Below are positions 1 to 34,140 of a stretch of DNA of 34,140 nt, one piece after another. The stretch lies in IMG/VR virus record IMGVR_UViG_3300032326_000087, positions 1-34,140 of that record. One strand, given 5' to 3'. Both the position numbers and the translations under genes were made by a program. Origin of the DNA: a virus. Below the pieces are notes generated by a model. The model worked only from the letters and a program-made list of their open reading frames with translations. It made no database searches and was not told the DNA's origin. The stretch's first letter is position 1. Every line of letters begins with the position of its first letter.

Positions 1-333
1 CAAAGTGTCAGAAAATGGCAGCAAATTTTGAGTTTGTGTGATTGGCGTATTGAGAAGGGTAGTAAACCCGCTAAAGAAGCAATGGCTTCTGTGGAGTTTA
101 ACCAGACAGCTAGATTGGCTACCTATCGACTTGGAGACTTTGGTGCTGAAAAGATAACACCAGATTCGCTAGATAAAACTGCACTACACGAGTTACTTCA
201 TATATTTCTATATGACTTGCTGTGTGTGGCTACAGACCCTAAGTCTTCAGATGAGGAGATAGAGATGCAAGAGCATAGAGTTATCAATCTGCTAGAGCAA
301 CTATTGTCTAAGGATTCCAATGGGCAGTCATAA
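1..333 (+). CDS. Putative HExxH zinc metalloprotein, 5' partial
   Basis: The frame is open from base 1, so the true start lies upstream; at least 110 residues remain. A HELLH motif lies in a hydrophobic helix (TALHELLHIFLYDLL), the HExxH signature of zincin-type metallopeptidases and SprT-like proteins. Before it comes a beta-rich stretch with the motif WRI and alternating charged residues, as in small phage proteins with a lone zincin motif. The acidic, glutamate-rich tail (DEEIEMQEHRVINLLEQLL) probably forms a helix. The 3' end overlaps the metallophosphoesterase gene by 14 bases, so the two are probably co-translated. No third zinc ligand can be assigned with confidence. Peptidase activity is an inference from the motif; it could equally be a metal-binding protein with no catalysis. 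Confidence 0.6.
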   Translation, partial: QSVRKWQQILSLCDWRIEKGSKPAKEAMASVEFNQTARLATYRLGDFGAEKITPDSLDKTALHELLHIFLYDLLCVATDPKSSDEEIEMQEHRVINLLEQLLSKDSNGQS

Positions 334-1306
334 TGAAACCTGTACGGACATGGAGTTTATCCAGTTATGGGGTCAACTTCAATCTGCCACAAAAATATCT
401 GAACATCTTGGGATACACAACAGGGCGGTTCATTTACGCAGAAGGTACATTGAAAAAACGTACAACATGACCCTGAGTGCTAAAGACCATCGGGGGGATA
501 TGTATAACAAAAACAAACCCAAGTCTTTCTCTCCTTTAAAACAACTAGAACTTGGCATACTGGATGGAACAGTTATTGTGTTCTCAGATGCCCACTTCAT
601 TCCTAGTCAGCGTACAACAGCGTTTAAAGGGCTTCTATGGGCTATCCAAGAGTTCAAACCCAAAGCGATAATTTGTAATGGTGACGCTTTTGATGGTGCA
701 TCTATCTCAAGGCATGATGTAACTGACCAGCCCCAGACTTCTGTTATCCAAGAACTAAAAGCCTGTCAGGGTGCGCTAGGTGAGATTGAAGAAGTAGCTA
801 AAGCAGCAAGGCACAATGTAAAGTTATGCTTTACATGGGGTAATCACGACATTAGGTTTGGCAATCGTTTAGCGCAGCATGCACCACAGTTTAAGGATGT
901 TGTCGGGTTTAAGTTGACAGACCATATCCCAGATTGGGAGTTCTGTTGGGCAGTATGGCCTACCGAGGATGTGATTATCAAGCACCGATATAAAGGTGGT
1001 GTTCACGCTACTCACAACAATACAGTTAACGCTGGTGTGTCAATCGTTACTGGACACTTGCACTCACTAAAAGTTACTCCATTTAGCGACTATAACGGAT
1101 GTAGATACGGAGTAGATACAGGGACGCTTGCTGAGACTGATGGGCCTCAGTTCACCTATGCTGAGATAAACCCTAGCAACCACAGGTCAGGGTTTGCGGT
1201 GCTGAACTTCTTTAACGGAGAGTTGTTACTTCCAGAGTTAGTTCAGAAGTTTGACGAAGACCAGATTCAGTTTCGTGGTGAAGTTATTGATGTAGGTGCA
1301 TTTTGA
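320..1306 (+). CDS. Calcineurin-like metallophosphoesterase with N-terminal helix-turn-helix
   Basis: This 328-residue protein carries the full metallophosphoesterase signature: DxH (D90, H92 in FSDAHF), GD (G121, D122 in NGDAFDG), GNHD (174-177), an H-containing segment GGVHATHN (about 226-233) and GHLH (245-248). These residues bind two metal ions in phosphodiesterases and phosphatases. Residues about 20-45 look like a helix-turn-helix (TKISEHLGIHNRAVHLRRR), so the enzyme may be brought to DNA. The substrate cannot be told; nucleic acid end processing or nucleotide hydrolysis are the likely roles for a phage enzyme. The ATG at 320 overlaps the end of the upstream gene, and the stop overlaps the TTG of the next gene, so the three genes look like one operon. 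The fold call is firm, the role is not. Confidence 0.88.
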   Translation: MGSHNETCTDMEFIQLWGQLQSATKISEHLGIHNRAVHLRRRYIEKTYNMTLSAKDHRGDMYNKNKPKSFSPLKQLELGILDGTVIVFSDAHFIPSQRTTAFKGLLWAIQEFKPKAIICNGDAFDGASISRHDVTDQPQTSVIQELKACQGALGEIEEVAKAARHNVKLCFTWGNHDIRFGNRLAQHAPQFKDVVGFKLTDHIPDWEFCWAVWPTEDVIIKHRYKGGVHATHNNTVNAGVSIVTGHLHSLKVTPFSDYNGCRYGVDTGTLAETDGPQFTYAEINPSNHRSGFAVLNFFNGELLLPELVQKFDEDQIQFRGEVIDVGAF

Positions 1307-1446
1307 GTGCATGGCTCATTATTCTGACAGGGGCAATCTACGCCTATATCGCTGCTGAACAACTGTTCAAAGGTAACCCAAGCATGGCTGTTGTCTATGC
1401 AGGTTACGCTTTTTCAAACGTGGGTCTTTATCTACTGGCAAAGTAG
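1303..1446 (+). CDS. Small membrane protein, 47 residues
   Basis: The frame starts with TTG that shares bases with the TGA of the metallophosphoesterase gene (TTGA), giving MSAWLIILTGAIYAYIAAEQ and ending GLYLLAK. Two hydrophobic segments (residues about 3-20 and 27-45) around a short polar loop (EQLFKGNPS) predict a two-pass membrane hairpin. It resembles small membrane proteins that I recall from other phages at this kind of position; no function is known to me. The stop lies one base from the end of the opposing minus-strand operon, so the two transcripts converge with no terminator hairpin between them. The TTG start is chosen because of the overlap and because no ATG precedes the first hydrophobic helix. 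Confidence 0.6.
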   Translation: MSAWLIILTGAIYAYIAAEQLFKGNPSMAVVYAGYAFSNVGLYLLAK

Positions 1447-1447
1447 C

Positions 1448-1648
1448 CTACAGTGGTTCTTTAGAATCTAAAGAGAAATCTACTTCTTCATCTTTTTCTG
1501 GCGGAATAGCCTCGTACTCTACTGCCCATCCATAAGCCTCTTGGAACATAATAAACTCTTGAAATATTTTTATAATGTCAAAGTCACTTGTTTCAATAAC
1601 TAGCTTGTCATTGAAAGCACCAAATTCCATTTCAAATTTCATGGTCAT
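1448..1648 (-). CDS. Hypothetical acidic protein, 66 residues
   Basis: Last gene of the minus-strand early operon. The ATG at 1648 overlaps the stop of the MazG-like gene by four bases (ATGA), and an AAGGA ribosome site lies five bases before it; a second ATG two codons later is less well spaced. The product is acidic (many D and E, ending in EKDEEVDFSLDSKEPL) with an aromatic-rich middle (FQEFIMFQEAYGWAVEYE). I do not recognise a family. Its position after nucleotide and DNA metabolism genes suggests an accessory early role, but this is context only. Confidence 0.65.
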   Translation of the reverse strand: MTMKFEMEFGAFNDKLVIETSDFDIIKIFQEFIMFQEAYGWAVEYEAIPPEKDEEVDFSLDSKEPL

Positions 1649-1950
1649 ATTTCCTTTTGGAAGACTCCGTTAGGCAATAGTATGCCCTTGCGATTTTTAA
1701 TCTGGTCATACGCAACTTCCATGCAGTTTACTAGATTTATGTCTTGCAGCACACAATAATTGATGAGACAGACCATAACATCCCCTACTGCATCTATTAC
1801 GGCTTCCTTGTCGTGCTTGATGGTTGCATCAGCTAGTTCGCCCATCTCTGATACTGCTTTGAGTAGCTGAGACTCTGGGTTGCTATTAGGAATAATCTTT
1901 CTGGCTTCTGACCATTGGATTATCAACATCTCTATATTTGCGTATGACAT
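1645..1950 (-). CDS. MazG-like nucleotide pyrophosphohydrolase
   Basis: The 101-residue product has the all-alpha MazG pattern: ExxE (E35, E38 in SEMGELADA) followed about 15 residues later by D53 and D57 in VIDAVGDVMV, which would hold the magnesium ions used to split a nucleoside triphosphate into a monophosphate and pyrophosphate. Single-domain MazG-like proteins are common in phages, where they are thought to clean up non-canonical dNTPs or alter (p)ppGpp levels. The start at 1950 is chosen over an upstream start because an AAGGA site lies just before it. The gene begins two bases after the nuclease-like gene ends and overlaps the next gene by ATGA, so translation is coupled. Substrate specificity cannot be read from the sequence. 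Confidence 0.8.
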   Translation of the reverse strand: MSYANIEMLIIQWSEARKIIPNSNPESQLLKAVSEMGELADATIKHDKEAVIDAVGDVMVCLINYCVLQDINLVNCMEVAYDQIKNRKGILLPNGVFQKEI

Positions 1951-1952
1951 AA

Positions 1953-2333
1953 CTATCCTTTTGAGTTTGCAAATTCGTACCACATAACATAAAAGTCTTT
2001 GAGGAAATCAAGACCCTCACCTATCTTTACACATCTACCTAGAACAACTTGGAACACATCTCCAACTTCAGTTTGTTCGTTGTCTGTGTTACCAATAATG
2101 ACTAACACAGTAAATTTAGGAACTTGAGCAAAAGCCTTGAGTAGCAATTGCTGACCAGTAGCCATATTCTCGTTAGGTTTCTTCCACTCTCCGATTAGGA
2201 AGTGTCCCTTTCTCTCGCAAATCATGTCTATATTGCTAGGCAAGAAATGCGTATTTTCGGGAATCAAACCTTGGAAATCACGGAAGTCAGTATGGGTTGC
2301 ATACTGATTTCTCATAGTGGTGATGGTACTCAT
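1953..2333 (-). CDS. PD-(D/E)XK nuclease-like protein
   Basis: The 126-residue product has a core pattern typical of PD-(D/E)XK nucleases: PSNIDMICE (D36) followed by a beta strand and ExK (E49-W-K51 in HFLIGEWKK), then a helix beginning ATGQQLLLKAFA. Strand-helix-strand alternation continues with KFTVLVIIGNT. Full-length restriction-like nucleases are longer, so this is a minimal domain. The ATG at 2333 is preferred over a TTG at 2351, though no strong ribosome site is visible for either. It lies between an SSB-like gene and a MazG-like gene in an operon that also encodes an annealing protein, so a role in recombination or end processing is plausible. Nuclease activity is an inference from the motif. 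Confidence 0.6.
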   Translation of the reverse strand: MSTITTMRNQYATHTDFRDFQGLIPENTHFLPSNIDMICERKGHFLIGEWKKPNENMATGQQLLLKAFAQVPKFTVLVIIGNTDNEQTEVGDVFQVVLGRCVKIGEGLDFLKDFYVMWYEFANSKG

Positions 2334-2381
2334 TGCTCGTCTGCAAGCCAAAAGACTCTTTGCACAACTTTCCCATCGTAA

Positions 2382-2624
2382 TCAGAACGGCACGTCCGAA
2401 TCGTCAAACGATGCTTTCTTGGGCTTATTTAAAGAAGCGTCAGCGTTCTTGTTCTTGATAGACAGGGACATAAACTTCTGTCCGTCCTTGCTTACTTTAA
2501 GCCAAGCAGATAGCCAGAATTCTACCCCATCTACATTTAAGCTGCCTTTGTAATCAGGAAACTTGGCATCGTCTTTCCTGTCGTTCTTGAATAAACTTCC
2601 TCGGTTTGTATTGTCGTATTCCAT
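2382..2624 (-). CDS. SSB-like small DNA-binding protein
   Basis: The 80-residue product begins MEYDNTNRGSLFKNDRK, continues with a beta-rich core (GSLNVDGVEFWLSAWLKVS, then QKFMSLSIKNK) and ends in an acidic tail DDSDVPF. That ending resembles the DDDIPF-type C-terminal peptide by which single-stranded DNA-binding proteins recruit partners, and the core suits a short OB fold. It resembles the DUF736-type phage proteins as I remember them. It follows the ERF recombinase gene by two bases, with an AAAGG site overlapping the end of that gene. A single-strand binding partner for annealing or replication is the best reading. The fold assignment is by pattern only. Confidence 0.65.
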   Translation of the reverse strand: MEYDNTNRGSLFKNDRKDDAKFPDYKGSLNVDGVEFWLSAWLKVSKDGQKFMSLSIKNKNADASLNKPKKASFDDSDVPF

Positions 2625-2626
2625 AA

Positions 2627-3235
2627 TTAACCTTTCGCATTTTTCAATGCACTTCTTACTTTACTAGGAAGCAATGTCCATAGAGCAACTTTCTGTTCGC
2701 TATCTAAGTTCTCTGCTTCCAACTTCACCCAAGCACTCTTAGGTTCTTCTTTCTCACAGAGAGCAATTAACTCCATTGCTAACTCTCTGAGATAATTCTG
2801 TTCGTCCTCTGGGATGATATCCATTGCGCCTTGTGTGGGCGTGATGATTATCTTTTCTTCCTTGCTAGGGGCAGCAGCATCAAAGCTATCGTTTTCTACG
2901 AGGTCACAAGCGCACATATATAAATACCTGCGTTGATAAGTCTGCAGGCCGCCCAAAGACTGTATGGCTGATGCACCTTTCATGCTTGACTCAACCATTG
3001 GGCTTGTAATGACAATCATTGTGCCATCATCTACATCAGTAATGGTAAGGCTTGCATATTCAGCGTCAAACGACACTACGCTGCACAAACCAAGGCGATT
3101 AAAGATTGAGTTTACTTGAGGGAGAAAGTCTCCTAACTCAAAGTAGTTGTAGCCAGCAAACTTGTTGTGACCAGACTTCTTGAGTGGCATTGCTTGTAAT
3201 TCCACTCGTGCTTGCATTAACTTCTTATGTACCAT
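2627..3235 (-). CDS. erf: ERF-family single-strand annealing protein
   Basis: The 202-residue product has the ERF recombinase pattern: an N-terminal segment KSGHNKFAGYNYFELGDFLP with the conserved YNYF, then NRLGLCSVVSF, and later GASAIQSLGGLQTYQRRYLY followed by an acidic VENDSFDA. In P22, ERF binds single-stranded DNA, forms rings and anneals complementary strands for recombination and circularisation. The C-terminal third (from about residue 130) is helical, charged and variable, as usual. An AAGGAAA site lies before the ATG at 3235. The following genes encode an SSB-like protein and a nuclease-like protein, which together would make a compact phage recombination module. Confidence 0.85.
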   Translation of the reverse strand: MVHKKLMQARVELQAMPLKKSGHNKFAGYNYFELGDFLPQVNSIFNRLGLCSVVSFDAEYASLTITDVDDGTMIVITSPMVESSMKGASAIQSLGGLQTYQRRYLYMCACDLVENDSFDAAAPSKEEKIIITPTQGAMDIIPEDEQNYLRELAMELIALCEKEEPKSAWVKLEAENLDSEQKVALWTLLPSKVRSALKNAKG

Positions 3236-3236
3236 T

Positions 3237-3413
3237 TCAATTTCCTTTAGTTAAATATTCTTCAATCATTGCTTCTTTGTCTTCATCGTATAAATCCCCG
3301 AAAGGTACGAAGTGGTTTTCTGAGCAGCAAACATATTTGTCGCCCTTGGGTTCTGTGCAGTAACAGCAGTAGTCATCATGTGACAAGTCTTTGATAGCGT
3401 CTTGTCTGGTCAT
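3237..3413 (-). CDS. Cysteine-rich microprotein, 58 residues
   Basis: The ATG at 3413 overlaps the stop of the preceding gene by ATGA, which decides this start over the in-frame ATG at 3446. The product starts MTRQDAIKDLSHDDY and contains five cysteines in two clusters (CCYC at about 17-20 and CC at about 29-30) with a histidine soon after (ENHF), a layout that could bind one zinc ion. The tail is acidic (LYDEDKEAMIEEYL). I do not recognise a family. A zinc-ribbon-like adaptor or inhibitor is possible, but this is inference from the cysteine spacing. Confidence 0.65.
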   Translation of the reverse strand: MTRQDAIKDLSHDDYCCYCTEPKGDKYVCCSENHFVPFGDLYDEDKEAMIEEYLTKGN

Positions 3414-3565
3414 TGGATTCTTTCGATAGGCTTTGCTACAAGCCATTTGTCACCCAACTGGCGTACTGACTTCACCCATTGCTTTTGATAGCTTCTAATG
3501 ACTTCTGGTGGGGCATCGTAAGTGCGAAATATTTTACGGACATGGATTAGATAATGTGTGTTCAT
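3410..3565 (-). CDS. Hypothetical basic microprotein, 51 residues
   Basis: Starts at an ATG with a GGAG site six bases upstream and shares its first base with the stop of the upstream gene (TAATG). The product begins MNTHYLIHVRKIFRTYDAPP, continues as a basic, tryptophan-containing helix (YQKQWVKSVRQLGDKW) and ends KPIERIQ. Net charge is clearly positive, so nucleic acid or membrane-surface contact is possible. It was found by reading the stretch between larger genes. No family is known to me; overlaps on both sides and a good ribosome site make it a real gene. Confidence 0.65.
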   Translation of the reverse strand: MNTHYLIHVRKIFRTYDAPPEVIRSYQKQWVKSVRQLGDKWLVAKPIERIQ

Positions 3566-3657
3566 TAGCCTCTCCAAGCCAGTAGTACACCGATACCGCC
3601 AAAGATAACGATGGCTAACACATACTCAACTAGCGTCTGAATAATCTTACTTTTCAT
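3565..3657 (-). CDS. Single-pass membrane microprotein, 30 residues
   Basis: Preceded by a strong AAGGAG site six bases before the ATG at 3657. The sequence is a short basic head (MKSKIIQTLVEY) and one hydrophobic helix (VLAIVIFGGIGVLLAW) ending RG, so a single-pass inner-membrane peptide is predicted. The stop codon TAA shares its last base with the next ATG. Early phage operons often carry such peptides, some of which modulate host membranes or host proteins; nothing here identifies a target. Confidence 0.6.
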   Translation of the reverse strand: MKSKIIQTLVEYVLAIVIFGGIGVLLAWRG

Positions 3658-3673
3658 TTGGTTCTCCTTAATT

Positions 3674-3689
3674 GGGGGACTAAGCCCCC
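3674..3689 (-). other. RNA hairpin between the first and second genes of the minus operon
   Basis: On the minus strand a stem of five G paired with five C encloses the loop CTTAGT, directly after the 62-residue gene and just before the AAGGAG of the next gene. No run of T follows, so it is not a standard terminator. It may stabilise the upstream message, act as a processing site, or tune translation of the next gene. Confidence 0.5.
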
Positions 3690-3695
3690 TATTGA

Positions 3696-3884
3696 TTATT
3701 GGTAAGACAAGCCTTGAAATTCAAAACTGTCTGCAAACTCTGGCGCAGCAGACTTGCGAATGTTGATAGAAACGCAAGCGAAGCCATAACGCTCTGCAAG
3801 ATACTGTTTAGCATCTTGAGTGTTAGCAACTACTGTGATTTCAGTAGAAGCAAAGTCTGTAGGGAGAAAACTAAAATCGGTCAT
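3696..3884 (-). CDS. Hypothetical early protein, first gene of the minus operon, 62 residues
   Basis: The start at 3884 (MTDFSFLPTDF) is chosen because TAAGGAG sits about seven bases before it; an upstream in-frame TTG lies within the conserved promoter leader. The product is small, mildly acidic and alpha/beta in pattern (STEITVVANTQDAKQYLAER then FACVSINIRKS). I recognise no family. It is transcribed first, from a promoter and leader almost duplicated in front of the 83-residue gene at 6259, so it is likely made early and in high amount. Confidence 0.65.
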   Translation of the reverse strand: MTDFSFLPTDFASTEITVVANTQDAKQYLAERYGFACVSINIRKSAAPEFADSFEFQGLSYQ

Positions 3885-3950
3885 TTCTGACTCCTTAAAA
3901 AGACCCTTTTGCAATTTGCTAGGGCTGAGTGAAGTATAGCAAAGTAAACA
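3885..3950 (-). promoter_or_regulatory. Early promoter and leader module, minus strand (copy A)
   Basis: On the minus strand an extended -10 element TGC-TATACT lies at 3941-3933, preceded at once by TGTTTAC (3950-3944). The predicted start of transcription is near 3926, leaving a leader of about 40 bases that ends in TTTTTAAGGAG before the ATG at 3884. The whole block aligns with 6195-6258 on the plus strand (about 49 matching bases over about 60, with three small gaps). No convincing -35 box is needed or seen, as is usual for TGn promoters. Confidence 0.75.
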
Positions 3951-4019
3951 GACTAAACAAGCTATTTATCTAGGTGTTTACCCTAAAAACAACAAATAAA
4001 TTATTTGCTACAATGTTTA
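3944..4019. promoter_or_regulatory. Candidate operator cluster between divergent operons
   Basis: Four copies of a six-base word lie here: TAAACA at 3945-3950 and 3954-3959, and its reverse TGTTTA at 3975-3980 and 4014-4019. The outer pair reads GTAAACA (3944-3950) and TGTTTAC (3975-3981), a seven-base inverted repeat. The word abuts the -10 box of the minus promoter and overlaps the expected start of the Cro-like transcript; another copy abuts the plus-strand promoter at 6195. It is the natural candidate for the target of the Cro-like protein, but binding is inferred. Confidence 0.5.
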
Positions 4020-4020
4020 G
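4006..4020 (+). promoter_or_regulatory. Extended -10 promoter of the Cro-like gene, leaderless geometry
   Basis: TG at 4006-4007, one spacer base, then TACAAT at 4009-4014 make an extended -10 element. The ATG of the next gene is seven bases after the last base of the box, where transcription would normally start, and there is no Shine-Dalgarno sequence between. The message is therefore predicted to be leaderless, as for the lambda cI message from PRM. Confidence 0.6.
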
Positions 4021-4173
4021 ATGGACAAACAAACTGCTATCACACTTGCTGGCTCACAGAGTGAGCTTGCTAGAATACTCGGCATAAAAAGGGCTGCGGT
4101 CTGGCATTGGAAAGCCATCCCCCCATTACGCATTTATCAACTAAAAGAACTCAGACCAGAGTGGTTCAAATGA
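4021..4173 (+). CDS. Cro-like helix-turn-helix regulator, 50 residues
   Basis: The product MDKQTAITLAGSQSELARIL... has the layout of Cro/YdaS-type repressors: a first helix, then a helix-turn-helix (SQSELARILGIKRAAVWHWK, residues about 13-32) and a short tail (IPPLRIYQLKELRPEWFK). Such proteins bind operator DNA as dimers. It sits beside a divergent control region with repeated TGTTTA words and its message is predicted to be leaderless. The stop overlaps the next start by ATGA. No CI-type partner with a peptidase domain is present, so it is either a stand-alone early-gene switch or the only visible part of a lysogeny circuit that lies outside the window. Confidence 0.8.
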   Translation: MDKQTAITLAGSQSELARILGIKRAAVWHWKAIPPLRIYQLKELRPEWFK

Positions 4174-4538
4174 CACAAGAAGCAGTTATCAGAGCATTAC
4201 AAAACGGCTCACTTACATCCTACCAACTAGAGGATTTAACAGGCATACCAAGACTATCCATTGCGGCTTGTTGCACCAAGATGAGTTACAAGAAAAAATT
4301 AAAAATTGGAAAAATTAAGATGGGACGTTCTTGGGTTTCTCAGTACACCCTAGAGCCACACATGATTGAGGCTCAAAAGGCTGCCAATGATGAGCCTTAC
4401 GATAAGCTAAATCCTTTCGACATTCGCAATGCCAGAGGTATCTTTTCTAAGGCTGAATATGCGGTTATGAACGCACAAGCTACACGATTGTTTGGTAAAT
4501 CGTTTTCACAAGATATTACAAATAACCAGTTTATCTAG
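4170..4538 (+). CDS. Winged-helix DNA-binding protein, 122 residues
   Basis: The ATG at 4170 overlaps the stop of the Cro-like gene (ATGA), which fixes the start. Residues about 1-58 form a predicted winged helix: VIRALQNGSLTSYQLEDLTG, then IPRLSIAACCTKM as the recognition helix and a basic beta wing (KLKIGKIKMGRSWVSQYTL). The rest is polar with no clear family. It could be a second regulator (a CII-like activator by position) or a replication accessory factor just before the initiator gene. The function is not determined; DNA binding is likely from the fold pattern and basic charge. Confidence 0.65.
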   Translation: MTQEAVIRALQNGSLTSYQLEDLTGIPRLSIAACCTKMSYKKKLKIGKIKMGRSWVSQYTLEPHMIEAQKAANDEPYDKLNPFDIRNARGIFSKAEYAVMNAQATRLFGKSFSQDITNNQFI

Positions 4539-4648
4539 TATAATTTTTTGAAGCATGGATAGATACGAAGTCATGAGCGTATCGAAAAGAGAGCCTCCCC
4601 TCCTTCCATTGTTTCTTTTTGTTAGTGGGGGACAGAGCGAGGAATATT
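4516..4648 (+). promoter_or_regulatory. Candidate promoter and structured leader of the replication gene
   Basis: TTACAA (4516-4521), 17 bases, then a consensus TATAAT (4539-4544) overlap the end of the preceding gene. The leader of about 100 bases contains a six-base stem GATACG/CGTATC (4562-4567 with 4578-4583, ten-base loop) and a possible TCCCC/GGGGA pairing between about 4596-4600 and 4628-4632, close to the GAGG site of the next gene. The leader may control initiator synthesis; this is inference. Confidence 0.45.
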
Positions 4649-5365
4649 ATGCTTTTACAGCCAAAAAATTGGGCAGTCTTTCAACATTACAAAGACAGAT
4701 GCCCTCCGTGGATAAAACTACATCGTGACCTGTTAAACGATAGGTCTTATATGCGCTTGCCTATTGCTAGCAAAGCACTAGCACCTATGCTCTGGTTGCT
4801 TGCAAGTGAATCAAAAGATGGTGTTTTTGATGGCTCACTAGATGAGCTAGTCTTTCGTCTGCACATTACCGAGAAAGATTACCAAGCTGGTGTGAAGCCA
4901 TTGATTGATAACAACTTTTTTACTGTTGTTAGCGGAGTGCTAGCAGAACGCTTGCAGACTGCTATCCCAGAGACAGAGAGAGAGACAGAGACAGAGACAA
5001 AGAAAGAGAAGAAGACACTCGGCAAACGCCTCGCTTCTGATTTTAGTTTTCCAAAAGAATGGGAAGAATTCTGCCAAACAGAACGCCCAGAACTTAGCCC
5101 TGTTAAAACCTTTGACCAGTTTAAGGATTATTGGATAGCCCAAGCAGGTCAGAAGGGTGTGAAGCTAGATTGGTTTGCTACTTGGCGTAATTGGGTGAGA
5201 AGCACTAACGCACCTAAACAAAACCCTGCTGACATTGTGAGGCTCACAGTTCCGAGCAAAAATGAGCCTGACCCTGCTTTAGAAAAGATTAAAGCAGATG
5301 CGAAAAAGGCTGCACCCATGCCAGACTTTGTTCGTCAGTTTGCTCAACAAGTGAGAAAAGCATGA
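4649..5365 (+). CDS. Phage replication initiator / replisome organiser-like protein
   Basis: The 238-residue product starts MLLQPKNWAVFQHYKDRCPP and continues WIKLHRDLLNDRSYMRLP, the typical opening of phage replication proteins with an N-terminal winged helix (residues about 15-100, including SLDELVFRLHITEKDYQAGV). A charged linker of alternating E/T then K (about 110-125) leads to a C-terminal domain rich in W (SFPKEWEEFCQTERP, KDYWIAQAG, LDWFATWRNWVRS), often seen where such proteins contact helicase or loader. It probably binds the origin and recruits the host replisome. The ATG at 4649, six bases after GAGG, is preferred to an upstream TTG. No helicase or loader gene follows in the usual place, so host DnaB/DnaC would be used. 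The family call is by overall pattern. Confidence 0.75.
   Translation: MLLQPKNWAVFQHYKDRCPPWIKLHRDLLNDRSYMRLPIASKALAPMLWLLASESKDGVFDGSLDELVFRLHITEKDYQAGVKPLIDNNFFTVVSGVLAERLQTAIPETERETETETKKEKKTLGKRLASDFSFPKEWEEFCQTERPELSPVKTFDQFKDYWIAQAGQKGVKLDWFATWRNWVRSTNAPKQNPADIVRLTVPSKNEPDPALEKIKADAKKAAPMPDFVRQFAQQVRKA
4969..5018 (+). repeat. Purine-rich GAGACA repeat tract inside the replication gene
   Basis: About 50 bases are almost only A and G on the plus strand, with repeats of the unit GAGACA and GAGAGA. They encode the E/T/K linker of the replication protein. In lambda-like phages the origin lies inside the initiator gene, so this tract is a candidate origin element; it could also simply encode a flexible linker. 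Confidence 0.5.
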
Positions 5366-5368
5366 ACT

Positions 5369-5599
5369 TTGAATGGCCTACAAATGACTGCATCAGAATT
5401 AGAACACTTCAAGGACTGCGAAGCGAAAGAGTGGATACGCAGATTCAACAAAAAGAAATTGATGATTGGCTCAAGCAAAGCATTGCTCTGGTGGCAGGGA
5501 GTGTGCGTGGACTTGGAACGAATCAGAGGAAAGTCAGATACTTTGCTTTTGAGGGACAGAATGACGAGGTTACGAAATGAGGAGAGCAGCAAGAGTTGA
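5369..5599 (+). CDS. Hypothetical protein, 76 residues (DUF7696-like pattern)
   Basis: The product reads MNGLQMTASELEHFKDCEAK, then EWIRRFNKKK, WWQGVCVDLERIRGKSD and LLRDRMTRL. The pattern WW..V..D(I/L)E..RG...LR.RM recalls small Burkholderiales phage proteins of the DUF7696 type, a recollection and not a search result. Function is unknown; a helical basic protein is predicted. A competing frame at 5362-5580 overlaps almost all of it: that frame has tidy ATGA junctions at both ends but a less protein-like sequence. Starts at 5369 or 5384 are both possible. It lies between the replication gene and the VRR-NUC gene and overlaps the latter by 23 bases. Confidence 0.55.
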   Translation: MNGLQMTASELEHFKDCEAKEWIRRFNKKKLMIGSSKALLWWQGVCVDLERIRGKSDTLLLRDRMTRLRNEESSKS

Positions 5600-5843
5600 T
5601 GCAACACAAGAAGCCATCGTAAGCGCACTAAGGGCGGCAGGGGCATATGTATGGGTCATTGGTCTGCCAGTTGACCTTTTGGTTGGCTACAAAAACCACA
5701 CGTTCTTGGTTGAGTGCAAATCAGGCCCCAGAAAGCGTTTAACGAAGCTACAAGCAGACTTTTTCGAGAATTGGTCAGGTAGTACCTTGGCAAGAATAGA
5801 TTGCCCAGAAGCAGCATTAAGAATGATAGGAGTAGTCAAGTGA
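5577..5843 (+). CDS. VRR-NUC domain nuclease
   Basis: The 88-residue product is a stand-alone VRR-NUC domain of the PD-(D/E)XK superfamily: an N-terminal helix (ATQEAIVSALRAAGAYVWV), PVDLLVG with the metal-binding D33, and LVECK with E46 and K48, followed by the helix LTKLQADFFENW. VRR-NUC proteins of phages act as structure-selective nucleases, for example on Holliday junctions or flaps; here a role in resolving replication or recombination intermediates is likely. Catalytic residues are intact. The gene follows the replication protein region closely, and its stop overlaps the GTG of the next gene (GTGA). Confidence 0.85.
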   Translation: MRRAARVDATQEAIVSALRAAGAYVWVIGLPVDLLVGYKNHTFLVECKSGPRKRLTKLQADFFENWSGSTLARIDCPEAALRMIGVVK

Positions 5844-6172
5844 AAGCACCTTACCGAGCGATAGAGTACATCATTGAAAATTCATGCAAATTTGCCGAGG
5901 CAAAGGCTCAAAGGGTTTTTATAGAAAATTACTTGCGTACAAAAAAATCTTTGTTGATGAAAGAGGCTATGGCAAGAGGCATAGATTCTGGTGTAGCACA
6001 AGAACGTGAGGCTTATGCTCACCCAGAGTACGAAGAATTATTAAGAGGCTTACAAGAGGCTACCATTCGTGAGGAAACCCTTAAATACATGATGATTGCT
6101 GCCCAGATGAAAGCCGACATATGGCGGTCTGAGCAAGCTAGTGAGCGTCTTGGCGTAAAAACTACGGAGTAG
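5840..6172 (+). CDS. Hypothetical helical protein, 110 residues
   Basis: The GTG at 5840 overlaps the stop of the VRR-NUC gene and has an AGGAG site about seven bases upstream, which decides the start over an earlier in-frame TTG. The product is highly helical and charged: KAPYRAIEYIIENSCKFAEA, AKAQRVFIENYLRTKKSLLM, and a C-terminal part YMMIAAQMKADIWRSEQASE. I recall similar C-termini in other phage proteins but know no function. It ends the replication segment; the next gene has its own promoter. Confidence 0.65.
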   Translation: MKAPYRAIEYIIENSCKFAEAKAQRVFIENYLRTKKSLLMKEAMARGIDSGVAQEREAYAHPEYEELLRGLQEATIREETLKYMMIAAQMKADIWRSEQASERLGVKTTE

Positions 6173-6194
6173 GGAAAGTACCTAGTAAATACTT

Positions 6195-6258
6195 TGTTTA
6201 GTTTGCTATACTTACGTCAGCCCAAGCAATTCGCAAGGGTACTTTTAAGGAATAAATA
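6195..6258 (+). promoter_or_regulatory. Early promoter and leader module, plus strand (copy B)
   Basis: TGTTTA at 6195-6200 is followed by an extended -10 element (TG at 6204-6205, TATACT at 6207-6212). The start of transcription should lie near 6219, giving a leader of about 40 bases that ends TTTTAAGGA before the ATG at 6259. The block is a near copy of 3885-3950 on the opposite strand, including the TCAGCCC and AGCAA words in the leader. Confidence 0.75.
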
Positions 6259-6510
6259 ATGAAATACGAATTTGACACAACTACTGGCGAAGGTTCTGTA
6301 ATCGTTACTGTCGTGATGACATACGAGCGTGACGAAGAAGGCACTTATAACGAGAACATTGACGATGTGATTTACGAAAAGGTGTCTTTGATGGGACTCT
6401 TTACTGACGCACAGTTTAAAGAATTAGAGATGGAAGGCACAATGAGACTGACCAGCCACTTACTCGCTGAATCTGACCATGCCAAGATTATTGCTTACGA
6501 GCATGAGTAA
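6259..6510 (+). CDS. Acidic early protein, 83 residues
   Basis: An AAGGA site lies eight bases before the ATG. The product is strongly acidic: about 20 D/E against about 6 K/R, with a beta-rich N-terminal half (KYEFDTTTGEGSVIVTVVMT then DDVIYEKVSLMGLF) and a helical end. It is transcribed first from promoter copy B, so it should be made early and strongly. Small acidic early proteins of phages often inhibit host enzymes or mimic DNA; that is a possibility and not a finding. No family recognised. Confidence 0.65.
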   Translation: MKYEFDTTTGEGSVIVTVVMTYERDEEGTYNENIDDVIYEKVSLMGLFTDAQFKELEMEGTMRLTSHLLAESDHAKIIAYEHE

Positions 6511-6589
6511 GTTTTGGAAGTTAATTCTTGTAGGGCTGACTGCTTTCTGGGCAGCAGTCCTTTCTTTACTAAGGTTTTGGTATGACTGA
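6503..6589 (+). CDS. Single-pass membrane microprotein, 28 residues
   Basis: The ATG lies inside the end of the 83-residue gene (eight-base overlap) and the stop overlaps the next gene by eight bases. The sequence MSKFWKLILVGLTAFWAAVL is one hydrophobic helix followed by a short polar end (SLLRFWYD). It parallels the 30-residue membrane peptide of the minus-strand operon in size and layout, though not in sequence. Overlaps on both sides support it; no function known. Confidence 0.5.
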   Translation: MSKFWKLILVGLTAFWAAVLSLLRFWYD

Positions 6590-6839
6590 ACTAAGTTTAT
6601 TTGAAAAAGCAATGGGCTGGCGCAAGCGTCAGATGGTTGCAAGCCAAGTGGATAGAAACGAAATAATCGAAAAGATACGCAATGAGACTATTGAGGAAGT
6701 TGCAAAAGAAATAGAAAAATTTGATATGTTTGGCAAAGACACTATTTCAAGTTTTACCATTGTTATCAGGAATATGAAGGTTTGTCCTCCGTGTAATAAC
6801 AACTGTAATCAGGGTAGAGACTGCCCTTCTAGGGGGTAA
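6582..6839 (+). CDS. Hypothetical protein with cysteine-rich tail, 85 residues
   Basis: An AAGG site lies before the ATG at 6582. The N-terminal two thirds is a long charged helix (SQVDRNEIIEKIRNETIEEV, AKEIEKFDMFGKD), then FTIVIRNMK. The C-terminal tail has four cysteines: CPPC at about 68-71, then CNQGRDC (about 75-81), which could hold a metal ion. Similar CxxC/C-rich short tails occur in small phage proteins I recall, without a known function. Confidence 0.65.
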   Translation: MTELSLFEKAMGWRKRQMVASQVDRNEIIEKIRNETIEEVAKEIEKFDMFGKDTISSFTIVIRNMKVCPPCNNNCNQGRDCPSRG

Positions 6840-6841
6840 GC

Positions 6842-7006
6842 ATGATATTGAACCAAGGAAAACTAGCAGGCGGCTTGGCTGATGAATTTATTGCAGTAAT
6901 TCGCAAGTATGACGAAACGCTTTACATGTCCACAGTTATAGGCGTGCTTGAGCTTGTCAAGCAACAACTAATACAAGAAAACTTGGAGCAAGACGAAGAT
7001 GACTAA
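6842..7006 (+). CDS. Hypothetical acidic protein, 54 residues
   Basis: Starts two bases after the previous stop; the ribosome site (AGGGGG) lies at the end of that gene. The product MILNQGKLAGGLADEFIAVI continues as a helix and ends with a strongly acidic tail (QENLEQDEDD). The stop overlaps the next start by eight bases (ATGACTAA). No family is known to me; gene status rests on tight packing and the ribosome site. Confidence 0.6.
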   Translation: MILNQGKLAGGLADEFIAVIRKYDETLYMSTVIGVLELVKQQLIQENLEQDEDD

Positions 7007-7469
7007 AGACGAAGCATTGAAACTGGCGCTAGATGCCTTGGAAACATCTATGTATCCGCAACAAAAACAATTGCAAGCCATTACCGCCATAAAAGAATCC
7101 TTGGCCAACGAAGCCCTCGAAAAGATGGCAGAGAACGCCAGAGAGTTAGGGCTGGACTATGAGCCAGCACAGGAGCCTGTGGCGTGGAAACTTGTGCCAA
7201 GAGATGCAACCGATGAAATGCTTAAAGCAATGGATGAATGTTCAACAGAAGGGTATGACGAGCGTTTATATGCTGGTCATGCGGCATCTGTTTTCATGGC
7301 GGCTGTTGATGCTGCTCCCGCCCCACCACAGCGCACATGGGTTGGGCTGACAGAGGATGAGATTCTTTCAATTTCGGCTGATTGTGCGTCTTCTCATCAA
7401 CACACGGACATCCACTTTGCCAGAGCCATTGAAGCCAAACTAAGGAGTAAAAATGAGAGTAAGAATTAG
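6999..7469 (+). CDS. Conserved phage protein of unknown function, 156 residues
   Basis: The product starts MTKDEALKLALDALETSMYP and QQKQLQAITAIKESLANEAL, an opening I recall from many small proteins of proteobacterial phages. The middle has EPVAWKLVPRDATDEMLKAM and a proline-alanine linker (DAAPAPPQRTW), and the end has a helix with VGLTEDEILSISADCASS and HFARAIEAKLRSK. It seems to be a string of short modules and no catalytic motif stands out. It overlaps the preceding gene by eight bases and is followed by a well-spaced AAGGAG for the next. Confidence 0.7.
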   Translation: MTKDEALKLALDALETSMYPQQKQLQAITAIKESLANEALEKMAENARELGLDYEPAQEPVAWKLVPRDATDEMLKAMDECSTEGYDERLYAGHAASVFMAAVDAAPAPPQRTWVGLTEDEILSISADCASSHQHTDIHFARAIEAKLRSKNESKN

Positions 7470-7623
7470 AAAAGACGCTGATGGCGCATGGAGTGTCGAG
7501 ACTAAAAAATGGTATGAGTTTTATTGGACTTACCGCAAATGTATGCTTGGAGATAACGCAGAAAAGAGAGCTTTGGAATATGCTCGTCTATTGCTAAACC
7601 CTGTAATCATAGAAATTACATGA
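7453..7623 (+). CDS. Hypothetical basic protein, 56 residues
   Basis: AAGGAG lies seven bases before the ATG, inside the end of the preceding gene. The product MRVRIRKDADGAWSVETKKW then YEFYWTYRKCMLGDNAEKRA reads like a short beta hairpin followed by a helix, rich in aromatic and basic residues, and ends NPVIIEIT. The stop overlaps the HNH gene by ATGA. Function unknown. Confidence 0.65.
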   Translation: MRVRIRKDADGAWSVETKKWYEFYWTYRKCMLGDNAEKRALEYARLLLNPVIIEIT

Positions 7624-7877
7624 ACAACAGACCCAATAACAGGGAACGACTCCACTTGGCAAAGATTAAAGAAATGCCTTGTGGGGTCTGTAACGCTTCT
7701 CCTCCAAGCGATGCACACCACATTGTTCAGCATAATCAATACTTATGTATTCCTTTATGCAAAGATTGCCATCAGGGGTCATTTAATGGAATACATGGGC
7801 AAGCTAGGATTTGGAAGGTTATGAAGCTGGATGAGATGGATGTTTTAAATCTAACGCTTGCAAATCTTTTTAGATAG
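7620..7877 (+). CDS. HNH-type endonuclease-like protein
   Basis: The 85-residue product has a zinc-finger HNH pattern: CGVC (C21, C24), then the core DAHHIVQHNQ with paired histidines, and LCKDCHQGSF with a second CxxC and following H. The order CxxC-HH-CxxCH is that of HNH or Ref-like nucleases, which cut DNA with one metal ion. The second half (GIHGQARIWKVMKLDEMDVL) is helical. It is the last gene before the strong terminator at 7909, and is coupled to the gene before it. It is short and stand-alone, as many phage HNH proteins are; a role in packaging-linked cutting is possible but the gene is separated from terminase by about 3 kb. Confidence 0.75.
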   Translation: MNNRPNNRERLHLAKIKEMPCGVCNASPPSDAHHIVQHNQYLCIPLCKDCHQGSFNGIHGQARIWKVMKLDEMDVLNLTLANLFR

Positions 7878-7908
7878 AATGGACGCACTCAGTTGCCATT
7901 GAGACTTT

Positions 7909-7935
7909 AGAGGGACTTGTTCCCTCTTTTTTTTT
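7909..7935 (+). terminator. Rho-independent terminator ending the early block
   Basis: A perfect seven-base stem AGAGGGA/TCCCTCT with a five-base loop (CTTGT) is followed by a run of nine T (7927-7935). It lies about 30 bases after the HNH gene and separates early from late genes. Confidence 0.9.
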
Positions 7936-7945
7936 ATGAGATAAT
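7917..7945 (+). promoter_or_regulatory. Candidate late promoter overlapping the terminator
   Basis: TTGTTC (7917-7922) and GATAAT (7940-7945) are spaced by exactly 17 bases and would start transcription about 15-20 bases before the ATG at 7969. The -35 box lies in the loop and right arm of the terminator hairpin. It is a candidate only; no other promoter is apparent before the late genes. Confidence 0.4.
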
Positions 7946-7968
7946 AAATAAACTCCATAGGGATAACC

Positions 7969-8475
7969 ATGTCTGGTTTACTTGAGCCATCCGTAAAAAT
8001 TGAGATTGAGATACAAAGCCAAGAGAAAAAAGGCGAAGCGTGTCCAGTTGCCACAGGTGACGTAGAAGTCAATCTTGAGTGTCGCCAGAAAGCCATCGAC
8101 AAGGCTAACTATGGCCCAATGAATCCCAATGAGCCAAACATGGACTATTGGCGTGACATTTCTAAGGCTTGGAGAATCTCTCCAGCACAGGCTAAAAAGT
8201 CTCGTTGCGGAAACTGCGCTGCCTTTATCCAAACCCCTAAGATGCTTGCTTGCATTGAATCTGGTCTTGAGATGAACGGCACAGAGATGGACGCATGGGA
8301 AGTCATTGACGCTGGCGACTTAGGCTATTGCGAAGTATTTGACTTTAAGTGTGCTTCCAAGAGGACTTGTGAGGCATGGATTAGTGGTGGGCCAATAACC
8401 GAGGAAGAAAATGATGGGAACGACAAATCAGCAAGCGTTGGAGATGATGCAGAAACTTATGCAGAAGAAGACTAA
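7969..8475 (+). CDS. Conserved cysteine-rich phage protein, 168 residues
   Basis: Residues about 70-140 form a conserved block: AKKSRCGNCAAFIQTPKMLA, then CIESG, DAWEVIDAGDLGYCEVF and FKCASKRTCEAW. Six cysteines (C80, C83, C95, C121, C128, C134) are arranged as CxxC plus four single ones, which suits a bound metal or a small iron-sulfur cluster; the block is one I recall from marine and freshwater phages near terminase or portal genes. The N-terminal segment (residues 1-50) and the acidic tail (EEENDGNDKSASVGDDAETY) look flexible. It is the first gene of the late block and probably a virion or packaging accessory. No biochemical role is known to me. Confidence 0.7.
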   Translation: MSGLLEPSVKIEIEIQSQEKKGEACPVATGDVEVNLECRQKAIDKANYGPMNPNEPNMDYWRDISKAWRISPAQAKKSRCGNCAAFIQTPKMLACIESGLEMNGTEMDAWEVIDAGDLGYCEVFDFKCASKRTCEAWISGGPITEEENDGNDKSASVGDDAETYAEED

Positions 8476-8536
8476 ACCCATGCCAGAGCGTGGTGAGCGT
8501 ACTGCAAAGAACAAAGCAAAGAAGCCTAAAAAATGA
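8411..8536 (+). CDS. Basic microprotein overlapping two genes, 41 residues
   Basis: The ATG at 8411 has a GAGGA site five bases upstream and lies inside the end of the cysteine-rich gene in another frame (65-base overlap). The product MMGTTNQQALEMMQKLMQKK ends in a lysine-rich tail (KNKAKKPKK). The stop overlaps the next ATG by four bases. A strongly basic peptide could contact DNA in the particle. Coupling on the 3' side and the ribosome site support it. Confidence 0.55.
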   Translation: MMGTTNQQALEMMQKLMQKKTKPMPERGERTAKNKAKKPKK

Positions 8537-8703
8537 AAATGACAAAAGCTGGTCAGAAAAAAGTTGGCAAAGTGATGGGTGAGTACAAAGAAGGTACTCT
8601 GCACTCTGGCAAAAGTGGTAAGGTTGTAAAAAACCCAAAGCAAGCTATTGCTATTGCTATTAGCGAAGGTGCTAAACAAATGGGTAGATACAAAGGTAAA
8701 TAA
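8533..8703 (+). CDS. DUF6496-like basic protein, 56 residues
   Basis: The product contains KVMGEYKEGTLHSGKSGKVV followed by NPKQAIAIAISEG and ends GRYKGK. The order K-V-M-x-E-(F/Y)-K-x-G-T-L-H-S-G and KQAIAIA(I/L)SE is the signature of the DUF6496 family found in phages and bacteria, whose role is unknown. It is very basic (about 14 K/R in 56 residues), fitting DNA contact. It starts with an ATGA overlap on the preceding gene. Confidence 0.75.
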   Translation: MKMTKAGQKKVGKVMGEYKEGTLHSGKSGKVVKNPKQAIAIAISEGAKQMGRYKGK

Positions 8704-8705
8704 TC

Positions 8706-11096
8706 ATGGCAGATTTAGGCGCAGCATTTGGCTTTTATCCGCAGTTAAACAGGCGCAGACAAGGTAGCCCTGCTGATTCTGCCAATTTGCCTATTGATGT
8801 TTTACGAGGACGTTTGGCTGGCTTGCTAGGCGCACCTGCTGATATTGCTAATTTACTTAGGTCACCTAGTCCAACAGAGATGTTTGGTGATGTTAGTTAT
8901 GAAGCACCAGCGCAGTTTCCTTACACAACAGAGAAGTTTTTAAAAGATTTACCACTTGCGCCAACATCTAGGGTTGGTCAGGTAGCAGGTCAAGCTGCGT
9001 CATTTGTTCCGCTAAACCCAATGCCAGCCGTTAGAGGTGTGCAAAAGGTAGGACAAGTAGTAGGAGAAGAACTGGCAGCTACTATGATGGGTCAGCGTCC
9101 TAACAGCATGATGAGTAAGGTAGTGCCACAGCCATTGTTTGCTGTTGCCCCAGAGCAAGGCTTATTGGCTACCAAAACAGAGCCTATAGAAAGCCTATTA
9201 CAAGTTAAGCCACAAGCACCAGTTTCTGACATTGGTTTCTATTCCGCTACTGAGCAAGCTGCTTTAAATCTTGGCAGAAACAAGGGAACTGGTCAGTCTT
9301 TCATTAACGACTTGATGAAAGCACCTGATGTTAAGAAGGAAGAACTGCAATTCACAGGATTGGAAGACTTCCTAAGAGACAAGCCTAATGTTACTAAACA
9401 AGAGGTTCAAGACTTCTTGGCTAACAATCGTGTGGATGTTCAAGAAGTAACTTATGGGGCGCAAATAGCTGAAAACCCTGTAGGCATTGCTAAACGCAAA
9501 GAAGTCTTTGACAAGTACGAGCCAGAAATTCAAGCGTTATATAAGGAAATGGACAATCCTAGATATAAGCTAGTTAATAAAGGAATGACTGGAGAAGAAT
9601 ACAATCGTGGTGTTGTCTTGCAAAATAGAACTTTTAGAGGTGAGCCATTAACAGACCAAGAGAAATTTGAATTAGATGACATTTTGAGTCGTCTTGATAG
9701 CATTACTGTTAAAGAATTTGATAATGTTGAAGAAGCAAGAAAAGCCTATTTTGGAATGAATCAAGAAGAAAAATTAAAACATTCGATTAGACCTGTAAAA
9801 AGTCCAAGTGAATTACAACAAGAAATAAATACCATTCAAAATATTAGAGATTCAGAAGCTGATGCTGCTTATGTAGTTCCAGAATCTACGCCTACTAAAT
9901 TTGGTAAATACCAATTAGCTGGTGGTGAGAACTATCGTGAGATATTGCTGACATTGCCAGAAGCAATGCCTAATACAGCACTGGAAATAGAACGATTTAC
10001 AAAACGCATGGAAACTATGCGTGAATTACAAAATGAATTTGCCAATGCAGGTGATATGGAAAAAGCTATTTCATTTGCATCAAAAGCTGACGATTTACAA
10101 GCATATATCAAGCAATTAGAAAAAATACCTGTTACTAAGCAAACAGAAAACTTTGAATCATCTCACTTTGACCAGCCTAATATTTTAGCCCATATGAGGG
10201 TCAATGACCGCATTGATGCTGATGGCAAGAAGATGCTATTGGTTGAGGAAATTCAATCTGATTGGCATCAGGCTGGCAGAGAGAAGGGTTACAAAACCAA
10301 AGAAAGTTTGGAAAAATGGTACGCCCAAAACAAACTTGATGATGACCCATCTTTTGCTGACTTAAATAGTGAGCAAAGAAGCGTTATTGAGCGTAATAGA
10401 AGTGCTGGAATGGGTGGTGATAATGCAGTACCAGACGCACCATTTAAAGACACATGGTATCAGTTGGCACTAAAGCGACTAACCAAGTACGCTGCCGAAA
10501 ACGGATATGAGCGTATTGGTTTGACTACTGGCAAGCGTCAAGTTGAAAGATTTGCAGATGAATTGCGCCAAAATGTTGACGAAATTGCTTTTTCTTCTGG
10601 GTATCCAAGTAAAGATATTACAACAATTAGTGCATCCCAAAATGGCAGACCAACATTTACAGGAACTGTAAAAGACGGAAAGTTTATTGATGGTCAAGCA
10701 CGAGGTAAAACAGTAGAAGAAGTTTTAGGCAAGTCAATGGCAAAGCAGATTGCAGAAAAAGAATCTGGGGTGCTTAAAGGTGATGACCTGACCATTGGTG
10801 GCGAAGGAATGAAGAAATACTATGACGAGATTTATCCTAAGTTTTTGGATAAGTACGGCAAAAAGTATGGTGCAAGCGTAGGTGAAACACAGATAACGAC
10901 AGATTACGCTAGGGATGCAAGCGGAATTCCTGCACAGCGTCCATCAAAAGAAACCATCCGTTATCTAGACATTACTCCTCAAATGAAAGAGGGAACATCT
11001 AAGGGTCAACCTTTATTTGCTGCTACTCCGTTATTACCAGCAACAAGCCTACTAGACGAAGAAAAGCGCAAAGAGATTACAAGTCTGTTAGAATAA
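8706..11096 (+). CDS. Large polyvalent-type phage protein (796 residues)
   Basis: This long protein lies just before terminase. Residues about 1-160 are low in complexity and hydrophobic in places (GRLAGLLGAPADIANLL, AGQAASFVPLNPMPAVRGV). The middle is charged and helical. A conserved core follows: GGENYREILLTLPEAMPNT (about 404), SSHFDQPNILAHMRVND (about 490), LLVEEIQSDWHQAGREKGY (about 510) and DTWYQLALKRLTKYAAENGY with ERIGLTTGKRQ (about 582-613). I recall the EIQSDWHQ..R..GY and W..LALKR....A..NGY..I..T.G motifs from large polyvalent-protein associated domains in phages, where such proteins are thought to be packaged and injected. The C-terminus has GGEGMKKYYDEIYPKFLDKY, also recurrent in that group. 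No catalytic residue can be named. It may be a virion-borne effector. Confidence 0.7.
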   Translation: MADLGAAFGFYPQLNRRRQGSPADSANLPIDVLRGRLAGLLGAPADIANLLRSPSPTEMFGDVSYEAPAQFPYTTEKFLKDLPLAPTSRVGQVAGQAASFVPLNPMPAVRGVQKVGQVVGEELAATMMGQRPNSMMSKVVPQPLFAVAPEQGLLATKTEPIESLLQVKPQAPVSDIGFYSATEQAALNLGRNKGTGQSFINDLMKAPDVKKEELQFTGLEDFLRDKPNVTKQEVQDFLANNRVDVQEVTYGAQIAENPVGIAKRKEVFDKYEPEIQALYKEMDNPRYKLVNKGMTGEEYNRGVVLQNRTFRGEPLTDQEKFELDDILSRLDSITVKEFDNVEEARKAYFGMNQEEKLKHSIRPVKSPSELQQEINTIQNIRDSEADAAYVVPESTPTKFGKYQLAGGENYREILLTLPEAMPNTALEIERFTKRMETMRELQNEFANAGDMEKAISFASKADDLQAYIKQLEKIPVTKQTENFESSHFDQPNILAHMRVNDRIDADGKKMLLVEEIQSDWHQAGREKGYKTKESLEKWYAQNKLDDDPSFADLNSEQRSVIERNRSAGMGGDNAVPDAPFKDTWYQLALKRLTKYAAENGYERIGLTTGKRQVERFADELRQNVDEIAFSSGYPSKDITTISASQNGRPTFTGTVKDGKFIDGQARGKTVEEVLGKSMAKQIAEKESGVLKGDDLTIGGEGMKKYYDEIYPKFLDKYGKKYGASVGETQITTDYARDASGIPAQRPSKETIRYLDITPQMKEGTSKGQPLFAATPLLPATSLLDEEKRKEITSLLE

Positions 11097-11138
11097 AGTA
11101 TTACTTAACCTTGACCAACCCTAGAGGAGTCAAACAAA

Positions 11139-11456
11139 ATGAATAAATTAGAGACAGGATATTCCGAAAACCTAACCAATAAAGGTAGAGGAAGACCCAA
11201 GGGGGCTGTTAATCGTGTCACTAACGAGTTTAGAGAGACAGTTAGATGCCTACTAGAGGATAACTCTCAAAATGTCTCTAAGTGGCTAGAATTAGTTGCA
11301 GAGGGTGACCCAGAGCGAGACATTCGCCCAGACCCTTACAAAGCCTTAGATATGATTTCTAAACTGGCTGAGTACGCTACACCCAAGCTGGCTAGAACAG
11401 AGTTAACAGGTAGCGACAACAAGCCCATTGAGCATAGAGTTACATGGGCGAAATAG
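11139..11456 (+). CDS. terS: Terminase small subunit-like protein
   Basis: The 105-residue product has an AT-hook-like motif GRGRPKGAVNR (about 17-27) at its N-terminus and a helical body (EFRETVRCLLEDNSQNVSKW, DPYKALDMISKLAEYATPKL). Small terminase subunits bind the packaging site on the phage DNA and present it to the large subunit. GAGGAG lies about eight bases before the ATG. The 3' end overlaps the large subunit gene by 13 bases, the standard arrangement. The assignment rests on position, size and the DNA-binding motif. Confidence 0.75.
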   Translation: MNKLETGYSENLTNKGRGRPKGAVNRVTNEFRETVRCLLEDNSQNVSKWLELVAEGDPERDIRPDPYKALDMISKLAEYATPKLARTELTGSDNKPIEHRVTWAK

Positions 11457-12703
11457 TCATTCCCTATAAGCCAAGGGAACACCAACTAAAGGTTCACGAG
11501 TTACTGGATGGCAAACGCTTTGCTGTCGTAGTGGCACATCGTAGGTTCGGTAAGACTGTAGCTGCACTTAACCACTTAATCCGTGAGGCGGTGCTAAACG
11601 AGAAAGAAACTCCTCGTTACGCTTACATTGCGCCTACCTATGGACAAGCAAAGAGGGTAGCTTGGGACTATCTCGTTAAATACACTACTCCGCTAGGCGG
11701 TACTAACAACATTTCAGAGTTACGAGTTGACTTCTGGGGTAGGCGTATTCAACTGTATGGCTCAGACAATCCTGATTCCCTCCGAGGTCAATTCTTTGAT
11801 GGGGTAATCATTGATGAGGTGGGTGACCAGAATCCTAAGATATGGACAGATATTGTCAGACCTGCTCTGACTGATAGAAAAGGTTGGTGTCTCTTTATTG
11901 GTACACCTAAAGGACACAACCACTTCAAAGAGTTGCGAGACAGGGCAGAGAAAGAGGATGGATGGGGTCTGCTTGAGTTCAAAGCCTCTGAGACAGGGGT
12001 AGTAGATGAGACAGAACTAAAGGCTGCTAAGAACGAGATGGGCGAGGATAAATACCGCCAAGAGTTTGAGTGTAGCTTTGACGCTGCTGTAGAAGGTTCT
12101 TACTATGGGCAAATGCTGAACGAGTTAGAAGAAAAGAAGCACATGCAAGAGATTCCCAGAGAGGAACTGAGCAGAACTTTTACTGCTTGGGACTTGGGTA
12201 TGGGTGACTCTACGTCTATCTGGGTGGCTCAACTGGTGGGTACTGAGGTGCGCCTAATCGACTATTACGAGAATCATGGCGTAGGACTTGACCACTACGT
12301 TAAGTGGATTAAAGATAACGACTACTCAAAAGCAGAGCATATTCTGCCCCATGACGTAAGAGTTAGGGAGTTAGGCACAGGTAAAAGCAGGTTAGAGATG
12401 CTTGAGGACTCAGGGTTAGAAGTTAAGATTGCACCCAGAATGGGACTAGATGATGGCATCCAAGCGGTAAGAAGGTTGCTGCCAAGGTGCTGGTTTAACG
12501 TGCCTAAAGTGCAGAATGGCTTGAACTGCCTTAGAAACTACCGCAGAGACTACGATGAGAAGCGTAAGATATTCTATGAAAGACCACTACACGATTGGTC
12601 TAGTCATGGCTCTGATTCTTTCCGTTACTTAGCCCTTGGATTGGATGAAGGACATTCAACATGGTCTAAGCCTATTAACCAAACTCCGAAGTGGATTGTC
12701 TGA
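11444..12703 (+). CDS. terL: Terminase large subunit
   Basis: The 419-residue protein has the ATPase motor motifs: Walker A HRRFGKT (32-38), Walker B VIIDE (121-125) and a coupling motif GTPKGH (about 153-158). The C-terminal RNase H-like nuclease has acidic residues in TAWDLGMGD (D250), LIDYY (D273) and HDWSSHGSDSFRYLA (D384, D391). It drives DNA into the procapsid and cuts concatemers. It is a little short for the family but complete. The stop shares a base with the next ATG. The packaging mode (headful or cohesive) cannot be told from the window. Confidence 0.95.
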   Translation: MGEIVIPYKPREHQLKVHELLDGKRFAVVVAHRRFGKTVAALNHLIREAVLNEKETPRYAYIAPTYGQAKRVAWDYLVKYTTPLGGTNNISELRVDFWGRRIQLYGSDNPDSLRGQFFDGVIIDEVGDQNPKIWTDIVRPALTDRKGWCLFIGTPKGHNHFKELRDRAEKEDGWGLLEFKASETGVVDETELKAAKNEMGEDKYRQEFECSFDAAVEGSYYGQMLNELEEKKHMQEIPREELSRTFTAWDLGMGDSTSIWVAQLVGTEVRLIDYYENHGVGLDHYVKWIKDNDYSKAEHILPHDVRVRELGTGKSRLEMLEDSGLEVKIAPRMGLDDGIQAVRRLLPRCWFNVPKVQNGLNCLRNYRRDYDEKRKIFYERPLHDWSSHGSDSFRYLALGLDEGHSTWSKPINQTPKWIV

Positions 12704-12882
12704 TGTATGTATCAATGCAGGGTGTAAATTTAGCACCTAAAGTAAAAGAACTTGAAAAGCGTATCGAAATGCTTGAAAATATGGTAAAAGAGTTACAATT
12801 GGATAAACCCCGAATGGGACGCCCTCCAAAGGACAAGCATGGCACAGAACGAGTTAATGTCGATAATCCAAGCAGAGATTGA
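12703..12882 (+). CDS. Coiled-coil protein with AT-hook-like motif, 59 residues
   Basis: The ATG overlaps the terminase stop (TGATG). The product has a coiled coil (VKELEKRIEMLENMVKELQL) followed by a basic DNA-binding-like motif (RMGRPPKDKHG), and ends 44 bases inside the portal gene. Small proteins with a coiled coil and GRPPK tail between terminase and portal occur in other podovirus-like phages as I recall. It may aid packaging or DNA contact; no activity is known. Confidence 0.65.
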   Translation: MYVSMQGVNLAPKVKELEKRIEMLENMVKELQLDKPRMGRPPKDKHGTERVNVDNPSRD

Positions 12883-14971
12883 CGATGCAATTGGATTTAT
12901 TGAAAGTGAAACTGTTGAGCAGCGCAAACAGGCTCTGGAGGCTTATCTACGACAACCATATGGTAATGAGGTTGAGGGTAAGTCTCAAATCGTTACTGGA
13001 GAAGTTGCAGAAGCGATAGATGGTGCGCTACCTAGCTTAGTTCGTATCTTTACAGGCTCAGACAATATCGTAGTCTTTGAGCCACAAGGCCCAAGGGACG
13101 AAGCCTCTGCAAAACAGGCTACAGACTACTGTAACTGGGTATTCAACAGGGATAACGCTGGTGTAGCTATTTTGCATGATTGGTTCAAAGATGCCTTGAT
13201 GCAGAAGAATGGCATTGTTAAGGCGTATTGGGAAGACAAAGAAGACATTACTAAAGAGCGTTACTTTGACTTGTCTAACGATGAGTTAGCAATGCTGATG
13301 AGTGATGAGACTATGGAGATTGTCGAGCAAGATACGACAGAGTTCCCAATCTTTGACCCAATGGGTCAGCCAGTTATAGACCCTATGGGTATGCCTGTGA
13401 TGGGTGCTACTCATAACGTAGTTGTCCAACAAAAGAAGAAATCAGGCAAGGTAACTATTGAGAACGTCCCTCCAGAAGAATTCCTGATTAGCAAGAAGGC
13501 TAGAACTATTGCTGATTCACCTTTCGTAGCCCACAGGCAGATGTTGACTCGTAGCACATTGATTGCTATGGGTTTTAACAAGAAGCAAGTAGAAGGCTTG
13601 CAAATGGGTGATGCTTTGGCATACACACCAGAGCGTGTGGCTCGTTACGCAGCAGGTGAGCAACCTTACCAAACGCAGACAGATGACCCTGCGATGCAAG
13701 AGATTGAAGTCTTTGAGTGCTATATCAAAACTGACCTTGATGGCAAAGGCATTGCAACATTGGTTCAAGTGTTCTACGCTTCTAATGAAATCCTAGAAGA
13801 CGAAAAAGGTAAGGAAATGGTTGAGGAAGTGGACTATGTTCCTTTCCACTCAATCTGTCCTATCCCAATTCCACACAAGTTCTTTGGTAACTCACTAGCT
13901 GACAGAACAGTTGACCTACAGTTAATCAAAACCACTATCACTCGTCAGATGTTGGATAACTTATATCTGACAAACAATGCTCGTGTGGTAGCAGTTGAGG
14001 GTCAAGTAAACCTTGATGACTTGCTTACATCTACTGCTGGTGGTGTTATTCGTGCCAAGTCACAAGGTGCTGTTTCTCAATTGGTTGTACAGAACGTGGC
14101 GGCACAGGCTTTCCCAATGCTTCAGTATCTGGACACAATTCAGTCTAAGCGTACAGGCGTGTCTGATGCCTCACAAGGGCTAGACCCATCTGTATTGCAG
14201 AACGTGACTGCTGCTGCGGTAGCTTCAATGCAACAAGCTGGCGCAGGTAAGATTGAACTAATGGCTCGAATATTTGCTGAGACAGGCGTTAAGTCTTTGT
14301 TCCAAGGCATCTTGCACTTGCTCTGTAAGTATCAAGACAAAGCACGAATGGTTCGCATGCGTGGCGAATTCGTAGAGTTTGACCCTAGAACATGGGCTAA
14401 CCAATATGATGTGTCTATCAATGTAGGTTTAGGCGCAGGGAATCGTCAAGAGCAGATGGCTATGTTGTCGATGGTTCTTGCTAAACAGGAACAGTTGATT
14501 GGTCAGTACGGCCCTGCTAATCCTTACGTTTCCCCTGCTCAGTATCGTGGCACTTTGGGACGCATGGTAGAGATTGCTGGCTTTAAAGATAGTGCTGAGT
14601 TCTATAAGCCTATTACGCCAGAGCAAGACCAGATGCTCTCAAATCCTCCTCCACAGCAACAGCAGATGCCTCCAGAGATACAGGCATTGATGGCTAAAAC
14701 TCAAGCTGAGATACAAGCCAACCAAGCTAAAGCACAAGCTGACTTGCAGATGCAACAACAACAGATGCAGATTGATATGCAGATGGCTGAACAGAAGGCT
14801 GCTCTTGAAATGCAATTGATGCGTGAGAAAGAGATGGCTAAGTTGCAACTTGAGCGTGAGAAGCAACAGGCTTACTTTGCATTGAAGCAACAAGAGTTTG
14901 AAGCAGAAGCCCAATTGAAAGCAATGAAGATTGGTGCTGGCATTACATCCAACGTAGAGATTAGAGGTTAA
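12839..14971 (+). CDS. Portal protein (head-tail connector)
   Basis: The 710-residue protein begins MAQNELMSIIQAEIDDAIGF and has the body of P22/SU10-type portals: VEGKSQIVTGEVAEAIDGAL and LPSLVRIFTGSD, DYCNWVFNRDNAG, ALMQKNGIVKAYWED, then VPFHSICPIPIPHKFFGNS and TVDLQLIKTTITRQMLDNLY. Twelve copies would form the DNA channel at one vertex. The last ~110 residues are a Q/E/A-rich coiled coil (KAQADLQMQQQQMQIDMQMA), which would correspond to the barrel region reaching into the head. It overlaps the coiled-coil gene and is followed two bases later by a virion protein gene. Confidence 0.93.
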   Translation: MAQNELMSIIQAEIDDAIGFIESETVEQRKQALEAYLRQPYGNEVEGKSQIVTGEVAEAIDGALPSLVRIFTGSDNIVVFEPQGPRDEASAKQATDYCNWVFNRDNAGVAILHDWFKDALMQKNGIVKAYWEDKEDITKERYFDLSNDELAMLMSDETMEIVEQDTTEFPIFDPMGQPVIDPMGMPVMGATHNVVVQQKKKSGKVTIENVPPEEFLISKKARTIADSPFVAHRQMLTRSTLIAMGFNKKQVEGLQMGDALAYTPERVARYAAGEQPYQTQTDDPAMQEIEVFECYIKTDLDGKGIATLVQVFYASNEILEDEKGKEMVEEVDYVPFHSICPIPIPHKFFGNSLADRTVDLQLIKTTITRQMLDNLYLTNNARVVAVEGQVNLDDLLTSTAGGVIRAKSQGAVSQLVVQNVAAQAFPMLQYLDTIQSKRTGVSDASQGLDPSVLQNVTAAAVASMQQAGAGKIELMARIFAETGVKSLFQGILHLLCKYQDKARMVRMRGEFVEFDPRTWANQYDVSINVGLGAGNRQEQMAMLSMVLAKQEQLIGQYGPANPYVSPAQYRGTLGRMVEIAGFKDSAEFYKPITPEQDQMLSNPPPQQQQMPPEIQALMAKTQAEIQANQAKAQADLQMQQQQMQIDMQMAEQKAALEMQLMREKEMAKLQLEREKQQAYFALKQQEFEAEAQLKAMKIGAGITSNVEIRG

Positions 14972-14973
14972 TC

Positions 14974-16464
14974 ATGGCTACAACTAATGCTGAAATCCTT
15001 GGTTGGCTACAAGCTAATCCTACCGCTACAGATGCTGATATTGCTAATGCAATGGCGGTTGCAGGTGTTAACCCTGCTCAAATGGCTCAAGTTGTAGGTG
15101 TGTCTGAAGGTGAGGTAGCTGCTCGTGTTGCGGCTACATTACCTCCAAATCAAGCAGTATTGTTAGGCGATACATATGTTCAAGCAGTAAACCAAGTAAC
15201 TGGTTCTGGTCAAGACCAGCAAGTAGGTGGTATTGAAAATGTAATTACTTATAAGGCTGATGACAATAAAACTGGTGGAAGTTATAACCAGTACAACCCT
15301 GATGGAACATTATCTCGTACTGGTACACAACAAGAAGTAAACGCTACCAAAGATTTTATGGACTTTGCTCTTACAGCAGGTACATTATTTGGTCTTCCGT
15401 CTGGTATTGGTAATGCGCTTGGTTTAAGCGGTGCTGCGGGTCAAGCTGTAGGTCAAGGATTACTAACTACAGGAACTAAATTAGGTGGTGGTGAAAACCT
15501 TGGTGATGCACTTAAAGCAGGTTTGATTGGTGGCGGTCTTGTTTATGGTGGCTCTCAATTAGCTGATTATGTTCGTGCCAATACACCTATTGATGCGTCT
15601 AATATGACGCAAGCACAATTTAATGATGCAATAGAAAGTAAGTTAATTTCAGATATGCAAACGGCTGGTTTAAGCAAAGACCAGATTAACGCATTTTTTG
15701 ATGACATGGGAATAGGTCAAGGTTTAACTACAAATGTAGCCACACCAACAACTGATGTTTCTACCACAGCAGATACTGTTCAAATTACAGGTGAAAGGCC
15801 AACCAATGTAAGCATTGGGAATCCTTTTATAACAACACCAACTGTTAATGTAACTGCTGATAGACCCAAAGTAACTACTGAGCAAGATTTAATTAACACA
15901 CTTGCTACAATTCCAAAAGTTGAAGTTGTTGCTGATAGACCTAAAACAACTACTATTGGTGATGCGTTAGCTGCAATTACAACTATACCAACTACGTTAA
16001 CTGGAACACCAACAACACCTACAACACCAGTTAAAAAAGATACAACTCTAACAACGGCAGATATTATTAAGTTGATTAGCGTTGTTCCAGCAATTGCTGC
16101 TGTAACAAAAATTACAACTCCAACAACAACACCTCCAACAGGTTTTGACGTTGTTCCTATTCCCGCATCTTTTGGTAATCCTCCAGCACCTAGTGTTGCG
16201 CCTTACAGCCCACTTACACCAATTAACTTTGGTAATCGTAATCTATTGATTGGCACACAATGGGAAAAATTCCTAGACCCTAACTATGGTCAAGTGCCAG
16301 AGCCTGTCCAATACTCACAACCATCTAGTTTGAGTTACAACGATTTGATGGGAATTTTGGGTAGCAAGCAGGGTATGCCTGCTGCTAGTTCTTTAAGTAT
16401 CAATGACATAATTTCTGGAATACAAAACCAATATGGACAAGTACCTACTAGCACAATGGGCTAA
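14974..16464 (+). CDS. Thr/Pro-rich virion-associated protein with ADRP repeats, 496 residues
   Basis: The N-terminus carries a short helical module (ILGWLQANPTATDADIANAM, then PAQMAQVVGVSEGEVAAR) that I recall from structural proteins of other podovirus-like phages. Residues about 125-195 are glycine/alanine-rich and hydrophobic (AGLIGGGLVYGGSQL), consistent with membrane insertion. From about 265 there are three related units starting VQITGERP, VNVTADRP and VEVVADRP, then long threonine-rich linkers and a proline-rich end. It lies between portal and scaffold, so it is probably in the particle, perhaps an internal protein. No enzyme motif is visible. Confidence 0.65.
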   Translation: MATTNAEILGWLQANPTATDADIANAMAVAGVNPAQMAQVVGVSEGEVAARVAATLPPNQAVLLGDTYVQAVNQVTGSGQDQQVGGIENVITYKADDNKTGGSYNQYNPDGTLSRTGTQQEVNATKDFMDFALTAGTLFGLPSGIGNALGLSGAAGQAVGQGLLTTGTKLGGGENLGDALKAGLIGGGLVYGGSQLADYVRANTPIDASNMTQAQFNDAIESKLISDMQTAGLSKDQINAFFDDMGIGQGLTTNVATPTTDVSTTADTVQITGERPTNVSIGNPFITTPTVNVTADRPKVTTEQDLINTLATIPKVEVVADRPKTTTIGDALAAITTIPTTLTGTPTTPTTPVKKDTTLTTADIIKLISVVPAIAAVTKITTPTTTPPTGFDVVPIPASFGNPPAPSVAPYSPLTPINFGNRNLLIGTQWEKFLDPNYGQVPEPVQYSQPSSLSYNDLMGILGSKQGMPAASSLSINDIISGIQNQYGQVPTSTMG

Positions 16465-16672
16465 GAACTTACTAAATGATGACTTTTTCAAAGAAGTTAT
16501 AGATAACTTGAAAAAAGAACAGATTAGTGTGATAATTAACACAAGTGCAAGTGAAATTAACAAGCGTGAAAATGCTTATCAGCACATAAAGACTATTGAA
16601 CTGATTACAGGACACCTAGAAGGTTTAGCCTCGGAAACTGTGATTAAGGAAAAGAAGTGGAAGATTCTGTAG
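16433..16672 (+). CDS. Hypothetical helical protein, 79 residues
   Basis: It overlaps the end of the preceding gene by 32 bases in another frame and starts MDKYLLAQWAKNLLNDDFFK, continuing with charged helices (EVIDNLKKEQISVIINTSAS, INKRENAYQHIKTIELITGH). Small helical proteins of this layout (W..LL.D..F..V......Q) often sit near portal and scaffold genes in podovirus-like phages; function is unknown. A head assembly factor is plausible by position only. Confidence 0.65.
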   Translation: MDKYLLAQWAKNLLNDDFFKEVIDNLKKEQISVIINTSASEINKRENAYQHIKTIELITGHLEGLASETVIKEKKWKIL

Positions 16673-16693
16673 GGTTTACCCTACCCTCCGTCC

Positions 16694-16708
16694 AGAAGGT
16701 TTCTGGCG
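16694..16708 (+). other. Short hairpin before the scaffold gene
   Basis: The leader of the scaffold gene contains a six-base perfect stem CCAGAA/TTCTGG with a three-base loop (GGT), and just upstream the short palindrome GGGTTTACCC. There is no T tract. They may affect scaffold translation; evidence is structural only. Confidence 0.35.
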
Positions 16709-16724
16709 ATTATTGAGATGACAA

Positions 16725-17654
16725 ATGGAAAACACCAACCCAACAGGGAGTGAAAGCCTAGATGTAAACCAAGCCGCTTCAGCTTTTGAGGGCATGATGG
16801 GTGATTCTGAGGAAGCTGACAACAGCCAAGCCGAAGGTCAACCAGAGTACCAACAAGAGACTGACGAAGTTGAGTATTCTGAGGAGGAATCCGAGGAACA
16901 ACCAAAGCCAAGATATAAAGTCAAGGCATCTGGTGAGGAAGTCGAAGTAGAACTAGACGAACTTATCAAGGGTTATCAACAAGGTACGGACTACACTAAA
17001 AAGTCTCAGGCTCTAGCTGAACAACGTAAGGCGATTGAAGCTGAACGTAGTCATTTAGAGTATGTAAAACAAGAGCGACAGGCATACGCCCAGAAGTTGC
17101 AAGCGTTGGATAGCTTCCTTACGCAGCAACATCAGGGTGTGGACTTAGAAGTTTTAAAGGAAACAGACCCTATCGGTTATGCGGTAGCGGTAGCTGAACA
17201 GAGCCAGCGTGAGAAGCAGTTAGCAGTAGTCAGGAATGAACAGCAACGCATTGCCCAACAGCAACAAGCAGAGCAACAATCTCAACTGCAAGCGCACTTA
17301 CGAACAGAATCTGAGAAGCTAGTTAGTCTGATTCCTGAGTTAGCGACACCACAGGGTGATGCGGTACGGAAACAAATCCGTGACTATGCGAAGTCTGTAG
17401 GTTGGTCTGACCAAGAACTTAGTTCCGTGTATGACAGTCGTGCTGTGATGACCTTGTATAAGGCAATGAAGTATGAGCAACTTCAAAAGAGCAAACCAGA
17501 GTTGAATAAAAAACTCCAGTCTGCCCCTAAGATGATGCGTTCTGGTACTTCTGCGCCTCCTACTAGGTCTTCACAAGATAAACAGGCTATGCAAAGGTTG
17601 CGTGAAACTGGAAAAGTCCAAGACGCTGCTAGAGCATTTGAACGATTTTTATAA
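16725..17654 (+). CDS. Scaffolding protein
   Basis: The 309-residue product is very acidic at the N-terminus (EEADNSQAEGQPEYQQETDE and EVEYSEEESEEQ), then has a short beta unit (RYKVKASGEEVEVELDELIK, YQQGTDYTKKSQALAEQRK), a long Q/E/A-rich coiled coil (about 110-205) and a basic C-terminus ending TGKVQDAARAFERFL. Acidic-coiled-basic layout and the position directly before the capsid gene are those of internal scaffold proteins, whose C-terminal helix contacts the capsid shell. No protease motif is seen. Confidence 0.85.
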   Translation: MENTNPTGSESLDVNQAASAFEGMMGDSEEADNSQAEGQPEYQQETDEVEYSEEESEEQPKPRYKVKASGEEVEVELDELIKGYQQGTDYTKKSQALAEQRKAIEAERSHLEYVKQERQAYAQKLQALDSFLTQQHQGVDLEVLKETDPIGYAVAVAEQSQREKQLAVVRNEQQRIAQQQQAEQQSQLQAHLRTESEKLVSLIPELATPQGDAVRKQIRDYAKSVGWSDQELSSVYDSRAVMTLYKAMKYEQLQKSKPELNKKLQSAPKMMRSGTSAPPTRSSQDKQAMQRLRETGKVQDAARAFERFL

Positions 17655-17672
17655 ATTTTGGAGTATTAAATT

Positions 17673-18623
17673 ATGGCTACCTATCAAACATATACCGCAA
17701 TCGGTATGAGAGAAGACCTTTCGGATGTTATCTACTCGATTTCACCAACAGATGTTCCATTTATGTCTTCCATTGGCAAGACTAAAGCAACTGCTGTTCT
17801 ACATGAGTGGCAAGTCGATTCGCTTGCGGCCCCAGTTTTAGACAATTATGCAGTCGAAGGTGCAACGGCATCTGACGCTACTATGTCTCCTACTACTCGT
17901 GTTGGCAATCGTTGCCAAATTGCACAGAAGACTGTAAAGATTTCTGGCACTTTGCAAGCTGTTGACAAAGCAGGACGTAAGTCTGAAAAGGCTTATCAGT
18001 TGGCTAAGGCTTCTAGCGAAATCAAGCGTGACATGGAAACTTCCCTGTTGAGCAACCAGACTGCTGCTAACGGCAACAGTTCTACTGCTCGTAAATTGGG
18101 TGGTCTGCAAGCATGGTTGAACTCCAACTATGATGGCGGTACTTCTGGCGTGGCTGGTGACTTGGGCACTACTGCTCGTACTGATGGCACAAATCGTACT
18201 TTCACAGAAGACATTTTGAAGACTGTCGTTAAAGAAGTTTACGCTTCTGGTGGCAATCCTAAAGTGTTGATGGTGAACCCTGCACACAAGCAATTGGTGT
18301 CTGCTTTCACAGGTATCGCTGCTCAGCGTTTCATGGCCCCTGCCAATACCCCTACCACTATCGTCAGCGCAGCAGATGTTTACCTGTCAGATTTCGGTGC
18401 AATCTCAATTGTTCCCAACAGGTTCATGACATCTACCAATAGCTGTAACGAGACAGCGTTCATCCTTGACCCTGACATGGCTGCTATCGCTTACTTGCGT
18501 CCTTTCCAGACCAACGAGTTGGCTGTAACTGGCGACAATGAGTCCACACAGTTGTTGTGTGAGTACACATTGGAAGTTAAAAACCAAGCTGCTCATGGCA
18601 TTTTGGCTGACTTGACACCTTAA
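17673..18623 (+). CDS. Major capsid protein, SU10 type
   Basis: The 316-residue product begins MATYQTYTAIGMREDLSDVI and YSISPTDVPFMSSIGKTKAT, then LHEWQVDSLAAP, the opening of the SU10 major capsid family (HK97 fold). The spine helix region (KAYQLAKASSEIKRDMETSL) and a peripheral domain (ASGGNPKVLMVNPAHKQLVS) follow, ending CEYTLEVKNQAAHGILADL. It forms the icosahedral shell. A GGAG site lies before the ATG, and a strong terminator hairpin follows directly, fitting a highly expressed gene. Confidence 0.93.
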   Translation: MATYQTYTAIGMREDLSDVIYSISPTDVPFMSSIGKTKATAVLHEWQVDSLAAPVLDNYAVEGATASDATMSPTTRVGNRCQIAQKTVKISGTLQAVDKAGRKSEKAYQLAKASSEIKRDMETSLLSNQTAANGNSSTARKLGGLQAWLNSNYDGGTSGVAGDLGTTARTDGTNRTFTEDILKTVVKEVYASGGNPKVLMVNPAHKQLVSAFTGIAAQRFMAPANTPTTIVSAADVYLSDFGAISIVPNRFMTSTNSCNETAFILDPDMAAIAYLRPFQTNELAVTGDNESTQLLCEYTLEVKNQAAHGILADLTP

Positions 18624-18638
18624 TCTGGTGTAACCCAA

Positions 18639-18675
18639 AAAATGCCTCAGACTAATCCTCTGGGGCATTTTCTTT
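18639..18675 (+). terminator. Terminator-like hairpin after the capsid gene
   Basis: Thirteen bases (18639-18651, AAAATGCCTCAGA) pair with 18659-18671 around a seven-base loop, with one G-T pair; the T-rich end runs into CTTTTC. It lies 16 bases after the capsid stop and probably ends or reduces the capsid transcript. Confidence 0.8.
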
Positions 18676-18686
18676 TCTACTCAAAC

Positions 18687-18701
18687 TGATAGAATTGATG
18701 T
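18687..18701 (+). promoter_or_regulatory. Extended -10 promoter with leaderless geometry after the capsid terminator
   Basis: TG at 18687-18688, one base, then TAGAAT at 18690-18695. The ATG at 18702 is seven bases after the box and no Shine-Dalgarno sequence is visible, so the message of the next gene may be leaderless. The geometry equals that of the Cro-like gene at 4021. Confidence 0.5.
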
Positions 18702-19007
18702 ATGGAAAACTTTAGACAAACTGCTGTTCATGCTGATGGTGAAGGTGGCATCGTTATTCAAACTCGTCAGGATGTTTCTGACATTGTTGAGCAGAATAAA
18801 AAAGAATATAACTCGTATGACGAAAGAGCAAGATGGTCTGACCAGTTGTTTGGTAACAAGGTTGCATCTATTCCTATGACAGTCATTGATGACCTTAACA
18901 AAGCTGGAATCATGCGTGGCTTTGCTGTTCTTGATGACAAGCGTTTTGCTGCTTGGTTGAATGACCCAATGAATCGTGCATGGCGCACTAGAACTGGAGT
19001 GGTATGA
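18702..19007 (+). CDS. Conserved neck-region protein, 101 residues
   Basis: The product starts MENFRQTAVHADGEGGIVIQ and contains ASIPMTVIDDLNKAGIMRGF and RFAAWLNDPMNRAWRTRTG. The P(M)xVxxDLxxxGI and WLND..NR..RTR.G motifs are ones I recall from small proteins placed between capsid and adaptor in podovirus-like phages. Its role is not known; it may help join the neck. The stop overlaps the adaptor start by four bases. Confidence 0.7.
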   Translation: MENFRQTAVHADGEGGIVIQTRQDVSDIVEQNKKEYNSYDERARWSDQLFGNKVASIPMTVIDDLNKAGIMRGFAVLDDKRFAAWLNDPMNRAWRTRTGVV

Positions 19008-19624
19008 GCCTCTCAACATATTCTGACTTGCAGACTTCAATAGCCAACTATTTGGCTAGGTCTGACTTGACTAGCATCATTCCAGACTTTATTACTCTGG
19101 CTGAGAATCGTTTGCGTAGAGAACTGCGTGTTCGTCAGATGCTAAAGTCTGTAACAACTAGCACAGTCTCTGGTGATGCAACTGTAGAAGTTCCTAGCGA
19201 CTTCTTAGAGATTCGTGATTTTGTCGTAATGACAAACCCAATTCAACCATTGAGTTACTCTAGTCCCTCATCGTTATCTAATGACCCAAGAACATCAGAA
19301 GTTGGTGTTCCTAAGTCTTACACTATTCTTGCTTCTGAGTTTCAGTTAGCACCTGCACCTGATGGCGTATATACGTTAAAGATGCTTTATTACTCTGCGC
19401 CTCCGTACTTGACCAGCAACAATCCATCTAACGTGTTTCTAACTACTGCCCCTGATGGCTTGCTGTATGGCGCATTGGTTGAAGCAGAGCCTTATCTAAT
19501 GAATGATGCTCGTATCAATACATGGGGTTCTATGTACGACAGAGCAATTTCTTCTCTCACTAGGTCTGATGAAAACACTCAGTATTCTGGTGTGCCCCTG
19601 TCAATCAAATTAACTGCAAGGTGA
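19004..19624 (+). CDS. Head-tail adaptor protein, SU10 type
   Basis: The 206-residue product begins MSLSTYSDLQTSIANYLARS and has IIPDFITLAENRLRRELRVR, DATVEVPSDFLEIRDFV, then a beta-rich half (KSYTILASEFQLAPAPDGVY, LKMLYYSAPPYL) and a helix EAEPYLMNDARINTWGSMYD. This is the pattern of the SU10-type/gp11-like adaptor ring that sits below the portal. It is coupled to the preceding gene by ATGA. The fold assignment is by recollected family pattern and position. Confidence 0.85.
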   Translation: MSLSTYSDLQTSIANYLARSDLTSIIPDFITLAENRLRRELRVRQMLKSVTTSTVSGDATVEVPSDFLEIRDFVVMTNPIQPLSYSSPSSLSNDPRTSEVGVPKSYTILASEFQLAPAPDGVYTLKMLYYSAPPYLTSNNPSNVFLTTAPDGLLYGALVEAEPYLMNDARINTWGSMYDRAISSLTRSDENTQYSGVPLSIKLTAR

Positions 19625-19628
19625 AATC

Positions 19629-20015
19629 ATGGCTGAAATGTCTAACTACTTGGAAAATGCTCTTATCAACGTGACGTTGAGAGCAACTAGCTACACAGCA
19701 CCAACAACTGTGTATTTGGCTTTGTACACAACAGACCCGACAGACGCTGATACTGGAACTGAATGTTCTGGCACTAGCTATGCTCGTCAGTCTATTACTT
19801 TTGGTGCGCCCTCCAATGGTGCTTCTACCAATTCTGCTGCTATTGAGTTTCCTCAAGCTGGTGGTGCATGGGGAACAATTACACACATTGGAATCCGTGA
19901 TGCTTTGACAACAGGAAACCTTTTGTATCACTCACCACTAGACGCTTCTAAAACGATTGCAACTGGTGATGTGTTCCGTATTGCTACAGGTTCTTTGTCA
20001 GTAACATTGTCATAA
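19629..20015 (+). CDS. Beta-sandwich tail-associated protein, 128 residues
   Basis: The product begins MAEMSNYLENALINVTLRAT, then TAPTTVYLALYTTDPTDAD, SGTSYARQSITFGAPSNGAS and WGTITHIGIRDALTTGNLL. This is a family often annotated as phage tail fibre or minor tail protein in many phages (signature YLALyT.DPTda.tG.E.....YaRq.i.F), probably a small jelly-roll. It likely sits on the neck or tail. It is separated from the next gene by one base. Role by family only. Confidence 0.75.
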   Translation: MAEMSNYLENALINVTLRATSYTAPTTVYLALYTTDPTDADTGTECSGTSYARQSITFGAPSNGASTNSAAIEFPQAGGAWGTITHIGIRDALTTGNLLYHSPLDASKTIATGDVFRIATGSLSVTLS

Positions 20016-20016
20016 C

Positions 20017-20940
20017 ATGGCGACAGTTAATCTTACGCTTGAGCAACTTGACCAATTTGGGTCATTGGATAGCCTCACGCTAAGTTTAGACTCGTCTGAT
20101 TGGAACTCGACTACACAGAAGAATGTGACAGGGCCGTGGTCAATAGATGGGCTAGACGCATTTAATAATTTAGATGCGTTACCTGCAAGTCTTGACTCAA
20201 GTATCTGGGACACAGCAACTCTGTGGGATGGTGTCGCAGATATAACTACTAACTCTGTTGTTACTGCTAACGCATCAATTTTTTACAATGCTTCTGCGTC
20301 CATAACAGGAAGTGCGGATGTAACAGCATTAGGTCAGATTGCCCTATTTGGTAGTGCTGACATACAGGCTTCAGCAAGCGTAACTGCTGCTGGGCAACGT
20401 ATTGCGTTTGGTGTGGCTAGTATTACGGCTAACGCTGATGTAACTGCTGTTGGCTCTAAGTTTGCTGCTGCAAGTGCAAGCATTACTGCAAATGCAGATG
20501 TAAGCGCATCTGGTCAAATTGTTCAAGACGCTAGTGCAAGTATTACTGCTAATGGTGTCTGTGAAGCTAACGCAGAGAGAATCCAGTTAGGCGTTGCGTC
20601 TATTACTGGTGATGCAACAGTAACTGCTAATGGTGGATTGACTGTAGGTGCTGTAGCAAGCGTAGAGGCTAATGCTAATGTTGTCGCTAGTGCGTCTGCA
20701 ATTTATGCAGGGGTAGCCTCGGTATCAGGTCTAGCAACAATTATAGCTAAAGGCGTTATCCTTGGTGACAATTGGACTCCAGTAGCAGGTGACAGTAATA
20801 CTTGGACACCAGTTAGTGCTGATTCAAACACTTGGACACTTGTTATTAGAGACACAAACACATGGACTCCAGTATCTGCTAATGACAATACATGGACGAC
20901 ACAGATTCAAGGAAGTAATACATGGCTACGACAAGGGTAA
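20017..20940 (+). CDS. Repeat-solenoid virion protein, 307 residues
   Basis: The protein is made of three repeat types. Residues 9-65 carry two copies of a motif LD.(F)..LD(S/A)L..SLDSS.W. Residues 74-246 are nine units of exactly 20 residues with the pattern ASIT.NADVTA.GQ......, for example ASITANADVTAVGSKFAAAS; this suits a beta-helix or stacked beta-hairpin fold. Residues 251-307 contain six tryptophans at exactly 10-residue spacing (253, 263, 273, 283, 293, 303) in NTWTPV-type units. It lies between neck and gp10-like genes and overlaps the latter by 19 bases, so a tail appendage or fibre is likely. Similar ASI/TA repeats occur in aquatic phages as I recall, with unknown function. Confidence 0.7.
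   Translation: MATVNLTLEQLDQFGSLDSLTLSLDSSDWNSTTQKNVTGPWSIDGLDAFNNLDALPASLDSSIWDTATLWDGVADITTNSVVTANASIFYNASASITGSADVTALGQIALFGSADIQASASVTAAGQRIAFGVASITANADVTAVGSKFAAASASITANADVSASGQIVQDASASITANGVCEANAERIQLGVASITGDATVTANGGLTVGAVASVEANANVVASASAIYAGVASVSGLATIIAKGVILGDNWTPVAGDSNTWTPVSADSNTWTLVIRDTNTWTPVSANDNTWTTQIQGSNTWLRQG
20236..20937 (+). repeat. Tandem 60-bp and 30-bp coding repeats
   Basis: Bases 20236-20754 hold nine diverged copies of a 60-base unit (the last partial), and 20770-20937 hold about five and a half copies of a 30-base unit with the codons for N-T-W. Both are in frame with the virion protein and unit lengths are constant, while DNA sequence has diverged, so the protein period has been kept. 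Confidence 0.75.
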
Positions 20941-22358
20941 CATTTGGTGAGTGGATGCCTGACCAATCAGGTATTTCTGGCTCGTTGACGGATGCCAAGA
21001 ACGTGGTGTCTCAGGCTATCGGGTACGGCCCATTCCCTACTCCAGTATCTTTATCAAGCGCAGCAGCAGAGAACTTAACTTCTTTGTATGCAGCTAAAGC
21101 CCCTGATGGCAATACAGTATTGTTTACGGCTGGCTTGTCAAAGATTTATACAGTTGGCGGTTCTGGAACACTTACGCAAGTAAATACAGGATTGACAACA
21201 AACGCAAACGAAAGAATAAGATTTACTCAGTTTGGTAAGAGCGTCATTATTTGCAATAACGCTGATAAGCTAAAGTCTTGGGTGCTTGGTACTTCTAGCA
21301 CATTTACTGAAGTAGCAGCTACTGCGCCTATTGCTAAATACATTACTGTAGTGCGTGATTTTGTCGTGGTTGCAAATACGCTAGAAACGACACAGCAACC
21401 ATATAGAGTTCGTTGGTCAGCTATCAATGATGAGACTGATTGGGTAGAAAATGTAAACACTCAGTCTGACTATCAGGATATTCCTGATGGCGGTCAGATT
21501 GTAGGAATCCGTGGTGGTGAGTTTGGTCTAGTTTTGCTAGAGCGTTCTATTCACAGGATGACTTATGTGGGTACACCTTTTATATTCCAGTTTGACAACA
21601 TCTCTAGGAATAAAGGTTGCGCTGTAGCTGGTTCTATTACTCAGTACCAAGGCATTACATTCTTCTTGTCAGACGATGGTTTCTATATGTGTGACGGACA
21701 GCAAGTTATTCCGATTGGGGCAGAGAAGGTTGATAGGTTTTTTTTAAGTGACGCAAGCGAGACAGACTATTCAACTATGTCTGCCGCTATTGACCCTGTT
21801 CGCAAACTTGTAATCTGGAATTACAAAAGTGTAGATGCTGTTCGTAAACTGATGATTTACAACTTCCAGACTAAAAAATGGACTTATGGCGATGCTAATA
21901 CTGATTACTTGGGTGAAGCATCATCAGGCGCATTGACGCTTGAGGAACTAGATGCTATATCTGGTTCTATTGACGCTTTAACAACAAGTTTAGATTCTTT
22001 GTTATATATCGGTGGTAAGTATTTCTTAGGTGGAACTTACGGAACGAGGGTTTACTCCTTTACTGGCGCAAACCTTACAGGAAGCATTGCAACTGGCGAC
22101 ATAGATTTAGGCGCAAACTCAGTAGTAACCCTAGCTAGACCTATTGTTGACAATGGCTCTGGCTCACTATCCATTGCTTCACGCACATTGCTAAACCAAA
22201 GTGTTACTTATGGTGGCTCAACTGCTGCTGACTCTGAGAACAGGGTTTCTTTGCGTAGTGCTGGTAGGTATCACAGATTAAAGCTAACACCTACTGGTGC
22301 GGCTTGGAAGACTGCGGTGGCGGTAGATGTGGATGTTACGCCACAAGGGGTTCGCTGA
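20922..22358 (+). CDS. Tail hub/nozzle protein, gp10-like
   Basis: The 478-residue beta-rich protein begins MATTRVTFGEWMPDQSGISG and repeats short blade-like strands (LYAAKAPDGNTVLFTAGLSK, RIRFTQFGKSVIICNNADKL, VVRDFVVVANTLET, RVRWSAINDETDWV). Such a propeller-like layout with WSAINDETDW is typical of P22 gp10-like DNA stabilisation or nozzle proteins of podoviruses. Residues about 340-360 hold LDAISGSIDALTTSLDSLLY, the same SLDS motif as the preceding gene. It would close the tail channel after packaging. Name by pattern and position. Confidence 0.75.
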   Translation: MATTRVTFGEWMPDQSGISGSLTDAKNVVSQAIGYGPFPTPVSLSSAAAENLTSLYAAKAPDGNTVLFTAGLSKIYTVGGSGTLTQVNTGLTTNANERIRFTQFGKSVIICNNADKLKSWVLGTSSTFTEVAATAPIAKYITVVRDFVVVANTLETTQQPYRVRWSAINDETDWVENVNTQSDYQDIPDGGQIVGIRGGEFGLVLLERSIHRMTYVGTPFIFQFDNISRNKGCAVAGSITQYQGITFFLSDDGFYMCDGQQVIPIGAEKVDRFFLSDASETDYSTMSAAIDPVRKLVIWNYKSVDAVRKLMIYNFQTKKWTYGDANTDYLGEASSGALTLEELDAISGSIDALTTSLDSLLYIGGKYFLGGTYGTRVYSFTGANLTGSIATGDIDLGANSVVTLARPIVDNGSGSLSIASRTLLNQSVTYGGSTAADSENRVSLRSAGRYHRLKLTPTGAAWKTAVAVDVDVTPQGVR

Positions 22359-23131
22359 TGTTCAGAAGCCTACCCGCTTTTGGTGGTGACCAGAGGGCTG
22401 TAGCCGAGGTAGTCCGTGGCATCATGGACGGAAAGACCAATAACACAGGGACTTTGACTCTGGCAACTGGTGGTGCTACTACAACCACTTTGACAGACCG
22501 AAGGATAGGCCCAGACAGCGTTATCTTGTTTGCCCCTGCTTCTGCTGCGGCTAACGTGGACTATATGCCTTATGGGGCGTTTCAGAGCCTTGTTGACCAA
22601 ACTGTTGCATCTGCAAATACTGCCTATGCAATGACATTAGACACAACTGATTACTCTAATGGCATAACTCTATCCAATAGTTCTAGGATGAACGTCAAAA
22701 ATACAGGAATTTATAACTTCCAATGGTCTGGTCAGTTTGAGAATACTGACTCGCAAGACCATGACGCTAGGGCTTGGATAAAAATCAACGGAACGAATCT
22801 TACTGGTTCAACAGGCTTTTTTGCTATTCCTAGCAAGCATGGCTCAGTTAATGGACATGGTTTAACTGGATGGAATTACTATTTAAGTTTAAATGCAAAT
22901 GATTATGTCGAGTTATGGTGGGAGACTGATAGCACTGCTGTGAGCCTCCAAGCCTATGCTGCTGGAACAAATTACCCCTCTACAGCGTCTTTGATTACTA
23001 CAATGAACTACATCTCTCCGTCTGCTTTGACGAACATCTACGCTAGTTCCCAAGGACAGGGTACGGCTACGATTACCCACTTTGCCAATTCGACTGCAAA
23101 CAAGACATATCGGTATGCAATTATTGGTTGA
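22358..23131 (+). CDS. Tail fibre-type protein with jelly-roll domain, 257 residues
   Basis: The ATG shares one base with the previous stop (TGATG), which fixes the start. An N-terminal segment (RSLPAFGGDQRAVAEVVRGI, MDGKTNNTGTLTLATGG) is of the kind seen in phage tail fibres. The rest has the strand order of a C1q/TNF-like jelly-roll: TAYAMTLDTTDYSNGITLS, KNTGIYNFQWSGQFENTD, DARAWIKINGTNLTGSTGF, NYYLSLNANDYVELWW. Such domains occur at trimeric fibre tips and may bind receptors. The C-terminal strand block (TITHFANSTANKTYRYAIIG) is not identified. Confidence 0.7.
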   Translation: MFRSLPAFGGDQRAVAEVVRGIMDGKTNNTGTLTLATGGATTTTLTDRRIGPDSVILFAPASAAANVDYMPYGAFQSLVDQTVASANTAYAMTLDTTDYSNGITLSNSSRMNVKNTGIYNFQWSGQFENTDSQDHDARAWIKINGTNLTGSTGFFAIPSKHGSVNGHGLTGWNYYLSLNANDYVELWWETDSTAVSLQAYAAGTNYPSTASLITTMNYISPSALTNIYASSQGQGTATITHFANSTANKTYRYAIIG

Positions 23132-23152
23132 TTTTAATTATTTATGTATAAT
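23124..23152 (+). promoter_or_regulatory. Candidate internal late promoter
   Basis: TTGGTT (23124-23129), 17 bases, then consensus TATAAT (23147-23152) would start transcription near 23159, ahead of the three long ejection-protein genes. The -35 box is weak but spacing is exact and the region is AT-rich. Part of it overlaps the end of the fibre gene. Confidence 0.55.
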
Positions 23153-23182
23153 GGATTCCGTGGATGACCCATCTTGGAATCC
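23153..23182 (+). other. Inverted repeat at the predicted transcription start
   Basis: GGATTCC (23153-23159) pairs with GGAATCC (23176-23182), with an inner GATG/CATC pairing (23163-23166 with 23170-23173). It lies directly after the TATAAT box and before the AGGAG of the next gene. There is no T tract. It could be an operator at the start site, a hairpin that stabilises the ejection-protein message, or a weak terminator. Confidence 0.55.
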
Positions 23183-23201
23183 GAAACTCTAGGAGTAAAA
23201 G

Positions 23202-24122
23202 ATGGTAACTGAAACCAAATCAACAATTGACCCGACAATCCAACCATATCTAGGTTATGGATTGCAACAGGCACAACGTCTGTATCAGGGCGGTGGCCCA
23301 CAGTATTATGGTGGCCCTACCTTTGTTAGCCCTACAACTACCACACAAACAGGCTTACAGGCTTTAGAGGCTCGTGCTTCTTTGGGTAACCCATTATTGC
23401 AGTCTGCTCAAAATCAACTGCAAAACACAGTTTCTGGTGGTTTTCTAGGTGGAAACCCTTTCTTTCAAGGTGCGTTCCAACCTGCTGCACAAGCGGCTGA
23501 GACTCAATTTAAAACAACTCTAGGTGATATTGCATCTAAGTCTAGCCTAGCAGGACGTTATGGCTCTGGTGCTATGGGTTCTTTGCAAGACAGGGCTACT
23601 GGTGCATTTGGTCAGCAATTGGCTAATACTGCTGGACAACTGGCTTATCAGAACTACGCTGATGAGAGAGCAAGACAACAAGCAGCTACTTTAGCTTCTC
23701 CTGCAATGGCTTCTGCTGATTACCAAGACATTCAGAATATGTTGCAAGCTGGTCAAATCCGTGAGGGTTACCAAGGTCAACAAATGCAGTCTGACATGGC
23801 TAAGTTTAACTTCTTGCAAAACCAACCACAACAGAACTTGCAGAACTATATGTCATTGGTATATGGCAGCCCACTAGGACGAGTAGGCTCTACTACAGCG
23901 TCTGGTTCTGCTGATACATCTACCTTACAGAAGGTATTAGGAACTGCTGCAACTGCGGCTGGTGTTTATAAGAATCTAGGTTCACCTAATCTAAGTTACA
24001 TAAATCCATTTAGTTCAAGTTTCCTTGGTGGTGCTTTTAATTCTGCGCCTAACATGGGATATATAGATACTAATATGCAACCATTTGGTCAACAATCCTT
24101 TAACGGAATCGTTTACGATTGA
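23202..24122 (+). CDS. Putative internal virion / DNA ejection protein A (306 residues)
   Basis: The product is rich in A, G, Q and is helical: STIDPTIQPYLGYGLQQAQR, a segment with tyrosines and prolines (GGGPQYYGGPTFVSPTTTT), then GLQALEARASLGNPLLQSAQ, FQPAAQAAETQFKTTLGDIA and LANTAGQLAYQNYADERARQ. Similar amphipathic A/Q-rich proteins follow the tail genes in podoviruses and enter the cell with the DNA. AGGAG lies before the ATG. First of three adjacent long genes of this type. No enzyme motif is visible. Confidence 0.65.
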   Translation: MVTETKSTIDPTIQPYLGYGLQQAQRLYQGGGPQYYGGPTFVSPTTTTQTGLQALEARASLGNPLLQSAQNQLQNTVSGGFLGGNPFFQGAFQPAAQAAETQFKTTLGDIASKSSLAGRYGSGAMGSLQDRATGAFGQQLANTAGQLAYQNYADERARQQAATLASPAMASADYQDIQNMLQAGQIREGYQGQQMQSDMAKFNFLQNQPQQNLQNYMSLVYGSPLGRVGSTTASGSADTSTLQKVLGTAATAAGVYKNLGSPNLSYINPFSSSFLGGAFNSAPNMGYIDTNMQPFGQQSFNGIVYD

Positions 24123-24128
24123 TAAATT

Positions 24129-25508
24129 ATGGCTGGACTATTAGACATTTTTGGAACTAGCGGTGCAGACACAATGGGTCTGCTTGGTATGTCACCTGCT
24201 GACATTGCTCGTAATCGTGAAGACGCACAAGCACAAGCCTTGTATGCCCTAGCAGGGCGTTTATTCCAAGGTGGTAACACAGGGCAGTCTATTGTTGAGG
24301 GCTTACAGCGTGGTCAGCAAGCCTATAAAGGCGGTATGCAAGACACATTGCAAAGCCAGTTACAGAATGTTCAGTTGGCTGACATGATTCGTAAGCGCAA
24401 ACTAGAACAACAACAACTAGCTGAACAACAACGAATTCAAGGTGTTATCCAAGGTGCTGTAACCAAGCCTCAAGAGATTTATGGCGAGGACATTATGGGT
24501 CAGCGAGTAGGCGAAGGCATGACTGCTGGTGGCTTTGATTTGGCTCGTGCTGCGCCACAACTTATGGGTTCTGCTGAAGGACGTAAGACTTTAGCTGAGT
24601 TGGTTGCTGCAACAAAAGCTATGGGTGGAGAAACCACTTCATTAGCAGAAGGTGCAAAACTTATTCGTGTTAATCCTATTACTGGAAAAGTAGAAACTGT
24701 TGCTGAAGGTGCGCCAAAGCGTGAGCCAATACCTAGTGCAATTGCTGAATACAACTTAGCAAAAGACCAAGGATTTGCAGGTACTTTCTTAGATTACGAA
24801 AAATCCAAAAAGCCGTTTCAGTATCAAGATGTTGGTAACGCAATTATTCAATTGGATTCAAATGGCAAGGAAGTTTCACGCATCCCTAAAGGACGTGCGC
24901 CAGAAGGCCCAGTAAACTTCCAGACAATTGAAACTGACCAAGGATTGATGGCTTTTAATCCAAGAACATTGCAAATGACTCCAGTATTGGGTCAAGATGG
25001 GAAACCACTAACCAAGTCTGGAAAGCCAACTGAAGGTGAAACTAATGCTGCTGGATTTGCATCTCGAATGGTTGCAGCAGAAGCAATTACATCAAAACTA
25101 GCTACAGGGGCTGCGCCTAAGTTTGGTGAGGCTGTACTAAGTGCTATTCCTTTAATTGGCAAAACAATTCCAGAGGTTATTCCTCAAGCTATTGGTGGAT
25201 TGTCTTCAGACCGCAGGCAATACTTGCAAGCTGCTAATAATTTTATTCGTGCTAACTTGCGTAAAGAATCAGGCGCAGCAATTGGCGTGGATGAGTGGAC
25301 TGCTGAGTTTATTAACTACTTCCCTCAATACAATGATGATGAGCAAACAATTAAGAACAAAGCAATTTTCCGTAATATTTTGACTCAGAACATGGTTAAC
25401 GCTGGTGGCAAATCATTTAAAGCACCAAGCATGGAAGCACCAGAATCAATGACTGACGCATACGGATTAAATCCTAGACTGCGTAATTCTTTGCGTGGAG
25501 GTAGGTAA
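24129..25508 (+). CDS. Putative internal virion / DNA ejection protein B (459 residues)
   Basis: The N-terminal part is Q/A-rich (LAGRLFQGGNTGQSIVEGLQ, QSQLQNVQLADMIRKRKLEQ). The centre has short strands (NAIIQLDSNGKEVSRI, LMAFNPRTLQMTPVLGQDGK). The C-terminal helical block ANNFIRANLRKESGAAIGVD then EFINYFPQYNDDEQTIKNKA is one I recall from internal virion proteins of other podophages (N.(I/L)R..LRKESGAAI...E). It probably joins the neighbouring long proteins in an ejection complex. The stop shares a base with the next ATG (TAATG). Confidence 0.7.
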   Translation: MAGLLDIFGTSGADTMGLLGMSPADIARNREDAQAQALYALAGRLFQGGNTGQSIVEGLQRGQQAYKGGMQDTLQSQLQNVQLADMIRKRKLEQQQLAEQQRIQGVIQGAVTKPQEIYGEDIMGQRVGEGMTAGGFDLARAAPQLMGSAEGRKTLAELVAATKAMGGETTSLAEGAKLIRVNPITGKVETVAEGAPKREPIPSAIAEYNLAKDQGFAGTFLDYEKSKKPFQYQDVGNAIIQLDSNGKEVSRIPKGRAPEGPVNFQTIETDQGLMAFNPRTLQMTPVLGQDGKPLTKSGKPTEGETNAAGFASRMVAAEAITSKLATGAAPKFGEAVLSAIPLIGKTIPEVIPQAIGGLSSDRRQYLQAANNFIRANLRKESGAAIGVDEWTAEFINYFPQYNDDEQTIKNKAIFRNILTQNMVNAGGKSFKAPSMEAPESMTDAYGLNPRLRNSLRGGR

Positions 25509-27544
25509 TGGCTTACGAGAATGTTGAGCGAGTTCGACAAAACCTTATCACGATGGTTGATAAGAACGCACCAGTTAACGATATTAACAAGTACCTAAAA
25601 GAAGAAGGTTTCACTCAAGACTCTTTTGCTAAAGCACTAGACCTTGTAAAACAATCTGGTGGTAGAACTTCTGAGTATGGTGCAGGACGTTCATTGGCTC
25701 AAGGCGCAACATTTGGTTTTGCAGATGAACTTGAATCATTGATGAAATCATTATCTGGTCAAGGTACTTACGAGCAAAACTTAGCTGCACTTGAACTTGC
25801 TAAACAAAAGTATGGTCAAGAAAATCCTAAAACTGCATTGGCTACTGAGATTACAGGTGGTCTGCCGTACGCACTATTGCCATTCTTGGGGACTGCTAGA
25901 TATGCACAAATGGCTAGAGACGCTGCACCATTGGTTCGTGCTGGAGTTACGGCTGGCGCATCTGCTGTCACAGGCGCACTTACTGGCGCACTCGGTGGTG
26001 CTGGTGCTGCGGGGGTTGGTGAGCGTTTGGCTGGCGCACAAGCTGGTGGTACTCTTGGGGGTCTTGTAGGCGGTGCTGCGCCTGTTCTTACCAAAGGCAT
26101 TGGTGCTGCTGGTAGTAAAGTTGTTGACGTAACAAGTGGAATTCCTGTTCTTCAACAAGTTGGCAAAGCGGTAGGTGTGGCTACTGGTCAAAGCGTTGAC
26201 TATGCAAATCGTGCAAAAGCTAAACTTTTAGAGGCTTTGTATCGTGATAAAGTAAGCCCTGCTGACTTAGAGAAGATGATTCTTGCTTCTGCTAATTTAG
26301 AAAAGACAATTACTCGCACTACTAAACCAGTAGGAATTGCTGATATTGCTGGTGAAAACGTCAGGTCACTTGCTGATGTTGCTCAGAAGTATCCAAGTAC
26401 AGCCAGACAAGTAGCTAAGACCGCACTTGAAGAACGAGCCGCAGGTCAGGGAGAACGAATCCAAGCTGATATTTCTAAATACTTGGGTGGCTTTACAGAC
26501 CCATTTGAATACACAGCAGCTATTGCTCAAAGACAAAAACAAGTGTCTTCACCACTTTACCAAAAGGCTTATGCTTATGGCGAGGTAACAGAGCCTAGCG
26601 TATTGAAGTATTTAGAACTACCACAGTTTAAAACTGCTACAAAAAAGGCTCAAGAATTGTTAGCGGCTGAAGGACGTACAGTTGATATGTCTCGTCCTAC
26701 TGTTGAAACTCTTGATAACATTAAGCGTGGTCTTGATGTTCTTATTGATGCCGAAACAGACGCCTTTGGCAAAGTTTCTAAACTAGGAACTATTTATAAA
26801 AACAAGAAAAACGAATTCTTGTCTGAATTAGATACTGCTGTTCCTGACTTTGGTAGGGCTAGAGCAGCATTTGCGGGTGAGGCAGAATTACTTGATGCTA
26901 CCAAGTTAGGTAAAGACTTCTACAAACAGACAGCATCAGAAGCAAATAGAACATTTGCAAAGCTATCTGCATCTGAGCAAGAGGCTTATAAAGTCGGTGC
27001 TTTGGACGCTGTAAAAGAAAAGATTACAACTGCTAAAGATACTGCCGATATTCGTAAGCGCATATTTGGTTCACCAGCAGAGCGTTCACGAGTTTCTTCA
27101 TTGTTCCCAGATGATGCTACTTTTAAGCAGTTTGAAAAAGACATGATGACTGAATCAATGATGCGTAAGACTCAAGAAAAAATCTTGGGTAATTCTGCAA
27201 CATTTGAGAGGCAGATTGCTGGTCAAGGATTGGAAGCAGAACCTAGCTTTATTGGGCAACTAATTGAGCAAGGCCCACTCAGGGGAACACTAGGTTATTT
27301 GAAGGCTCAAGGTCAAGGCGTAGCTGGTCAAACAGCAGAGGAACTTGGCCCAATGCTATTCAAACTTGGTGACCCAAGAGCAAATATTGAAACTTTAAAA
27401 GCCTTGAGTGCTTATGAAAAATACTTGCTAGACCTAGAAGCTAAAAAGGCTGCTGGATTAACTGGCGCATCTACAATGACAGGTCTTCTAAATACTGAAA
27501 AACCATATCGTGTAGATTTAACTGGAATGGCTAACCCCGACTAA
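25508..27544 (+). CDS. Putative large internal virion / DNA ejection protein C (678 residues)
   Basis: The N-terminus is helical and ends in SLAQGATFGFADELESLMKS, a motif I recall from phage internal proteins. Residues about 110-200 are a glycine/alanine-rich hydrophobic region (LRAGVTAGASAVTGALTGAL-type repeats, GGLVGGAAPVLTKGIGAAG), suited to inserting into the cell membrane. The remaining 450 residues are helical and charged, with FAKLSASEQEAYKVGALDAV and many K/E pairs. As the longest of the three, it is the best candidate for the trans-envelope channel component. No lysozyme or transglycosylase motif was found by eye. Confidence 0.7.
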   Translation: MAYENVERVRQNLITMVDKNAPVNDINKYLKEEGFTQDSFAKALDLVKQSGGRTSEYGAGRSLAQGATFGFADELESLMKSLSGQGTYEQNLAALELAKQKYGQENPKTALATEITGGLPYALLPFLGTARYAQMARDAAPLVRAGVTAGASAVTGALTGALGGAGAAGVGERLAGAQAGGTLGGLVGGAAPVLTKGIGAAGSKVVDVTSGIPVLQQVGKAVGVATGQSVDYANRAKAKLLEALYRDKVSPADLEKMILASANLEKTITRTTKPVGIADIAGENVRSLADVAQKYPSTARQVAKTALEERAAGQGERIQADISKYLGGFTDPFEYTAAIAQRQKQVSSPLYQKAYAYGEVTEPSVLKYLELPQFKTATKKAQELLAAEGRTVDMSRPTVETLDNIKRGLDVLIDAETDAFGKVSKLGTIYKNKKNEFLSELDTAVPDFGRARAAFAGEAELLDATKLGKDFYKQTASEANRTFAKLSASEQEAYKVGALDAVKEKITTAKDTADIRKRIFGSPAERSRVSSLFPDDATFKQFEKDMMTESMMRKTQEKILGNSATFERQIAGQGLEAEPSFIGQLIEQGPLRGTLGYLKAQGQGVAGQTAEELGPMLFKLGDPRANIETLKALSAYEKYLLDLEAKKAAGLTGASTMTGLLNTEKPYRVDLTGMANPD

Positions 27545-27552
27545 GGACTAAC

Positions 27553-27831
27553 ATGGCAAAGACAAAAATTAGTGAGTTTAGCAGTAACCCTGCAAATAAC
27601 ACAGATATTGATGGAATTAACATTGCAGAGGGCTGTGCGCCATCTGGAATTAACGATGCTATTAGAGAGTTAATGGCTCAGTTAAAGGATTTACAAGCAG
27701 GTACTAGTGGAGATACAATCCCTATAACTGCTGGTGGTACAGGCGCAAGTACAGCAGGTGCAGCATTAACAGCACTTGGTGGCGCATCAACAGGAAAAGC
27801 TATCGCTATGAGCATGGTGTTTGGAGGCTAG
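27553..27831 (+). CDS. Short tail fibre-like protein, 92 residues
   Basis: The product begins MAKTKISEFSSNPANNTDID and GINIAEGCAPSGINDAIREL, the N-terminal attachment motif of many phage fibre proteins ((N/T)TDI(D/G)GINIAEGC.PSGIN.AIRELMAQ), followed by ITAGGTGASTAGAALTALGG. Usually a long fibre follows; here it ends after GKAIAMSMVFGG. It may be a complete small adaptor onto which the separate adhesin proteins are built, or a remnant of a longer fibre. Confidence 0.75.
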   Translation: MAKTKISEFSSNPANNTDIDGINIAEGCAPSGINDAIRELMAQLKDLQAGTSGDTIPITAGGTGASTAGAALTALGGASTGKAIAMSMVFGG

Positions 27832-27833
27832 TA

Positions 27834-27869
27834 ATGTGGTCTGATAAGAAGACGCTCAAATTCTTTTAA
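27834..27869 (+). CDS. Candidate micro-ORF (11 codons)
   Basis: A perfect GGAGG (27822-27826) lies seven bases before an ATG encoding MWSDKKTLKFF. The GGAGGC also encodes the last glycines of the previous gene, so the site may be chance. It could also be a short leader peptide or a trace of a lost fibre domain. Confidence 0.25.
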   Translation: MWSDKKTLKFF

Positions 27870-27897
27870 ACGAAATTAAATATCTCAGGAGTTAATC

Positions 27898-28272
27898 ATG
27901 GCTGCACCAAATATTGTCGCTGTCGCAACTATCACGGCAAAGACTGCATACGCAACACCCTCAAACACTACGGCTAACGTATTGCTTGCAAACGCTGCCT
28001 CATCTGGCAAGGTTTTCAAGGTCAATATGGTCATTGCTGCTAACGTGGATGGCACAAGTGCTTATGACACAACTGTAGCGGTGAATACTGCTGCTGATGG
28101 CTCTGGCACTTCATACCCATTGGCTTCAACTGTTTCTGTTCCTCCAGATGCTTCTTTGATTGTCTCTGACAAGTCAACAGCGTTTTACTTGGAAGAAAAC
28201 AAATCAGTTGTTGTTACCAGTAGCACAGCGTCAAAAATAGCTTATACAGTTTCCTACGAAGAACTCTCATAA
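27898..28272 (+). CDS. Virion structural protein of a type seen in T4-like cyanophages, 124 residues
   Basis: The product starts MAAPNIVAVATITAKTAYAT, then VLLANAASSGKVFKVNMVIA, VSVPPDASLIVSDKSTAFYL and EENKSVVVTSSTASKIAYTV. I recall close relatives (MAAPNIV..ATITG..., ...PIYLEEN..) among T4-like cyanophage virion proteins. All-beta; probably part of a fibre or particle decoration. A GGAG site lies before the ATG. Its presence with podovirus genes points to exchange of adhesion modules between phage types. Confidence 0.7.
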   Translation: MAAPNIVAVATITAKTAYATPSNTTANVLLANAASSGKVFKVNMVIAANVDGTSAYDTTVAVNTAADGSGTSYPLASTVSVPPDASLIVSDKSTAFYLEENKSVVVTSSTASKIAYTVSYEELS

Positions 28273-28282
28273 GGACTGAATC

Positions 28283-29155
28283 ATGTCCAAAAGAGTAGGT
28301 GGAATTCTAAGTGCTGGGCTTAACGGCATTAACTACCCTGTGACAGCGGTGGAATACTTATGTGTGGCTGGCGGGGGTGCGGGAGGCGGCACTATTGGCG
28401 GTGGTGGTGGTGCTGGTGGTTTATTAACCGCTACTGGTTATGCCGTTACTATCGGGTCAGCAATCACGATAACTGTTGGTGCGGGCGGTGCTGGTTCTAC
28501 AAGCAATGGCGTACAAGGTTCAAACTCTACTCTTGTTGGTGGAACAACCATTACAGCGACTGGTGGTGGCTATGGTTCTGTTTCTGACCAAGTAGGTGGT
28601 AATGGTGGCTCTGGTGGTGGTGCTGGTGGTGAAACTGGCACTTCTAGAGCCGCAGGAACTGGCACTTCTGGGCAAGGTTTTGCTGGCGGTGCTAACGGAA
28701 CTGCAAACAAATATGGCTCTGGTGGCGGTGGCGGTTCTGGTTCTGTAGGTATTGCTGGAACTGCATCTGTTAGCGGTAGTGGTGGTACAGGCACAACATC
28801 ATCTATTTCTGGTTCTGCAATTCAATACGCTGGAGGTGGCGGCGGTGCATCTTCACAAACTGGTGGCGGTACTGTTGCTGGTCTAGGTGTGGCTGGTGGT
28901 GGTGATGGCGGTACTTATGGTGGTACTGCTGGTAAAACTGGCCTTGCAAATACAGGCTCTGGTGGTGGTGGCGGTGGATACACAGGAAGCGGTAGTGCTT
29001 ATAACGCTGGCGGCTCTGGCGGCTCTGGCATCGTAATCATCCGCTACCCATCTTACTTAGCCCCTGCTACATCAACAACAGGCTCACCAGAAACTTATGT
29101 CACAGGCTTTTGGCGTGTGTACAGATTCGTTGCCTCTGGCACGATTACTTTCTAA
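28283..29155 (+). CDS. Glycine-rich putative adhesin 1 (290 residues)
   Basis: Anchor type I (MSKRVGGILSAGLNGINYPV) leads to VEYLCVAGGGAGGG, then about 200 residues dense in G, S and T with runs such as GGNGGSGGGAGG, GSGGGGGSGSVGIAGTASVS and TGLANTGSGGGGGGYTGSGS. The end is GGSGGSGIVIIRYPSYLAPA with a terminal GFWRVYRFVASGTITF. Long glycine runs of this kind form polyglycine-II sandwiches in phage receptor-binding proteins. It is one of four paralogues in this array. Receptor binding is inferred from composition and place. Confidence 0.8.
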   Translation: MSKRVGGILSAGLNGINYPVTAVEYLCVAGGGAGGGTIGGGGGAGGLLTATGYAVTIGSAITITVGAGGAGSTSNGVQGSNSTLVGGTTITATGGGYGSVSDQVGGNGGSGGGAGGETGTSRAAGTGTSGQGFAGGANGTANKYGSGGGGGSGSVGIAGTASVSGSGGTGTTSSISGSAIQYAGGGGGASSQTGGGTVAGLGVAGGGDGGTYGGTAGKTGLANTGSGGGGGGYTGSGSAYNAGGSGGSGIVIIRYPSYLAPATSTTGSPETYVTGFWRVYRFVASGTITF

Positions 29156-29163
29156 GGGTAGAT

Positions 29164-30045
29164 ATGGCTACAGGATTATTTACTCTTAAACAAGTTAACC
29201 AAGCACTTGCACAAAAGGCATGGAGTGGTACGCAGAAAACTAACTATGTTGAATATTTAGTTGTTGCGGGTGGTGGAGGTGGTGGCTATTCCGCTAGTGG
29301 CGGTGGCGGTGCGGGAGGTTTGCTAACAGGGATTTTGCCTGTTGCTACTGGTGTTTCTATTACTGCGACTGTAGGCGGTGGAGGTGCTGGTGGAACTAGT
29401 GTTAATGGCGTTAATGGGGTTGCTTCTGTCTTTTCAACTATCACGGCTACGGGCGGTGGAGGTGGTGGATTTGGTGGTCTTGGTACATCTTCAGCTGGTA
29501 GTAGTGGTGGCTCTGGTGGCGGTGGAGGTGGCGATGGAACTGCTACTGTTTCAGTAGGAGGTTCTGCCGTATCAGGACAAGGTAACACAGGAGGGAGTTC
29601 CTCTGCTACAACTTCAAATTACAACGCTGGAGGCGGTGGCGGTGCAGGGACTGTCGGTTTAAATGCCCCATCTGGTTCTAATGCGGGTGTAAATGGCGGT
29701 GCGGGTATTGCATCTGCAATTTCTGGCTCTGTTGTTACTTATGCTGGTGGTGGTGCGGGAGGCACAAACGCAACTACTTATGGTACTGGTGGTGTTGGGG
29801 GTGGTGGCAATGGTGGTGGTAGCGGAGGCTCACCAACTGCTGGTGGCACAAATACTGGTGGTGGCGGTGGAGGTAGTGACTATGCTGCAAATGGCGCAGC
29901 AGGAGGCTCTGGTATTGTCATCATTCGCTACCCAAGCACATTTGCTGATGCTGCAAGCGTTTCAGGCACACCAACTCCAGTAAAAACAACAGCAAACGGG
30001 TATACGATTTATACTTTCATTGCTTCTGGAACTATCACCTTTTAA
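29164..30045 (+). CDS. Glycine-rich putative adhesin 2 (293 residues)
   Basis: The start at 29164 (MATGLFTLKQVNQALAQKAW) is preferred to an earlier in-frame ATG inside the previous gene. Anchor type II (TL.Q.NQAL....WSG) is followed by YVEYLVVAGGGGGGY and the glycine-rich domain (FGGLGTSSAGSSGGSGGGGG and SGGSPTAGGTNTGGGGGGSD), ending GGSGIVIIRYPSTF and YTIYTFIASGTITF. It shares the ends with adhesin 1 but has a different anchor, like adhesin 4. A separate gene for each adhesin, all with ribosome sites, suggests all are made. Confidence 0.8.
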   Translation: MATGLFTLKQVNQALAQKAWSGTQKTNYVEYLVVAGGGGGGYSASGGGGAGGLLTGILPVATGVSITATVGGGGAGGTSVNGVNGVASVFSTITATGGGGGGFGGLGTSSAGSSGGSGGGGGGDGTATVSVGGSAVSGQGNTGGSSSATTSNYNAGGGGGAGTVGLNAPSGSNAGVNGGAGIASAISGSVVTYAGGGAGGTNATTYGTGGVGGGGNGGGSGGSPTAGGTNTGGGGGGSDYAANGAAGGSGIVIIRYPSTFADAASVSGTPTPVKTTANGYTIYTFIASGTITF

Positions 30046-30053
30046 GGACAAGC

Positions 30054-30926
30054 ATGAGCAATTTATTAGGTGGATATTTGTCGGCAACATTTAACCCTTT
30101 ATCTGGCGCACCTACGACTGTTGAATATCTAGTGGTAGCTGGTGGGGGTGGGGGTGGTTGGAACTTTGGCGGTGGAGGTGGTGCGGGTGGTTTATTAACT
30201 GCGGCATCGTTTGCTGTTGCTACTGGTTCTGTTTTGACAGTTACTGTTGGTGGTGGCGGTGCGGGTTCAAGCACAACTGCCGCTGGTAGCAATGGACAGG
30301 ATTCTGTTTTTAGCTCTATTACCGCAACTGCTGGTGGAGGTGGTTCTAGTAATGGCTATCAAAATGGCTCAACTGGCGGCTCTGGTGGTGGTGGTGGTGG
30401 CCCTGATTCAAACTCAACAACCATAACTGGCGGTTCTGGCACTTCTGGTCAAGGCTTTGCTGGTGGCAATGGCTCAAGATTAACTACTAATGGCAGTCAA
30501 GGTGCTGGCGGTGGCGGTGGCGCAGGGTCTATTGGCGTGGCAAATAGTTCGGGACAAGCGGGTGCTGGCGGTGCTGGTCTTTGCTCAAGCATTACTGGTC
30601 AAAGAGTGTTTTATGCTTGTGGTGGTGGTGGTGCGGGTTACACACCATTTAGTGTTCAAGCGGGTCTTGCTTGTACTGGTGGTGGTAATGGTTCATCTTT
30701 GGATGCACAAGCAGGATTTAATGCATTAGCAAATACTGGCTCTGGTGGTGGTGGAAATGCTGGTGGCGGTGTCGGTGTGGGTGGTAATGGAGGCTCTGGC
30801 ATTGTCATTATTCGTTACCCTGCATCACAATCAGCGCCAACTGCAACAACTGGTTCACCACAAATCAACTACGCAGACAATTATCAAATTTACACTTTTA
30901 CGTCCTCTGGGACAATCACTTTCTAA
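30054..30926 (+). CDS. Glycine-rich putative adhesin 3 (290 residues)
   Basis: Anchor type I again (MSNLLGGYLSATFNPLSGAP), then VEYLVVAGGGGGGW and the glycine-rich domain with GGSGTSGQGFAGGNGSRL and GAGGGGGAGSIGVANSSGQ. It contains two cysteines (CSSITGQRVFYACGGG) and another in GLACTGGGNG, unusual in this family. It ends GGSGIVIIRYPASQSAP and YQIYTFTSSGTITF. Length equals adhesin 1. The variable middle suggests different receptor specificity from its paralogues. Confidence 0.8.
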   Translation: MSNLLGGYLSATFNPLSGAPTTVEYLVVAGGGGGGWNFGGGGGAGGLLTAASFAVATGSVLTVTVGGGGAGSSTTAAGSNGQDSVFSSITATAGGGGSSNGYQNGSTGGSGGGGGGPDSNSTTITGGSGTSGQGFAGGNGSRLTTNGSQGAGGGGGAGSIGVANSSGQAGAGGAGLCSSITGQRVFYACGGGGAGYTPFSVQAGLACTGGGNGSSLDAQAGFNALANTGSGGGGNAGGGVGVGGNGGSGIVIIRYPASQSAPTATTGSPQINYADNYQIYTFTSSGTITF

Positions 30927-30936
30927 GGAGAATATT

Positions 30937-31287
30937 TTGAGCCATTTTGCACACATCACAAACGGCATCGTTGACCAAGTAATCGTCATTGACGCTGAAA
31001 CCTTGGCTTTAGGTCATTGGGGTAGCCCATCTGAGTGGGTTCAAACAAGCTATAACACTCATGGCAACCAACATCCTGAGAACCGCCCATTGCATAAGAA
31101 CTATGCTGGCATTGGCTACACATGGGATGGAACAGGCTTTGCCCCTCCACAACCATTTGCATCTTGGACTAAAAACTCTACGACATATCTGTGGGATGCA
31201 CCAACACCTATGCCTGTTGAAGAAGGAAAATTCTATCGCTGGGAAGAATCTACATTGTCATGGGTTGAAGTAACTCAAGGGGCTTAA
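30937..31287 (+). CDS. Virion-type protein with TTG start, 116 residues
   Basis: A full AAGGAG lies six bases before a TTG start (30937), giving MSHFAHITNGIVDQVIVIDA. The body has TSYNTHGNQHPENRPLHKNY, AGIGYTWDGTGFAPPQPFAS and TPMPVEEGKFYRWEESTLSW. I recall close relatives among T4-like cyanophage structural proteins (NYAGIGYTYD..(D)AFIPPQPFPSW). It is placed between adhesins 3 and 4 and shares no anchor with them; it could be a chaperone or cap for the adhesins, or an independent particle protein. Confidence 0.75.
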   Translation: MSHFAHITNGIVDQVIVIDAETLALGHWGSPSEWVQTSYNTHGNQHPENRPLHKNYAGIGYTWDGTGFAPPQPFASWTKNSTTYLWDAPTPMPVEEGKFYRWEESTLSWVEVTQGA

Positions 31288-31288
31288 C

Positions 31289-32170
31289 ATGGGCCAATAT
31301 TCTGGGATGTGGACACTAAGCCAAGCGTCCCAAGCCATTAAAGACAACAACTGGACAGGACTGCCTCCGCAGAATGTGGAGTATTTGGTTGTTGCTGGTG
31401 GTGGTGGTGGTGGTGGTTATGGTGGCGGTGGTGGTGGTTCTGGCGGTTTACTAGCAGGTTTTTCTGGTGTAACTGCGGGTACTCAATTGTTTGTAACTGT
31501 TGGTGGTGGTGGTGCGGCAGGAGTAGGTAGCACAGGAACTAACGGAACTATTGGGTTTAACTCTGTTTTAATTGCTACAAGTAACGGGGCTTATACAGGA
31601 AATCTTGTAGCCACAGGCGGTGGCGGTGGAATGGGTGGCGGTTCTTCTACGCTTCAAGCTGGTGGAGGTTCTGGAGGAGGAGCTGCTGGTTCTAATTACT
31701 CAGGCAATGGTGCTTCTGGTATATCTGGTCAAGGCAATTCTGGTGGTGCTTCTGGAGGAGCATCTGGATTTAGTGGTGGAGGTGGAGGCGGTGCGGGTAC
31801 TGTTGGAATAAATGGTGGTACTACGTTTGGTGGTAATGGTGGTGCTGGCATCGCTAGTGCCATATCTGGCTCAGTTAATGTATACGCTGGAGGTGGAGGG
31901 GGTTCATCTTACCTACCCTACCCAGTTGGTTCTGGTGGGGCTGGTGGTGGCGGTGCTGGCAATACAACTTCTGGTACTGCAAACACAGGCGGTGGTGGCG
32001 GTGGCGGTATCAATCTTGCAAATGGCGGCACAGGCGGTAGCGGTATCGTAATCCTCCGCTATCCAGACACATTTATAGCCGCTACAAGCACAACAGGTTC
32101 ACCAACAATTACTGTGGCTGGTGGGTTTAGAGTTTATAAATTTACGGCATCTGGCTCTATTACTTTCTGA
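31289..32170 (+). CDS. Glycine-rich putative adhesin 4 (293 residues)
   Basis: Anchor type II (MGQYSGMWTLSQASQAIKDN then NWTGLPPQNVEYLVV) is followed by AGGGGGGGYGGGGGGSGGLL and the glycine-rich domain, with the most regular GGT codon runs of the array (31395-31440). It ends GGSGIVILRYPDTFIAA and FRVYKFTASGSITF. It starts one base after the TTG-start gene ends. It is closest in anchor to adhesin 2, so genes 1-2 and 3-4 look like a duplicated pair with an inserted gene. Confidence 0.8.
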   Translation: MGQYSGMWTLSQASQAIKDNNWTGLPPQNVEYLVVAGGGGGGGYGGGGGGSGGLLAGFSGVTAGTQLFVTVGGGGAAGVGSTGTNGTIGFNSVLIATSNGAYTGNLVATGGGGGMGGGSSTLQAGGGSGGGAAGSNYSGNGASGISGQGNSGGASGGASGFSGGGGGGAGTVGINGGTTFGGNGGAGIASAISGSVNVYAGGGGGSSYLPYPVGSGGAGGGGAGNTTSGTANTGGGGGGGINLANGGTGGSGIVILRYPDTFIAATSTTGSPTITVAGGFRVYKFTASGSITF

Positions 32171-32179
32171 GAATAAATC

Positions 32180-32404
32180 ATGGAAGAAGTCACCCACAAA
32201 CAAATCTACGAAAGACTGCTTGCAGTTGAAACCAAGGTAGATGACATAGACAAGAACACAAAAGGTCTTGTAGAGGCTATAAAGGCTCTTGATGGGGCTT
32301 TTAAGGTCTTGGGGTGGGTGGCTTCTATTGCCAAGCCAGTATTGTGGGTGGGTGGGTTAATCATGGCTGCTGGTGCTGTTTGGCAGACATGGATTAAAAA
32401 ATGA
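32180..32404 (+). CDS. Holin-like / phage membrane protein, 74 residues
   Basis: An N-terminal coiled helix (EEVTHKQIYERLLAVETKVD, DIDKNTKGLVEAIKALDGAF) precedes one or two membrane segments (LGWVASIAKPVLWVGGLIMA, AAGAVWQTW) and a short basic end (IKK). This is a common layout for phage holin-like or hemolysin XhlA-type proteins. First gene of the lysis cassette; its stop overlaps the next gene by ATGA. Other holin candidates lie downstream, so its exact role is open. Confidence 0.65.
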   Translation: MEEVTHKQIYERLLAVETKVDDIDKNTKGLVEAIKALDGAFKVLGWVASIAKPVLWVGGLIMAAGAVWQTWIKK

Positions 32405-32493
32405 AAGATTGGGCTTTTGCTTTTACGAGCGCAGCCCTTTTTTGCATTACTGTCGTCTGGTGTTTTTACATCATCGTTTGGGCTATGACGTGA
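32401..32493 (+). CDS. Single-pass membrane microprotein, 30 residues
   Basis: Starts with an ATGA overlap on the holin-like gene and ends with a GTGA overlap into the next. The sequence MKDWAFAFTSAALFCITVVW continues CFYIIVWAMT: one long hydrophobic helix with two cysteines. It may modulate a holin, as short antiholin-like peptides do. Gene status rests on both four-base overlaps. Confidence 0.5.
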   Translation: MKDWAFAFTSAALFCITVVWCFYIIVWAMT

Positions 32494-32777
32494 GATGGGT
32501 GGCTGCACTTGTTTTAACTCTATCGCTTCAATCTACAGGACAAGACCTATGTAGTGTGCGTGAGTTTTACATAATTGCTTACACAATTCACAACCCATCA
32601 GAGCGTCATCAACAAATGTCTCAATGGCTTACAAATCATCAGAACTTATGTAAAAGTACCGACATGATTGTAATTTGGAATAACTTATCGGAATGGGCGG
32701 GTACTGCTGATAGTGCATTGTTGCGGCATAAGGTTATCCAAGGGTACAAGAACGCACTTGAGAGGGAAAAGAAGTGA
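32490..32777 (+). CDS. Exported hypothetical protein, 95 residues
   Basis: GTG start in a GTGA overlap. The N-terminus MRWVAALVLTLSLQSTGQDL looks like a signal peptide, followed by CSVREFYIIAYTIHNPSERH, MSQWLTNHQNLCKSTDMIVI, WNNLSEWAGTADSALLRHKV and IQGYKNALEREKK. Two cysteines (near residues 21 and 57) could form a disulfide in the periplasm. It lies among lysis genes, so a spanin-like or lysis-control role is possible, but it has no lipobox and no typical spanin proline region. Confidence 0.6.
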   Translation: MRWVAALVLTLSLQSTGQDLCSVREFYIIAYTIHNPSERHQQMSQWLTNHQNLCKSTDMIVIWNNLSEWAGTADSALLRHKVIQGYKNALEREKK

Positions 32778-33010
32778 TTGACAAAATCAGGTGGTTTCCC
32801 ATTGTTGATGCTACTGGCTACCCTCAGAAAACTGATGGCACTCAAAGACGAATTGAGAAGCACCAAGAAGAACACAGAGCCATTGTGAAGGCTGCCAAGG
32901 CAGAGGAAAAGCTAGATGACTTACTGTTTGAGCTGTACTGTAAGAAAGCAGAGCAACAAGAAATAAGGCTTGAGATTTTTACCAACCGCAAACTAGACTT
33001 TTATGTGTGA
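32774..33010 (+). CDS. Hypothetical helical protein, 78 residues
   Basis: GTG start overlapping the preceding stop (GTGA). The product MIDKIRWFPIVDATGYPQKT is followed by a long charged helix (QRRIEKHQEEHRAIVKAAKA, EEKLDDLLFELYCKKAEQQE) and ends in NRKLDFYV. No membrane segment is visible, so it is probably cytoplasmic. Function unknown; coupled within the lysis cassette. Confidence 0.6.
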   Translation: MIDKIRWFPIVDATGYPQKTDGTQRRIEKHQEEHRAIVKAAKAEEKLDDLLFELYCKKAEQQEIRLEIFTNRKLDFYV

Positions 33011-33016
33011 GGATAT

Positions 33017-33259
33017 ATGGAAGACGTTAAATCTAAATTGACTTTCTATGTGACCTTTATGGTCAGCTTAACTTTGTGCATATCTGTAATTGCAATGGTA
33101 ACTGCGTTCCTATTAGGGTTATGGGCAAAACAGGTTGACAACTCCGAAATCTTTAAGCTGTTAAGCCCTGCATTTCAAACCATCATTGGTGGCTTTATTG
33201 GCTTGTTAGCTGGCGTGAAACTTTCTCACGATGACGATAAAGGATGTAAACGTGGCTAA
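33017..33259 (+). CDS. Two-pass membrane protein, holin candidate, 80 residues
   Basis: Two hydrophobic helices are clear: YVTFMVSLTLCISVIAMVTA (about 11-35, extended by FLLGLW) and LSPAFQTIIGGFIGLLAGV (about 49-67). The C-terminus is highly charged (KLSHDDDKGCKRG). Two membrane helices, small size, charged tail and location directly before the endolysin are those of a class II holin. The 3' end overlaps the endolysin start by eight bases. Confidence 0.7.
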   Translation: MEDVKSKLTFYVTFMVSLTLCISVIAMVTAFLLGLWAKQVDNSEIFKLLSPAFQTIIGGFIGLLAGVKLSHDDDKGCKRG

Positions 33260-33761
33260 TTTTCTACCTGCTTTTGAGCAAATGATGAAGGATGAAGGCG
33301 GTTATGTTCTTCACGATGTTGAGGGTGATACTGGTGGCATGACCTATGCAGGTATTGCTAGAAACAAGAATCCTCAATGGGATGGGTGGGCATTGATTGA
33401 CAGGAAAGACTTTGGCGGTGCTACACCATTGGTTCGTGAGTTCTACAAGCGTGAATTCTGGGAAAAGATGCGAGGAGATGAGATAGGCTCACAGGAGATT
33501 GCCAGTAGCATTTTTAACTTTGGGGTTAACGCTGGTATGTCGATGGCTGTAAAGATTGCTCAAATCGTTGTTAATGCCACTCCTGATGGCGGTATGGGTG
33601 CTAAGACCCTTGAGTTGCTAAACCAACAGAATGGTGGAGACTTTCGTAAGTCTTACGCTTTAGCCAAGATTGCTAGATACGCTGAAATCTGTAATAAGAA
33701 CAGAACACAGTCTAAGTTCTTGCTTGGATGGATTAACAGAACATTGTCAGGACTGAAATGA
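33252..33761 (+). CDS. Endolysin, GH108-type muramidase
   Basis: The GTG at 33252 with AAAGGA upstream is preferred to the ATG at 33231, which has no ribosome site. The 169-residue product has the family opening MMKDEGGYVLHDVEGDTGGM then TYAGIARNKN; the glutamate in EGGY (E15) is the likely catalytic acid. REFYKREFWEKMRGDEI and SSIFNFGVNAGMSMAVKIAQ fit the central part, and a C-terminal helical segment (GGMGAKTLELLNQQNG) resembles the substrate-binding part. It would cut glycan strands of the host wall. No signal peptide or SAR helix is seen, so a holin is needed for release. Confidence 0.88.
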   Translation: MANFLPAFEQMMKDEGGYVLHDVEGDTGGMTYAGIARNKNPQWDGWALIDRKDFGGATPLVREFYKREFWEKMRGDEIGSQEIASSIFNFGVNAGMSMAVKIAQIVVNATPDGGMGAKTLELLNQQNGGDFRKSYALAKIARYAEICNKNRTQSKFLLGWINRTLSGLK

Positions 33762-34140
33762 ACTTACTTAACATTTCCTCAATCATTGACTCTGTAGGCA
33801 AGGTAGCTGGAGACTTAATCACAACTGACAAAGAAAAAATGCAGTTGGAGATTGAGAACAGAAAGCTAGACCAAGCTATTGATATAGCCCAGATACAAGT
33901 TAACAAAGAAGAAGCAAAAAGTTCTAGTTTATTTGTCTCTGGATGGCGTCCTGCTGTTGGTTGGATTGGTGCTGCTGCCCTTGCTTACCAGTTTCTTGCT
34001 TATCCGATACTTGGGTGGGGATGGAAGTGGCTACAGGCTATGAACTATGTCCCTGCTGAAATGTCTCCTCCTCCTCTACTGGATGCCGAGCAATTATGGG
34101 TAATGTTGTCTGGAATCCTTGGTATTGCTGGTATGCGTAC
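33758..34140 (+). CDS. 3TM-type holin family protein, 3' partial
   Basis: Overlaps the endolysin stop by ATGA and is open at the window end (about 127 residues visible). A charged helix (DKEKMQLEIENRKLDQAIDI and AQIQVNKEEAKSSS) precedes VSGWRPAVGWIGAAALAYQF with LAYPILGW, a linker (VPAEMSPPPLLDAEQL) and a helix WVMLSGILGIAGMRT. The SGWRP.(I/V)GW......AYQF and LG(I/L).G(M/L)RT motifs are those of the 3TM phage holin family. With the two-pass protein before the endolysin, the cassette holds two good holin candidates. Confidence 0.8.
   Translation, partial: MNLLNISSIIDSVGKVAGDLITTDKEKMQLEIENRKLDQAIDIAQIQVNKEEAKSSSLFVSGWRPAVGWIGAAALAYQFLAYPILGWGWKWLQAMNYVPAEMSPPPLLDAEQLWVMLSGILGIAGMR

Follow-up and report, generated by a model that had tools for sequence, protein, structure and literature searches.

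A 20-residue repeat protein encoded between the gp80-family and nozzle genes of a GP4/SU10-type podovirus is a candidate accessory tail fibre

Two described podophage tail components lie closest to the locus studied here. One is gp80 of podophage GP4 (PF23140, GP4 fibre I protein), for which a solved structure is available (PDB 8jou); the other is the short tail fibre gp16 of phage SU10, whose gene immediately precedes that of the SU10-type nozzle and whose trimer has a central domain resembling T4 gp12. Shafts with a beta-solenoid fold have been described for adhesins and tailspikes. In this study, we analysed a repeat protein whose gene, like that of gp16, directly precedes a nozzle gene and whose direct upstream neighbour is a clear member of the gp80 family. 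We put the probability at roughly 0.55 that this protein serves a GP4/SU10-type podovirus as an accessory tail fibre or spike, forms a narrow two-sided beta-solenoid and cooperates with the fibre I protein of the gp80 family.

The window, i.e. the whole stretch of DNA analysed, is a freshwater phage virus record of 34,140 bases. It carries the SU10 families of major capsid protein (PF17236, E 5.7e-101), portal (PF23899, E 7.4e-216) and adaptor (PF24175 SU10_adaptor, E 5.6e-37) in order, as well as a nozzle gene, and the phage is thus a GP4/SU10-type podovirus. Four neighbouring genes on the plus strand stand in the order adaptor, gp80, repeat protein and nozzle: the adaptor gene (19004..19624), the gp80-family gene (19629..20015; 128 aa, Pfam E 9.9e-52, and E 1.2e-14 against chain a of 8jou), the repeat gene (20017..20940; 307 aa with an ATG start in the ORF list) and the gene for the nozzle, or tail stabilisation, protein (20922..22358; 478 aa, phrog_3287, E 1.2e-69). 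The 3' end of the repeat gene overlaps the start of the nozzle gene, the product of which matches a solved nozzle (8zkk). This position within a tail operon is in keeping with the first-pass annotation. Elsewhere in the window, the listed TTG start of the ORF at 22304-23131 overlaps the nozzle gene, and conservation suggests that the true start is near 22352. A 796-residue ORF before the terminase (8706-11096) contains an endolysin-like stretch (phrog_7348, residues 452-617) and has, in addition, a sub-threshold Ntox4 match.

The repeat protein can be divided into three parts, and its layout is shared by 83 or more homologues. The N-terminal segment (residues 1-71; 20017..20229) contains two copies of an LDxxxSxDxLxxSLDSxxW motif. 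It is followed by a shaft (residues 72-251; 20230..20769) of nine gapless 20-residue coils with the consensus GxASITANADVTANGxRVQF, as had been noticed at first sight, except that the first unit, which fits the consensus most poorly, begins at base 20230 (residue 72) and not at 20236, the units extending to about 20769. The last part (20764..20937), which ends in NTWLRQG and can be read as three more coils, is a ladder of six Trp at residues 253, 263, 273, 283, 293 and 303; the ten-residue steps are exact as first described, but six Trp make five steps and not six. Autocorrelation of the shaft at lag 20 was 1.53 BLOSUM units per residue (42% identity), with a maximum of 0.41 in 500 shuffles, and the whole protein gave z = 13.8 at this lag, the other virion proteins of the window reaching no more than 1.2 for a 20-residue period. 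Pairwise comparison of the DNA of the units found 19-38 of 60 bases identical, which agrees with the original remark that the copies have diverged and the period has been kept. The gene is under purifying selection, with a dN/dS over its last 156 residues of approximately 0.2-0.4 against relatives (median 0.27 in 400 pairs).

Relatives were drawn from a viral contig scan (best 80 of 114 confirmed), a profile scan (at least 371 confirmed) and phage records, and 131 distinct complete proteins were analysed; as these sequences are related, the counts are not independent events. Unit spacing was 20 residues in 1118 of 1124 cases (the odd ones being 19, 21, 22 and 41) and Trp spacing was 10 residues in 621 of 624 (the odd ones being 11 and 14, the 14-residue step in contigs L170 and L173). 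The near constancy of both spacings across 131 relatives indicates that the regular period is not due to chance and supports the first-pass view that it is enforced. The number of units ranged from 3 to 14 and varied by whole units, as had been predicted. In 124 of the 131 proteins, the first Trp follows the beginning of the last unit by 21 residues, so that the Trp occupy coil positions 2 and 12 with one on each predicted strand, and distinct uninterrupted ladders have two, four or six Trp (two accidental Phe/Tyr extensions in the shaft were set aside), with four or six in nearly all members; MW202879, with three Trp, is the exception to the even count. Since the Trp stay in register with the coils and their count is even in nearly all families, the true unit throughout is probably the 20-residue two-strand coil, and what had been taken for a separate tip with a 10-residue unit of its own is, judged from this pattern, probably two or three further coils with their rungs in twos. 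The odd coil positions 3, 5, 7, 9, 11, 13 and 15 are occupied almost only by Ala, Gly, Val, Ile or Cys, and the even positions mostly by Ser, Thr, Asn and Asp. Two members of the family stood apart in form: one on contig L166 (2017-2737) is split into two overlapping frames, likely by a natural or sequencing frameshift, and one on contig L450, a gp80-adjacent coil protein of 884 residues with four Trp rungs, is by far the longest seen.

Structure prediction was in keeping with this pattern at low confidence. The AF2 monomer (mean pLDDT 50.5, pTM 0.41) had a strand every 10 residues, at unit positions of about 1-7 and 11-17, with a pLDDT of 55-68 in the shaft that fell to about 30 in the region of the Trp ladder. 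A Foldseek search of the PDB with this model gave nothing significant. A second-look structural aligner placed curli CsgA at the top (VIA Z 18.1, rmsd 8.4), followed by TPS domains, FHA and other beta-helices at Z of about 11, and BFVD held similar predicted proteins from uncultured phages. A second AF2 model, built for the last five coils plus the Trp part from 87 sequences, reached a pLDDT of 65; because DSSP assigned no structure to it and Foldseek found no match, it was treated as failed. AF2 is reported to over-predict beta-solenoids for repeats (PMC11795689), and for this reason the model was weighed lightly and the sequence pattern was taken as the main support. The beta-solenoid shaft suggested by the first-pass annotation is therefore kept as a low-confidence two-sheet model resembling two-sided beta-solenoids, while the description of the C-terminal part as Trp-stacked finds no backing in either model.

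The N-terminus differs in kind among relatives. At least four kinds were found (the LD motif, an FxEAPF type, RITE repeats and YG repeats), the LD segment being replaced in other members by MADLLPPW... or MFGxxSFSQAPFSSL.... The LD motif recurs at residues ~341-362 of the nozzle, where the stretch LDAISGSIDALTTSLDSLLY (21948-22010, nozzle residues about 343-362) closely resembles the N-terminal segment of the repeat protein. The variability of the N-termini, together with an LD motif common to the nozzle, suggests that this segment is probably an exchangeable anchor, which would attach the rod to the tail in the gp80/nozzle region. The idea that the LD motif reflects co-evolution of the repeat protein and the nozzle found no support, as the alignment showed the motif to be conserved in nozzles whether or not the phage has a repeat gene. 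A 92-residue fibre anchor (MAKTKISEFSSNPANNTDIDGINIAEG...) stands alone at 27553-27831 of the window; in contigs L001, L003, L167 and L169, a fibre encoded immediately after the repeat gene carries this anchor as part of its own chain.

The gp80 and repeat genes occur together. Among approximately 170 relatives, gp80 lay upstream of the repeat gene in 163 and the nozzle gene downstream in 162, mostly directly, and the repeat gene directly adjoined the nozzle gene in 150 of these loci as well as in the window. Where a nozzle locus was seen with its adaptor, 55 loci had both genes, 17 had neither and none had only one. Parsimony on the nozzle tree required four changes in gp80/repeat presence, at least two of them on well-supported branches, and in the close relative MW202710 (nozzle 71% identical) the adaptor and nozzle genes abut directly. 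Taken together, the co-presence, the tree changes and the abutment in MW202710 indicate that gp80 and the repeat gene are probably an optional module. In phage C72C1 (contig L086, 1680-2881), the annotation divides the major capsid gene into two parts separated by small ORFs on the minus strand, possibly through an insertion or intron.

Relatives of gp80 were found in 335 phage records, and the 20-residue period of the adjoining genes was counted as present at z of at least 3. The gene after gp80 gave z values of 10.9 in MW202879, 9.5 in MEP401, 5.7 in C72C1, 4.5 in DSL-LC06, 4.3 in PBC5, 3.4 in BcepMigl, 3.3 in CRP-5 and 3.1 in phiM5, and these distant genes carry the period yet escape sequence search; an unrelated control, HTVC106P gp54, gave 3.7 from its own 10-residue repeats. 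In contigs of three distant gp80 clades, obtained with three gp80 queries, the downstream gene reached the threshold in 46/50, 15/24 and 47/55 cases (108/129 in total) and the upstream gene in 0/60, 1/24 and 0/71 (1/155 in total). In PVJ1 and Lietuvens, the coils form the N-terminal part of a Mu Gp48-type baseplate protein, those of PVJ1 preceding the Mu Gp48 domain itself (PF10076, E 1.6e-21). It is not true that every gp80 has a coil neighbour, the exceptions including the mycobacteriophages Redi, Quesadilla and Silverleaf as well as ACP17 and DB2. The window protein follows directly on a PF23140 gene and has a significant 20-residue period, the two features that define this gp80-adjacent coil family. 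We tentatively propose, as a possibility short of even odds, that gp80 and a beta-solenoid of 20-residue coils make up a widespread unnamed two-gene tail module of podophages and phages with contractile-type baseplates, gained and lost as a pair, in which the coil number would set the length of the shaft and the surface Trp ladder of the last coils would bind one conserved target.

For the window protein itself, we infer that each 20-residue unit would form one coil of two short strands, with Ala, Gly, Val and Ile inside and Ser, Thr and Asn outside, and that in the two or three coils at the end of the shaft every strand would bear a Trp at the equivalent position, giving two short ladders of Trp on the surface. 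A competing view of the shaft accepts the same location in the tail and holds that the units form an intertwined trimer, three chains sharing one beta core, the monomeric solenoid being an AF2 artefact. Most podophage fibres are trimers, among them the long and short fibres of SU10 (PMC9509320), core residues as small as these could be accommodated between chains, and both the solenoid bias of AF2 and the low monomer pLDDT speak for the trimer; however, the alternation of polar residues outside and small aliphatic ones inside on both predicted strands fits a single-chain two-sided coil, changes by whole 20-residue coils are what a single-chain coil predicts, and the CsgA-like match reaches Z 18.1. 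None of these points is decisive, and we consider the trimeric shaft rather unlikely. As to what the Trp ladder does, the Trp are invariant in 87 of 87 aligned sequences where the ladder is present, and the Trp part is the most conserved region of a protein whose shaft and N-terminus vary. Receptor-binding tips are mostly not the most conserved part of a fibre, and the C-terminal Trp part differs in this respect, which counts against the reading as an accessory fibre or spike. Its conservation suggests one conserved target, and the ladder may bind either another component of the tail or a molecule common on cell surfaces. A narrower version, in which an adhesin or a partner fibre docks onto the ladder, which would then not be a receptor-binding face, draws on the same contrast between invariant Trp positions and variable remainder and on the SU10 nozzle, where Trp 839, 847 and 857 hold the short tail fibre (PMC9509320). 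Nevertheless, no partner was identified, the four glycine-rich proteins of the window being the only adhesins examined, and these glycine-rich adhesins (28283-32170) cannot be the general partner because PF21722 is present in only one of 22 related records. Docking of this kind is thus a reasonable possibility that we hold with less than even confidence. The four PF21722 paralogues lie at 28283-29155, 29110-30045, 30054-30926 and 31289-32170, and the one related record with such adhesins, contig L004, likewise has four.

Presence in the virion, which the first-pass annotation took for granted, is a matter of inference, and the virion proteomes reported for JC1 and phiM5 do not include the homologues. 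In JC1, gp53 of the gp80 family was detected in virions and gp54 is absent from the list (PMC9144972); gp54 is the coil protein (z 4.4) and has 10 detectable tryptic peptides. Similarly, the note 'detected in phage particle proteome' is attached to the gp80 homologue phiM5_17 but not to phiM5_18, which has two suitable tryptic peptides only. These observations favour a helper role outside the virion, in which the protein would be expressed from the tail operon to act as a chaperone or assembly factor for gp80 or other fibres and would then be left out of the particle, and perfect co-presence with gp80 would also fit a dedicated chaperone. On the other hand, low-copy parts may be missed, given that the JC1 tail fibres gp57 and gp59 are likewise absent from the virion list (PMC9144972), and a proteomic miss says little for the window protein, which gives a single tryptic peptide of 7-25 aa. 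BcepMigl gp57, which has the same position and period, is annotated as 'virion associated protein' (an annotation only), and the coils of PVJ1 and Lietuvens belong to a baseplate protein. We regard the helper as improbable and an accessory fibre or spike present in the virion as the preferred reading.

The repeat family is uncharacterised and, with several hundred members in public virus contigs, probably represents a tail part not yet described. Searches of Pfam, PHROGs, NCBIfam and the PDB gave no match to it, those of the PDB with the whole protein or the Trp part staying at chance level, and a search of GTDB genomes with one member as query found no prophage relatives. The labels carried by homologues ('serine-rich adhesin', 'E3 ubiquitin-protein ligase HERC6' and 'hypothetical') are uninformative or wrong and can be replaced. 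Owing to the strict unit, the length of the shaft can be counted from sequence, making the relation of coil number to tail geometry testable, and the gp80 pairing predicts a partner for a fibre protein of solved structure (8jou).

Described systems share some features with the family and differ from it in others. The repeat protein is not itself gp80, having no sequence match in 8jou, and gp80 occurs in mycobacteriophages without a coil neighbour. No sequence match to SU10 gp16 was found in the PDB, the model fold is too unreliable for comparison, and the 20-residue coils and ladder of Trp that make up the repeat protein contrast with the gp12-like domain of gp16. Curli CsgA, which the low-confidence model resembles best, also has two strands per repeat; however, its units are of 22 residues with the curlin Gln/Asn ladder, while the repeat protein has units of 20, lacks that ladder and is encoded by a phage tail gene, and the curlin repeat profile gave no Pfam match to it at E 1, the consensus lacking the motif. 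FHA/TPS haemagglutinin beta-helices have a similar unit length, but the window protein has no secretion domain, its gene lies in a virion operon and Pfam gave no FHA/TPS match to it, the relative in L001 staying below the cut-off (TPS E 0.026, Fil_haemagg E 0.05). The Mu Gp48 proteins of PVJ1 and Lietuvens are gp80-adjacent and have the same kind of N-terminal coils, although in those two phages, which have contractile-type baseplate genes, a baseplate domain absent from the window protein is joined to the coils. Beta-solenoids are a known kind of structure, and the pairing with gp80 is the more interesting result.

Follow-up and report, generated by a model that had tools for sequence, protein, structure and literature searches.

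A six-gene cassette of tagged glycine-rich putative adhesins with apparently exchangeable cores in different phages

Why does a phage carry four related glycine-rich genes in one stretch? The question is posed by a viral DNA of 34,140 bases (IMG/VR record IMGVR_UViG_3300032326_000087), called the window here, in which genes for a terminase, portal, scaffold, major head protein and stabilization protein are recognised. We read the window phage as short-tailed (a podovirus), judging from its relatives. The nearest described ones are phage genomes from spring water, which reach 70% for the stabilization protein, and Methylophilales phage Venkman (49%) and Pelagibacter phage HTVC106P (35%) are more distant. 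At 27553..27831 on the plus strand lies a short, 92-aa version of a tail-fibre base protein ('MAKTKISEF...GKAIAMSMVFGG') with an N-terminus as in the fibres of relatives; this N-terminus carries fibres of 200-800 aa in close relatives, and the protein has 99% identity in the near-twin phage L149. The first-pass annotation had described an array of four glycine-rich paralogues of 290-293 residues, and four such genes are indeed present at 28283-32170, all of them matching the Pfam family PF21722, Gly_rich_2 (E 1e-19 to 1e-24; 71-88 bits against a gathering cut-off of 24.3, covering model positions 7-15 to 225 of 226 in 4/4 adhesins). A first scan with the 678-aa upstream protein as query did not find the Gly-rich array in the closest relatives; other fibres occupy the fibre slot in the relatives found through this protein, and one of them (L021) has a single glycine-rich protein of a different kind.

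We consider it likely that the four genes belong to a six-gene receptor-recognition cassette, consisting of tagged adhesins and a chaperone-like gene, which is exchanged core by core and has spread between phages. In the window the cassette lies on the plus strand and begins with a 124-aa gene (27898..28272), which had no match at E 0.01 in Pfam and PHROG searches and whose homologue stands directly upstream of slot 1 elsewhere. The slot 1 adhesin (290 aa; 28283..29155) consists of a type I anchor (28283-28348), a Gly_rich_2 core (28349-29050) and a slot-specific end (29051-29152), and the same three parts follow in slot 2 (293 aa; 29164..30045; type II anchor 29164-29247) and slot 3 (290 aa; 30054..30926; type I anchor 30054-30119). 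Next comes a 116-aa gene for a putative adhesin chaperone (30937..31287; phrog_7759), with a TTG start after AAGGAG, and then the slot 4 adhesin (293 aa; 31289..32170), with a type II anchor (31289-31375), a Gly_rich_2 core with seven hypervariable segments and its own slot-specific end. Slot 2 had been listed as an ORF of 311 aa, whose TTG start we rejected as spurious, the ATG at 29164 being the one that comes after AAGGG. Two of our alignments take slot 2 from 29161, one residue early, and the result is not affected by this.

The anchor types had been said to alternate, and in the window the anchors of slots 1 and 3 (9/22 identical, z 4.7) and of slots 2 and 4 (9/26 identical, z 8.1) are each more alike than any of 200 shuffles (0/200 as high for both pairs), while the four cross pairs do not rise above the shuffles (z -0.8 to 1.4). 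The same clustering holds for medians over 20 complete cassettes, in which anchor identity is 0.75-0.90 within a slot, 0.36-0.41 between slots 1 and 3, 0.37 between slots 2 and 4, and 0.18-0.24 when a type I anchor is compared with a type II anchor. Cores follow the anchors in that their tree separates {1,3} from {2,4} (SH-aLRT 99), with a few cores outside their own slot and with many inner branches poorly supported. The C-terminal ends are conserved within a slot (median identity 0.85-1.00) but do not share this pairing, slot 1 being nearest to slot 4 (0.58) and reaching only 0.42 with slot 3. When anchors, cores and ends are compared separately, as the first-pass annotation had suggested, the 1-3/2-4 relationship stands for anchors and cores and not for the ends, which are slot-specific.

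Viral contigs scanned with the 116-aa gene, a Gly-rich profile and the fibre base yielded nearly 200 loci; most of these were gathered through the 116-aa gene, so that frequencies are biased, and most carriers are metagenomic contigs that may be incomplete or misassembled. With duplicates removed, at least 28 IMG/VR contigs other than the window have the genes in an identical order that can be read directly from their sequences: 124-aa gene, slot 1 (I), slot 2 (II), slot 3 (I), 116-aa gene, slot 4 (II). Immediately 5' of slot 1 there is a homologue of the 124-aa gene in 28/28 loci where this stretch is present, and Gly-rich arrays with two, four, seven or eight members occur in this 116-aa-biased set. 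Genes flanking the cassette differ among the carriers, and the window's major head protein matches only 6/34 records and its portal 7/34, some of them barely, many of the records being partial. Among the carriers is a T4-like myovirus of 150 kb, L115, recognised by gp23 (E 1e-147) and by its tail sheath. At least two tail types are therefore represented among phages with the cassette, and we propose that the cassette may be exchanged as a whole between unrelated phages. The pairing of anchors and cores (1 with 3, 2 with 4) is what a recent duplication within the window phage would leave behind, but at least 28 other contigs with different backbones have these four slots too, the anchor and the end of each slot being conserved separately; the duplication is therefore much older than the window phage, and a recent local origin is extremely unlikely.

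An indication of how the four slots arose comes from the two-slot cassettes of L094, L110 and L085, which consist of the 124-aa gene, a type I adhesin, the 116-aa gene and a type II adhesin, and whose adhesins score best as slots 3 and 4. These cassettes agree with the earlier proposal that a two-gene unit was duplicated, except that the event was not local to this phage, being old and common to at least 29 contigs. They do not agree with the companion claim that the TTG-start gene came to lie between copies 3 and 4, since this gene is already between type I and type II in the two-slot form; we reject an insertion of the gene into the array on the same ground, and the gene would then belong to the original unit. 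The probable ancestor of the four slots is thus a two-slot unit (a type I gene, the chaperone-like gene and a type II gene) that gained another type I/type II pair, placed, on the simplest reading, between the 124-aa gene and slot 3. We infer that the direction of change was the gain of a pair and not its loss. The 124-aa gene itself probably encodes a base or connector component inherited together with the adhesins.

The cores vary within this constant frame. Median core identity within a slot, with glycine pairs excluded, is only 0.44-0.49 over the 20 complete cassettes, and in slot 4 the entropy is 1.11 bits for the core against 0.51 for the anchor and 0.54 for the end, the variable columns forming seven segments separated by about 11 glycine motifs. 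The near-twin podovirus L149/L091 illustrates this variation, as its major capsid protein is 100% identical and its portal 99%, and the cassette cores are about 60% alike (about 40% of positions differ), with anchors and ends nearly the same. Pairwise core identities are bimodal, with the bulk at 0.3-0.6 and a few above 0.7. From DNA matches and pairwise alignments we find that non-clonal phage pairs with a common allele have it in one slot only, with the other slots at 0.36-0.57 and with one exception. The L070 cassette, for instance, has its slot 2 allele in common with L077 and its slot 4 allele with L104, and a single slot is likewise shared by L079 and L118 (slot 2), L089 and L090 (slot 4), and L087 and L098 (slot 3). 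The exception is L070 and L071, which have the adjacent slots 1 and 2 in common but not slot 3. Loops can also be common to different slots, as in slot 2 of L069 and slot 4 of L100, where framework, anchor and end remain those of the respective slot.

Because allele-sharing pairs share one slot, with this one exception, the slots seem to reassort independently, as judged from about eight such pairs, and because dN/dS within core alleles is about 0.08-0.22, we regard the alleles as maintained. We suggest that recombination is the mechanism of core exchange and that host recognition would be diversified by recombining cores singly, slot by slot, the tags and ends remaining constant. Variation confined to short segments within a constant frame might also come from a system dedicated to hypermutation or inversion, for example a diversity-generating retroelement. 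However, near-identical alleles in different phages fit recombination, no reverse transcriptase (PF00078) was found in the window or in 15 carrier records (several of them partial), and the inverted repeats that were sought for a DNA-inversion switch are only short, imperfect and unconvincing in this region. We regard such a system as very unlikely.

The predicted structure of the slot 4 adhesin (AF2, monomer, 104 sequences, mean pLDDT 91.6) has a TNF-like beta hub that carries glycine-rich fingers, as in fibres of the Pam3 gp24 type, and a short N-terminal helix (10-18) of modest to low confidence. Its best match is the Bxb1 tail tip (9D93 chain Q; Z 14.3, 168 residues), followed by the Pam3 tail fibre gp24 (7YPX; Z 11.2, 160 residues, 3.6 A) and, in third place, by the glycine-rich domain of ALK-type receptors (Z about 5); the profile-sequence search also gave the Pam3 fibre as a weak match (E 0.007). 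Neither the T-even adhesin structure 6F45 (gp38), by sequence or by fold, nor any tailspike, by fold, was among the matches listed for the adhesins of 290-293 aa. In T-even gp38 glycine motifs alternate with hypervariable segments, and the loops bind the receptor (PMC12892980); Pam3 gp24 has the same layout, with tips proposed to bind the receptor (PMC9608196). All four adhesins would share one fold, with a beta-rich hub, glycine-rich fingers and hypervariable loop tips, and each would close with a conserved C-terminal end. The fold and the relatives suggest, by analogy, a location on the tail of the virion, receptor binding through the loops and docking through the N-terminal tags.

A glycine-rich, low-complexity composition could also be expected of a structural decoration of head or tail without a receptor role, in which core variation would be the near-neutral drift of low-complexity sequence, and PHROG lists the family as 'unknown function'. 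Drift of this kind does not readily explain why glycine motifs and the slot-specific framework are conserved when the loops vary, or why alleles remain nearly unchanged across different phages with low dN/dS. The fold matches are, moreover, tail fibre and tail tip proteins, and lectin-like LamG and SPRY domains fill the same slots elsewhere, and we consider a purely decorative role improbable.

The receptor-recognition cassette that we favour also includes a putative helper. The model of the 116-aa protein (pLDDT 85) has Pam3 gp25 (7ypx_a) as the only PDB chain with Z >= 2 (Z 5.5, 54 residues, 2.3 A), a match whose absolute scores are weak (Foldseek E 0.062, TM 0.36) and that falls on the N-terminal beta-sandwich by which gp25 holds the fibre tip; the helical C-terminal trimerisation domain of gp25 is absent from the model. 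The resemblance, weak alone, gains strength from two independent observations: a cassette adhesin matches gp24, the client of gp25, and the 116-aa gene adjoins Gly-rich genes. It does so in 52/70 IMG/VR loci, and in 7/9 phage records it lies directly 3' of a Gly-rich gene, including those of the Roseobacter phages CRP-207 and CRP-143 and the Methylophilales phage Melnitz. A tblastn search of cultured phages with slot 3 gave no match, most likely through low-complexity masking of the core, and cultured phages were searched through the 116-aa and 124-aa neighbours in its place. From fold and relatives, the product is probably an assembly chaperone for the cassette adhesins, and we offer 'putative adhesin chaperone' as an annotation for phrog_7759, a widespread protein of unknown function.

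There are precedents for multi-receptor phages with exchangeable modules, best in the Ackermannviridae, and for glycine-rich adhesins, in S16, PP01 and Pam3. Among the closest known systems is Pam3 gp24/gp25 (7YPX; PMC9608196), with which the cassette has in common the TNF-like beta hub, the glycine-rich fingers with variable tips and an adhesin gene accompanied by a small chaperone gene (putative here, Z 5.5 over the chaperone domain). Pam3 differs in that its single fibre docks through a long helical domain, whereas the cassette has four paralogues with tags of 22-29 residues and with a C-terminal extension past the core, and its chaperone-like protein of 116 aa has no counterpart of the helical trimerisation domain. 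T-even gp38 (S16, PP01, T2; 6F45) is similar in the alternation of glycine motifs and hypervariable segments but is a single gene, caps the gp37 fibre and has a polyglycine-II sandwich on a beta-helix domain. The Bxb1 tail tip is alike in structure, but this mycobacteriophage is a siphovirus of an actinobacterial host and, as far as the fold match tells, has no multi-gene variable cassette. TSP1-4 of the Ackermannviridae (CBA120, S117; PMC8432352, PMC8825819) are also four receptor-binding proteins; their N-terminal parts for assembly are conserved, their receptor modules can be exchanged, and some of these modules are common to different slots. We use TSP1-4 as a working analogue only, as they are large unrelated tailspikes, with XD assembly domains, of one myovirus family, whereas the cassette has six genes with small glycine-rich adhesins and is common to podoviruses and a T4-like myovirus. 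Known systems with several receptor-binding proteins are mostly confined to one phage group, in contrast to the compact, position-locked cassette seen here in unrelated backbones. Our literature search, which covered only a minority of subscription papers, did not find a description of this cassette. The natural series that it provides (near-twins with different cores, and the same core in two slots) allows tags, cores and partners to be tested apart.

Which position an adhesin takes in the cassette would be set by its short N-terminal tag, and the tag probably also selects the partner on the tail to which the adhesin docks; there are two tag types with two variants each. Other contents are found on the same tags: propeller-like repeats or FN3-like domains (labels read from sequence and not from a family search) follow type I or type II anchors in L204, L224 and L019, the last with FN3-like adhesins in a two-slot type I/type II pair. 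LamG or SPRY domains stand beside the glycine core in L114, L115, L036 and L087, and LamG domains are found between the same tags and ends as Gly-rich cores. Because other adhesins and these domains use the same anchors, we read the anchors as docking tags, and the unrelated adhesins on type II anchors in L204, L224 and L019 appear to support such a role without proving it.

The four proteins might instead co-assemble into a single mixed fibre or brush whose specificity would be composite. In favour of this, type I comes before type II in every classified chain that starts at the 124-aa gene (the type II pattern misses slot 4 in 20 loci, so that three-slot counts there are really four-slot), the type I/type II pair is often of one adhesin family (Gly-rich, propeller-like or FN3-like), and one phage record has both tags fused in one protein. 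A mixed fibre is nevertheless rather unlikely, as alleles change slot by slot without a matching change in the partners, and the proteins in slots 2 and 4 can differ strongly in size from their partners (528-1099 aa). For the favoured cassette of separately tagged adhesins, we tentatively entertain, at somewhat below even confidence, a combinatorial pool from which unrelated lineages and tail types draw slot-specific alleles and reassort them by slot, with at most four specificities per particle through the two kinds of tag. In several cassettes GIY-YIG and HNH homing endonuclease genes sit between the slots, and one may speculate that they promote core exchange.

The exchanged region extends past the adhesin cassette, because the two genes of 459 and 678 aa that lie upstream of the fibre base (window positions 24129-27544) show only about 50% identity to the near-twin phage L149, or have been replaced, despite the 99-100% identity of the head protein and portal between the two genomes. 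The fibre base itself (27553-27831, plus strand) is a reduced form of only 92 residues, and relatives with single large fibres continue for 200-800 residues beyond the same N-terminus.

A single protein can hold both kinds of putative docking tag, as in phage DSL-LC04, where a 561-aa Gly-rich protein (6017-7702, minus strand) begins with the type I tag and carries the type II tag directly after it (MSMRYKGGILSATPP...GVWTLIQQLQAQAAGQWP). The same design is also found in longer arrays in large phages, with eight Gly-rich genes in the 202-kb contig L053 (1-9624) and seven in contig L041 (5-7894), both with short N-terminal tags of other kinds. In contigs L131 and L136, we observed Gly-rich genes that have the tag MPILGTSASQNTKSFL in common and lie on both strands within one contig. 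Free-standing genes for GIY-YIG and HNH endonucleases are inserted between adhesin slots, at places that differ from phage to phage (contigs L077, 6415-7137; L087, 1342-1980; L079, 7334-8838; and L086, 7364-8026).

Elsewhere in the window, the gene preceding the terminase (8706-11096) encodes a 796-aa protein, a putative endolysin according to the annotation of phrog_7348, which it matches with E = 2e-23, the best stretch being residues 452-617.
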